43,410 nt of DNA from a virus: positions 1-43,410 of the IMG/VR virus record IMGVR_UViG_3300046328_000140, one strand, 5' to 3'. A program made the translations under genes and the position numbers. Under the pieces are notes generated by a model. That model was not told where the DNA came from. It was given only the letters and a program-made list of their open reading frames with translations, and searched no databases. Shown piece by piece: positions 1-43,410 of the stretch; positions within the stretch are counted from its first letter, which is position 1, and each line of letters begins with the position of its first letter.

Positions 1-112
1 GAAGCGATAGCGACCCAGTGAAGGAAGCGATAGCGACCCAGTGAAGGAAGCGATAGCGACCCAGTGAAGGAAGCGATAGCGACCCAGTGAAGGAAGCGAT
101 AGCGACCCAGTG
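1..112. repeat. 23-bp tandem repeat, five copies
   Basis: Unit GAAGCGATAGCGACCCAGTG plus AAG begins at 1, 24, 47, 70 and 93; the fifth copy lacks the last three bases. Copies are identical. The array runs off the left edge, so its true length is unknown. Each unit holds CGATAGCG. It could be an iteron array, a phage terminal repeat or a host-derived repeat; its role is unknown. Confidence 0.95.
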
Positions 113-118
113 GATTTG

Positions 119-156
119 AACTGTTTCACTTAACAGTTAACGCGCATATGCACGCG
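119..156. other. Two adjacent hairpins after the repeat array
   Basis: AACTGTT (119-125) pairs with AACAGTT (132-138) across a 6-nt loop. ACGCG and CGCGT then frame CATATGCA at about 140-156. They separate the tandem repeats from the first promoter. Neither is followed by a T run, so they are not ordinary terminators. Confidence 0.4.
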
Positions 157-233
157 TAGCAAATAGCGTGCCAAGTGCAGTAAATTTATTTTGATCTTTT
201 TGATGCATTGGGCGCTTTTTGGCTGTTTCTATC

Positions 234-243
234 GTGCTAGAAT
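234..243 (+). promoter_or_regulatory. Promoter of the first early gene
   Basis: An extended -10, GTGCTAGAAT, lies at 234-243 (hexamer TAGAAT at 238-243). The -35 region is poor, as is usual for extended -10 promoters. It lies 42 bases before the first small gene, whose leader TTAATTAGGTG is shared with two other early genes. Confidence 0.45.
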
Positions 244-284
244 CTAATCACGCCGAAATCACTCGGTTTAATTAGGTGCATAAC

Positions 285-437
285 ATGAACATAGTCAAGA
301 CATATCATGGCTGGCGCGTATATGGTAATTTTGGCGCGGTTATGGATGTTGCCAATGATGGCACAGTGATTTATTGCAACATGAACGAAGACAGTCCAGA
401 ATACAAACGACTATTGAACATGGTTAAAGTGAAATAA
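285..437 (+). CDS. Small early protein, 50 aa, unknown function
   Basis: ATG at 285 to TAA at 437, 50 residues, beginning MNIVKTYHGWRVYGNFGAV. It is preceded by TTAATTAGGTG, the same ribosome-binding leader as the genes at 503 and 3149, and this supports the start. The first half reads like a short beta-rich segment (VKTYHGWRVYG, then GTVIYCNMNED). No membrane segment or known motif is visible. The stop codon runs directly into the next promoter. Not recognised. Confidence 0.7.
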   Translation: MNIVKTYHGWRVYGNFGAVMDVANDGTVIYCNMNEDSPEYKRLLNMVKVK

Positions 438-445
438 CCCCACAG

Positions 446-475
446 TTTACTAGGGTATTAAAAGTACCCTATAAT
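446..475 (+). promoter_or_regulatory. Early promoter with palindromic operator (copy 1)
   Basis: -35 TTTACT at 446-451 and -10 TATAAT at 470-475 with an 18-bp spacer. AGGGTA (452-457) and TACCCT (465-470) form an inverted repeat filling the spacer and touching the -10, as expected for a repressor site. The 44 bases 432-475 are identical to 722-765. Confidence 0.7.
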
Positions 476-502
476 CAAGTCTCATAATTAATTAGGTGTA
501 AC

Positions 503-727
503 ATGAAGTACAAACCCGAAATCTTAATTTTCAGTGAATTACAATTCGATTCAATGAAACCCGGACAATGGTTCAAATGGAATAATGGAGCGCGTGGACA
601 ATGGCTTGGGAAGACCCTTGCAGGCGTTGATGTTATCAGGCATCAAAATAAAGCATTCGGTCAACCTGCTGATTTCTACCGGACTAGAATTCTGAGAGAG
701 TACGCAAAGCGGCACGGAAGCAAATAA
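503..727 (+). CDS. Early hypothetical protein, 74 aa
   Basis: The gene follows the palindromic promoter at 446-475 and the leader TTAATTAGGTG. The protein is basic and soluble. Its middle (KPGQWFKWNNGARGQWLGKT) has Trp and Gly spacing suggestive of a small beta-barrel that could bind nucleic acid, but no named family is recognised. It ends in a Lys/Arg-rich tail (YAKRHGSK). The stop codon sits inside the conserved block that opens the next promoter, so gene and promoter seem to repeat as one cassette. Confidence 0.8.
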   Translation: MKYKPEILIFSELQFDSMKPGQWFKWNNGARGQWLGKTLAGVDVIRHQNKAFGQPADFYRTRILREYAKRHGSK

Positions 728-735
728 CCCCACAG

Positions 736-765
736 TTTACTAGGGTATTAAAAGTACCCTATAAT
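736..765 (+). promoter_or_regulatory. Early promoter with palindromic operator (copy 2)
   Basis: Same element as at 446-475: TTTACT 736-741, AGGGTA 742-747, TACCCT 755-760, TATAAT 760-765. Sequence identity with copy 1 over 44 bases includes the stop codon of the gene before it. It serves the tiny genes at 789, 881 and 1062. Confidence 0.7.
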
Positions 766-788
766 AGATTTTATTAACTGGATATAAA

Positions 789-872
789 ATGCGATTTACT
801 GACAAATTTTTCATGTTCGTTAACCTTACATTGTGGGGGGTTATTCTCCCATTGGTTTCTTATTTTAACTAA
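789..872 (+). CDS. Possible 27-aa membrane peptide
   Basis: ATG at 789 to TAA at 872. The peptide has a short charged start (MRFTDKF) followed by about 20 mostly hydrophobic residues (FMFVNLTLWGVILPLVSYF), so it would be a single-span membrane peptide. It is the first ORF after promoter copy 2, which favours expression, but the ribosome binding site (ACTGGATATAAA) is weak. Phage early regions often hold such peptides; no function is assigned. Confidence 0.45.
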   Translation: MRFTDKFFMFVNLTLWGVILPLVSYFN

Positions 873-880
873 GGGTTATA

Positions 881-1045
881 ATGTACTTGCATATATTTTT
901 AGGTAGTCCGAGGAAAAATAACCCAATTGTAATCGAAACAAACATAGAATATGCGCTAAAATATTGGAAAGCGCGTAAATCAGTGAATCCCGATATTAAC
1001 TGGGTTCTTAGCTCTAGCCCTAAAATTAGCTCTTACTTTCTTTAA
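881..1045 (+). CDS. Small early protein, 54 aa, unknown
   Basis: ATG at 881 to TAA at 1045, only 8 bases after the preceding peptide, with a weak AAGGG site upstream. The protein starts MYLHIFLGSPRKNNPIVIE and has a central stretch EYALKYWKARKSVNPDINW likely to form a helix with exposed Lys/Arg. It appears to be co-transcribed with the peptides on either side. No family is recognised. Confidence 0.55.
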   Translation: MYLHIFLGSPRKNNPIVIETNIEYALKYWKARKSVNPDINWVLSSSPKISSYFL

Positions 1046-1061
1046 CTAAAGGATATATATA

Positions 1062-1142
1062 ATGGAATACGATAAAAAACAACATCAGGGTAAACCATCA
1101 CGGGATAGGAAACAACAACGAGAAAACAAACGGCAATTTTAA
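1062..1142 (+). CDS. Possible 26-aa highly basic peptide
   Basis: ATG at 1062 to TAA at 1142, preceded by an AAAGGA site. Almost all residues are Lys, Arg, Gln, Asp or Glu (for example SRDRKQQRENKRQF), so it would be disordered and could bind RNA or DNA. It is the last of three tiny ORFs after promoter copy 2. Short length and biased composition leave real doubt whether it is translated. Confidence 0.4.
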   Translation: MEYDKKQHQGKPSRDRKQQRENKRQF

Positions 1143-1168
1143 GGTATACTAAAACTGAATTCTAATGG

Positions 1169-1206
1169 TAAACTCTGAGATTATCGGGGTTTATCGTGAG
1201 AGTTTA
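1169..1206 (+). other. Inverted repeat in the leader of the next gene
   Basis: TAAACTCT (1169-1176) is the reverse complement of AGAGTTTA (1199-1206), separated by 22 bases. There is no T run, so a transcript fold or operator is likelier than a terminator. It lies about 40 bases before the gene at 1248. Confidence 0.35.
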
Positions 1207-1247
1207 AATAGGCAAACGCTTATACTTTTCAACATGGGTTAAATATC

Positions 1248-1544
1248 ATGGCTATCGTTTCTAATACATTGGTTTCTACTGGCTGTTTCTGCACTGTCAC
1301 GTTTCTGACAAATGACGGTGAAGTGCGAACAATTAATGGCAGAACCGGCGTCAAAAAATACCTTAAAGGGACAGGTAAACGCACCGAAGCCACTAACAAT
1401 AACTACTTTTTGGTGTATACCCGCAATGGCTCACGTTCTTTTGATGCACCACGCAACATTGCTAAGAACCGGATTATTTCAATCCGGGCGCATGGCATCC
1501 GGGCGGAAAAGAATAATAATTCTATATATGCTCATAACGTATAA
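1248..1544 (+). CDS. Small phage protein of the DGxxRxIxGRxGVxKxLKG type
   Basis: 98 residues. The segment CTVTFLTNDGEVRTINGRTG followed by VKKYLKGTG resembles a small family seen in many phages: a short beta-strand pair, then a GRxGV turn, then a YLVVY-like strand, here YFLVYTRNG. These are predicted to be compact SH3-like folds; the function is unknown. The ribosome binding site is weak (GGGTTAAATATC). A second frame covering 1312-1548 is only a shadow, because the family pattern is in this frame. Confidence 0.75.
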   Translation: MAIVSNTLVSTGCFCTVTFLTNDGEVRTINGRTGVKKYLKGTGKRTEATNNNYFLVYTRNGSRSFDAPRNIAKNRIISIRAHGIRAEKNNNSIYAHNV

Positions 1545-1555
1545 CTGACGTTTTA

Positions 1556-1585
1556 TTGTAGGGTTCTATCATAGTTCCCTATGAT
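1556..1585 (+). promoter_or_regulatory. Divergent member of the palindromic early promoters
   Basis: TTGTAG at 1556-1561 and TATGAT at 1580-1585 with the same 18-bp spacer. TAGGG and CCCTA flank the spacer like the AGGGTA/TACCCT arms of copies 1 and 2, but the arms are shorter. It lies 40 bases upstream of the gene at 1626. Confidence 0.45.
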
Positions 1586-1625
1586 AAGAGTTTAATTATA
1601 TTCTCTTAATTTTGGATTAAATACC

Positions 1626-1907
1626 ATGCAAACTATTACATTGAAACACCTCGAATCTACTGTAAACCGTATCAATACAATGATGAATAACCCAGTGGAG
1701 GCATATTCTAAGGTCAATGATAAATACATCGCTAATATTGGGAATTATCATCTAAATGGTGCATATGGTGGATATGCTTTGCATCGTATGCATAACCTAA
1801 GCGGTGGGATCTCGGACGTTTTCCAATGTGGGCATGTGTCTAAACGGGAATTAATGAATAGAATGCAGGCTTTTATTAATGGATACTACGCGGCTAAAGT
1901 AGTTTAA
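1626..1907 (+). CDS. Conserved early phage protein, 93 aa
   Basis: The protein has the sequence IGNYHLNGAYGGYALHRM in its middle, then GGISDVFQCGHVSKRELMNR and an amphipathic C-terminal helix. I have seen similar GAYGGY...GGxxDVFxCGHxSKREL proteins annotated as hypothetical in other phages, so it is probably a real conserved family. No enzyme motif is present; one Cys and several His do not form a clear metal site. It starts the group that continues through 2935. Confidence 0.75.
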   Translation: MQTITLKHLESTVNRINTMMNNPVEAYSKVNDKYIANIGNYHLNGAYGGYALHRMHNLSGGISDVFQCGHVSKRELMNRMQAFINGYYAAKVV

Positions 1908-1919
1908 CTAGGGAATAGT

Positions 1920-2159
1920 ATGTATTTCATTTTCGATTGCAATCATAGTATCGTGGGCAATCCCTTGGGTTATCGTACATTCAAGGGCGCGAGAACCCAG
2001 CGGGATATGCAAAGCAGCAAAGCGTATAAGGCAATACATTCAGCATTCAATGCAAAGCATAAATCATGCAAAGATAATCTTATCTCTCAAATTATATTAA
2101 TAAACACTAATAGCATCAGTACCGAACAAGCACTTATCAATTACTACCTGAACAAATAA
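1920..2159 (+). CDS. Early hypothetical protein, 79 aa
   Basis: It begins 12 bases after the preceding stop, behind AGGGAATAGT, and ends 2 bases before the next start, so the three genes 1626-2935 are probably co-translated. The protein is basic and helical (YKAIHSAFNAKHKSCKDNLI). No signal peptide, membrane segment or recognised motif is visible. Confidence 0.7.
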   Translation: MYFIFDCNHSIVGNPLGYRTFKGARTQRDMQSSKAYKAIHSAFNAKHKSCKDNLISQIILINTNSISTEQALINYYLNK

Positions 2160-2161
2160 AT

Positions 2162-2935
2162 ATGCAATCTAAAATCAAATTACCTAAAATTAAATCATCA
2201 GTTATCTATTCTGGCCCATCATTAATCGATGGTAAACCTATCGTTGTTGTTGCCATTGTTAAATCAAGCAATCAAAAGACATCCGACATGGTTCAAACGT
2301 ACATCATCAGGTCAGATATTGCCCCAATGACCGCAAGCAAAACAGGGGAGGATTATTCTATATGCGGGAATTGTACGCATAGGGGTAAACCCACGGATGA
2401 TGCGAGTAAAAAGCAAGCGGTAGAACGTTCCTGCTATGTCACACTATATCATGGACCTTCGGCAGTTTATCGAGCTTTCAAGCGCGGCGCTTACCCTATG
2501 GCATCAAATTATGATATTACGCGCTTAGGGGCCGGTCGCATGGTGCGCTTAGGGACCTATGGCGACCCATTAGCGGTAGATTCTAAGATATGGGACAATT
2601 TATTATCTGATGCATTGGGTCATACAGGCTATTCTCACCAATTGGGTTTAGTTAATGGTGATTATTCAAAGGTAATGATAAGTGCTGATAATCAAGAGGA
2701 AGCCAAGAAAGCACATAAAAACAGAATGAGAACCTTTCGGGTTATACCCGTCCGAACGTGGAATGAAATGGGCAAAGCTTCATTGATGGGGAATGAAATA
2801 CTATGCCCAGCATCTAAAGAAATGGATTACAGGACAACGTGCGACAAGTGTAAATTATGCGCAGGTGGCGACGTAGGCAAATCGATTGCGATTGTGTCGC
2901 ATGGTACTAGCAGGAACATGTTTAAAGCACAATAA
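2162..2935 (+). CDS. Cys-rich phage protein, DUF7227-like
   Basis: 257 residues. The opening YSGPSLIDGKPIVVVAIVKS, the following KTSDMVQTYIIRSDIAP, and the Cys motif ICGNCTHRG with a later SCYV and YRAFKRGAYP match a widespread phage and plasmid family of unknown function (I recall it as DUF7227). A second cluster near the C terminus (CDKCKLCAGGD) gives five or six Cys that could bind zinc or an iron-sulphur cluster. It overlaps nothing and starts 2 bases after the gene before it. The biochemical role is unknown; conservation suggests a catalytic or nucleic-acid function. Confidence 0.75.
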   Translation: MQSKIKLPKIKSSVIYSGPSLIDGKPIVVVAIVKSSNQKTSDMVQTYIIRSDIAPMTASKTGEDYSICGNCTHRGKPTDDASKKQAVERSCYVTLYHGPSAVYRAFKRGAYPMASNYDITRLGAGRMVRLGTYGDPLAVDSKIWDNLLSDALGHTGYSHQLGLVNGDYSKVMISADNQEEAKKAHKNRMRTFRVIPVRTWNEMGKASLMGNEILCPASKEMDYRTTCDKCKLCAGGDVGKSIAIVSHGTSRNMFKAQ

Positions 2936-2950
2936 AAAGGGTTTAAATGT

Positions 2951-3070
2951 ATGTTTAAGCGATTGTATTGTCTAGGGGTAGTGCTGGGTTGCCTTATGTA
3001 TTGCTTCACTGTTATCGGGTTTGTATGGGCGCCTACAGTATGGATTGTGCATAGGATGTTTACCCGATAG
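2951..3070 (+). CDS. Small membrane protein, 39 aa
   Basis: ATG at 2951 to TAG at 3070, with AAAAGGG about 9 bases upstream. After a short basic start (MFKRLYC) about 28 residues are hydrophobic (LGVVLGCLMYCFTVIGFVW, then APTVWIV), ending in HRMFTR. This would span the inner membrane once or as a short hairpin. Such peptides can act in superinfection exclusion or lysis timing, but nothing here proves a role. Confidence 0.55.
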   Translation: MFKRLYCLGVVLGCLMYCFTVIGFVWAPTVWIVHRMFTR

Positions 3071-3088
3071 TGAAACATGGAATAACCC

Positions 3089-3122
3089 CACAATGTACGG
3101 GGTCATTACATTGTGCTATATT
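3089..3122 (+). promoter_or_regulatory. Early promoter with a perfect 9-bp inverted repeat
   Basis: CACAATGTA (3089-3097) and TACATTGTG (3107-3115) are perfect complements 9 bases apart, ending in the TG of an extended -10 (TGCTATATT, hexamer 3117-3122). The block AATAACCCCACA that opens it also opens promoter copies 1 and 2, but the operator sequence differs, suggesting a different repressor. Confidence 0.6.
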
Positions 3123-3148
3123 AGAGTCTTATTAATTAGGAGTTCAAC

Positions 3149-3508
3149 ATGAAAATCGAAGTAAAAAACAGCACTAAAATACAGCTTGATTGGCTGGTGG
3201 CGAAGTGCTTAGGCTTTAACGCTGAAGCACTTGTACAACTCGCAAAGAAAGCTCCTGGCAAAAACTATGGATGCTTCCTAACTAAGTACTCAACCGACTG
3301 GTCCCAAGGCGGGCCGATCATTGAAAGGGAGGGCATCAGTATCATAAAACAGACAGCGCAGCGGTGGGTGGCAGAGTATTCGTTAGGTTGCGACAGAACA
3401 GATCATGCCCGAGTCTGGGGGGCAACACCACTTATAGCAGCCATGCGCTGCTTTGTGGTTTCTAAACTAGGTGAAAGCGTAGAAGTACCCAATGAGTTAC
3501 TTAATTAA
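3149..3508 (+). CDS. DUF2591 (NinX-like) phage protein
   Basis: 119 residues. The motif YSTDWSQGGPIIEREGISI in the middle and TPLIAAMRCFVVSKLGESVE near the end are the marks of the DUF2591 family of lambdoid and other phages. The family is small and early expressed, and its function is not known. The gene has its own regulated promoter (3089-3122) and the shared leader TTAATTAGGAG. The N terminus (KIQLDWLVAKCLGF) also fits the family. Confidence 0.85.
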   Translation: MKIEVKNSTKIQLDWLVAKCLGFNAEALVQLAKKAPGKNYGCFLTKYSTDWSQGGPIIEREGISIIKQTAQRWVAEYSLGCDRTDHARVWGATPLIAAMRCFVVSKLGESVEVPNELLN

Positions 3509-3517
3509 AGGCATATC

Positions 3518-3727
3518 ATGAAAATTGAAATTATCCGTAGCACTATCGATAAATCAAATCAAGTCTTATCAATTGGGAATTATTGGAATAATAAAGGTAT
3601 GGTTTACAAACTAGAATCCTTTGAGTATATAGGGGATGAAATGGGTTTAACGGCAGCATTACATGAGATCAGGGACAATCGAGACGCTGAATTTATGCAC
3701 GTTGTCAACCGTATGATTGCCCAATAG
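3518..3727 (+). CDS. Early hypothetical protein, 69 aa
   Basis: Begins 9 bases after the DUF2591 gene with an AAGGCATATC ribosome site and is followed by a clear terminator, so it ends the early transcript. It begins MKIEIIRSTIDKSNQ, echoing the MKIEVKNSTKIQ start of its neighbour, which could mean a shared N-terminal strand, a duplication or chance. The remainder is acidic and helical. Not recognised. Confidence 0.7.
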   Translation: MKIEIIRSTIDKSNQVLSIGNYWNNKGMVYKLESFEYIGDEMGLTAALHEIRDNRDAEFMHVVNRMIAQ

Positions 3728-3751
3728 AATTAGGGTTTACCCCTACGATAC

Positions 3752-3775
3752 AAGCCCGGTTATTCCGGGTTTTTT
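3752..3775 (+). terminator. Rho-independent terminator of the early block
   Basis: CCCGG (3755-3759) and CCGGG (3765-3769) with loop TTATT, extended by A-T and G-T pairs, followed by TTTTTT at 3770-3775. Confidence 0.9.
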
Positions 3776-3784
3776 AACGTCAGC

Positions 3785-3835
3785 GTTATAGTGAAATGCT
3801 ATCGTGGGTCAGATGCTATAGTGAAATGCTATAAC
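3785..3835. repeat. Two 16-bp direct repeats 30 bp apart
   Basis: TATAGTGAAATGCTAT occurs at 3787-3802 and 3817-3832, inside an outer inverted repeat GTTATAG (3785-3791)/CTATAAC (3829-3835). A degenerate copy may follow (GTGAAATATCATAATATAAC). The 30-bp offset places the copies nearly three helix turns apart, as for iterons or paired regulator sites. Confidence 0.6.
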
Positions 3836-4277
3836 CCGTTTCCGTGAAATATCATAATATAACCACATACCGATATAATACCCGTTATCCTATAGGGTCA
3901 TTACACAATAACGGCATGATGTATGCACCATTCTAGTGCACGATACGTGACCGATTATGCGGGCCTATAACGCGATAAAACGCGAATGCATACGATGGTA
4001 TCAACTCCGGATTCTCTCGGGTTTAACGGGCGTTTTAGGCCGTTCTAGAGGGTTATAACGGGAATATACCATGTAGATATTTTAGAATTCTACCGACAAT
4101 GGAATAGGGGTGGGGCGGTTACCATCAAGCACCCATTCCATCCTGCGTTAAAAACACCCGATTACTCCTAGCTATACCAATCCACTCAGCAACAATATAC
4201 TTGCAATTCAATAGCAAATGCTAGGCACATTGCAACACAAGATGAACGACAGATGGAACGGCAGATGGAACGCACTC

Positions 4278-4314
4278 TAAGGCAAGCGGAAGACTCCGTA
4301 GGAGGCTTACCTTA
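4278..4314. other. Long bulged hairpin
   Basis: TAAGGCAAGC (4278-4287) pairs with GCTTACCTTA (4305-4314) with one mismatch. CTCC (4294-4297) then pairs with GGAG (4301-4304) around loop GTA, leaving a 6-nt bulge GGAAGA on the left. About 13 pairs in all, and no T run follows; a structured RNA or a protein-binding cruciform is possible. Confidence 0.5.
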
Positions 4315-4452
4315 CACGTAGATTGCACGTATAACTAAGGTTAACCCAACGGTAGCCCAGATGTACTACAGAGGCTCTACGGGCGTTTAAGCGAGTGTAA
4401 TAATGCGAGTAATACATAAGCACATATGGATATTTACTGGATGGTACTTACA

Positions 4453-4480
4453 TTGAAGTAGTAAATACTTGAGGTATAAA
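4453..4480 (+). promoter_or_regulatory. Possible rightward promoter in the gene-poor region
   Basis: TTGAAG (4453-4458) and TATAAA (4475-4480) are 16 bases apart. TTAAGGG follows, then a 20-codon ORF at 4506-4568. Its transcript would run into the 27-bp repeats. Confidence 0.3.
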
Positions 4481-4600
4481 ATTTTAAAATTAAGGGATGT
4501 GTAGAATGTTCAAGCATCCGATCTTTTGGATGCGTATGTTCGGTCAACGTGCTACTAAGTTCATGTAGCCACTGAGATTGCATTGCACAATCATTGAACA

Positions 4601-4678
4601 AGGTTTAGCACTATTACCAGTAAAAACAGGTTTAGCACTATTACCAGTAAAAACAGGTTTAGCACTATTACCAGTAAA
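4601..4678. repeat. 27-bp tandem repeat, three copies
   Basis: The unit AGGTTTAGCACTATTACCAG plus TAAAAAC begins at 4601, 4628 and 4655; the last copy lacks three bases. Copies are identical. Head-to-tail spacing with no spacers fits iterons rather than CRISPR. Confidence 0.85.
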
Positions 4679-5226
4679 TTCAGTACCTGATGTAGAGGAC
4701 TGAAGTAGGTCAGGATTGAAGATTATTGGCTTTATGCTGGTATGAAGGTTACATTGTGCGATGCTACGTGGATATTTTTGGAGTCAATGCACAATGATCC
4801 TTCCTTTATCTGATGTTGGATATTTTTAGATATTTATTTCTTTCTTATATCTTGATACTGCTAGACCTGCCGTTTAACTGAAGTTGTTCTGTAGCTTATT
4901 TTAAATCTCCCTCCTAGATCGTTGGAATTTATAGTATATAAAGCACAACACATACCTGCCGTATTTAACGGTAGATACGTGTGTACTTTATCGTACTAAT
5001 ATTTCATTTGTGGCAGAGGGTGCGCCACAGGCTTTACTTCAGTAGCCACTCATCAAAGAGATTTCGCATCCTATCACTGAGAATACTTACAGTGATTGAC
5101 TGGTTATCACGGATAGCCTTACATTACCTTTCTGTCTGTCTCTTTCCTTATCTTTTTCTTTTAGGGGTTTGCTTTCCTGTGCTATTAAACATGTAGCAAA
5201 GTAACCCCAGATTCTTCCGTATAAAG

Positions 5227-5320
5227 CCTAAGATTTTCGCTTAGGAATTTCTTAGGTTGAACAAAAGATTATCAAAAGATTATGAGCACTATCGTAATGA
5301 TAGCAGATATTTCCTGCTAT
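5227..5320 (-). terminator. Likely end of the leftward transcript
   Basis: On the minus strand the helicase stop lies within ATAGCAG/CTGCTAT (5300-5306 with 5314-5320), next comes a small CTATC/GATAG hairpin, then two tandem AATCTTTTG stretches rich in T, then CCTAAG/CTTAGG (5227-5232 with 5240-5245) followed by CTTTAT. The individual elements are imperfect terminators, but together they probably stop leftward transcription. Confidence 0.45.
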
Positions 5321-6525
5321 TCCTTTAACCAATCCATGAATAATTCTCGCATTCTTTTACTCAAAAATGTCACCTTCATTGGTTCTCTTTCACGTACACA
5401 CCCACGAAAAACCCATTGGATAGCTTGGTTAAGCGCATACCCATCCTCATCAATGTCATAACCATAACTACTTAAGTAACCCTTCACTGTTACATTGTTG
5501 TAGATATTAAAAGCATGGATTGCATAGGTCTTGTGCGCTAACTTATTGGTTGCTCTGCAATTACATGCTACCAGATTATCCTCTGAGATATTTGCTCCTT
5601 TTACCTTAGAGAAGCTACCCATTGGTAACGTAAAATACACTTCAGATTTAGGCACCTTTTGAGTCTTTGGTAAGGATGTCAGTAGCTTGCGAACGTCTTC
5701 TGGATTTATTGTCTCCCTTTTATTATTACCTTCCCACCATGCAGAAGATAGGTTGTACTTGGATTGCTTCTCTAGTAACTTCTTTACTGATATTGGTTCT
5801 ACGAACTCCAGTAGCTCTTTAATCTCTTTTTTATTCTGTGTATTACCTCGAAATAAAGGAATAGATAAGGACTTAAAACCAATCTTGTGCAAGGATAGAA
5901 ATGCCTGCATGATAGAACCACCGAAGTTATAGGTAAGTAAAATAAATCTGTCAGCACTCAGTACCAGATCAGGTGATAAATATGTCACTAACATAGTGTT
6001 GGAGTTCTTCTCTCCGTATAAGCATCCACGGTCGCATAAACGCTTAATATCACCGTATCTAGCCTCGTCTGACATATCTTGTTTCAAGAAAGACATCTTA
6101 CCTAGATTATTACTGTCCTTACTTAGCATATTTTCTGAGTACAAGAAATCAACGTCTTGTTTGTTGATGCGAAATGCGTCTATTAGATTCAGTTCCTCGT
6201 CACATACTATCTGGTATTCTTGTAACTTAATCCATTCAATGTGCTCCCTTTTGAAGTGCAGAGTCAATGCGTGTGTACATGCCACGTTCTTACCTTCTTT
6301 CATGAACTCAAGAATCTGTGGAGCCAATGTACCGTCTTCTTTTGATGCTACGTGAAAGACCATATTAACTTCATCAGCTTCCTTTTGTACACGCTCATTC
6401 ACTTCATCCTTCATTGGGCTGAGATATAACCAAGGTTTGTCTTGATGTTCTGACATGTACTTAAATATGGCTGTTGTTTTCCCACTACCCGGAAGTGCAT
6501 CTACTATTTCAATTTGTTGTGTCAT
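5317..6525 (-). CDS. P-loop helicase-like ATPase
   Basis: 402 residues. The N terminus has a Walker A loop, ALPGSGKTT (residues 10-18), and IVCDEE (about 106-111) as Walker B or DEAD-like box. Near residue 370, QAIQWVFRGCVREREP resembles the arginine-bearing motif VI of superfamily 2 helicases. This suggests an ATP-driven DNA or RNA translocase used in phage replication or repair. The segment between the motifs is not recognised. The ATG overlaps the stop of the winged-helix gene upstream (ATGA at 6522-6525), so the two are translationally coupled. A remote helicase family is likely, the exact activity unknown. Confidence 0.75.
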   Translation of the reverse strand: MTQQIEIVDALPGSGKTTAIFKYMSEHQDKPWLYLSPMKDEVNERVQKEADEVNMVFHVASKEDGTLAPQILEFMKEGKNVACTHALTLHFKREHIEWIKLQEYQIVCDEELNLIDAFRINKQDVDFLYSENMLSKDSNNLGKMSFLKQDMSDEARYGDIKRLCDRGCLYGEKNSNTMLVTYLSPDLVLSADRFILLTYNFGGSIMQAFLSLHKIGFKSLSIPLFRGNTQNKKEIKELLEFVEPISVKKLLEKQSKYNLSSAWWEGNNKRETINPEDVRKLLTSLPKTQKVPKSEVYFTLPMGSFSKVKGANISEDNLVACNCRATNKLAHKTYAIHAFNIYNNVTVKGYLSSYGYDIDEDGYALNQAIQWVFRGCVREREPMKVTFLSKRMRELFMDWLKE

Positions 6526-6797
6526 ATTAGGAATTCTCCTGTGTGGTATTTCAAAGTATAAACCAACCGTCTGCGTTCATCTTTTTGCCGGTCAATCAGG
6601 GATACAGCGTGCAAACCTTCCAGAGCAGCTTTAGCTGTTAATCGGTTTACCCCAAGCATATCACCCAGAGTCTCGTAAGAGATGCGGCAGGAGTTTGTAT
6701 CAGTTTCTTTCATAGCTTTTAGTAAAATACTATAAGCTAGCTTAGATACTGGTGATATATTTTTGTGTTTCATGATTTCATCCGGGATTGTGAACAT
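6522..6797 (-). CDS. Winged-helix DNA-binding protein, replication-initiator-like
   Basis: 91 residues. KLAYSILLKAMKETDTNSCRIS, then YETLGDMLGVNRLTAKAALEGL, then HAVSLIDRQKDERRRLVYTL reads as helix, helix-turn-helix with recognition helix, and a beta wing. This matches HTH_36-like domains of plasmid and phage replication initiators and some repressors. AAAGGACCT precedes the ATG. It is the first gene of the leftward operon from the promoter at 6839-6847 and couples to the helicase-like gene, which supports a role in starting replication. A repressor that shuts the operon is the alternative. Confidence 0.7.
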   Translation of the reverse strand: MFTIPDEIMKHKNISPVSKLAYSILLKAMKETDTNSCRISYETLGDMLGVNRLTAKAALEGLHAVSLIDRQKDERRRLVYTLKYHTGEFLI

Positions 6798-6838
6798 AGG
6801 TCCTTTCGTTGTGTTGTGTTAAATTGTATGTGTTACTT

Positions 6839-6847
6839 ATTATACCA
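6839..6847 (-). promoter_or_regulatory. Leftward extended -10 promoter
   Basis: The minus strand reads TGGTATAAT (hexamer at 6839-6844 on this strand's complement). The -35 at 17 bases, TAGATT, is weak, and a TTGACT lies 21 bases upstream. It is about 42 bases before the winged-helix gene and back-to-back with the rightward promoter at 6938. Confidence 0.55.
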
Positions 6848-6937
6848 TACATCTGATTGATAATCTAGTCAATTCATATCTACACCAGAATCAACTATCT
6901 CAAACACATCTTAGCACAGAAAAGAGCAGCCTAAGTA

Positions 6938-6965
6938 TTTACATCCAAAGAAACCATGATATAAT
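6938..6965 (+). promoter_or_regulatory. Rightward promoter of the PhoH/ClpP operon
   Basis: TTTACA (6938-6943), spacer 16, TATAAT (6960-6965) with TG at 6957-6958 for an extended -10. It is among the strongest-looking promoters here and faces away from the leftward operon. Confidence 0.75.
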
Positions 6966-6973
6966 CAGGGTAC

Positions 6974-7035
6974 GGTTCCTAGAAACGGAACCTTCAGTCT
7001 ATCACCACTACAAGAATCCGAATCCTTCGGGTTCG
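6974..7035 (+). other. Two leader hairpins before the Gp49/66 gene
   Basis: GGTTCC (6974-6979)/GGAACC (6987-6992) and CGAATCC (7019-7025)/GGGTTCG (7029-7035) with loop TTC. They sit at the very 5' end of the expected mRNA, where they could protect it from decay. Confidence 0.55.
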
Positions 7036-7052
7036 TACTAAACAAGGAACTT

Positions 7053-7427
7053 ATGCAAAACATCACTTCACCAAGGACAGACGATCAAGGTATCGAACAA
7101 GAAATCATCGCTAAAGGGTTAACAGCACCGCGTGTTACACCACAGGATATTGAGGATAACATCCTGAGTGAACATTACTTCACTGCTGGTGATGGTGTCG
7201 TTGGTTCTGATTTTGAAAATGGACCAGCACCTTATCCTGACACTCTTGACTTACTTACATTCTGCGTTCTAGTCCTGCGTAACGGATTCTCAGTAACCGG
7301 AGAGTCAGCTTGTGCTTCTCCTGAGAATTTTAACGCCGAGATTGGACGAAAGATCGCACGAGAGAATGCTAAACAAAAGATTTGGCCCTTGATGGGCTAC
7401 GAATTGCGCAGTAAACTACAGGCTTAA
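7053..7427 (+). CDS. Phage Gp49/66 family protein (N4 Gp49 / Sf6 Gp66)
   Basis: 124 residues. RVTPQDIEDNILSEHYFTAG near the N terminus and GFSVTGESACASPENFNAEI with GRKIARENAKQKIWPLMGYE near the end are the signature of the Gp49/66 family, of unknown function. The full family length is present. It opens the operon after the promoter at 6938, and its stop is followed one base later by the small hairpin protein; that pairing is common in phages. No membrane segment. Confidence 0.9.
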   Translation: MQNITSPRTDDQGIEQEIIAKGLTAPRVTPQDIEDNILSEHYFTAGDGVVGSDFENGPAPYPDTLDLLTFCVLVLRNGFSVTGESACASPENFNAEIGRKIARENAKQKIWPLMGYELRSKLQA

Positions 7428-7428
7428 T

Positions 7429-7629
7429 ATGCTATTACCCTATCAGCAACGAGTTATTACTGAGCAAGATGAACTTGACATTAAAATGCTGGCATTATCT
7501 AAGTTCTTTGATACAAAGTTCTTTTTGGATTTACCCGACGTAGAACAGAACTTACTACGTAAACAATATGTATATATGCAGAGGTATTCCTCTATTCTAT
7601 CTGAGCGTATCTCTAATTTTATTAACTAA
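7429..7629 (+). CDS. Small helical-hairpin protein, crAss001_48 / Acb2-Tad1-like
   Basis: 66 residues, starting MLLPYQQRVITEQDELDIKM, with a C-terminal half reading LPDVEQNLLRKQYVYMQRYS and SILSERISNFI. This order (PxQQRVxxExxELxxK, a short link, LxxQxxxMxxYxxxLxxRI) is the two-helix hairpin I associate with crAss001_48-related proteins and with the hairpin domain of the anti-CBASS proteins Acb2 and Tad1. Those sequester cyclic nucleotide signals. Whether this protein binds such molecules cannot be told from sequence; many hairpin relatives are uncharacterised. It follows the Gp49/66 gene by one base. Confidence 0.7.
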   Translation: MLLPYQQRVITEQDELDIKMLALSKFFDTKFFLDLPDVEQNLLRKQYVYMQRYSSILSERISNFIN

Positions 7630-7643
7630 ATAAAGGAAAACAC

Positions 7644-7973
7644 ATGATTACTCTTCAAGAACACACTGGTTTTATCAAAGTAGAAGAATACAGTCTAGCT
7701 GGTTGGTTAGCTGAAGTTGAAACTGTAATTAAACAAGGCTATACTTTTGATTTCGAGAGTAATGAAACACACCCACAAGCCTTTGGGTCGATGTATACTG
7801 TACTGATGGTGCCAGATATACGTTTTGATGCTTACGCTGCACCTGAAGCTCCTTGGGGAAATCCTAATGATCTTAGTAAAGCACTTAATCTTCTGCAAAA
7901 AGAATCCAATGTTGAAGATAAGCCAGCAAACGCCGTAACTACTCCTAAAGTAGACGGACGCAAGAAGAAATAA
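7644..7973 (+). CDS. Hypothetical protein, 109 aa, disordered basic tail
   Basis: It follows the hairpin protein by 14 bases with an AAAGGA site and ends 1 base before the next gene, in the same operon. The first 85 residues look folded (EYSLAGWLAEVETVIKQGYT; MYTVLMVP), and the last 25 are flexible and end in GRKKK. No family is recognised. Confidence 0.75.
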   Translation: MITLQEHTGFIKVEEYSLAGWLAEVETVIKQGYTFDFESNETHPQAFGSMYTVLMVPDIRFDAYAAPEAPWGNPNDLSKALNLLQKESNVEDKPANAVTTPKVDGRKKK

Positions 7974-7974
7974 T

Positions 7975-8268
7975 ATGGAAGAATCCACTGATGTCTACTC
8001 TGAGTACTTTGTGGATACTTTGATTTGTAAAGATTGCAAATTCAATAGTTCCTCTTTTACTTTATTTACTTCAGAGTATCTAAGATGTAATAGACCTACA
8101 GGTAAAATTGATTTTGTTACAGGTAAACCAGAGACATTGACTGATTTTTGCAGTATAGAAAGACTGTACGATTCGTACTTGAATAGAAAGCGATGTGGAC
8201 CTTCTGGAAGATTCTACGAAGCTAGCCAGTGGAAGAAAGTAAAGTTGTTCTTTAATAAAGGAGAGTAA
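7975..8268 (+). CDS. Cys-rich probable metal-binding protein, 97 aa
   Basis: Five cysteines in ICKDCKF (about 17-23), YLRCNRP, TDFCSIER and RCGPSGRFYEAS make a likely zinc site. Proteins with CxxC, CxR, CxxxR and CGxxGxxFE patterns are frequent in phage genomes as unnamed genes, so this looks like a real conserved family. The stop codon touches the start of the PhoH gene, implying coupled translation. Function unknown. Confidence 0.75.
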   Translation: MEESTDVYSEYFVDTLICKDCKFNSSSFTLFTSEYLRCNRPTGKIDFVTGKPETLTDFCSIERLYDSYLNRKRCGPSGRFYEASQWKKVKLFFNKGE

Positions 8269-9045
8269 ATGAAGCGTAATCTAAAGGTTCGTGAACAAAT
8301 TGTTCAAAAAGAGAAATTCGTTCGGCAGACATTTCCTCAGTTGCTTCCTAAGAATGAAAACCAGCGTGTATTGCTGGATGCTTTTCAGTATGACCAACTG
8401 GTCGTAGCTCAAGGTTCAGCCGGAACGGGGAAGTCCATACTTAGTGTATGGCATGCTGCTAAACAACTGCAATCCAAGAAGGTAAAGAAGGTTATTTTAA
8501 TCCGTGCATATCAACCCTTGGCTGGACGTTCTATCGGTATGCTTCCCGGAACTGCCTCTGAGAAATTAATGCCATTCTACCAGCAGTTGATTGATTACTT
8601 TGAGGATTTCTTAGGTAAGGCTAGTACTGAGATTCATATCAAGAATGAAACCATTCAGATTTGTTCACTTGAGACAATTCGTGGTCGCTCTTGGGATGAT
8701 GCTATCATTATTATTGACGAAGCGCAATGCTTGTTCGTTCCTGAAGTTCAAGCCCTAGTAACACGAGTAGGTGAGAATTCCCAGATTATCTTCTGTGGTG
8801 ATGATACTGGAATGCAGACAGACGTTAAGAACGGAATGAATGGTCTACGGTACTTACGTAAGTTAACTGAGAAGTACAATATCAGTTCTTCTTCTTTTGT
8901 TAATTTCACACGAGAGGATATTTGTCGTAGTGGATTGACTAAGGAATTCGTGATTGCATTCGAGGAAGAAATGCTAGAAGATGAACGTGGAACTGCGATT
9001 GTGTCACAGTCCGAACAAGATAAACAATTCAAGAAAGGTCGTTAA
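8269..9045 (+). CDS. phoH: PhoH-like ATPase
   Basis: 258 residues. Walker A GSAGTGKS (49-56), LIRAYQPLAGRSIGMLPG with the fold's RxxxxGxxxGxLPG pattern, and Walker B IIIIDEAQ (147-153) followed by CGDDTGMQTDVKNG identify the PhoH-like ATPase domain. The family is related to superfamily 1 helicases and common in phages, where its role in RNA or stress metabolism is unsettled. Only the ATPase domain is present, as usual for phage PhoH. It lies in the operon directly before the ClpP-like protease. Confidence 0.93.
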   Translation: MKRNLKVREQIVQKEKFVRQTFPQLLPKNENQRVLLDAFQYDQLVVAQGSAGTGKSILSVWHAAKQLQSKKVKKVILIRAYQPLAGRSIGMLPGTASEKLMPFYQQLIDYFEDFLGKASTEIHIKNETIQICSLETIRGRSWDDAIIIIDEAQCLFVPEVQALVTRVGENSQIIFCGDDTGMQTDVKNGMNGLRYLRKLTEKYNISSSSFVNFTREDICRSGLTKEFVIAFEEEMLEDERGTAIVSQSEQDKQFKKGR

Positions 9046-9046
9046 A

Positions 9047-9742
9047 ATGACAAATAAGTACAACCTCTCCAATACTAAATTAAAGACCCGTTTAACTGAA
9101 GAAGAAGAATTCGAGCATGAACGTATGTCTAATTCCTTGGGTTATTTTGTCAAGAACCTAGTCCAAAATCAGTTCACTGTTGATATTGATGAACCGTTCA
9201 CTACACCAGCGTATTACCGTAACATCATTCAGATGCTCACAGAGGCTACAGAGGACGATATCGTTGTATTCCGTATCAATTCCCCCGGTGGACGTGAAGA
9301 TTCCCTCCTAGCCCTTGTAGAAGCCGTTAAAACGACACAAGCAATGACTGTCAGTGTTATTATTGGCGAATGTGCAAGTGCAGCTAGTCTTTTTGTTATG
9401 TACACCGATCAGGTTGTAGTAACGGACAATGCGCGTATGCTCTGTCATGGTGCTAGTTATGGTTTTGCTGGCAAGGATTCGGATGTTCGCGCTCATGTTA
9501 ACCACACAGCTAAGACAGTGGATAAACTAATCCGTAACTCCTATAAATTCTTCTTAACTGATGCTGAAATTGCTGATCTACTGGATGGTCGTGAGCTGTA
9601 TCTTGATTCTGACGAGATTAATGAACGGTTTGCTTCTCGTCAAGATAAGTACGAACAAGAGGAGATTACACAGCAGAAAGCTCTAGAGGTCCCTGTGAAG
9701 AAAGCCCCAGTTAAGGCACCCACTAAGAAAGTAACTAAGTAA
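9047..9742 (+). CDS. clpP: ClpP-like serine protease
   Basis: 231 residues from the ATG at 9047, chosen because AAAGG lies just upstream; an in-frame start at 8981 would overlap phoH by 65 bases. FRINSPGGREDSLLALVEA (about 75-93) is the ClpP oxyanion-loop region, GECASAAS gives the catalytic Ser at 111, and LCHGASYG gives His at 134. The third residue should be an Asp further on. Phage ClpP-like proteins often process the prohead, but a separate XkdF-type prohead protease is present at 23995, so this one may instead work on host or early proteins. The C-terminal tail is Lys/Pro-rich (VPVKKAPVKAPTKKVTK), unlike bacterial ClpP. Confidence 0.9.
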   Translation: MTNKYNLSNTKLKTRLTEEEEFEHERMSNSLGYFVKNLVQNQFTVDIDEPFTTPAYYRNIIQMLTEATEDDIVVFRINSPGGREDSLLALVEAVKTTQAMTVSVIIGECASAASLFVMYTDQVVVTDNARMLCHGASYGFAGKDSDVRAHVNHTAKTVDKLIRNSYKFFLTDAEIADLLDGRELYLDSDEINERFASRQDKYEQEEITQQKALEVPVKKAPVKAPTKKVTK

Positions 9743-9752
9743 AGAGGAACGT

Positions 9753-10241
9753 ATGACACCAGAAAGACTAAAAGAACTCCTTGAGTACTTCCCGTTAACT
9801 GGTGAAGTACGCAACCGAAAGAACAAACGAATACTACAGCAAGATCATGATGGTTTAGTTGTAGTATTCTGTTCTTTCGCCAAGAAGACAACTAAGATGA
9901 AACTAGAAAGGGTAGCATACGCTCTGGGTTTTGGAGTATTCCCTAAAGAGAATCAAAGAGTACTGCACAGGAATCTAGACCTTGAGGATAATAGGTTAGT
10001 TAATCTAATGCTGGTAACCCGCGCTGAATTCCTCCAGATAAAGGAGGCTCACCGGAACTTAACCAAGGATATTAAGATAATGGCTCACGGTACTGACCAA
10101 TTTGATTATGTTATATCTTGGTTTGAAAAAGGGATAGAGCGCAAGAAGATTGTGCATGATATTATCAAGGCAAGACAGGGAATGCTGAAGCTACAACTGA
10201 AGTACAGCAAGATACTTACTAAGTATTGCTTATTTGAATGA
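9753..10241 (+). CDS. HNH-like protein, possibly a degenerate endonuclease
   Basis: 162 residues. An N-terminal region (ERLKELLEYFPLTGEVRNRK) and VLHRNLDLEDNRLVNLMLVT resemble the 'xLDGDxxNNRxxNL' core of phage HNH endonucleases and their NUMOD-type partners. The first His of the canonical HNH is not clearly present, so catalysis may be lost. The last third is a basic helical region that could bind DNA. It ends the operon, with AGGAACGT upstream of the ATG. Confidence 0.6.
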   Translation: MTPERLKELLEYFPLTGEVRNRKNKRILQQDHDGLVVVFCSFAKKTTKMKLERVAYALGFGVFPKENQRVLHRNLDLEDNRLVNLMLVTRAEFLQIKEAHRNLTKDIKIMAHGTDQFDYVISWFEKGIERKKIVHDIIKARQGMLKLQLKYSKILTKYCLFE

Positions 10242-10271
10242 ATAGACTTACTGTATATTTGAGTGAACAGA

Positions 10272-10306
10272 TTTCACTAGCATTTCTGGATTTACCGTGC
10301 TATAAT
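10272..10306 (+). promoter_or_regulatory. Late-type promoter, copy 1
   Basis: TTTCACTAGCA (10272-10282), 15 bases, then TGCTATAAT (10298-10306). The same element with the same 15-base gap is found at 23915-23949 and 31885-31919. It precedes the packaging and head genes. Confidence 0.85.
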
Positions 10307-10340
10307 TCTTAGTAAGAAACCAAGAGGTAGTTTAGCTAAT

Positions 10341-10472
10341 ATGCAAGAGGTTTATCCTTGGGTATCTCAGTCTGCTACGGCACAGAAAACTACAAGTCTA
10401 GTTTCTTATAAACGTATGTACTCTTCCATTGAACTGTCGCATAGCCAGCGCGTCACTGGCACTATTAAATAA
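10341..10472 (+). CDS. Possible small protein, 43 aa
   Basis: ATG at 10341 to TAA at 10472, 34 bases after the -10 of the late promoter. AAGAGGT lies upstream but about 13 bases from the start, a little far. The protein is polar and Ser/Thr-rich (SATAQKTTSLVSY). It ends just before a perfect hairpin (10474-10491). No family; it may instead be leader RNA. Confidence 0.35.
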   Translation: MQEVYPWVSQSATAQKTTSLVSYKRMYSSIELSHSQRVTGTIK

Positions 10473-10473
10473 C

Positions 10474-10491
10474 GTAGCAAGTAGTTGCTAC
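10474..10491 (+). other. Hairpin GTAGCAA/TTGCTAC
   Basis: GTAGCAA (10474-10480) and TTGCTAC (10485-10491) are perfectly paired around GTAG. An A-rich stretch follows rather than T, so this is not a classical terminator. Confidence 0.5.
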
Positions 10492-10528
10492 TCAAAAAGA
10501 ATAAAAACAATAACAAATTGAGGTACAA

Positions 10529-10705
10529 ATGCAGTACAATAACCAATATACCAAGGATGAAACGAAAGAGTTACTCTTTCGGGTTAAACAATGGATGAAT
10601 CCAGAGGACTCCGTAGGTTCTGACGAACAAGACCCTGACGAACAACTGGAGTTAGATATTTTGATGAATCCAAGTGGTAAGGTTAAGGCTGTATTTTACG
10701 ATTAA
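10529..10705 (+). CDS. Small acidic protein, 58 aa
   Basis: ATG at 10529 to TAA at 10705, behind TTGAGGTACAA. Two features stand out: a basic-acidic helix (YTKDETKELLFRVKQWM) and an acidic middle (SDEQDPDEQLELDI). It is between the late promoter and the tRNA-like element. Acidic small proteins made early in late transcription can mimic DNA or bind polymerase, but this one is not recognised. Confidence 0.6.
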   Translation: MQYNNQYTKDETKELLFRVKQWMNPEDSVGSDEQDPDEQLELDILMNPSGKVKAVFYD

Positions 10706-11307
10706 GTAAATATCAACTAGTCGCTTGGCTCACAGCAAAGAAAGACGGTTAGTTACCTTTCATAGTTCAATCGGTAGAATGTTCGCTTATTGCGAATAGA
10801 TGCAGGTTCGAGTCCTGCTGAGAGGTGATTTAAATAAAAGTACATTACAAAGAATATCAAAGAACCTACCTTAGGTGCCCGTCGTACGGTTTGTGCGTCC
10901 GTTGTATCTTGTATCAACGTAACAGCAGTTGATACCTGCACGATAATCCGTCAAGATTATTGCTAAATACAAGCGTGTTCTGAAACAGTTATCACGAAAG
11001 CATAACGCTGGATAATGTAACCAGCACATACAACTGGTTATACTCTAAGTAACCAAGGTACTATTTGGATACACCTTAAGATATCACTGGATAATCATAA
11101 CCAGTTCCTATTCTGTGTACTGAGCCGTAATAGTTCATTAGTACACGATGGTGGCACGGAGATCGGTCAACGGAGGATGCAGCCACCCTTAATCCTCGCA
11201 GTACAGGAGACGTACCGAAAGGTTCGGATACTGAGATACGTAAGCTGCACTAATACTAACATTGCCCCTCTGGGGCTATTCGCGTTTCCGCGCTAGAAGG
11301 AGATTGT
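10706..11307 (+). ncRNA. Gene-free, hairpin-rich transcribed region
   Basis: About 600 bases between the 58-aa gene and the small terminase gene with no convincing ORF. Besides the tRNA-like element it holds GTATCAAC/GTTGATAC (10911-10918 with 10928-10935), three related CTGG/CCAG hairpins at about 11005-11110, GTGTACT/AGTACAC near 11135-11150, GAGGAT/ATCCTC, CCGAA/TTCGG, GCCCC/GGGGC (11264-11276) and CGCG/CGCG (11281-11292). It lies downstream of the late promoter, so it should be transcribed. It could hold small RNAs or decayed tRNA genes. Confidence 0.5.
10756..10826 (+). tRNA. tRNA-like element, possibly tRNA-Ile(TAT)
   Basis: Acceptor arms CCTTTCA (10756-10762) and TGAGAGG (10819-10825) pair with one G-T. 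The D arm GTTC/GAAT, D-loop AATCGGTA, and T arm GCAGG-TTCGAGT-CCTGC are canonical. The anticodon arm GTTCG-CTTATTG-CGAAT would read TAT, but base 26 is missing and position 37 is T. It may be a real but unusual tRNA or a decayed one. No CCA is encoded. Confidence 0.5.
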
Positions 11308-11673
11308 ATGGTCTTTAAAGCAACAAAAGATAACAACGGTGTGGTGGATAGTGCGATTAATAAAATGGGCAGGATTCGCGGTGTTAAAGAGAAGAGTAGA
11401 CGTGAGCTAAAGAACGCAGAATTAATCAGCTTAGTACGTAAGATTAAGCCGCACTTATCTGAGAGTATTATGACTGCTGCAACCATAATGAAGAATAAAG
11501 AGAGTGGCGCTGCTAATCAGCTAAAGGCTGCGGTTATTTTACTTAATGCTTACAAAGAATTGATTGGTGATTTGTACGATGGTGATGACGAGGAAGAGGG
11601 AGTGGAGATACAGCCAAATACTCCGATCTTCAGTCTCCGTATGCTTCCAACGGATACACCGGAAGATAAGTAG
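11308..11673 (+). CDS. terS: Candidate small terminase subunit
   Basis: 121 residues, start supported by AGAAGGAG. It lies one inserted endonuclease gene upstream of terL. The core KPHLSESIMTAATIMKNKES, then GAANQLKAAVILLNAYKELI, is a helical segment typical of small terminases that oligomerise and bind the packaging site. Its acidic tail (GDDEEEGVEIQ) is also usual. No clear helix-turn-helix is visible, so the call relies on position and general character. Confidence 0.65.
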   Translation: MVFKATKDNNGVVDSAINKMGRIRGVKEKSRRELKNAELISLVRKIKPHLSESIMTAATIMKNKESGAANQLKAAVILLNAYKELIGDLYDGDDEEEGVEIQPNTPIFSLRMLPTDTPEDK

Positions 11674-11687
11674 AATTAGAAGTTATA

Positions 11688-11740
11688 CTAAGGCTAGGCT
11701 GATCCCCGAAAGCACAGATTCCTCACCTGTGTTGCCTTGG
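11688..11740 (+). ncRNA. Two-helix RNA motif, copy 1, before an endonuclease gene
   Basis: Outer helix CTAAGGC (11688-11694)/GCCTTGG (11734-11740); then TAGGCTGATCCCCGAAAG; inner helix CACAG (11713-11717)/CTGTG (11727-11731) with loop ATTCCTCAC; then TT. The copy at 15907-15960 has the same segment lengths, the same TAGG and CCCCGAAA, and different but paired helices. It lies between the small terminase stop and the endonuclease start. Confidence 0.7.
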
Positions 11741-11774
11741 TTTATTAGTGAGTGTTAAACAAAAGAGGTAACAA

Positions 11775-12602
11775 ATGAAATGTACAAATACAAACTCCAA
11801 GAATATTTTCACGGATTTACTTGGAATTAAACGCAGAACTAAAACGTCCGATACAGTCGGGCAGTTCTTTGCAACAAATAGAGATGGGCTGGTTAAAGTG
11901 ATATCTGTAGCTCAAGCGAGATCTGTTCTAGTTAAGTTTGTGAACTCTGGTTTTGAGAAAGAAGTTCTTATAGCTAATCTCCGAAAAGGTAAGTGTATGG
12001 ATGAAACAACTACAGATAGAACACATCCAACAACTTACCCAAATAAAGAATACGAATCAAATGGTTCTGGTAGATTTACGGTAGTTGAAAAAACAGGTAG
12101 TTTATGTACTATAGTTTTTAAAGATACAGGTTATAAAACTACATCGCTGCTTGGTAATCTAAAAGCTGGTAAAGTAAATGACCCTTATCGTAAAAGTGTT
12201 TATGGTATTGGGTATCTTGGAGAATACACCAAGAATGATTGTACAAAGTATACTTATATTCTTTGGCATAACATGTTAAAGCGTTGCTACTGTCCTAAAG
12301 ACTCAAAAGGTTATTTTGGACGTGGTATTGAAGTATCTGAGCGATGGTTATGTTACTCTAACTTTATTGAGGATGTCAAGTCTTTGACTAATTTTGATAA
12401 GTGGCTAGATGGTCAAACTGATAAAACTAAAACTCAATATAACTTGGATAAAGATTTTGCATTCTACGGATGTATTTTATATTCCAAAGAGAATTGTCAG
12501 TTCATGGATGAATCAATCAATAAAGGTACTACCAGTAGAACTATAGCTGCTAAGTCAAGGATTGAAAAGTATAATAGAAACAAGGAAAACCAAAATGGCT
12601 GA
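11775..12602 (+). CDS. Free-standing HNH-type homing endonuclease
   Basis: 275 residues. The N-terminal half has two copies of a repeat around SVLVKFVNSGFEKEVLIANL and TIVFKDTGYKTTSLLGNLKA, each ending in RKGK or KAGK, which look like NUMOD-type DNA-binding units. Next comes VYGIGYLGEY and the pattern WHNMLKRCYCP, GYFGRGIEVSERW, FIEDV with YNLDKDFAFYG found in phage HNH-like nucleases. Its last codons overlap the terL start by 8 bases. It carries its own ribosome site (AAAGAGGTAACAA), preceded by the RNA motif at 11688. The gene most likely inserted between terS and terL and spreads by cutting phages that lack it. Confidence 0.85.
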   Translation: MKCTNTNSKNIFTDLLGIKRRTKTSDTVGQFFATNRDGLVKVISVAQARSVLVKFVNSGFEKEVLIANLRKGKCMDETTTDRTHPTTYPNKEYESNGSGRFTVVEKTGSLCTIVFKDTGYKTTSLLGNLKAGKVNDPYRKSVYGIGYLGEYTKNDCTKYTYILWHNMLKRCYCPKDSKGYFGRGIEVSERWLCYSNFIEDVKSLTNFDKWLDGQTDKTKTQYNLDKDFAFYGCILYSKENCQFMDESINKGTTSRTIAAKSRIEKYNRNKENQNG

Positions 12603-13007
12603 AAAACAAGTAGTTATCGGACCAAGATCAAAGAAGCAAGAAATGTACATCAATGATGATGCAGATGTTGTAGTTTTTGGTGGTGGTGCTGGCTAGCCGG
12701 TAAGAGCTTTTTAGGTGCTATGGATGTCCTTAAACATTCGGGTGATCCGAAATTCCGTTGTTTAGTTGTTCGACGAATTTCCCCTCAAATCCACGGACCG
12801 GGGGGAATCTTTGAAACTTTTGTTAATCTGCATCGTGAGGTGTACGGTAATACATTGAAGGTTAAAAAACGCGACGGAATTCTTGAGTACCCCGCTGGTG
12901 GTACTGTTTCATTTAGACACTGCCAATACGAGGAAGACAAACATAGTTTCCAAGGCTGGCAGCTTTCAATGGCTACCTATATAAGTTATTAGACGAGGCC
13001 CAACAGT
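12595..13007 (+). CDS. terL: Terminase large subunit, 5' exon with two apparent 1-nt shifts
   Basis: The ATPase half of the packaging motor. From ATG 12595 the frame gives DVVVFGGGAG and then stops at 12694 in the Walker A loop. One base lower the frame continues AGKSFLGAMDVLKHSGDPKF, RCLVVRRISPQ and HSFQGWQLS to a stop at about 12990. A second shift then gives KLLDEAQQ, the Walker B. Joined across the shifts it is a normal large terminase, with GAGxAGKS as the P-loop. The exon ends at T13007 before a group I intron. Each shift equals one missing base, in GGCTAGCC and in or near ATAAGTTA. Either the gene is broken or the read is wrong at two places. Confidence 0.8.
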
Positions 13008-13295
13008 TAAATTTGTGGTAGCTGTTGTAAAATCCCTTGAATTGCTGGAATCCCCTTAGAGCCTGTAAGCTACAACATAGTTAGAAATGACAAGTGTGAA
13101 TGCTTAAAAATTACAGGATTGGGCAATCAGCAGCTAAGACCCGTTCAGGGTAAAGTTCAACGACTATTCCGTAAGGAAGTAGAGATAAGTATCTCGAAGC
13201 GGGGGAGTACGAAAGTACATGATATAGTCTATTCTAGTGTCGAAAGTGCTAGCAGCGAAAGCGGTTTGAATGTAACGAATTCAAGCGAATTATAG
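13008..13295 (+). ncRNA. Group I intron (IA-like) in terL, 288 nt, no ORF
   Basis: P1 is CAACAGT at the exon end (13001-13007) paired with GCTGTTG (13021-13027), placing the U-G wobble at the splice site. P10 pairs exon-2 TAACAC with GTGGTA (13015-13020), 5 of 6. The core reads AATTGCTGGAA, AATCAGCAGC, GTTCAACGACTA and ATGATATAGTCT, that is P, Q, R and S; P7 is GACTA with TAGTC. GTAC-GAAA-GTAC and TTGAAT/ATTCAA are peripheral hairpins. The last base is G13295. Splicing gives the codons DEAQQLTQSQVVYIMSRLRS in one frame. Confidence 0.93.
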
Positions 13296-14374
13296 TAACA
13301 CAATCTCAAGTGGTGTATATCATGTCTAGGCTACGGTCTGAGGCTGCAATGCGCCCTAAAATGCGAATGACGTGTAATCCAGCAGGTAAAGGCCATTGGT
13401 TGACTAACTGGCTTGAATGGTACTTACTCCCTAGTGGTTTACCTGATCCTGATAAATGCGGAGTACGCAGGTACTTCACTATGCGAGATAATGAGTTAGT
13501 GTGGGGAGATTCCGAGGAAGAGGTCAAGAGACTTATTCCGGGTTGTTCACCTCTTAGTTTTACCTTTATCAATGCAAACGTGTATGACAACCCCGTTTTA
13601 ATGGAAAGACAGCCTGAGTATGTTGCTTGGTTAGAAGGACAAGATCGTGAAACCAAAGAAGCACTACTTTATGGAAATTGGTACGTTACGAAACAATCAG
13701 AAAGTTACTTTAAAAAGAAGTGGACTCCGGTTATTGATACTGCTCCATTCTCGGCTAAACGTGTACGTGCTTATGATTTTGCAGGTTCATTGAAAGATGA
13801 GGTTAACAAAGACCCTGACTATACTGCTGGTGTTCTTCTAAGTAAAACAAAAGATAGTGCTTATACTGTAGAACATGCTACCAGAATGCGAGAACGCTTT
13901 CATACTGTAGAACAGTTCATATTCAGACAAGCAGAGATAGATGGAACTGATGTAACTATTGTCTTACCAGTTGATGCTGGTGCTGCTGGTAAAGCCTACG
14001 CTAGTTCCCTTCAGAAGCAACTAGCAGAGAAAGGTTACTACGTTCGATTATATCCCTCAAGCACTAAGAGTAAACTTGTACGATTCCGTCCGTTTGCATC
14101 CATTTGCGAAGCAGGTTTTGTAAGTGTGGTGCATGGTGCATGGAATGATTGGTACTTTGACGAACTTGAACAGTTCTTAGGGGACGGTAAACAACATGAC
14201 GATGCACTTGATGCAACTGTTGCTGGATTCTGGTTCTTGAATCAAGGTAATCAATTACCCGACTTCACCCTAAGCTCTATCGACACTTCATCATCTGAAC
14301 CTTTATTCCAAGGGTATAACTTCAGTCAAGCGCCCTCTCTTCAGTTTCAATCACTGCCTAGCTTCAAGTTCTAA
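13296..14374 (+). CDS. terL: Terminase large subunit, 3' exon
   Basis: Continues from exon 1 as TQSQVVYIMSRLRSEA and includes MRMTCNPAGKGHWLTNW, the ATPase coupling motif of large terminases. The C-terminal nuclease fold shows VRAYDFAGS (first acidic residue), VLPVDAGAAGKAYASSL and KQHDDALDATVAGFWFL (last acidic pair), which would coordinate the metal ions that cut the concatemer. A GTG at 13310 could start translation but is well inside the domain. This half is intact. The strong YDFAGS...DAG...HDDALDA order makes the family certain; the packaging type (cos or headful) is not clear. Confidence 0.93.
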
Positions 14375-14421
14375 TAATCAGAACTTTGCTCTTTTAAATT
14401 CTAACCTATAAGGAGCCAACA

Positions 14422-15897
14422 GTGGCTACAACCAAAAAGACACCAATCACTAAAGCCCAGATGCTACCCCAAGATACCCCTGACCGTTTTAAGTTAGGTG
14501 AGATCGGCAACTTAGGACTGAGCATCTTCAATGGCGTATCCACAGCCGAGCTAAAGCGCGAATTGAACTGGCCTTCTAGTATCAATACATTCAAGCAAAT
14601 GAATGCTCATGGTACTGTCAATTCAGCTATGACTTTATTTGACAATATCATCGGTAAGGCTCAATGGAGTATTACACCGCCTAAGGATGCTACTGAAGAA
14701 GAGAAGAAACAGTGCGAAGTTCTTGAAAGTATGATGCACGATATGGAAGGTACATGGAGTGAGTTCATTCGTGATGTACTGAGCATGAATATCTTTGGTT
14801 TCTCTGTGCATGAGAAAGTCTACCGTAAACGCTACACATCAAATGGTAGCCTATATAACGATGGTTTAATCGGATGGAAGAAACTTCCTATTCGCGCTCA
14901 AGAGACTATTGAGAAGTTCATCTTCAGCACAGACGGTAACGATATCCTTGGTGTTAAGCAGAATCTATCTGGTGTTACTGACACTTATAACCGTTTCACT
15001 AATCGTGTAACAAATGAAGTAGTCCTTCCAAGAAGTAAAGTTATGTTATTTCGTGCAGGTAAACACCGAGGTGATCCTTTTGGTAAATCCCCATTACAAG
15101 AGGCTTATCTAGCGTGGAGATTCTTGACTGCATTGGAGGATTTGGAAGCTACGAGTATAGCTAAGGATGTGAGCGGCTTGCCGGTGCTCTCTATACCCCC
15201 GCAGTATCTCTCGGAGGATGCGAGTCCAAGCCAGAAAGCTATTAGGCAGTATTACGAAGCAAGTATGCGTAATCTCCAGATGAACCAGCAAAGTGCTATG
15301 ATTTTGCCACTCGCGTATGATGAGGTTTCGAAACAACCGTTGTTTAAACTGGAGTTACTCTCTGCTGACGGTCGCAAGCAATTTGATATTTCTAAAGTAA
15401 AAGAATACTACAAGAATTCAATTGTAACGAGCCTTTTCTCGGACAGTACTATCCAAGGTCAAAGTCAAGTAGGTTCTTTCGGTTTAGGTAACTTGAAGAA
15501 TACTATGTCCGGTGATGCTGCTGAAGTAATGATCAAGACTATTAGGGATGTTATTCAGCGTGAGTTGATTAAACAAACTTATGAACTGAATAATTGGTCT
15601 ACTGAGCGTATGGGTATGCTGGATTATGACAATATTGAGCCGATTGATCTGGAAAGTTTGTCGAAATCGTATCAACGCTATGCAAGTACTGGTTTACTGG
15701 AGCTTGATCGAGAAGTTCTTAATGCTGTGCGTGAATCCGTTGGTATTGATCCATTACCACTTGATATGGAAGTCCAGACAGATATTTTGACTGGAAATAC
15801 ATCAAGATCAGGTGACGGGATGAAATCGGCTGGAGAAGGCACGGCGTTAGCCCCGAGTGGTAATGATACATCTTCTAATAATTTAGAGAACGTCTAA
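14422..15897 (+). CDS. Portal protein
   Basis: 491 residues from a GTG start behind AAGGAG. It forms the twelve-fold ring at the head vertex through which DNA enters and leaves. FKQMNAHGTVNSAMTLFDN, then GFSVHEKVYRKR, KVMLFRAGKHRGDPFGKSPL and FLTALEDLEATSIAKDVSGL match the Mu gp29/DUF935-like group of portals. The order terL-portal agrees. The C-terminal 50 residues are flexible. The lack of a minor head protein immediately downstream is unusual. Confidence 0.9.
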   Translation: MATTKKTPITKAQMLPQDTPDRFKLGEIGNLGLSIFNGVSTAELKRELNWPSSINTFKQMNAHGTVNSAMTLFDNIIGKAQWSITPPKDATEEEKKQCEVLESMMHDMEGTWSEFIRDVLSMNIFGFSVHEKVYRKRYTSNGSLYNDGLIGWKKLPIRAQETIEKFIFSTDGNDILGVKQNLSGVTDTYNRFTNRVTNEVVLPRSKVMLFRAGKHRGDPFGKSPLQEAYLAWRFLTALEDLEATSIAKDVSGLPVLSIPPQYLSEDASPSQKAIRQYYEASMRNLQMNQQSAMILPLAYDEVSKQPLFKLELLSADGRKQFDISKVKEYYKNSIVTSLFSDSTIQGQSQVGSFGLGNLKNTMSGDAAEVMIKTIRDVIQRELIKQTYELNNWSTERMGMLDYDNIEPIDLESLSKSYQRYASTGLLELDREVLNAVRESVGIDPLPLDMEVQTDILTGNTSRSGDGMKSAGEGTALAPSGNDTSSNNLENV

Positions 15898-15906
15898 GTT
15901 AAATAA

Positions 15907-15960
15907 ACAAAGCTAGGGTAGCCCCCGAAAAGAAAGATTAGTTACCTTTCCTGCTTTTGT
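15907..15960 (+). ncRNA. Two-helix RNA motif, copy 2, before a GIY-YIG gene
   Basis: Outer helix ACAAAGC (15907-15913)/GCTTTTGT (15953-15960, one bulge); then TAGGGTAGCCCCCGAAAA; inner helix GAAAG (15932-15936)/CTTTC (15946-15950) with loop ATTAGTTAC; then CT. Distances match copy 1 at 11688-11740 exactly: 18 bases from outer to inner helix, a 9-base loop and 2 bases before the closing strand. It lies between the portal stop and the endonuclease start. Confidence 0.7.
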
Positions 15961-15992
15961 TTCTACAAGTAACTTCCAATAACTAAGGAAAT

Positions 15993-16700
15993 ATGTCAAA
16001 AGAAATTAAAATAGAAAAGAACTTCACCGTACGGCTAAAGCAACATTACATTTACATTCATAGACGCAAAACAAATGATGAAGTTTTCTATGTAGGTAAA
16101 GGGAAAGATCATCGTTGGTGTAATGTGTACAGCAGAGGAAATCACTGGAAAAACATAGCAAATAAACATGGAGTTTATTGTGAAATAGTCGCTAACTCCC
16201 TTACTGAATCTGAAGCGTTCATTCTAGAAAAGAAGCTTATTGCATTGTACGGAAGACTCGATCAGAAGACTGGAACACTTGTAAATCTCACAATAGGTGG
16301 AGATGGTGTTTGTGGTTACAAGTACACACCAGAGCAATGTAAGCGTAAATCTGAATTAGGCAAAGGCAGGGTACATTCACCAGAAACTATAGCAAAAATG
16401 TGTAGAGTACAAAAAGGTCGTATAGCATCTGAAGAGTCTAAGAGAAAACTTTCAGAGTACCGAACAGGTAAGAAACTACCAGCTAGCACAGTTCTTGCTA
16501 TGCGTCCACATCACGACTCACTTCAAGTAAAAGTGTTGTGTGTTGAAACTGGAGTCATCTATGATAGTATGGTTCTAGCAGCCAACTCAGTTGACGGTTG
16601 TGGTTCTTGTATCTCTAAAGTCTGTCAAATGAAACGTAAGAAACATAAAGGCTTCACTTGGCGTTATCTTACGAACGATTTTCCTACACAACAACCCTAG
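15993..16700 (+). CDS. GIY-YIG homing endonuclease with NUMOD3 motif
   Basis: 235 residues. HYIYIHRRKTNDEVFYVGKG (about 19-38) is the GIY-YIG core, followed by HRWCNVYSRG with the catalytic-type Arg and EAFILEKKLIALYG with the Glu. GKGRVHSPETIAKMCRVQKG, then GRIASEESKRKLSEYRTGKK, are NUMOD3 DNA-binding repeats, and a C-terminal SxxxAA region is a NUMOD1-like unit. It is free-standing, placed after the portal gene and preceded by RNA motif copy 2 and an AAGGAAAT ribosome site. It likely inserted without breaking a neighbour. Confidence 0.93.
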   Translation: MSKEIKIEKNFTVRLKQHYIYIHRRKTNDEVFYVGKGKDHRWCNVYSRGNHWKNIANKHGVYCEIVANSLTESEAFILEKKLIALYGRLDQKTGTLVNLTIGGDGVCGYKYTPEQCKRKSELGKGRVHSPETIAKMCRVQKGRIASEESKRKLSEYRTGKKLPASTVLAMRPHHDSLQVKVLCVETGVIYDSMVLAANSVDGCGSCISKVCQMKRKKHKGFTWRYLTNDFPTQQP

Positions 16701-16708
16701 AACCCACC

Positions 16709-16789
16709 AGAACAGCCTACAGTCGATTTAAACGGCTGTAGGCTACATCTGTATACCTAGAACTGAACAAACGCAATCAAGGCTGTTCT
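16709..16789 (+). other. Mutually exclusive hairpins before the appendage genes
   Basis: GCCTACAG (16715-16722) pairs with CTGTAGGC (16736-16743). AGAACAGCC (16709-16717) alternatively pairs, 9 of 9, with GGCTGTTCT (16781-16789). The two helices share bases 16715-16717, so only one can form fully. There is no T run; a translation or RNA-decay switch is conceivable. Confidence 0.55.
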
Positions 16790-16831
16790 ATGGCCTTTAA
16801 ACCCCAGTATAGACATTAAATAAAGGATAAT

Positions 16832-18133
16832 ATGACTTGGAAAATTACTGATTTACCACTTAGCATTCAGAATAAGCCCAGTCATATCCTTCAGGAGGGG
16901 CTCTCGGCAGCTAATACAGCCCTCTCTAAGGGCTTATCGAACGATGAGGCTACATTCGTATGTCTACAGAAGATCAAGAGCTTAGAAGGCCGTTTAAAGC
17001 CCTCTAAGGCACCTTCTAGGGTTGTTCCAGAGCACGTTAAACAATTGCTCAAAGCCAAAGTACAAGAACCAGAAGTACAGCAAGTTATCCAGAGAGAATT
17101 CCTTGGAAAGAATGCTTTACCTACTGGTAGTGATCGTACTTTAGTTAACGCTGAGTTCAATGCCAAGAATCAACTAGTACTTACCTTCGATACTGGTGAA
17201 CAACTAGTAACTAAATCAGTAGTAACCGAAGATAACATTCAGCAGTACATTTCAGTTGCTGTAGGTACTTCGGGATCGTCAGGATTATCTAATCCACTGG
17301 ATTACATTGAGTTCAATCAGACCGCTAACATAGTAGCTGATGTTGGGCAGTTAACTTGGAATGATACTGATGGTACTCTTGACCTTGGATTAAAGGGTGG
17401 CAATGTAACCCTTCAAGTAGGACAAGAGCAGCTTGTTAGAGTACTGAATAATACTTTACTTGACATGACTGAAATGCAGGTAGTACGTATCAGTGGAGCG
17501 CAGGGTAATCGTTTAACAGGTGCATTGTCAATTGCATCCAATGCTACATTTGCTGATAATACATTCGCTGTAGTTACTGAGCCTATACTGAGGAATCAGC
17601 AGGGATATTGTACTACTTCAGGATTAGTGCGAAATGTAGATACTTCAGCATTCCCTGAAGGTGCGGACTTGTATTTATCAGGTACAGTCTTAGGTGCTAT
17701 TACTCACATTCCTCCTACTTCACCTAATAGGATTATCAGGGTTGGATACTGCGTTAGATCGCACCATACTGTAGGAAGTATCTTCGTAGCTATCCTAGAG
17801 CATCCTGACATTGTAGAATTAGGTAGCGTGCTTATTACAGCACCACAGAATAACGATGTTCTTATGTACGAATCCAGTACAGGTCTATGGAAGAATAAAC
17901 CAAGTGGCCCAATACCAGAAGGAGATGAAGTGTTATCTAAACGAACGGACTTTGTGGGGGAGACTCTCATATACAAAGGTGAAGCACCAGTGGGGACTCT
18001 TGAATCAGCTTCATTTTGGAGAATTAGATTACTTACTATTGCAGTAGATGGCGACGTAAGTGAAACATGGGCATCAGGGGATGCTAATTATAATAAAGTA
18101 TGGAATGACAGATTGACTTACACTTATTCATGA
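16832..18133 (+). CDS. Virion appendage or fibre-like protein
   Basis: 433 residues behind AAAGGATAAT. The N-terminal 80 residues are helical and basic (LSIQNKPSHILQEGLSAANT), perhaps a virion-attachment part. Then come beta-rich segments: IEFNQTANIVADVGQLTWND, TDGTLDLGLKGGNVTLQVGQ and later VLMYESSTGLWKNKPSGPIP, which resemble shaft regions in structural proteins of many siphophages, with repeats ending in W-K/N. No enzymatic motif is seen. It lies first in a group of large structural genes between terminase-portal and the capsid genes. Confidence 0.7.
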   Translation: MTWKITDLPLSIQNKPSHILQEGLSAANTALSKGLSNDEATFVCLQKIKSLEGRLKPSKAPSRVVPEHVKQLLKAKVQEPEVQQVIQREFLGKNALPTGSDRTLVNAEFNAKNQLVLTFDTGEQLVTKSVVTEDNIQQYISVAVGTSGSSGLSNPLDYIEFNQTANIVADVGQLTWNDTDGTLDLGLKGGNVTLQVGQEQLVRVLNNTLLDMTEMQVVRISGAQGNRLTGALSIASNATFADNTFAVVTEPILRNQQGYCTTSGLVRNVDTSAFPEGADLYLSGTVLGAITHIPPTSPNRIIRVGYCVRSHHTVGSIFVAILEHPDIVELGSVLITAPQNNDVLMYESSTGLWKNKPSGPIPEGDEVLSKRTDFVGETLIYKGEAPVGTLESASFWRIRLLTIAVDGDVSETWASGDANYNKVWNDRLTYTYS

Positions 18134-18167
18134 AGTATAATTCTTTCTTATTAAGAATAGGAGTAAT

Positions 18168-18575
18168 ATGAGTTTCCAAGTAGCCTATAATCCAAGTCTA
18201 GAAAATGCACTAGTCGGAGTCTCTTATGCCTTTCACGAAGTACCTGAGGGTATCATTACAGAGTGGCACGAAGGAGACTTGCCTGATTTTACAAAAGTGC
18301 AATGGAGTCCCGGAGGTTTAAACTTCATTAATACCAATACCCAAAGTAGATTTCTTAGTACTACAGCGTTTATGCGAAGGTTCACTTTCACTGAAAGACT
18401 AGCAGTTCGTTCCTTAGAACGAGAAGGTGATTTAGTAGTTATAGATGCAATGTCGTTGATGCAAGGAACAGAGGATGGGGTTAACTTAGATGATCCTGAT
18501 GTTTTACTTACGCTTCAATATCTTTTCTCTAAAGGAATTATTGAATATAAAAGAATACAGGAGATACTACTATGA
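18168..18575 (+). CDS. Hypothetical structural-region protein, 135 aa
   Basis: Behind an AGGAGTAAT ribosome site; its stop overlaps the start of the next gene by 4 bases (ATGA). VSYAFHEVPEGIITEWHEGD and TAFMRRFTFTERLAVRSLER suggest a mixed fold; the Arg-rich FTERLAVRSLEREGD region may be an interface. The final third, DDPDVLLTLQYLFSKGIIEY, resembles a short segment seen in small proteins beside phage tail-fibre genes. Function not determined; a chaperone or attachment protein for the neighbouring appendage is an idea, not a result. Confidence 0.65.
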   Translation: MSFQVAYNPSLENALVGVSYAFHEVPEGIITEWHEGDLPDFTKVQWSPGGLNFINTNTQSRFLSTTAFMRRFTFTERLAVRSLEREGDLVVIDAMSLMQGTEDGVNLDDPDVLLTLQYLFSKGIIEYKRIQEILL

Positions 18576-19456
18576 CTGCTTTCGTAGCATCAAATGGACT
18601 TGTTAATAATTTTGACGCATATACTGGGGGTTCGGTCGTAGCTACTTTGGACTCGACTATATCTATGTGTATATACACGATCACTCACAGAGCAACTGGT
18701 CGTATATATGTTGGGCAGACCACTGGAAAAGCCAAGGTTAGGTGGAGGGGTCATTGCTCCGCACGATCAGGTAGCGGAAAGTCTGCTATCAAGTCTGCCA
18801 TTCAAAAGTATGGGCGCGACGCATTCGTTTTTGAAGTTATAGATGTCTCGGAGTCACAAGACCAACTTAACCACAAAGAGCGGTTCTGGATTGCGAGACT
18901 TAGTTCTGTTGCCCCAGCCGGTTTTAATTTAGAGTTGGGTGGTAATAGTACGGGTAAAGTTTCGGAAGCCACAAAGAAATTAATTTCAGCTAGGGTTAAG
19001 GAGGCATACGAACGCGATCCAACCTTACGGTTTCGCTGTACAATGCATAACGTTGGTCGTATCATGTCAGAGCCTGAGAAGCTACGGCGGTCGGAGTCGG
19101 GTAAAGCGGCGCATCAAGTTGATCTAGGACTTACTAGCCGCAAGACAGATCACTTAAAAGGTAAAAGTCACCCGGATTCTGTTAAGAAAAGCATTGCTGA
19201 GACATTGCGAGGGAAAGAATTTAGCGCAGAGCGTCGCGCCGCAATTTCCGCCGGAATGAAACCATTGACGATTGAGCAGCGAATTGATCTTGCAAGACGT
19301 AGGTACACCGGCAAACCAATAAAGGTAAACGGTATAATTTTCCAAACAGCGTTTGAGGCGGAACTGTCAACTGGTATACCCGCTGGACAAATATCGACTG
19401 CAATTAGACGAGGAAATCAGTTTGTTAAAGGTGTCAAGATCGAGGTGGTTTCCTAA
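18572..19456 (+). CDS. GIY-YIG endonuclease fused to a tail-gene 5' end
   Basis: 294 residues. Residues 1-31 (ending DAYTGGSVVATLDSTIS) match the start of the next gene (DTLTGGSANATLDTHVIS), so the protein begins with tail-gene sequence. The nuclease follows: IYTITHRATGRIYVGQTTGK (34-53), KVRWRGHCS with the Arg, LNHKERFWIARL with the Glu, and NUMOD3-like GKSHPDSVKKSIAETLRGKE. Codon use is clearly richer in G+C than the genes on either side, suggesting recent transfer. Its stop overlaps the start of the next gene by one base. Confidence 0.88.
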   Translation: MTAFVASNGLVNNFDAYTGGSVVATLDSTISMCIYTITHRATGRIYVGQTTGKAKVRWRGHCSARSGSGKSAIKSAIQKYGRDAFVFEVIDVSESQDQLNHKERFWIARLSSVAPAGFNLELGGNSTGKVSEATKKLISARVKEAYERDPTLRFRCTMHNVGRIMSEPEKLRRSESGKAAHQVDLGLTSRKTDHLKGKSHPDSVKKSIAETLRGKEFSAERRAAISAGMKPLTIEQRIDLARRRYTGKPIKVNGIIFQTAFEAELSTGIPAGQISTAIRRGNQFVKGVKIEVVS

Positions 19457-22044
19457 TGGCAGCTTACACACACAACACAGGTGGTACGGTTTTTTACGAT
19501 ACCCTGACTGGCGGCTCCGCAAATGCGACTCTGGATACACATGTAATTTCAAATCAGACCACCCTAACGATTAGAACCGATTCGTATTCTTGTGCAAACC
19601 ACAGCACAGCGGTAGGTAGTTTGGACACAGTATCCTTCACCGGAGCAGGTGGCACTCTCCAATTTGATCCGACCTACACTCGCCATATTGCATACACAGG
19701 TGGGACTGGAAACTCCCCAGCTTATGGCGCAACTATATCTCAAGGAGGTGTATCTGGGGTATTTTTAGGCGCATGGGCAAGCTGGTTAAGTGAACCTGTG
19801 GCCGCTGGCGCTGCAATTCCAGCCAGCGGCTTTATCAAGATCGGCGGGACGACGGGAGGGGAGTGGTCCGCTGGTGCGTTAACAGGTGTTGCTGCAACTT
19901 GCTCTGGAACATCTGTTCAATCGTTTATTGAAGTTCGCGGGCCAGACACAGGAACAATTACAGTACCTCGAATCGGTAAAGTAACCAGTACAGAAGCATG
20001 GTTTGAACTAGGAACAACTAACGGTGCTAGGAACCAAATTATCCCTTGTCCTACTACTGCTACATTCGCAGGCGTATTTCCGGGTGTTTGGATTGAAACT
20101 GCCGCTGGTTCTGGTGTTTATGACAGGTACGGTAATGCAGGTTCAGTTGTGGCATTAGCTACTCATAGAACTACCGCTGAGATGAAACTGTTTACTCAGA
20201 CTACGGGTGGTATCCGTATAGGTCACGATGGGACTAATGGTGTTTTCTACTTACCTCCTACTGGTTGTAAAGTCCGTATTCCAGCTACTATTTTAACTAA
20301 CTGTACTCGCACAGCTTCAGGCAGTGGACCAAGGATACTACCTAATGCTACGGTTGGTACTAGACAAGAATTAATTACTACAGGTGCTGGGTACTTTGAT
20401 TTGCGGAATCTAGTATCTCAATGGTACATGAATTTACAGCAAGCATTCTACGTTAAGTACAAATCCTGCGCTGTATCGGACTTGATGAATCTTTATGAGA
20501 TTGCTTCACCTTTGGATGTAACGGACTGTATTGTAGGTCCAACACAAGCACAAAGTAATTACGCATTCAACGTAATCTCTTGCTTTGCTGGTGGTAATGT
20601 AACAAATAACCTTTTCGTTAGGTTCGCATTAGCTGCTGCTGGTAGTTATGTTGCTCAAATCAACTTTGCCACTGGCGTCGCTTTTCAAAATAACACTTAC
20701 CTTTCAGCTACACTAAGAGCTAACGGTACTACTGGTGTAATTACAAGTGGACAAGCTGTTAATTGTACGTTCACAAATGAGACATTAATTGGTGGTCGTG
20801 GGTTATTTGTTACAGCACAAAATTGTACGTTCACAGGTACTATCTATTACGATCATACAATCACTACTACTACCACAGCTACCAACCCAATGTATATATT
20901 GGATTTCAGTACAGGTGCCAGTGGTAATACAATCAGTGGAATTACTTTACCTTTACCTAACAATGGACCTTATAACGGTTTAGTTAACGTAAACGCCTGC
21001 TATGATACTTTAGTCAAATCAATTGGAACATCAACGACTGCACCTCTGGTGATGACTAATACAGTAACAGGTCTTGGTGTTAATGCTTCAGGGAATAATG
21101 ACGGAATAGCTATTAAGCGAGTGTTCCTTTCAGGTACACGCACAGGTCCGTACTCCTTTGTTAACTCAGATACTAATATCTTGATTGAGAATGTAATGGG
21201 AGACTACGCTGACACTTCAGTGATCGCTGGATTGAATGCTACCGTAAAGAACGCAGGATTAACTGGAGCTACTACAGGTCAAGTCTCAGTTTATGGTTCT
21301 CATTGGTTGACTAGGTTCACTTCTACTACTGCTGGTTTTGCTGAAATTCTATGCAATGAACCAACTTCCAGTTCAGCTTTACAATGCTTTGAATCAGGAG
21401 GTATACCTCAGTTTAACTCAAGTGGCTCTGTATTGTTAACTAAGGCTGGTGATTCAGTTACTTGGGAAATGCCTTTCTTTGCTATTGGGTATACAGCATT
21501 TACCAATTCAGCACCAATTATCACAGGTACTAACGTAACCTTTAGTACACGTTGGGGTAATCATGATATTGAGTTCCAAGTAAATACAGGAAGTGGATAC
21601 GGCGGTACTTGGTTGAATCTAACAGCAGCTAACTTGATCGCTCAGACGTTCAATAGTACTACTGGGTTTAAACTAAAGATTAGAGCTACATGTGCTATTG
21701 CATCAGCTACTAACGTAATTACTAACATGCGAGTGAACTTGACTACTACAAGTACAGATCAAGCCACTAAGCTATATCCACTACAGACTGTCACTCTTTC
21801 ATTAACTGGATTACAGACTGGTACAGATATTGTTATTCTGCAAGCTGGAACTGATGTAATTCTACAGCAACAGGATAGTAATTCAGGAAGTACTTATGAT
21901 TACATTTATGAGACTGTCCAGAATGTAGATATTGGTTTAATCAAACCAAACTATGTACCTTTGTATATCCGAAATTATCCACTTAGCTCATCTAATTCGA
22001 GCTTACCAATTTCCCAAACATTTGATAGAAACTACGGAGCTTAA
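19456..22044 (+). CDS. Large beta-rich virion protein (tail or appendage)
   Basis: 862 residues, rich in Thr, Ser, Gly and Asn with few charges, as in tail fibres and spikes. The middle has NTxxTxxNCTF-like strand repeats (AVNCTFTNETLIGGRGLF; AQNCTFTGTIYY) consistent with a right-handed beta-helix, and SFVNSDTNILIENVMGD. No coiled coil. The first ~180 residues (19456 to about 19990) are G+C-rich and the remainder is not, so the 5' end probably came with the endonuclease gene next to it. The likely role is host contact or a decoration of the virion. Confidence 0.7.
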   Translation: MAAYTHNTGGTVFYDTLTGGSANATLDTHVISNQTTLTIRTDSYSCANHSTAVGSLDTVSFTGAGGTLQFDPTYTRHIAYTGGTGNSPAYGATISQGGVSGVFLGAWASWLSEPVAAGAAIPASGFIKIGGTTGGEWSAGALTGVAATCSGTSVQSFIEVRGPDTGTITVPRIGKVTSTEAWFELGTTNGARNQIIPCPTTATFAGVFPGVWIETAAGSGVYDRYGNAGSVVALATHRTTAEMKLFTQTTGGIRIGHDGTNGVFYLPPTGCKVRIPATILTNCTRTASGSGPRILPNATVGTRQELITTGAGYFDLRNLVSQWYMNLQQAFYVKYKSCAVSDLMNLYEIASPLDVTDCIVGPTQAQSNYAFNVISCFAGGNVTNNLFVRFALAAAGSYVAQINFATGVAFQNNTYLSATLRANGTTGVITSGQAVNCTFTNETLIGGRGLFVTAQNCTFTGTIYYDHTITTTTTATNPMYILDFSTGASGNTISGITLPLPNNGPYNGLVNVNACYDTLVKSIGTSTTAPLVMTNTVTGLGVNASGNNDGIAIKRVFLSGTRTGPYSFVNSDTNILIENVMGDYADTSVIAGLNATVKNAGLTGATTGQVSVYGSHWLTRFTSTTAGFAEILCNEPTSSSALQCFESGGIPQFNSSGSVLLTKAGDSVTWEMPFFAIGYTAFTNSAPIITGTNVTFSTRWGNHDIEFQVNTGSGYGGTWLNLTAANLIAQTFNSTTGFKLKIRATCAIASATNVITNMRVNLTTTSTDQATKLYPLQTVTLSLTGLQTGTDIVILQAGTDVILQQQDSNSGSTYDYIYETVQNVDIGLIKPNYVPLYIRNYPLSSSNSSLPISQTFDRNYGA

Positions 22045-22047
22045 TAC

Positions 22048-23409
22048 ATGGCTAAACTTACCTCGAAATCATCCCTAATTGTAGGCACTAACTTAACCGT
22101 TAATGAAACAGCTAGGACTATTACTTTAATTGCAAGTGCAGATGGAAGTACAACTAATGGACTAATTGCGAAGGACGGTGTAACTTTTCAAGCACTATAT
22201 TCTAAGCTAGTTGATCTTTGGGCTACTTCTACTTATCAAGACAGTCCATTCCCACTGTATGCAATTGATGCGTTGTCAGGTCAATTCCAAATTGGGACCG
22301 ATGGTAGCACGTTCTCGGGTTGGACTTTTGCCACTGATGCTACTCGTCAAATGCTCAGAGATGGTGGCTGGTCTGAATTCTCAGGTGCTGGTGTACTACA
22401 GCGTCAGTACGTAGGTATTGTGGGACTAGGCGGTGTATCTACAGGTGCTCAGTTGTACTACCAACGAGAAGCAGCAGATGCTCCTACTAACTTCACATTC
22501 ACTGATCAGTGTAATGAAGGTATTCAAGTATTCGGTGACGCAAGTAACGGTAATTTTGACAAGCGCAGTTACTTCAAGGGTTTCGTTCGTGAATACGCAA
22601 AGAAGTACAAGGATTCTGTACTAGCAGATACGGGTAAAACAAGCACTGGTGCTAATATTGTTAACTTGCTGTTGTCTAACGAAGATGACTTGAAGATTCT
22701 CGCTAATGATGCTGCAATGTCTGGAGCACCTTATAGTGGTATTACAGTTACTTACTTTGGTTCAGATCAGAACCGTTTAATCGGTGGTGTCAACTATCCT
22801 TTTAGAGTTATTATTAATGGTAACTCAGCTACGTTAGAGCAGATTTATACGAAGGTTCAGTATCTACTGCGTCAAGCTACAGATATTGACACGGGGGCTG
22901 GTACAGTTATTGGTAAGACCGCTGCCGCTTTGCTTGGATTCGTTGGTGATACCCTAGAGACTACTACTGGCGTTTATATTGACAGTATCCAATCTGCTGA
23001 TTCTAACCGGATTGTTTTCAAAGATCAAACGGGTGTTAATCGCACTAATCCCTATGAAGCAAGTGGTTCATTGAACTTCAATGCAGTCCTAGTAGGAGCA
23101 GGAAGTAGCTATCGCTTGATGTACTCAGCACCATCTGGTGCAGGTAATGACTACGGTGAATCAGGAGCTATTACTGTACTTGATGCAAGTGATAATCCAA
23201 TTACAGGTACGATTAGTTCAGGGTCTATTGCCTTTACTTTCGATTACGACTCAGACACCGCTGGTGGTACTGCTGGAACTGACAAGGCAGTCACCTTGAT
23301 TGGTGTACGTCCGGGTAGTGGTAAGTTCGCTGTAGCCACTGGAACATTAACACGTAGTAAATCAATTAGCTTATCTTTGGTTGCAGAGCAAGACAGGGTT
23401 TACGCTTAA
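22048..23409 (+). CDS. Virion structural protein, 453 aa
   Basis: Starts 3 bases after the preceding stop with GGAG inside that gene. The first 30 residues (VGTNLTVNETARTITLIASA) and SGWTFATDATRQMLRDGGWS with YVGIVGLGGVSTGAQLYYQR read as a beta-rich structural protein. The C-terminal 120 residues (GAITVLDASDNPITGTISSG; DKAVTLIGVRPGSGKFAVAT) form an Ig-like strand pattern. No catalytic motif. It belongs to the same structural group as the 862-residue protein and the short protein downstream. Confidence 0.7.
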   Translation: MAKLTSKSSLIVGTNLTVNETARTITLIASADGSTTNGLIAKDGVTFQALYSKLVDLWATSTYQDSPFPLYAIDALSGQFQIGTDGSTFSGWTFATDATRQMLRDGGWSEFSGAGVLQRQYVGIVGLGGVSTGAQLYYQREAADAPTNFTFTDQCNEGIQVFGDASNGNFDKRSYFKGFVREYAKKYKDSVLADTGKTSTGANIVNLLLSNEDDLKILANDAAMSGAPYSGITVTYFGSDQNRLIGGVNYPFRVIINGNSATLEQIYTKVQYLLRQATDIDTGAGTVIGKTAAALLGFVGDTLETTTGVYIDSIQSADSNRIVFKDQTGVNRTNPYEASGSLNFNAVLVGAGSSYRLMYSAPSGAGNDYGESGAITVLDASDNPITGTISSGSIAFTFDYDSDTAGGTAGTDKAVTLIGVRPGSGKFAVATGTLTRSKSISLSLVAEQDRVYA

Positions 23410-23427
23410 TAATATAAGGAGGTTACA

Positions 23428-23883
23428 ATGCCTATTACTTTTGATCCAGCTAATAAACGAATAATTCTGGATACTACAGCAGTAACCGCTAGTGAAATCT
23501 GGGTAGCTTGGATTGATTGGGTAGTAGCTTCTGATAATTCAAAGTACCTTCCTGCACTTAAACAGATCGGTGGAGATGCTTTGGGGGCTGGTTTACTGAT
23601 TCCTCCTTATATTTTCTTGTTAAATAACTGGAGAGTTAGGCCTAAAGAAGAGGATCATGACTTAACTATTACAGGTAATCTTTTCGTTGAAGGAGGTGGA
23701 GTTCCTGTAGTGAGAACACTAGGTCCATACCAAATTAATGTAAATTACACAGTACCAGTACAAGCACAAGGTATCTCCACTTCAGGTAGTACATTAACTG
23801 CTGCTGAAGTTGCTACAGCTACATGGTCGCACCCTTTCGTATCTAAACTATTAACAGTAGCTAAATTCCTAGGATTAAAGTAA
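23428..23883 (+). CDS. Structural-group protein, 151 aa
   Basis: Very strong ribosome site (AAGGAGGTTACA). ITFDPANKRIILDTTAVTAS, then EIWVAWIDWVVASDNSKYLP, and LFVEGGGVPVVRT give a beta-strand-rich protein that probably interacts with the two large proteins upstream. It ends the transcription group; a late promoter begins 32 bases later. No named family. Confidence 0.7.
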   Translation: MPITFDPANKRIILDTTAVTASEIWVAWIDWVVASDNSKYLPALKQIGGDALGAGLLIPPYIFLLNNWRVRPKEEDHDLTITGNLFVEGGGVPVVRTLGPYQINVNYTVPVQAQGISTSGSTLTAAEVATATWSHPFVSKLLTVAKFLGLK

Positions 23884-23914
23884 ATAGTACTTGACATTCT
23901 GTAATTTAGTATTA

Positions 23915-23949
23915 TTTCACTAGCAAATATTAGTAACGTGTGCTATAAT
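23915..23949 (+). promoter_or_regulatory. Late-type promoter, copy 2
   Basis: TTTCACTAGCA (23915-23925), 15 bases, TGCTATAAT (23941-23949). Identical spacing to the copies at 10272 and 31885. It starts the capsid block (protease, scaffold, decoration, major capsid). A TTGACA at 23891-23896 upstream may be a further -35 but has no matching -10. Confidence 0.85.
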
Positions 23950-23994
23950 TAAATCCATAGCATTTGTTATATCATTTTTCACTAAAGGATAACA

Positions 23995-24759
23995 ATGGAA
24001 GATAAGAAATACCAGTGCACCCAAGCAGTTAGTAATAACATGCAACGAGGTATAGCACTGAAGAATAAGTACTCAACAAGGGACAGTATTAATTACTTAA
24101 ACACCGTTGAGACTGTTAATAAAGCACAAGGTATCCTAGATACTGGTTTCACCTTAGATGCTGTAAAACTCATGTACAGTACTTTGACTAAACTAGAGAA
24201 GTCCGTGGATTTCAGGCGCAGGTTAGAGGATAAAGGACCTACTGAAGATATTATCAAGTTCTATGCTTTCGGTGGATCAAGCGGTCTAGCGTGGTCTAGG
24301 ATGATTCTAAAGGACGAAGGTATCTTGAAGAGTTATACGAAGCCTATTACACCCGAGATGATCAATCAAGATGGGGATGATAAGACATTCGGTAAAATGC
24401 CAGTGAATAAATCCTTGAATGAAGAACTGATGCAGGTTACTTATGTAGCAATGAAACCTGGTGTGGATTTGCATTACGATGAAGTAACCCTAGAAGATAT
24501 TAGGTTAGCTAAGGAATCGTTCAATAAGTCTCTTATGCGTGCAAATATGTTTCATATGGTAATGACTGATTCATTTAGCATAATCGAGAGTTATCTAGCA
24601 CCTACTACTATGATATTGAATAAAAGCGTAGTAGAACAAGGAGAATGGTTAGTGACACTTCAGGTTCATTCAGAAGATGTTTGGAACATGATTAAGAATG
24701 ATGAGATCACAGGCGTAAGCATCGGTGCAATGGCATCAGTAGAGAACCTAGAAGATTAA
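23995..24759 (+). CDS. Prohead protease, XkdF-like
   Basis: 254 residues. N-terminal half: AVSNNMQRGIALKNKYS and FYAFGGSSGLAWSRMIL match the extra domain often fused to these proteases. C-terminal half: YVAMKPGVDLHYDEVTLEDI, then NMFHMVMTDSFSIIESYLAP and KNDEITGVSIGAMASVE match the XkdF-type (S78-like) serine protease; His187 and Ser242 are the likely active residues. It would cut the scaffold and capsid during head maturation. It is directly upstream of the scaffold gene. Confidence 0.87.
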   Translation: MEDKKYQCTQAVSNNMQRGIALKNKYSTRDSINYLNTVETVNKAQGILDTGFTLDAVKLMYSTLTKLEKSVDFRRRLEDKGPTEDIIKFYAFGGSSGLAWSRMILKDEGILKSYTKPITPEMINQDGDDKTFGKMPVNKSLNEELMQVTYVAMKPGVDLHYDEVTLEDIRLAKESFNKSLMRANMFHMVMTDSFSIIESYLAPTTMILNKSVVEQGEWLVTLQVHSEDVWNMIKNDEITGVSIGAMASVENLED

Positions 24760-24767
24760 GGAACCAA

Positions 24768-25814
24768 ATGGAACAACGTAAAGCAAAAAGAAAATTGAGC
24801 AGTATTGATTTCTCAGGGAGTGAATCACATATGGCTCTTGTACATAAAGATCAGGGTGGTCCCGCTTCAGGTGCTGCCTATAAACTTGTGTTAAAAGCGG
24901 TACGACTATCTGAAGATCAAATTGAAACTATCGCTAAATCAGGAGTTACCTTAGAGGTTAATGACTACGTTCAGAAATTCTTCACTGAATACAATAATAA
25001 CACAGAAGTCCTAGCAAAAGCACTTGGTTCTCCTGAGTCTGATTTGATTGGTTACGATGATTTTATTACTTCTAGGATTGAATCCATTGATGTACTAAAA
25101 GCACTCCAAGATACTGATCAAGTTAGTACTGTTCTATCAGAACTAGAAGCTGACGAGTATATGTCGTTTATTAAGAATCAAGCTACCTTAGAAAAAGCAT
25201 TCAATGTAATTGAAAAGCAAGCTAAGCAAGCTAAGCAAACAAAAGAACAACCCGTGATTAAATCACAGGAAACCGAATCCGAATTAGTGGTGAAAACTAC
25301 TGAGACAGATACCTCACATGTCGTGCACGAGGTTAGTGAGGTTAAATCCTCAGTTATTACCAACAAGTCAAAGGAACCAAATATGACGAAAGAAATCAAG
25401 GTGGATGAACCCACTAAGATTGAAAAATCAGCTACAGAACTGAGCCTAGAACTACTCCAGAAATCATTTGATGAATCCCGAGTTGAACTGCAAAAGGCAC
25501 AAGAGCTTATCGCTGAATTCAAGAAAGAAAAACAAGAGCAAATCCAAAAGTCCAAGACTGCACAATTCGCAGCAGTAATCAAGGATGAGAAGATTCTAGC
25601 ACCTATTGTTAAGGCTGCATTGACTCTTGAGTCAGAGGATGATTTTACTGCGTTTCTCGCAGCCGTTACATCCATGCAAACCAATATTGAAACTACTCAG
25701 GGTTTTATTGAGAAGTCCGCATTGTTCCAAGAGCAAGGCGCAAGTACTTCCGAAGAGCCAAAAGAAAAGGAAAGTGCAGTTGCGCGTATCCTTAAGTCAA
25801 AACAAACTAAATAA
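24768..25814 (+). CDS. Capsid scaffold-like protein
   Basis: 348 residues. IDFSGSESHMALVHKDQGGP near the N terminus is typical of proteins next to XkdF-like proteases. From about 145 the chain is Lys/Glu-rich; 215-275 (ELLQKSFDESRVELQKAQEL) is a clear coiled coil. The end, SAVARILKSKQTK, resembles the helical C termini of scaffold proteins that contact the capsid. It would shape the prohead and be removed by the protease encoded just upstream. Confidence 0.8.
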   Translation: MEQRKAKRKLSSIDFSGSESHMALVHKDQGGPASGAAYKLVLKAVRLSEDQIETIAKSGVTLEVNDYVQKFFTEYNNNTEVLAKALGSPESDLIGYDDFITSRIESIDVLKALQDTDQVSTVLSELEADEYMSFIKNQATLEKAFNVIEKQAKQAKQTKEQPVIKSQETESELVVKTTETDTSHVVHEVSEVKSSVITNKSKEPNMTKEIKVDEPTKIEKSATELSLELLQKSFDESRVELQKAQELIAEFKKEKQEQIQKSKTAQFAAVIKDEKILAPIVKAALTLESEDDFTAFLAAVTSMQTNIETTQGFIEKSALFQEQGASTSEEPKEKESAVARILKSKQTK

Positions 25815-25826
25815 AAGGAATATAAC

Positions 25827-26228
25827 ATGAGCGTAATTGCAACTGATACACTGCGTATCTCTAATCTTGTCAAGATGGAATTCAAGCCCGAATTGGGCTA
25901 TTGCCGTGAAGTCGTGACCGTTAATGAAGCTGCTGCTAAGACCTATGTGGTCGGTACGTTGCTTGGTAAAGTAACTGCTGATGGTAAGTACAAAATCGCT
26001 GTACAAAGTGCTGTGGACGGTTCTGCTGTCGCTGCTGCTATCGTACTAGCCGATGCTTCTATCGCTGCTACTACCGATACTAAACTCGTGGTTCTCACAC
26101 GCGGCCCCGCTAGTATTAGCGTTGGTGGCCTTGTGCTTGATGCTACGTACGATCTGGACGCTGAAAAAGCTGTAGTTTATGCTGCTCTTGAAGCCAAGGG
26201 TATCCAAGTGCTTAACAAAGCTGCTTAA
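25827..26228 (+). CDS. Head decoration protein, lambda gpD-like
   Basis: 133 residues. GYCREVVTVNEAAAKTYVVG, then VLADASIAATTDTKLVVLTR and GPASISVGGLVLD match the D-type decoration fold that caps capsid three-fold sites. Strong AAAAGGAATATAAC start. It is directly before the major capsid gene, the standard arrangement, and shares its high-expression codon use. Confidence 0.87.
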   Translation: MSVIATDTLRISNLVKMEFKPELGYCREVVTVNEAAAKTYVVGTLLGKVTADGKYKIAVQSAVDGSAVAAAIVLADASIAATTDTKLVVLTRGPASISVGGLVLDATYDLDAEKAVVYAALEAKGIQVLNKAA

Positions 26229-26242
26229 TCAATAATAATAAT

Positions 26243-26260
26243 GGCCGGTTAGTACCGGCC
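26243..26260 (+). other. Strong hairpin between decoration and capsid genes
   Basis: GGCCGGT (26243-26249) and ACCGGCC (26254-26260) pair perfectly around TAGT. No T run follows, so it more likely marks an RNA processing or stability element upstream of the capsid ribosome site than a terminator. Confidence 0.65.
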
Positions 26261-26280
26261 TGTTAAAAGGAAAATACAAA

Positions 26281-27309
26281 ATGGCTATTATTCGCTCATA
26301 CACTAACGCTTTTGAAGTAGTAGATTATACTCAAGAACTTCAAATCGTTCCTAACTCATGGACCCTCCTGAATGAATCTGGTTTGTTCTCCGAAGAGTTC
26401 CTGAGTACTAACACTGTTACCTTTGAAGAGTCAGCACAAACTCTGGGCTTGATCGGTGATCAGTTCCGTGGTGCTAAACCACAGGCTAATAAGGATGACA
26501 ATCGTAAGATTCGTTCTTACCCTATTGCGCACTTTCCAATTGTGGACGCTGTTAAACCAGAAGATATTCAGGGTAAACGTGCTTACGGTTCTAACGATAT
26601 GGCTGAAACTGAAGCTGCTGTCATCGCTCGTAAGATGGAACGTATTCGCCGGAATATGGACATTACTATGGAAGTCGGTCGTTTTAGCTTGCTGACTAGC
26701 TTGAACCTCTATGCCCCGAACGGTACTGTTTCTGGTAATCTTGCAACTGATTTTGGTATCACTCAGACCTCCACCGACTTCGTGTTGGGAACTGCAACAA
26801 CTGACATTGTTGCCAAGGTTGAAACTGTTATTGCTTCTATGCAAGATAACGCAAACAGTGGTGATGTAATCACTGGTATCATTGCTTACTGCTCTCCTGA
26901 GTGGTTTGCTAAGTTGATCTCTCACGCTAAGGTTGTTGAGGCGTACAAGTATTTCTCTGCTACTGAAGGTCAGATGATTCAGCGTAATCGCGCTGGTGGT
27001 AATAACGGACTGTATCGTGAATTCACCTATGCTGGTATTCGCTTCGTTGAAGTTCGTACAGTACTAGCTGGTCAGCGTCTGATCCCTGCTGGTGAAGTTG
27101 TGTTCGTTCCTACTGGCACTACAGATACATTCGTGTCATATTTCGGTCCAGCTAACCGTATGGACTTCGTGAATACTACGGCAGAGCGTGGGTACATGTG
27201 GACATACCGTGATCCTAAAGGTAATGGTATTGATATTGACGGCGAGTTCAATGTGACTCATATGTGCCGTAAGCCTCAGCTTATTGTTAAAGGTACTACC
27301 TCTAACTGA
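26281..27309 (+). CDS. Major capsid protein, lambda gpE-like HK97 fold
   Basis: 342 residues. YTQELQIVPNSWTLLNESGL, RSYPIAHFPIVDAVKPEDIQ, YFGPANRMDFVNTTAERGYM and PKGNGIDIDGEFN identify the gpE family. It forms the icosahedral shell. No signal of a cleaved N-terminal scaffold domain is present, so its scaffold is the separate gene upstream. AAAAGGAAAATACAAA precedes the ATG. A downstream hairpin (27343-27367) follows. Confidence 0.93.
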   Translation: MAIIRSYTNAFEVVDYTQELQIVPNSWTLLNESGLFSEEFLSTNTVTFEESAQTLGLIGDQFRGAKPQANKDDNRKIRSYPIAHFPIVDAVKPEDIQGKRAYGSNDMAETEAAVIARKMERIRRNMDITMEVGRFSLLTSLNLYAPNGTVSGNLATDFGITQTSTDFVLGTATTDIVAKVETVIASMQDNANSGDVITGIIAYCSPEWFAKLISHAKVVEAYKYFSATEGQMIQRNRAGGNNGLYREFTYAGIRFVEVRTVLAGQRLIPAGEVVFVPTGTTDTFVSYFGPANRMDFVNTTAERGYMWTYRDPKGNGIDIDGEFNVTHMCRKPQLIVKGTTSN

Positions 27310-27336
27310 TAATTTAACCTAGAAATAGGTTTTATA

Positions 27337-27372
27337 CTGCAAGAAATTCTCATAAGGAGTTTCTTGTGTTAT
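27337..27372 (+). terminator. Hairpin after the capsid gene
   Basis: CAAGAAA pairs with TTTCTTG at about 27340-27367, with an inner CTC/GAG helix around ATAA. A TGTTATAAT directly follows, which could also be an extended -10 promoter for the endonuclease gene. It may reduce transcription past the capsid gene. Confidence 0.5.
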
Positions 27373-27385
27373 AATCAATTTAACT

Positions 27386-27470
27386 TGCAGTCTGGTTGCA
27401 GCCAGATACTACATCTCGAACGAATCCTGCAAGGTTCTTCTGCTTTGTTGAGCAGATAGGGATACCCATT
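27386..27470 (+). other. Structured leader before the zinc-ribbon nuclease
   Basis: CTTGCAG and CTGCAAG form an outer helix enclosing TCTGG/CCAGA; a second hairpin TCTGCT/AGCAGA follows, then GGGATACCC. The overall plan resembles the two RNA motifs at 11688 and 15907 but neither sequence nor spacing matches. Confidence 0.45.
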
Positions 27471-27493
27471 GACCTTAACAACAAAAGGTAAAT

Positions 27494-28786
27494 ATGATAA
27501 ATAAACAGATGCTTGACATCTTTAATAATAGTAAGAAATCTGTAATAACAGATAATGTTAAAATTAAAGTTGAAAACGGAATACTGAACGCAGGATATCA
27601 ACTTAAAGTTGAGTGGGACTACTCAATAATAGTGAAAGAAAATCGTAGGTTACTTGTAACATGCTTAAAAGATGGGAATCAGCTTTACAGATCACTTAAT
27701 GACCTCATGAAAGGTAAATATGAGTGTAATGTTTGCATTAAACAGAAATGGGAATCCTTAGCTAAAAGTAAGAATTATTTACTCATTGATAGAACAGATA
27801 AAACAACTGTTGAACTAGAATGCAAAGTTTGTAACGTAAGGTCATTTCGCCCTGTTACAAACCTTCTTGGTGCTAAGAATATTAACTGTGTAAATTGTCA
27901 AGTTTCGCGTTATAAGATATGTGCGTCTAATTGCAATCTTACTTATATTTCCAGTGTTACTCGTAGACCTCAAGTGGATATCACTGTAGAGTGTAATTTC
28001 TGTTCAAACACTTATGTGACCACTAATACTGTGTTGCTAAAATTACAGAAAAACAACTGCCAATTTTGTGAACAATCTAGATTACTAAAGAATGTTGAAT
28101 TAAAAGGTTGGAATTATTTTGGACTTGTAGATAAATTAAAACATCGTTTACACTGTAAAGTGTGTGACTTTAAAAGAGATGTTACAACTGGTGCAATAAA
28201 TTGTGACAGTGATATAATTTGCAAGCTATGCAGATTAAATAAATATACTGCATTTTGTGCAAGTAAAAATTGCAAATTTATCAGAGTAGATAAGGAGCCT
28301 AAAAAGGCAGCGGTGGTGGTGTTTATCAACCCAAAAGGGGAAGAAATGACTACTGACCTCGGTAGCCTTTCTTCTGGGAAATTTGCAACCTCTGAAGATA
28401 ATCATTGGAATTTACCATATCAAGTCTATATCATAACCACGAAATATAACGAGTCTCTTTACTACAAGATCGGTATAGCACAGTATGCTACTCATAGAGC
28501 TAAGGAATTAATGATCTCTGGAAATTACTGTGTTGAGGTATTAGGAAAATTCAGGAATAGATGGTTAGCTTTTGAAGCTGAACAGCACCTGCACAACTTA
28601 TTTAAAGAATACTCTATTCATCGTAAAGATGTTGAACCACTTACGTCAAAGGTTATCACTAGACCAAATAAAACTGAAGTTTTAGATGGTAGTACAGAGT
28701 GGTTTAAAAACTTAGATATACTTACAGTTAAAAAAGAATTTGAGGATAAATATGGCTTGGACAGATATACAGAAAATCAAGATTGA
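27494..28786 (+). CDS. Zinc-ribbon GIY-YIG endonuclease
   Basis: 430 residues. Residues 70-265 hold seven CxxC pairs (CNVC, CKVC, CVNC, CNFC, CQFC, CKVC, CKLC), a chain of small zinc ribbons for sequence-specific DNA binding. Residues 308-400 show a GIY-YIG-like fold: YQVYIITTKYNESLYYKIGI with AQYATHRAKELM, then AFEAEQHLHNLFKEYS for the Arg and Glu positions. It is a free-standing homing endonuclease, inserted between the major capsid gene and the head completion gene. Its last 35 bases overlap the next gene. Confidence 0.8.
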   Translation: MINKQMLDIFNNSKKSVITDNVKIKVENGILNAGYQLKVEWDYSIIVKENRRLLVTCLKDGNQLYRSLNDLMKGKYECNVCIKQKWESLAKSKNYLLIDRTDKTTVELECKVCNVRSFRPVTNLLGAKNINCVNCQVSRYKICASNCNLTYISSVTRRPQVDITVECNFCSNTYVTTNTVLLKLQKNNCQFCEQSRLLKNVELKGWNYFGLVDKLKHRLHCKVCDFKRDVTTGAINCDSDIICKLCRLNKYTAFCASKNCKFIRVDKEPKKAAVVVFINPKGEEMTTDLGSLSSGKFATSEDNHWNLPYQVYIITTKYNESLYYKIGIAQYATHRAKELMISGNYCVEVLGKFRNRWLAFEAEQHLHNLFKEYSIHRKDVEPLTSKVITRPNKTEVLDGSTEWFKNLDILTVKKEFEDKYGLDRYTENQD

Positions 28787-29189
28787 AGTTGGAGATATGG
28801 AACCAGCTTTTCCGTTACTCAGCGATGATACTTATGCTTATATTCTTGAGAAAAATAGTAATAATATTTCTCGTGCATCATTAGACGCTGCTAGAACTAT
28901 TTTAATGGTTTTATCTCAGCGTTCAGACGAGACAGTTGATATTTTCTCTATAAGGGGGTCTAAAACAGCGGAAACTTTCAGACTAGCTCTTCAGATGTAC
29001 TTAGCGAATCCATTGCTCAATCCAATCCTCCAGAATGTACGTGGATATGTTGGGGGTGTATCTAATTCCGATATGGAAGCTAACGATGCTAACCCAGACA
29101 ACAACACAGTACAGTCTCCTAGCTCCTACAACAGCTTTCCACTGCAAGGTAGTACATCGGTATTCCCTGTGGGTTATTTTAGCGTCTAA
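28752..29189 (+). CDS. Head completion protein (connector-like)
   Basis: 145 residues from the ATG at 28752, with GAGGATAAAT upstream. MAWTDIQKIKIEVGDMEPAF and LSDDTYAYILEKNSNNISRA, then AARTILMVLSQRSDETVDIF, match the helical head-tail adaptor proteins placed after the capsid gene in siphophages. The C-terminal 45 residues are low-complexity. The start lies inside the end of the endonuclease gene, so the insertion preserved its ribosome site. Confidence 0.75.
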   Translation: MAWTDIQKIKIEVGDMEPAFPLLSDDTYAYILEKNSNNISRASLDAARTILMVLSQRSDETVDIFSIRGSKTAETFRLALQMYLANPLLNPILQNVRGYVGGVSNSDMEANDANPDNNTVQSPSSYNSFPLQGSTSVFPVGYFSV

Positions 29190-29227
29190 GGTGGTTGTAT
29201 GACCTTACAGACATACAAGGAGCGTAT

Positions 29228-29581
29228 ATGAGCTTTCAATCAGCCGTTACATCCGCAATTACACGCCACGGTCTTCTGCTGAGTTATACATCAGTCACAA
29301 CTGGAGCTTATGACGTAGAAACTGGAGCACCAGCGATTACTCGTGTACTGTACTCTCTTTTGATGTATCCAAAGCAAATCATTGCTAACTCCTATAACTA
29401 CCCTTCACTCGTAGGTAAAGAATCCTCTATGTTCTATCTTAGTGCTGCTGGACTGGCGTTCACTCCTAAGATGAACGATGAGATTATCTATTCAGGGAAT
29501 ACCTACAGAGTTCAGTCCTATCAATCCCACGTAGCAAATGCTAGTACTGTCCTTTACAGGATTATCGCAGTAAGGGGTTAA
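29228..29581 (+). CDS. Head closure (neck) protein
   Basis: 117 residues from ATG 29228, chosen for AAGGAG 7 bases upstream; a TTG at 29195 is less convincing. MSFQSAVTSAITRHGLLLSY and LYSLLMYPKQIIANSYNYPS, then GNTYRVQSYQSHV, fit a beta-rich neck protein of the position between head completion and tail-terminator genes. Family assignment rests on gene order. Confidence 0.65.
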   Translation: MSFQSAVTSAITRHGLLLSYTSVTTGAYDVETGAPAITRVLYSLLMYPKQIIANSYNYPSLVGKESSMFYLSAAGLAFTPKMNDEIIYSGNTYRVQSYQSHVANASTVLYRIIAVRG

Positions 29582-29590
29582 GGGGTTAAT

Positions 29591-30076
29591 ATGCTTTCTA
29601 TTGACGTATCTAAGTTAATACTTGAGTTAAAAGAATACAAAGTAGATGTACAAAGAAGATTAGAGAATATGGTAAGTGGATTCTCTTATGAGTTAGCATT
29701 GACTGCTATTGATAACACTCCCCTTGGTGATTCCGAGGCTTATATCAAGCTCTATAAACGCAGAGAGAAAGCCTACGGGTTACTTCCAGAGGAAGGTCTA
29801 GCTAGAGGTGGATGGCAAGTATCTCTTGATGGTTCTTTGGACTTTCAACAGATATATGGCTCTGGCTCTGGAGATACTGCTGGTGCTGCTGTGAAGATTC
29901 ATATGATGAACTACAAGCTCGGTGAAGAAGTAATCATCGGTAATAAAGGGCCGTACATTAAGTACCTAGAGAATGGTAGTTCAACTACTCAAGCTCCTGA
30001 TGGTATTATGCAGCCAACAATAAATGACATAATGAGCGCACATAAGATTAGTCTAAACCGATACTACAACGAATAA
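29591..30076 (+). CDS. HK97 gp10-like neck/tail-completion protein
   Basis: 161 residues. GDSEAYIKLYKRRE and NKGPYIKYLENGSSTTQAPD followed by GIMQPTIND are the family signature. Proteins of this type join head and tail. It starts 9 bases after the neck gene and its stop is 8 bases before the next ATG. Confidence 0.85.
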   Translation: MLSIDVSKLILELKEYKVDVQRRLENMVSGFSYELALTAIDNTPLGDSEAYIKLYKRREKAYGLLPEEGLARGGWQVSLDGSLDFQQIYGSGSGDTAGAAVKIHMMNYKLGEEVIIGNKGPYIKYLENGSSTTQAPDGIMQPTINDIMSAHKISLNRYYNE

Positions 30077-30084
30077 GGGGCAAT

Positions 30085-30495
30085 ATGTCAGAAATACTGA
30101 ATATAAAGAAAGCAGCAGAACGAAAATTGTCCTTGATTACTCCAACCGTACCTACAGGATATGAAGCGGTTGATTTTAATCCTCCGGTTGATTCAATGTA
30201 CCAACGGTGTCAATTCAGGATTGACTCTCCTGATGACCCTAGTTTACCTGTTGGGTTCCACAGAGAACAAGTGCAGATGCAAGTGTTCGTTTGTGATATT
30301 AAAGGACACGGTACAGGTTTAGCTCTTGCTCGTAGTGAGTTGATCCGTAGTACTTTCAAACGAGGTCTAAGTATGATTGAAGGTAATGCACGGATTCGTG
30401 TCTTGACTACACCTCATATTGGTTCAGCATTCATATCAAATGATAGGGTGATTGTACCAGTGATGATCGAGTTAACTTGTGACATAGATACATAG
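30085..30495 (+). CDS. Tail terminator (gpU/DUF4128-like)
   Basis: 136 residues. PPVDSMYQRCQFRIDSPDDP, then QVQMQVFVCDIKGHGTGLAL and RVLTTPHIGSAFISNDRVIV suggest the terminator that caps the tail tube. Its place before the tube gene is standard. Confidence 0.75.
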   Translation: MSEILNIKKAAERKLSLITPTVPTGYEAVDFNPPVDSMYQRCQFRIDSPDDPSLPVGFHREQVQMQVFVCDIKGHGTGLALARSELIRSTFKRGLSMIEGNARIRVLTTPHIGSAFISNDRVIVPVMIELTCDIDT

Positions 30496-30512
30496 GTTAC
30501 TGAAAAGAATAC

Positions 30513-30586
30513 AGCCAGTTGGCTACGTATGAATTGCTCTAGGCAATTATGGCAGCTATGCCTGAATAGCATTATTTGCAAATAAT
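30513..30586 (+). other. Four hairpins upstream of the tail tube gene
   Basis: AGCC/GGCT (30513-30524), AATTGC/GCAATT (30532-30548), GGCA/TGCC (30551-30562) and the perfect palindrome ATTATTTGCAAATAAT (30571-30586) fill the 105-base gap. The last sits just before the AAGGAAAATATAA ribosome site. They could protect or regulate the mRNA of the abundant tube protein. Confidence 0.6.
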
Positions 30587-30600
30587 TAAGGAAAATATAA

Positions 30601-31818
30601 ATGGCAACAAAAGCAAAAGGCGTAAGTAAATTAGTCGCCTATAAGAAAGAAACTACTTTCGGTACAGCAGCCGGTACTTCTGGCGGTAAACTCCTACGTA
30701 GGACTACCGCTGATTTTACTAGTAATCGTGAAAGTTATGAATCCTCTGAGATTCGTGCTGATCGGCAAGTAGCTGATTTCCGTCTAGGTACTAAAAGTAC
30801 TGATGGCTCATTGTCTGGTGAATTGTCTCCGGGTTCTTACTCTGATCTGATTCAATCAGTCCTAGCTAAGGATTTCGCAGTCGGTGGTACAGCCGCTGCT
30901 ATCAGTGTTACTATTGCAGCTTCTGGTTCGTTCTTCACTTTGACTCGTGGTACTGGTTCTTACTTGACTGACAACTTCAAAGTTGGTGAAGTCGTTCGTA
31001 TGACTGGTGCTGGTTTGAACGTAGCTAACGTAGGTAATAACTGCCTAGTAGTCGCTGTGTCTGCACTCGTGTTGACTGTACGTGTTATCAGCGAAACTAC
31101 TCTCATTGCAGAAGGCCCGATTGCTACAGTTACTATTACTGCTGCTGGTAAAGAGTCTATTGTACCTTTGACTGGTCACACTGATGATTCTTACAGCGTA
31201 GAAGAGTTCTACTCTGATATTGCTCAATCAGAACTCCACACTGGTGTTAAGTTCGGTAACTTCTCAGTCAATGTGCCAGCTACAGGATTGGTTACTACTG
31301 ACTTTACAGCGATGGGTAAAGGGCTGGCTCTAACAGGTACTAGTGCTTATTTCGTAGCACCTGCTGCATTGTCCACGACTGGTGTAGTTGCTGCTGTTAA
31401 TGGTGCAGTTATTATCAACGGTTCAGCTACTACTGCTTGCGTGACTTCGTTTGATCTGTCAATTGACCGTGAAATGGAAGCATCTCAGTGTATCGGTTCT
31501 AACTCCGCAGAGGAAATTTTCACTGGTGTTATTCGTGCTACTGGTAATCTCTCCATGTATTTCGAAGACGGTGTTGTGCGTAGTCTCTTTGAGAATGAAT
31601 CACTGGTTACTCTGGTGTTGGCTCTCGCTACAGGCACTGAAAAAAATGCCGGCGTTATTACATTCACTATCCCTAAAGCAAAGCTTTCCAGCTTCTCTAA
31701 GGCAGATGGTTCAATGGGTATTACTGCTACTTCCGCATTCACTGCTATGTTGAATGATGTTAGCACTGCTGGTCTGCCATTGACTACTATCCAAGTTGTT
31801 GATACCGCTGTAGTTTAA
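30601..31818 (+). CDS. Major tail tube protein
   Basis: 405 residues. KLVAYKKETTFGTAAGTSGG, then LRRTTADFTSNRESYESSEI and DFRLGTKSTDGSLSGELSPG are typical of the phage tail tube (Phage_tube_2-like) family. The middle carries an Ig-like insertion (SVTIAASGSFFTLTRGTGSY). A terminator follows. One of the most abundant virion proteins. Confidence 0.88.
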   Translation: MATKAKGVSKLVAYKKETTFGTAAGTSGGKLLRRTTADFTSNRESYESSEIRADRQVADFRLGTKSTDGSLSGELSPGSYSDLIQSVLAKDFAVGGTAAAISVTIAASGSFFTLTRGTGSYLTDNFKVGEVVRMTGAGLNVANVGNNCLVVAVSALVLTVRVISETTLIAEGPIATVTITAAGKESIVPLTGHTDDSYSVEEFYSDIAQSELHTGVKFGNFSVNVPATGLVTTDFTAMGKGLALTGTSAYFVAPAALSTTGVVAAVNGAVIINGSATTACVTSFDLSIDREMEASQCIGSNSAEEIFTGVIRATGNLSMYFEDGVVRSLFENESLVTLVLALATGTEKNAGVITFTIPKAKLSSFSKADGSMGITATSAFTAMLNDVSTAGLPLTTIQVVDTAVV

Positions 31819-31834
31819 TAACTAGATGAATAAG

Positions 31835-31870
31835 CCCCGGATATCTTAAGTGATATCTGGGGTTTTCTAT
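31835..31870 (+). terminator. Terminator after the tail tube gene
   Basis: CCCCGGATATC (31835-31845) and GATATCTGGGG (31852-31862) with one G-T pair, loop TTAAGT, followed by TTTTCTATTT. Confidence 0.92.
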
Positions 31871-31884
31871 TTGAGCCTATCACA

Positions 31885-31919
31885 TTTCACTTGCATATTA
31901 ATACCCTCAATGCTATAAT
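31885..31919 (+). promoter_or_regulatory. Late-type promoter, copy 3
   Basis: TTTCACTTGCA (31885-31895), 15 bases, TGCTATAAT (31911-31919). Directly after the terminator, starting the chaperone and tape measure transcript. Same spacing as the copies at 10272 and 23915. Confidence 0.87.
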
Positions 31920-31996
31920 AGATTTTGACGAGATATACATCCAGTATACCTCAATTTAACCAAGGAATAAAACCCTGAACAATAAAGGAAATAACC

Positions 31997-32398
31997 ATGC
32001 TTGACTTAGCAGTAAAGAACCTAGCCGACCAATCCGAAGCAGGATATGAATTTGAGCTTACTTGGCCTCCAACTGGCGAGAAGACCGGGGCTTTTATTAA
32101 AATTCGTGGAGCGCAATCCAAGGTTGCCCGCGCATTCGCCCGTAAGAAGTACACTGAGTTTCGACAGAAAGAGCAGATGGCTAAACGTAAGGGGCGCGAA
32201 GAAGAAATGTCATTGGATGATGCTGAAGATATGGCAATTGAAACTGCTATTACTCGGATCATTTCATGGAAAGGTATTACTAATGCAGGAGTGGATGTTC
32301 CTTTTAATAAAGAGAATGCAGAACGTATCCTTCGTGAACATTCATGGATCAGGGAATCTATCGTGGAGGAGAGCGATCAGCTCCTGAACTTTCAGTGA
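31997..32398 (+). CDS. Tail assembly chaperone, short form (gpG-like)
   Basis: 133 residues. YEFELTWPPTGEKTGAFIKI and RGAQSKVARAFARKKYTEFR with DMAIETAITRIISWKGITNA match the lambda gpG-type chaperones that bind the tape measure during tail assembly. The gene ends in AAC-TTT-CAG-TGA. A fraction of ribosomes should shift there to make the long form. Confidence 0.87.
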   Translation: MLDLAVKNLADQSEAGYEFELTWPPTGEKTGAFIKIRGAQSKVARAFARKKYTEFRQKEQMAKRKGREEEMSLDDAEDMAIETAITRIISWKGITNAGVDVPFNKENAERILREHSWIRESIVEESDQLLNFQ

Positions 32399-32780
32399 AG
32401 AGGACATTCTAGCTCTTAAAGAATACGCTGAGCAAGAGTTCAAGTTAAGTGCCCATCAAAAGGATGGGTCTACTTTAAGACAACAGCTAGAAGCAGTCGA
32501 ACGTATCACTAAGAAGAAACCCAAGGAATTACTTGATCTAGTAGAGATACCAGATACTATGCGTGAGTACTGGCAGTGGTTCCTTGATTTGAATACTACT
32601 AGACCGAGTTCAATGAACGGTATATCTAGCATTCAGTATCTTGAGATGATGGCTTACTTTACTCTTAATGGCATCTGTGCTGAACCACAAGAGGTGCAGA
32701 TAATTAAAATGCTTGATGGTGTAGCTATTAGTGCTGCACGCGAGCAAGAAGAGCAGAATAAGACCAAGAATAAAACGTAA
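31997..32780 (+). CDS. Tail assembly chaperone, frameshifted long form (gpGT-like)
   Basis: The frame one base ahead opens at 32388 and runs to TAA at 32780: FSEEDILALKEYAEQEFKL, then QLEAVERITKKKPKELLDL and SIQYLEMMAYF, a gpT-like part of 128 residues with no good start of its own. The shared window is only 11 bases, so the switch must occur at TTT (32390-32392), where tRNA-Phe can slip onto TTC. This is a +1 shift; lambda and most others use -1. The fused protein would be 260 residues. The position before the tape measure is as expected. Confidence 0.8.
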
Positions 32781-32790
32781 TAACTAACTT

Positions 32791-32815
32791 AAGCTCCTTC
32801 GGGGGCTTATTTTTT
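32791..32815 (+). terminator. Terminator before the tape measure gene
   Basis: AAGCTCC (32791-32797)/GGGGCTT (32802-32808) with loop TTCG and TTTTTT at 32810-32815. It must leak, unless the tape measure has a promoter I do not see. Confidence 0.88.
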
Positions 32816-32873
32816 AATTAAATTCTCTGAGTCTAATTAAGAAATAATGCAAGAAAAGAAATAAAGGAATAAC

Positions 32874-35800
32874 ATGTCCCTCGACCTAAGCACGATAAAA
32901 TTTCAAGTTAATACAGACGATTTAGTTGAAGCAGTTAAAAAGATTGAGACACTGGGAAAGAGTGTTGAAGGACTAGCTACGTCCCTTGGAAAGTTAGATA
33001 AGGCTACTGCTGAAGCTAACAAGGAACAATCTCAAGCTAACCTTAACAACGCTAAGACTGAAGCAATTAATATCAAGAATGCTAAAACTCTTCGTGATTC
33101 AGCAGCAGCAAGTGACGAGCTAACAGACGCAACACGGAAGCGTCAATCCGTAGAAGAGCGTCAGGCTGCGATTACACGTCTTATGGCCGAAGGTAACTCC
33201 AGAGGCCAAGCGTCGATCCTAGCCACCGCTGAAGCCCTTGGTGAAGCTACTGAGAAGACCAATGAGTATCTTAAAGCTCAACGTGCAATGTCGAGCAACA
33301 ATCCGTTCGACCGCAGTTTAGGTGCAGCTACTGTATTCGCTAACGAGTTAAAGGTAGCCACAGTCGCCAGTGATCTCTACAATAAAGACTTAGGATTTAC
33401 CAAGAATCAACTTCAAGAGTTGGGGCGTGAGCATGTTCGTCTGACTGAGCAATTCAAAGTCCAAGGTAAATCCTTGTCTGGACTTGATGCTGAATTCAAT
33501 AAGATCGTCCAATCCGCCCAGCAAGTAACTCAAGCTGAAAATGCAATGGCAGCATCCATGAAAAATGGACAGAAGGCCACAGTTGACGCAGGTAAAGCAA
33601 ACGCATATATCGAAAGCGAACTCCAGAAAGTACGATTTGCTTTACAGGCTAATAACGAAGAGTTAAACCGCAGTACAGCTAACTCATTAGTGCGCTTTGA
33701 GAACGCCCTGAAGAAATCAGGTTTAACCCTAGATCAACAGAAGGTTAAAATTGATGAGTACCGTAAGGCTCAAGTAGAACTACAGAAAACTACCTCCGCA
33801 AATCAAACTGACTATATTACACGGGCAGTAGGTCCACAAATTACGGATATTGTCGTAGGATTATCCACGGGTCAATCACCCCTAACAGTGATGATGCAGC
33901 AGGGTGGTCAGCTACGAGATCAGTTCGGTATGATGGGTATTGCTGCTAAGGATATGGGCGATGTAATGCGCAATGCCATGAAGGGTATGGCTCAGTCCGT
34001 TTTTGATACTGGCAAGGCTATCGGTAGTATGCTTGTTGGCGGTATTTATGATGCTGGTAAAGCTGTAGTTGATTTCGGAATGAATCTGACAAAAATGAAT
34101 TCATTACTAGAAGGTGGAAAGCGTCTATTGGCAGCACAAGGTGAAGAGGGATTTAAGTACATTGGTATGCTTAATCGTGCTGGCGCAGTATTAACTGGTG
34201 TATTTGCTGTAGGTATTGCTGCTGGCGCATTAGTGGTAGTAGCTTTGGGTATTGCCTTTGCTCAAGTTACTAAAGCCCAAGATGATTTGACTAAAAGCTT
34301 AGTAAGCTCTGGTGCTCAACTTGGATTATCTAATGTAGATGCAATCGCACTAGCTGAATCATTAAGGGGTGTAGGGTCTACATCTGTTGAAATTCTTGCT
34401 GCATTTACACAAATATCAGAGTCTGGTAAGATCAGTCGTGAGTCTTTAGTTGCTGTTGCTGAGGCTGCATTACTTCTTGAAAATGCTGGTGGTAAAGCCG
34501 CATCAAAGACTATAGAGATGTTCACTAAATTAGCTGATAAGCCAATGGAGACATTATCAGAGTATGCACAGAAAACAGGGTTAGTAGATCAGGCAGAAAT
34601 GCAAAGGATTGATACTTTAGTTAAGCTCGGACAGGAAATAACAGCTACAGAAGAGTCAACTAAGATACTCACTAAAGCAACTGAAAATGAGGCAGCTATC
34701 ATGGTAGCTAGTCTTAGTGATGTGTCACGCCTGTGGTTAACAGTCAAGGCTGGTACTAGCGAAGCATGGAGAGCAGTACAGGAGTTTGCTAGTTCCGCTG
34801 AAGTAATGAGTGTAGTCAAGGTTGTACTACAGACTGTAGCAGTATTGGCTACTGAAGTATGGTATGGCATTAAAGGTATTGGAGAATCCCTTGGTGGGCT
34901 AGGCGCAATAGCTGCTGCCGTGATGACTGATATTAAGAACTTAGATACTAACTTTACAGCTTCTAAGGGAATGTTGGGAATGATTGAAGAGCAAGATAAG
35001 GCTCGTGCTTCCTCCTATAATGATTCAATTGCTCGCATTATGCAAGAAGGTAAATACTCCAGAGAAGAGTTAAATAAAACCGCTGCACTTGCTGCTACTG
35101 GTCGTAAGGTTACCGCAGATGCTGAAAAAGATCGAGTAGCGCACGAACTAGCTATGAAACCTTGGAGAGAGCAAGAGCAAAAGAGTCTAGCTGATAATCT
35201 GACTAAACAGGAATTCATTAAGCAAGCCATTGACAAGACTAACAAAGCTCTAACAGAGGGTAAGACTTTACGCGCTGAAGAGATTGCTCAGATTACTAAA
35301 TTGGCCGGTGCTGACTGGGATAAGTCCAACAAACCAAAGAAAACTAAGTTAACTGATGAGCAGAAAGAAATAAATAAAGCTCGTGAAGAATATATTGATA
35401 TTCAAAATAAAGCTATTGGTGTAAATAAGGATTTTAATAACCAATTAGAACGCCAGAATTTATTATTTACTAAAGGTGAAATCTCCGAAGAGGCTTACAT
35501 TAAAGTAGTTCAAGATTTAATCAAGACTCAACCTTTCTATATCAAAGGCTTAGCGGACGAAGAAAAGGCACAGAACGCTGCTAAAAAAGCGGCTGAAGAT
35601 CACATGAAATTAGTGGAAGAATTCACTAAGATTAAAGCTAAGTTTATTGCTACTACATTAACTAATCAAACAGATATTACTAATGAGACTGCTTCATTAA
35701 AACTCCGTAATGAATTATTGGGTAAAACTGAAGAAGAACAAAAGAAGATTAATCTGCAATATAAAGCGCAAGGTGATATTACTAAGATTAATCTTAAGTA

Positions 35801-38800
35801 CGATAAGCAACGTCTTGATTTACAGCAGGAATACTTAAAGTTACAAGCCGATGGTTTTGATGTTGACTATGATACATGGAATGCTCAAATCAATGAGTCA
35901 GTAAGACAACAAGGTGAGGAAGCTAAACTAGTATGGGCTGGTGTAGCAATGAGTGCTGCTGAAAATTTACAAAAAGAATTCGAGGCTATTAAATCAACAA
36001 TCACTGACACAATTGTCACTGCCCTTTTTGACGGCGGTAAAGCTGGTAGTAAAAAGCTCAGAGATCAAGTTGTAGCTGCATTCCGTAATAAAATCACAGT
36101 TGTAATTGACGCTGTAGTTAACACTGCATTGTCTGGAGGAATGAACGCGCTAGGTATAGGTAAAGGCGCTGGCGGTTTAATGTCAGGTGTTGGTACTGCT
36201 GCTAATTTGTACAGCATGGGTAGTGCTACTCTTGGTGGTTTAGCCTCTGGTGCTACAAGTTTAGGCGGCATACTGTCAGCGACTGGAGCGTCTGTTGGAA
36301 CTGCTGCCACTTACGGTACAGCTATTGGCTCTGCACAGACAGCAATGTTAGCCGCACAAGAAGCAGGAATGGGTCTTGCTGGTGCAGCTAACGGAATAAC
36401 TGCTGCGCTCGGAAGTATACCAGTATGGGGGTGGTTAGCTATGGGTGGTTTAGCCCTAGCAGGTGCCCTTCAGGGTGGTGAAACACGCTCTGGTGGTCAG
36501 TACTCAAGTACAGCTACTACAGGTGCATCATTAGTTTCTGGACCTTCTGGTGGAGAAATAAACGGTGCTGTTGCGCGTCAAATGCTTGATATTACCCAAA
36601 TGGGTATTAACGCTATGTTTAAGGCTGTTGGTTCTACAGCAACTATTGCAGCATTTACTGCTGGTTTAGAAAGCTCAGAAGCTGGTAAAGGTTTTGCTTA
36701 CGCAGGTGGTACTTTATCAACAGGAGCAAAGTTCGGGGACTTAAACAGTTACATGAATAATCGTGGTAATAAAACACCCGAAGAAGCAATGGCTGCTTAC
36801 AAGACTGAATTATTGCAGGCTACCCTTGGTGCCCTTAAAGCTGCAACCGATGTACCTCGGACAATTCAGAATATCATTGGTGATACTGATATTGGTACAT
36901 TGACTGAATCAGCGGCTACGGCATTAATGAGTCAGATCAGTACAATTATTACAGCAGTTGATTCTTTGAAGTCTTCACTTCTTGTACTTCCATTTGAATA
37001 TCTAAAGAGTCTTAGCTTTGATGCTGCTGCTGGTTTAATTGCCGCTGCTGGCGGTTTAGAGACATTAAGCAATAACCTTTCTGGTTTCTATGATAACTTC
37101 TATACTGAAGCTGAAAAGACAGCTAATCTAACAAAGAACACATCTGATGCATTCGCTGCAATGAACATTGAGATGCCCAAGATTGATGAGAATACACGTA
37201 ATTGGTACAGGTCAGAAGTTGAGCGATTAGGCGCGATGGACTTGAGCATTGAATCAAACGCTCAAGCCTACGCTTCAGTACTGGGTCTACAAGGCGCTGT
37301 AAATACCCTAGCACCTGCGTTTGATTCCGTTGGTACATCTGTTAGTGATTTGGCAGAAAGCGCTAGACAAGCTGCTGCTACTATGGTTAGCTCTTGGGCT
37401 AGTATTATGCAAGCTCGTGGAGTAGCTAGTTCAGATGTCACTAGGTATACAGCACAAGCTAGTATTGATGCTGCTTTCACTCAGTACAAAACAACTGACA
37501 AGGCTGGTATTAAATCCGCAGAACAATTCAGTACTATTACTCAGGCTGATTTCAAGAACTATACATCAGAACAACAGGTATTAATTGCTACTATTTTGAC
37601 GGGTTTTAAATCAATCGCTGATTCTAATGTACTAGTTGAAACTCAAGTTCAGGACTCTTATACACAAGTTAAACAAGCCTCAGAGAATACAGCCGGAGTT
37701 GTAAAGGATGCATTTGAAAGCATCAGAGAGAATCTCAGGGGTACTTCAGCATCTTTAGAAGTTGATCTGCTTAATGTTCAAGGTCGTACTGCTGAAGCTA
37801 AAGCTGCTCAAGTAGCAATTGATACTGCATCTTTTTCTACTGATGAAGCTTCTATGGCTTTGTATAGTTATAACCAATCATTAAAGGATCAAATCAGTCA
37901 CTTCAGTACATTAAAAGGACTGCAAGAAGAGTACGATAATTTAACACTTAGTCAAGCTGAGAAAAGAAATAAAGTCCTGAACGCTTTAAATAAGCAAGAC
38001 CCTACAGGTTCTCTTGGTGGAAAGCAAACTGAAATATGGAACAAGCAAGACTCTGAACTGGTCAAGCAATCAGTTTTTGATTTCAATAGAGCAATTCTTG
38101 AAGCTTCTGGTAATAGCTCCGGTCTTGAAGCATTTGATAAAGCGGTAACTGATGCTGCACTTATAGCTAAAGGTTGGACATCTGAACAGATTAAAGCTGT
38201 TGATGCTGCTAAAGCTAAGACTACTGCTGATACTAAGACTCTTGAAGACAATAAAGCGTTAGCTCAAGTCCAGTCCGACTATAACAGAGCTTTATTAGAA
38301 GCCCAAGGTAATAGCTCCGGTCTTGAAGCATTTGACAAAGCTATTTCTGACGCTGCACTTATAGCTAAAGGTTGGACATCTGAACAGATTAAAGCTGTTG
38401 ATGCTGCTAAAGCTAAGACTTCCGCTGATGCTAAATCAACTGAGAATGCCATCACAAGAAATTCATGGAGAGATAAGCTCGATGTTCTAATGGGTGCTCG
38501 GACTCAAGAACAAATGGATACTCAAAATGCTCTCGCTGGTGTAACTGATTTAGCCACGGTTGAATTGATTATGCTTGTACTTGGTCTTGAAAGAACTCAA
38601 GCTGCTGCTAAGAAGCTAGCTGAAGAGAATGAAAGAGTAGCTCAAGTTACTTCAGAATTCAATAGGTCACTTCTTGAAGCGCAAGGTAATACATCAGGTT
38701 TAGCTGAATTTGACAAAGCTATTTCTGACGCTGCACTTATAGCTAAAGGTTGGACTCAGGCCCAAATAGATGCTATTGATACTGCTAGAGCTAAAACCTT

Positions 38801-41357
38801 AGCTGATACTAAAGCAATTGAAGACAATAAAGCGTTAGCTCAAGTCCAGTCAAATTACAATAAAGCTTTACTTGAAGCTCAAGGTGATACTAAAGGATTA
38901 GAAGTATTTAATAAAGCTATTTCTGACGCCGCTTTAATTACGGAAGGTTGGTCATTAGACCAGATCAAAAATATTGATGCTGCTAGGGCTAAAACCTTGT
39001 TTGATGCTAAGACTATTGAAGACAATAAAGCGCTAGCTCAAGTTACGTCAGATTTTAGTAGAGCTTTACTTGAAGCTCAAGGTGATACGGCAGGACTTGC
39101 TGCATTTGATCGGAAGTTATCTGACGCTGCTTTGGTAGCTTCTGGTTGGACTCAAGTTCAGGTAGATGCTGTAAATGCTGCTAGAGCTAGTGCTGAAGCA
39201 ATTCAAGTTCAGTCTAATTATAGTAGAGCTTTACTTGAAGCTCAAGGTGATACGTCAGGACTTGCTGCATTTGATCGGAAGTTATCTGACGCTGCTTTGG
39301 TAGCTTCTGGTTGGACTGAGAGTATGGTTCTAGCTGTGAACGAAGCTCGTACTAAAGTTGAAGCTGATCTTAAGTTAAAAGAACAAACTCAGACTCAATC
39401 TGACTTTAATCGTGCTCTTCTGGAAGCTTCAAATGATACCTCTAGTTTAGCTGAATTCGATCGGAAGTTATCTGACGCTGCTTTGGTAGCTGCTGGTTGG
39501 ACTCAAGTTCAGGTGGATGCTGTAAATGCTGCTAGAGCTAGTACTGAAGCTAAAGCTAAAGCTGATACTTTAGTTCAAGTCCAGTCTGACTATAGCAGAG
39601 CTTTACTTGAAGCTACTGGAGATAACTCTGGTTTAGCTGAATTCGATCAGAAGTTATCCGACGCTGCACTTGTTGCTTCTGGTTGGACTCAAGTTCAGGT
39701 GGATGCTGTAAATACTGCTAAAGCTAAGACTGCTGCTGATACTAAGACTATTGAAGACAATAAAGCGTTAGCTCAAGTCCAGTCTGACTATAACAGAGCT
39801 TTATTAGAAGCTACTGGAGATAACTCTGGTTTAGCTGCATTTGATAAGGCAGTATCTGACGCTGCACTTGTAGCTGCTGGATGGACTGCTGCTCAAGTAA
39901 AGAAAGTTAACGAAGCTAAAGATGAATTACGAGTTAAAACAGGTATTGGTACATGGCAAGAAAGACTTAATTCACTAAGTGAAGAGGGTATTATATTAAA
40001 CAGACTAATCCAGTTACAACGTGACTTATCAGCAGCATCTAGTGATACTGAAAAATCCCTGATTAGACAAGTTTATGCTCAAGAGGATTTGAAATCAGCT
40101 ACGGATAAGGCAACTGCTGCTTCTAAAGAAGCTGCTAATTCTGCTTTTAGTGCGCTGCAACGTGCAGTTGATTCCCAGCGTCAAATCTACGAAAAAGCAA
40201 AAGAAAATGCTACTGAGTTAGTATCTGTACTTAAGGGTTTATTTGATTTACTAAGAAGTAATATTAAAGAATTGTACAGTGAAGTAGATAGCACAGCAAA
40301 GATGCAAGCACAGGCAGGTTTAGCGTTTATTAAGAGTTCTTTACAGAAGGCTAAAACTACAGGTGTCCTTCCTGAAACAGAACTTCTTAGTGAGGCAATT
40401 AATGCTGTCAGGAATGATACTAAGTTATATGGAACTAGGTTAGAACAAGAGTTTGCTAAGTTAACTCTAGCAAATGATTTATCAGAACTTGAGAAGTTAA
40501 CTAAAGGTCAATTGACTGATGCTGAAAAAGCCCTAGCAAATGCTGAAGCTCAACTAGCAGCACTTAACAATGTTCTTATGCTAGCTCAGAAACAGTTAGA
40601 TGCTGCTAACGGTATTAATACTTCCGTTATAAGTGTAGCAGACGCTGTTAATAATCTAGCTATAGCCCTTGGGGTTGATGCAAGTACTATTATGGGTGGT
40701 GGTTCAGTCAGCAATCCATACGGCACATATAGCATAGGAGGGAGGGACTATACTGGTAATCAAAGTGAGTCCATAAACTTAAAGAAAGCTAAGGAAATTA
40801 CAGCAGGTTTAACTGACCCTAATGATATTGCTTATGCTCTTTTAAAGAAAACTGGAACATGGGGAGATACTATACTTTATAACGATTTACGTGAATCAGG
40901 AGCCAAGGGGGCTGCGAGAGCAACTTCAGAGAAAATGGCGGAGGATATCGCTAAGAAGTACGGCTCTATTGAGAACTTGAAGGAAAAAGCAGCAGCTTTA
41001 CCTGAGAACTACGGGTCTAACCCTTATCAAGACATCATTGATAATTTAAATAATCAGAATGAAATTGCAGGACTTCCAGCATACGAGATTGGTACTAACT
41101 ACGTACCAAACGACGGGTTGGCTTTCCTACACGAGGGTGAAGCGGTTATCCCGAAAGCCTACAACCCGGCTGTCAGTGATTTAAATAATTCCTCAAGTCT
41201 AGTAGAAGAGTTGAAATCATTGCGGATTGAAGTTCAGATGTTAAGAATTGAAGCAAGAGCTACAGCTATTAACACTTCTAAATTAAACAACAACTTTGAA
41301 AGAAGTATTGTCCCTACTACCGAAGGTGATGCACTCTTGGTAAAAACAGCGGTGTAA
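32874..41357 (+). CDS. Tape measure protein, 2827 aa, with nine internal repeats
   Basis: The protein sets tail length and is packed in the tube lumen. N-terminal 340 residues are helical and coiled coil (VEAVKKIETLGKSVEGLATS). Hydrophobic stretches near 430-465 (AGAVLTGVFAVGIAAGALVV) and 1080-1220 (Gly/Ala-rich) may cross the host membrane during DNA entry. From about 1737 to 2355 lie nine units beginning [FY][NS][RK][AS][LI]LEA, each with FDKA.SDAAL and GW, spaced 55-66 residues apart, one gap holding a 60-residue insert. At the usual 0.15 nm per residue the tail would be about 420 nm. Near the C terminus, PAYEIGTNYVPNDGLAFLHE then GEAVIPKAYNP is a segment common at the end of tape measures. 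Confidence 0.95.
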   Translation: MSLDLSTIKFQVNTDDLVEAVKKIETLGKSVEGLATSLGKLDKATAEANKEQSQANLNNAKTEAINIKNAKTLRDSAAASDELTDATRKRQSVEERQAAITRLMAEGNSRGQASILATAEALGEATEKTNEYLKAQRAMSSNNPFDRSLGAATVFANELKVATVASDLYNKDLGFTKNQLQELGREHVRLTEQFKVQGKSLSGLDAEFNKIVQSAQQVTQAENAMAASMKNGQKATVDAGKANAYIESELQKVRFALQANNEELNRSTANSLVRFENALKKSGLTLDQQKVKIDEYRKAQVELQKTTSANQTDYITRAVGPQITDIVVGLSTGQSPLTVMMQQGGQLRDQFGMMGIAAKDMGDVMRNAMKGMAQSVFDTGKAIGSMLVGGIYDAGKAVVDFGMNLTKMNSLLEGGKRLLAAQGEEGFKYIGMLNRAGAVLTGVFAVGIAAGALVVVALGIAFAQVTKAQDDLTKSLVSSGAQLGLSNVDAIALAESLRGVGSTSVEILAAFTQISESGKISRESLVAVAEAALLLENAGGKAASKTIEMFTKLADKPMETLSEYAQKTGLVDQAEMQRIDTLVKLGQEITATEESTKILTKATENEAAIMVASLSDVSRLWLTVKAGTSEAWRAVQEFASSAEVMSVVKVVLQTVAVLATEVWYGIKGIGESLGGLGAIAAAVMTDIKNLDTNFTASKGMLGMIEEQDKARASSYNDSIARIMQEGKYSREELNKTAALAATGRKVTADAEKDRVAHELAMKPWREQEQKSLADNLTKQEFIKQAIDKTNKALTEGKTLRAEEIAQITKLAGADWDKSNKPKKTKLTDEQKEINKAREEYIDIQNKAIGVNKDFNNQLERQNLLFTKGEISEEAYIKVVQDLIKTQPFYIKGLADEEKAQNAAKKAAEDHMKLVEEFTKIKAKFIATTLTNQTDITNETASLKLRNELLGKTEEEQKKINLQYKAQGDITKINLKYDKQRLDLQQEYLKLQADGFDVDYDTWNAQINESVRQQGEEAKLVWAGVAMSAAENLQKEFEAIKSTITDTIVTALFDGGKAGSKKLRDQVVAAFRNKITVVIDAVVNTALSGGMNALGIGKGAGGLMSGVGTAANLYSMGSATLGGLASGATSLGGILSATGASVGTAATYGTAIGSAQTAMLAAQEAGMGLAGAANGITAALGSIPVWGWLAMGGLALAGALQGGETRSGGQYSSTATTGASLVSGPSGGEINGAVARQMLDITQMGINAMFKAVGSTATIAAFTAGLESSEAGKGFAYAGGTLSTGAKFGDLNSYMNNRGNKTPEEAMAAYKTELLQATLGALKAATDVPRTIQNIIGDTDIGTLTESAATALMSQISTIITAVDSLKSSLLVLPFEYLKSLSFDAAAGLIAAAGGLETLSNNLSGFYDNFYTEAEKTANLTKNTSDAFAAMNIEMPKIDENTRNWYRSEVERLGAMDLSIESNAQAYASVLGLQGAVNTLAPAFDSVGTSVSDLAESARQAAATMVSSWASIMQARGVASSDVTRYTAQASIDAAFTQYKTTDKAGIKSAEQFSTITQADFKNYTSEQQVLIATILTGFKSIADSNVLVETQVQDSYTQVKQASENTAGVVKDAFESIRENLRGTSASLEVDLLNVQGRTAEAKAAQVAIDTASFSTDEASMALYSYNQSLKDQISHFSTLKGLQEEYDNLTLSQAEKRNKVLNALNKQDPTGSLGGKQTEIWNKQDSELVKQSVFDFNRAILEASGNSSGLEAFDKAVTDAALIAKGWTSEQIKAVDAAKAKTTADTKTLEDNKALAQVQSDYNRALLEAQGNSSGLEAFDKAISDAALIAKGWTSEQIKAVDAAKAKTSADAKSTENAITRNSWRDKLDVLMGARTQEQMDTQNALAGVTDLATVELIMLVLGLERTQAAAKKLAEENERVAQVTSEFNRSLLEAQGNTSGLAEFDKAISDAALIAKGWTQAQIDAIDTARAKTLADTKAIEDNKALAQVQSNYNKALLEAQGDTKGLEVFNKAISDAALITEGWSLDQIKNIDAARAKTLFDAKTIEDNKALAQVTSDFSRALLEAQGDTAGLAAFDRKLSDAALVASGWTQVQVDAVNAARASAEAIQVQSNYSRALLEAQGDTSGLAAFDRKLSDAALVASGWTESMVLAVNEARTKVEADLKLKEQTQTQSDFNRALLEASNDTSSLAEFDRKLSDAALVAAGWTQVQVDAVNAARASTEAKAKADTLVQVQSDYSRALLEATGDNSGLAEFDQKLSDAALVASGWTQVQVDAVNTAKAKTAADTKTIEDNKALAQVQSDYNRALLEATGDNSGLAAFDKAVSDAALVAAGWTAAQVKKVNEAKDELRVKTGIGTWQERLNSLSEEGIILNRLIQLQRDLSAASSDTEKSLIRQVYAQEDLKSATDKATAASKEAANSAFSALQRAVDSQRQIYEKAKENATELVSVLKGLFDLLRSNIKELYSEVDSTAKMQAQAGLAFIKSSLQKAKTTGVLPETELLSEAINAVRNDTKLYGTRLEQEFAKLTLANDLSELEKLTKGQLTDAEKALANAEAQLAALNNVLMLAQKQLDAANGINTSVISVADAVNNLAIALGVDASTIMGGGSVSNPYGTYSIGGRDYTGNQSESINLKKAKEITAGLTDPNDIAYALLKKTGTWGDTILYNDLRESGAKGAARATSEKMAEDIAKKYGSIENLKEKAAALPENYGSNPYQDIIDNLNNQNEIAGLPAYEIGTNYVPNDGLAFLHEGEAVIPKAYNPAVSDLNNSSSLVEELKSLRIEVQMLRIEARATAINTSKLNNNFERSIVPTTEGDALLVKTAV
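38082..39940 (+). repeat. Nine-copy repeat inside the tape measure gene
   Basis: Unit starts near 38082, 38280, 38658, 38856, 39054, 39219, 39405, 39591 and 39789. Five of the eight intervals are 198 or 186 bases, one is 165. Neighbouring copies share long runs of bases, so the array probably grows and shrinks by recombination, which would change tail length. Confidence 0.85.
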
Positions 41358-41365
41358 TTAAAGAT

Positions 41366-41390
41366 AACACGGACTAACCATCCGTGTTTC
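41366..41390 (+). terminator. Hairpin or terminator after the tape measure gene
   Basis: AACACGGA (41366-41373)/TCCGTGTT (41381-41388) with loop CTAACCA; TTCTT follows, a short T run. Confidence 0.7.
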
Positions 41391-41421
41391 TTAATAAATA
41401 AGGTAAATATGAAAGATTACA

Positions 41422-42309
41422 ATGAAAGTAATTAAACCACTCCAGTATCAAGAAAGTCAATTAATCTCTTCATCAGCAGTAGAAACAGTGCCGTTGTACG
41501 TAGCAGGTACTACTTATGCTGTTGGTGCTATTGTTCGATACGGATTTAGATTGTACACAAGTCTATCCAGCAGTAACGTAGGTAATCAGCCAGATATTAG
41601 TCCTACTAAATGGATTGATTCAGGCCCTGATAATACCCACGCTATGTTCGATAATGAAGTTAGTACTGTTAGTACAGCTACTTCACCTTTCGTTGTAGTG
41701 ACTAAACCCACTGCAATTTTTGATTCAGTAAGTTACTTGAACTTAACAGGAACTTCATTGAATGTCAAAGTTCAGAATGGAATAGGAGGTACTGAAGTTT
41801 ATAATCGAACAGTACCACTTGACGACACTGATATACTTGATTGGTTCATGTACTATTTTGAACCCTATGATTTATTGACTGAAGTTGTCTTGACCGATAT
41901 CCCACCTTATGCAAATGGTGTTATCACAAGTACATTAACGGGTTCAGGTACAGTTCAAATAGGCAGTCTAATCTACGGTACTGTCTATAAGATAGGTGGT
42001 ACACAGTACGGTGCCTCAGTTGGTATTAAGGACTACTCAGTAAAAACTACTGATGATTTCGGAGGTACTACTTTTGTGCAACGTGCATTCAGTAAACGAA
42101 TGGATGCTGAAGTCTACATGGATAATGCAAGACTGAACTTCAATTATAAACTCTTGAGCGATCTAAGGGCTATTCCTTCAGTGTGGATCGGATCAGATGA
42201 TACTATGTATAAACCACTAATCGTTTTTGGATATTACAGGGACTTCAACGTAACTATTCAATACCCAACGTATTCACTTTGCTCATTGCAGATTGAAGGG
42301 TTGACTTAA
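41422..42309 (+). CDS. Tail-tip protein with carbohydrate-binding-like motif
   Basis: 295 residues. Residues 24-65 (VPLYVAGTTYAVGAIVRYGF then RLYTSLSSSNVGNQPD and WIDSG) match the CBM5/12-like pattern used by phage tail proteins to hold polysaccharides. The centre and end (YFEPYDLLTEVVLTDIPPYA; SVWIGSDDTMYKPLIVFGYY) resemble distal tail components. A tiny out-of-frame ORF starts at 41409, and this may couple translation. Its place directly after the tape measure fits a tail-tip role. Confidence 0.7.
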   Translation: MKVIKPLQYQESQLISSSAVETVPLYVAGTTYAVGAIVRYGFRLYTSLSSSNVGNQPDISPTKWIDSGPDNTHAMFDNEVSTVSTATSPFVVVTKPTAIFDSVSYLNLTGTSLNVKVQNGIGGTEVYNRTVPLDDTDILDWFMYYFEPYDLLTEVVLTDIPPYANGVITSTLTGSGTVQIGSLIYGTVYKIGGTQYGASVGIKDYSVKTTDDFGGTTFVQRAFSKRMDAEVYMDNARLNFNYKLLSDLRAIPSVWIGSDDTMYKPLIVFGYYRDFNVTIQYPTYSLCSLQIEGLT

Positions 42310-42339
42310 TTAATGCTTAACCTAATAAGAAAGAAATAA

Positions 42340-43410
42340 ATGACTACACTAACAGCTTTACCTGATGCACCACAACGGTCATCCCCTAGTACATTCGCAA
42401 CTAAAGCAGACGCTTGGGTTGATGCAATTGAGAATGTATTCACTCCTGAAATGAATCTAATTATACCCGAGATTAACGCTTTGACTGTTACTACTACTAC
42501 TCAAGCGGGTATTGCTACTACTCAAGCGGGTATTGCTACTACTCAAGCTATACTAGCTGCTAATCAGGTTATTCTAGCACAAGATCAAGTTTCACTGGCA
42601 GAACAAGCCGCACTGAGTGCAGGTTCAATTGTTTGGATATCTGGAACTACGTACGCCACAGGTGATTTACGTTACAGTCCTTTGGACTTTCAGAGTTATC
42701 GAAGAATTACAGCAGGTGCAGGAACTACTGATCCTAGCCTTGACGTCACAAATTGGAGCAAAGCTTTTAACCCCTCGTTAATTCGCTCAGCACGTACAGC
42801 AGATATTATGCTTGGCAAATACGACAACGGCAAGATAATTGATATCACTAGTGGTACATTTACACAAACATTTGATTCGGCTGCAACTTTAAAAGATGGT
42901 TGGTTTTGTTATTTGCAAAACTCCGGTACAGGCGACATCACAATTGATCCAAGCGGCGCGGAGTTGATTGATGGATTGTCTGGCTTTGTGATGTACCCTG
43001 GCGAAGTGCGGCTGGTGCAATGCGATGGTGTGGCGCTGCGCTCGGTGGTGCTGAATGCTTTTTGCAAGACGTTTACAGCAAGTGGCACTTTCACAAAGCC
43101 ACCGGGCTACAGTCAGTTTGGAGGATTTTTATGGGCCGGTGGTGGCAGTGGCAGACGGGGTGCGGCTTCCAGTCTGCGCAATGGTGGCGGCGGCGGCGCA
43201 TGTACGCCAATACTTGTTTTGTCTACTGCTGTTGGCTCAAGTGAGTCTGTAGTAATCGGTGCCGGAGGTCTTGGCGCAACAGTAGACAGCACCAATGGTG
43301 CAGCAGGCGGAACGTCAACTTTTGTCGGTTTATCCTCGTTTGGTGGTGGCGAGGGTGACAACCTTTCAACACTGGCGAGTGCTTTGTCAAGAGGTGGTTC
43401 GGCACTTTAC
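42340..43410 (+). CDS. Tail fibre, 5' part, cut by the window end
   Basis: ATG at 42340 behind AAGAAATAA; 357 codons are open to the last base. Residues 7-70 are a helical N terminus for attachment, with a repeated TTQAGIA (42496-42537, 21 bp each). A CBM5/12-like unit follows (IVWISGTTYATGDLRYSPLD, FQSYRRITAGAGTTDPS). After about residue 190, from 42900, base composition turns markedly G+C-rich, and the protein becomes Gly-rich (WAGGGSGRRGAASSL; VVIGAGGLGATVDSTNGAAG), as in receptor-binding Gly-rich domains. The end is missing. Confidence 0.85.
   Translation, partial: MTTLTALPDAPQRSSPSTFATKADAWVDAIENVFTPEMNLIIPEINALTVTTTTQAGIATTQAGIATTQAILAANQVILAQDQVSLAEQAALSAGSIVWISGTTYATGDLRYSPLDFQSYRRITAGAGTTDPSLDVTNWSKAFNPSLIRSARTADIMLGKYDNGKIIDITSGTFTQTFDSAATLKDGWFCYLQNSGTGDITIDPSGAELIDGLSGFVMYPGEVRLVQCDGVALRSVVLNAFCKTFTASGTFTKPPGYSQFGGFLWAGGGSGRRGAASSLRNGGGGGACTPILVLSTAVGSSESVVIGAGGLGATVDSTNGAAGGTSTFVGLSSFGGGEGDNLSTLASALSRGGSALY
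42496..42537 (+). repeat. 21-bp repeat in the fibre gene
   Basis: Two perfect copies of ACTACTCAAGCGGGTATTGC plus T, and a degenerate third, encode TTQAGIA. Found in the helical attachment region, where repeats can change fibre length. Confidence 0.75.

Follow-up and report, generated by a model that had tools for sequence, protein, structure and literature searches.

A GIY-YIG endonuclease gene that opens with the start of a phage tail-type gene and is followed by a second start of that gene

In three phages the old start of a tail-type surface gene is fused in frame to a GIY-YIG endonuclease, and directly behind the nuclease that gene begins anew with a complete, diverged start. We describe this arrangement in the window (the whole 43,410-nt stretch of DNA that was analysed, IMG/VR virus record IMGVR_UViG_3300046328_000140, whose other genes include those for terminase, portal, major head, minor tail and tape-measure proteins; table 1) and in two of the compared loci, L001 and L024. 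We consider it likely that a free-standing GIY-YIG homing endonuclease gene captured the start of the surface gene and supplied a replacement for it, and that conversion followed later.

Table 1. Features of the nuclease and tail gene locus, in positions of the window
Feature	Position	Strand	Basis or remark
Shine-Dalgarno-like AGGAG, before captured start	18559-18563		
GIY-YIG ORF	18572-19456	+	294 residues
Captured start of old tail gene (ATG + 31 codons), now N terminus of nuclease ORF	18572-18664	+	relatives' profile, L007/L009 identity, GC3
GIY-YIG endonuclease body, from its own ATG (MCIYTITH)	18665-19456	+	PF01541, PHROG; stop TAA 19454-19456
First ~21 nuclease codons, common to L001 element	18665-18725	+	identity changepoint
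GAGG within last nuclease codons; can serve tail gene	19442-19445	+	sequence
TAATG, nuclease stop overlapping tail start	19454-19458	+	sequence
Putative replacement 5' end of tail gene, codons 1-138, other lineage (nearest L083)	19456-19869	+	trees, changepoints
Putative native body of "tail" gene (beta-helix, tailspike-like), sister to L001	19870-22044	+	tree, Foldseek

The nuclease, its N terminus and the gene behind it

The GIY-YIG domain occupies residues 32-110 of the nuclease ORF (Pfam PF01541, E = 4.2e-8), and the ORF matches the PHROG homing endonuclease (1.8e-35); a PDB sequence search with the nuclease gave no match. Residues Y35, Y46, G48, R57, H61, E103 and N119 are invariant across the nucleases of the window, L001 and L024 and match the catalytic set of I-TevI; judged from sequence, the catalytic residues are intact.

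An earlier note on this DNA had claimed that the nuclease N terminus resembles that of the downstream tail protein and that the nuclease ORF begins with the old start of the tail gene, and both claims hold up. The two N termini are identical at 12 of 30 aligned residues (BLOSUM62 score 54, reached by none of 5000 shuffles, of which the best scored 46). About 70 loci with the tail gene were collected from IMG/VR scans, and a profile of the N termini of 35 distinct nuclease-free relatives matches nuclease residues 1-31 along its columns 1-31 with E = 2.4e-10; among 44,536 six-frame fragments, the nuclease ORF of the window was the only convincing non-tail match to this profile. Among single sequences the tail starts of L007/L009 come closest, with 79% identity over the first 28 aa, followed by L013 (75%) and L011 (72%), and the captured start fits these nuclease-free relatives better than it fits the phage's own downstream start. 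At the DNA level it agrees with the best nuclease-free start at 53 of 81 bases, a value that none of 18,264 other candidate starts attains (best 43). Chance likeness of two short N termini, or a chimera of assembly, might be suspected from a first comparison that comprised 31 residues in a single virus record, but the profile score, the empty DNA background and the finding of one architecture on three separate contigs leave such an explanation hardly credible. By these comparisons nuclease residues 1-31 are the start of a tail gene.

The gene behind the nuclease (19456-22044, 862 codons), whose ATG overlaps the nuclease stop, has no Pfam or PHROG match. A structure model of its product, of low confidence overall, is beta-helix-like in its middle and C-terminal parts, and Foldseek ranks phage tailspikes and depolymerases highest among its matches. 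The product resembles a surface protein of the tailspike type with a beta-helix; given the confidence of the model, calling it a "tail protein" is reasonable but not proven. The N-terminal third is modelled with pLDDT mostly <60, so that a module boundary near codon 160 cannot be assigned to a domain edge. Upstream of the captured start, between it and a 433-aa gene, lies a 135-aa ORF (18168-18575; PHROG 25252, unknown function) that is missing from L001 and the other compared tail loci.

Related insertions at the same site

L001, whose tail gene is 81% identical to that of the window and whose next gene is 97% identical, carries a different GIY-YIG gene in the same place, beginning MTAFVASNGAVSAPLDSKIS followed by MCIYTITH (MTAFVASN..APLDSKIS, then MCIYTITH). 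L024 carries a third, with a GTG start, which begins MTALTCNSASVV followed by MCIYTITH. Over its first 24 bases the L024 captured start agrees at 83% with the beginning of the tail gene in nuclease-free L074, and its DNA score is reached only by the starts of the window and L001. The three nucleases are related, and in each the nuclease's own Met follows the captured segment, which measures 31 codons in the window, ~20 in L001 and 12 in L024; shorter segments would be expected if only the ribosome site, the start and the frame were still needed. In all three phages the tail gene has a complete start of different sequence at or under the nuclease end (TAATG, ATGA and TAATG, respectively), and the final codons of the nuclease contain a GAGG resembling a Shine-Dalgarno site. 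Presence at this one site is patchy, the nuclease being found in the window, L001 and L024 and absent before the other tail starts examined, and since the three cases involve one nuclease family they may descend from a single insertion that spread.

A similar final anatomy would also result if two tail-type genes or starts had stood in tandem first, through partial duplication, which could plausibly befall phage structural genes, and a nuclease that brought no start of its own had then replaced the rest of the first copy. Yet some 50 tail loci contain no tandem copy and no second N-terminal match other than the three nuclease ORFs, the junction falls at the same ATG in every one of the three nucleases, and in the window and L001 it is preceded by matching IS codons and lies within a conserved motif. 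We regard prior duplication as distinctly improbable and prefer insertion of a nuclease gene that carried a replacement start with it.

Other nuclease genes near structural genes were seen among the compared loci. A second GIY-YIG ORF of L024 (5136-5813; IMGVR_UViG_3300022231_000003) begins MAISVNSSCVY; the gene after it begins MISVDHGS, and its nuclease-free homologues in L013, L052 and L101 begin MAISINW or MAITINW. The MAISVN of this ORF is possibly another captured start, of six residues only. In L033 (4977-5732) and L048 (7589-8344) the tail gene is followed by a nuclease of this family (49% over residues 28-136); its stop overlaps the start of the next structural gene, a start that is one codon short (MKITSQ vs MAKITSK in relatives), and the nuclease itself, starting MGHLLLPSSETP, shows no clear capture of that start. 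The nucleases of L105, L058 and L100 likewise show no clear start capture.

A tract spanning nuclease and gene start

The earlier note had also proposed that a diverged replacement start follows the nuclease, and trees agree with this: tail codons 1-135 group the window with L083 (98/98) and a grouping of window and L001 is rejected (p-AU 0.02), and codons 480-860 group the window with L001 (100/100). No relative was found that carries the window's 5' tail region without the nuclease, the nearest being L083 at ~66% nucleotide identity. None of the IMG/VR loci comes from a nuclease-free phage closely related to the window itself, and the empty site is therefore reconstructed from more distant relatives; a blastn search of the locus against INPHARED gave no match, a single distant relative of the tail protein (36%) was found in that collection, and 84,980 bacterial and archaeal genomes hold no prophage copies.

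The G+C-rich block that the note had placed at ~18650-19990 is real (46-52% vs 37-42% around it), but its left edge lies at ~18725, inside the nuclease, and its right edge at 19870-19967. At third codon positions G+C (GC3) amounts to 0.29 for the captured codons, resembling the neighbouring genes, to 0.41 for the nuclease body, to 0.44 for tail codons 1-138 and to 0.27 for later tail codons, with a change at 19870 (permutations 8/1000 for the tail alone, 0/1000 for nuclease and tail together). As a marker of the tract, composition retains this contrast but says little when taken by itself, since a GC3 of 0.42 occurs elsewhere in the window too and indicates a local contrast, not foreignness as such; the replacement tract is defined here by divergence together with composition. 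Identity between the window and L001 falls from 86% to 45% at 18725 (changepoint, 0/1000 permutations), and tail identity rises from 61% to 81% near 19967. Among codons for the same residue, 9 of 15 are identical in the captured start and 17 of 19 in the first 21 nuclease codons, values near or above the 0.68-0.71 of the shared tail body; saturation is seen in the remaining nuclease codons (25 of 70) and across codons 1-138 of the tail gene (0.26).

Because the captured start and the first ~21 nuclease codons are common to L001 and the remainder is saturated, the single insertion after codon 31 that had been envisaged gives way to an older capture and a later conversion. The capture probably predates the split between the window and L001, and the comparison implies a conversion in the window from ~18725 to 19870/19967 that exchanged the nuclease body along with the start of the gene. 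A single foreign tract made up of nuclease and new start is clearest in L024, whose tail gene matches that of nuclease-free L061 at 93% identity from codon 61 onwards and at 62% before; GC3 there is 0.51 in the nuclease, 0.53 in tail codons 1-60, 0.83 in the rest and 0.81 in the upstream gene, with its changepoint at tail codon 60 (0/1000 permutations).

Tracts resembling co-conversion surround the insertion in both the window and L024, and a similar 5' break is present in nuclease-free L041. Compared with L037, the L041 tail gene breaks at codon 167, near the window's break at 171, and its GC3 (gene from 4501) shifts sharply from 0.18 to 0.45 at codon 154; an exchange of the 5' end therefore needs no resident nuclease. 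Relative to L001, the window's tail gene is also mosaic at codons 320-480, and N-terminal modules of the gene are, to judge from such breaks, exchanged between phages. The capture could on these grounds be real and the foreign 5' end nevertheless have arrived through ordinary recombination of N-terminal modules, unconnected with the nuclease. We consider this unlikely: the foreign tract takes in the adjoining nuclease body in the window, as its left edge at 18725 indicates, and the nuclease in L024; the right edge in L024, at codon 61, does not coincide with the module edge; and an invaded gene needs a complete start supplied if it is to work at all. A tract that brings nuclease and start together remains our preferred reading.

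A putative homing cassette and its nearest counterparts

We propose that a nuclease gene inserted itself directly after codon ~31 of a surface gene of the tail or tailspike type in a phage. Its product is predicted to cleave nuclease-free alleles near the conserved NATLDTYTIS codons, and repair of a double-strand break near conserved codons 23-32 from an element-bearing genome would copy in nuclease and replacement start together, using homology in the captured start or upstream of it on the left and in the tail body on the right. Since the replacement start would enter with the nuclease, the host gene would stay intact, restarted behind the nuclease, and since the replacement differs from the target it would escape cutting. 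The captured start would give the nuclease the ribosome site of the structural gene and would afterwards erode, with only its first codons kept. In the window, the capture would be the older event, common to L001, and a later conversion from a different element-bearing phage would have replaced ~18725-19900, that is, most of the nuclease and the first ~140 codons of the tail gene. Homing itself, in the sense of cutting gene-free alleles and being preferentially inherited, is putative.

Two familiar classes of mobile element were considered and rejected. A group I intron with an endonuclease was discarded because Rfam gave no match between 17000 and 21000, even with the threshold at E <= 1, and an intein because the ORF ends in a TAA that overlaps the new ATG and is not continuous in frame on both sides. 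T4 nucleases have hairpins that sequester the ribosome-binding site; at the captured and new starts no such hairpin was found, no z-score falling below -0.4. With no intron and no unusual hairpin hiding either start, the nuclease is probably expressed as part of the structural operon.

If this account is right, selfish nucleases have a way into the coding sequence of a surface protein that needs no intron or intein and does not destroy the gene: the nuclease gains the translation signals of the structural gene, the surface protein gains a foreign N-terminal module, and homing becomes linked to the exchange of tail or spike modules. It also offers a search rule for further cases: the N terminus of a nuclease should resemble the starts of relatives of the gene behind it. 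A wider family of phage homing cassettes that take structural-gene starts, carry a replacement start and use more than one target gene, with the MAISVN ORF of L024 as a further example, is conceivable, though we hold it to be a tentative and rather doubtful extension.

The nearest known arrangement appears, by analogy, to be that of fungal mitochondrial elements, among them mobile ORFs that replace a gene end in Allomyces macrogynus atp6, in Glomus atp6, atp9, cox2 and nad3 and in Rhizopus atp9 (PMC3630166), and Tremella fuciformis introns with host-gene duplications (PMC7315562). There, as here, an endonuclease ORF is inserted with a foreign, functional gene part and the displaced native part stays beside it (PMC3630166, PMC7315562), and in the phage, too, a part of the host gene occurs twice, flanking the endonuclease, the captured copy being closer to relatives and the new one from another lineage. 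In the atp6 type, however, the replacement C-terminal part stands before the endonuclease and the native end behind (PMC3630166), whereas in the phage the native start comes first, fused to the nuclease, and the replacement start after it, with no intron. In gene layout the phage locus is thus a mirror image of the Allomyces atp6 type and not a member of it, the N-terminal and not the C-terminal end being replaced.

Phage systems share other features. The free-standing seg and mob nucleases of T4 lie beside or in phage genes, often without their own promoter, and their flanks are co-converted; they adjoin or split genes (nrdA, gene 60), but the accessible part of that source does not describe a captured and a replacement start (PMC2988022). 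"Core creep" intron ORFs are likewise read in frame from a host start and gain its expression signals, but they sit in self-splicing introns, fused to the upstream exon (PMC8393795), and Rfam finds no intron here. The HNH nuclease of ShiLan also lies within a phage gene without intron or intein; it is out of frame and the methylase gene is continuous (PMC11855218), whereas here the gene is restarted behind the nuclease. In ICP1 and others a nuclease gene marks an exchange boundary between phage lineages, as here, although our boundary lies inside one gene and has a duplicated start (PMC10448857). The literature searched, in which subscription journals are thinly covered, did not yield a captured and a replacement start together in a phage, and we suggest that this is a new combination.

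The window holds at least four genes for homing-type nucleases, two HNH and two GIY-YIG (9753-10241, 11775-12602, 15993-16700 and 18572-19456). The HNH ORF at 11775-12602 stands just upstream of a large terminase gene (12720-14374) that appears split into ORFs at 12720-12992 and 13310-14374 (PHROG terminase, profile from residue 283), and between these lies the only intron found by Rfam in the window, a group I intron at 12940-13252 (RF00028, 50.1 bits vs a cutoff of 50).
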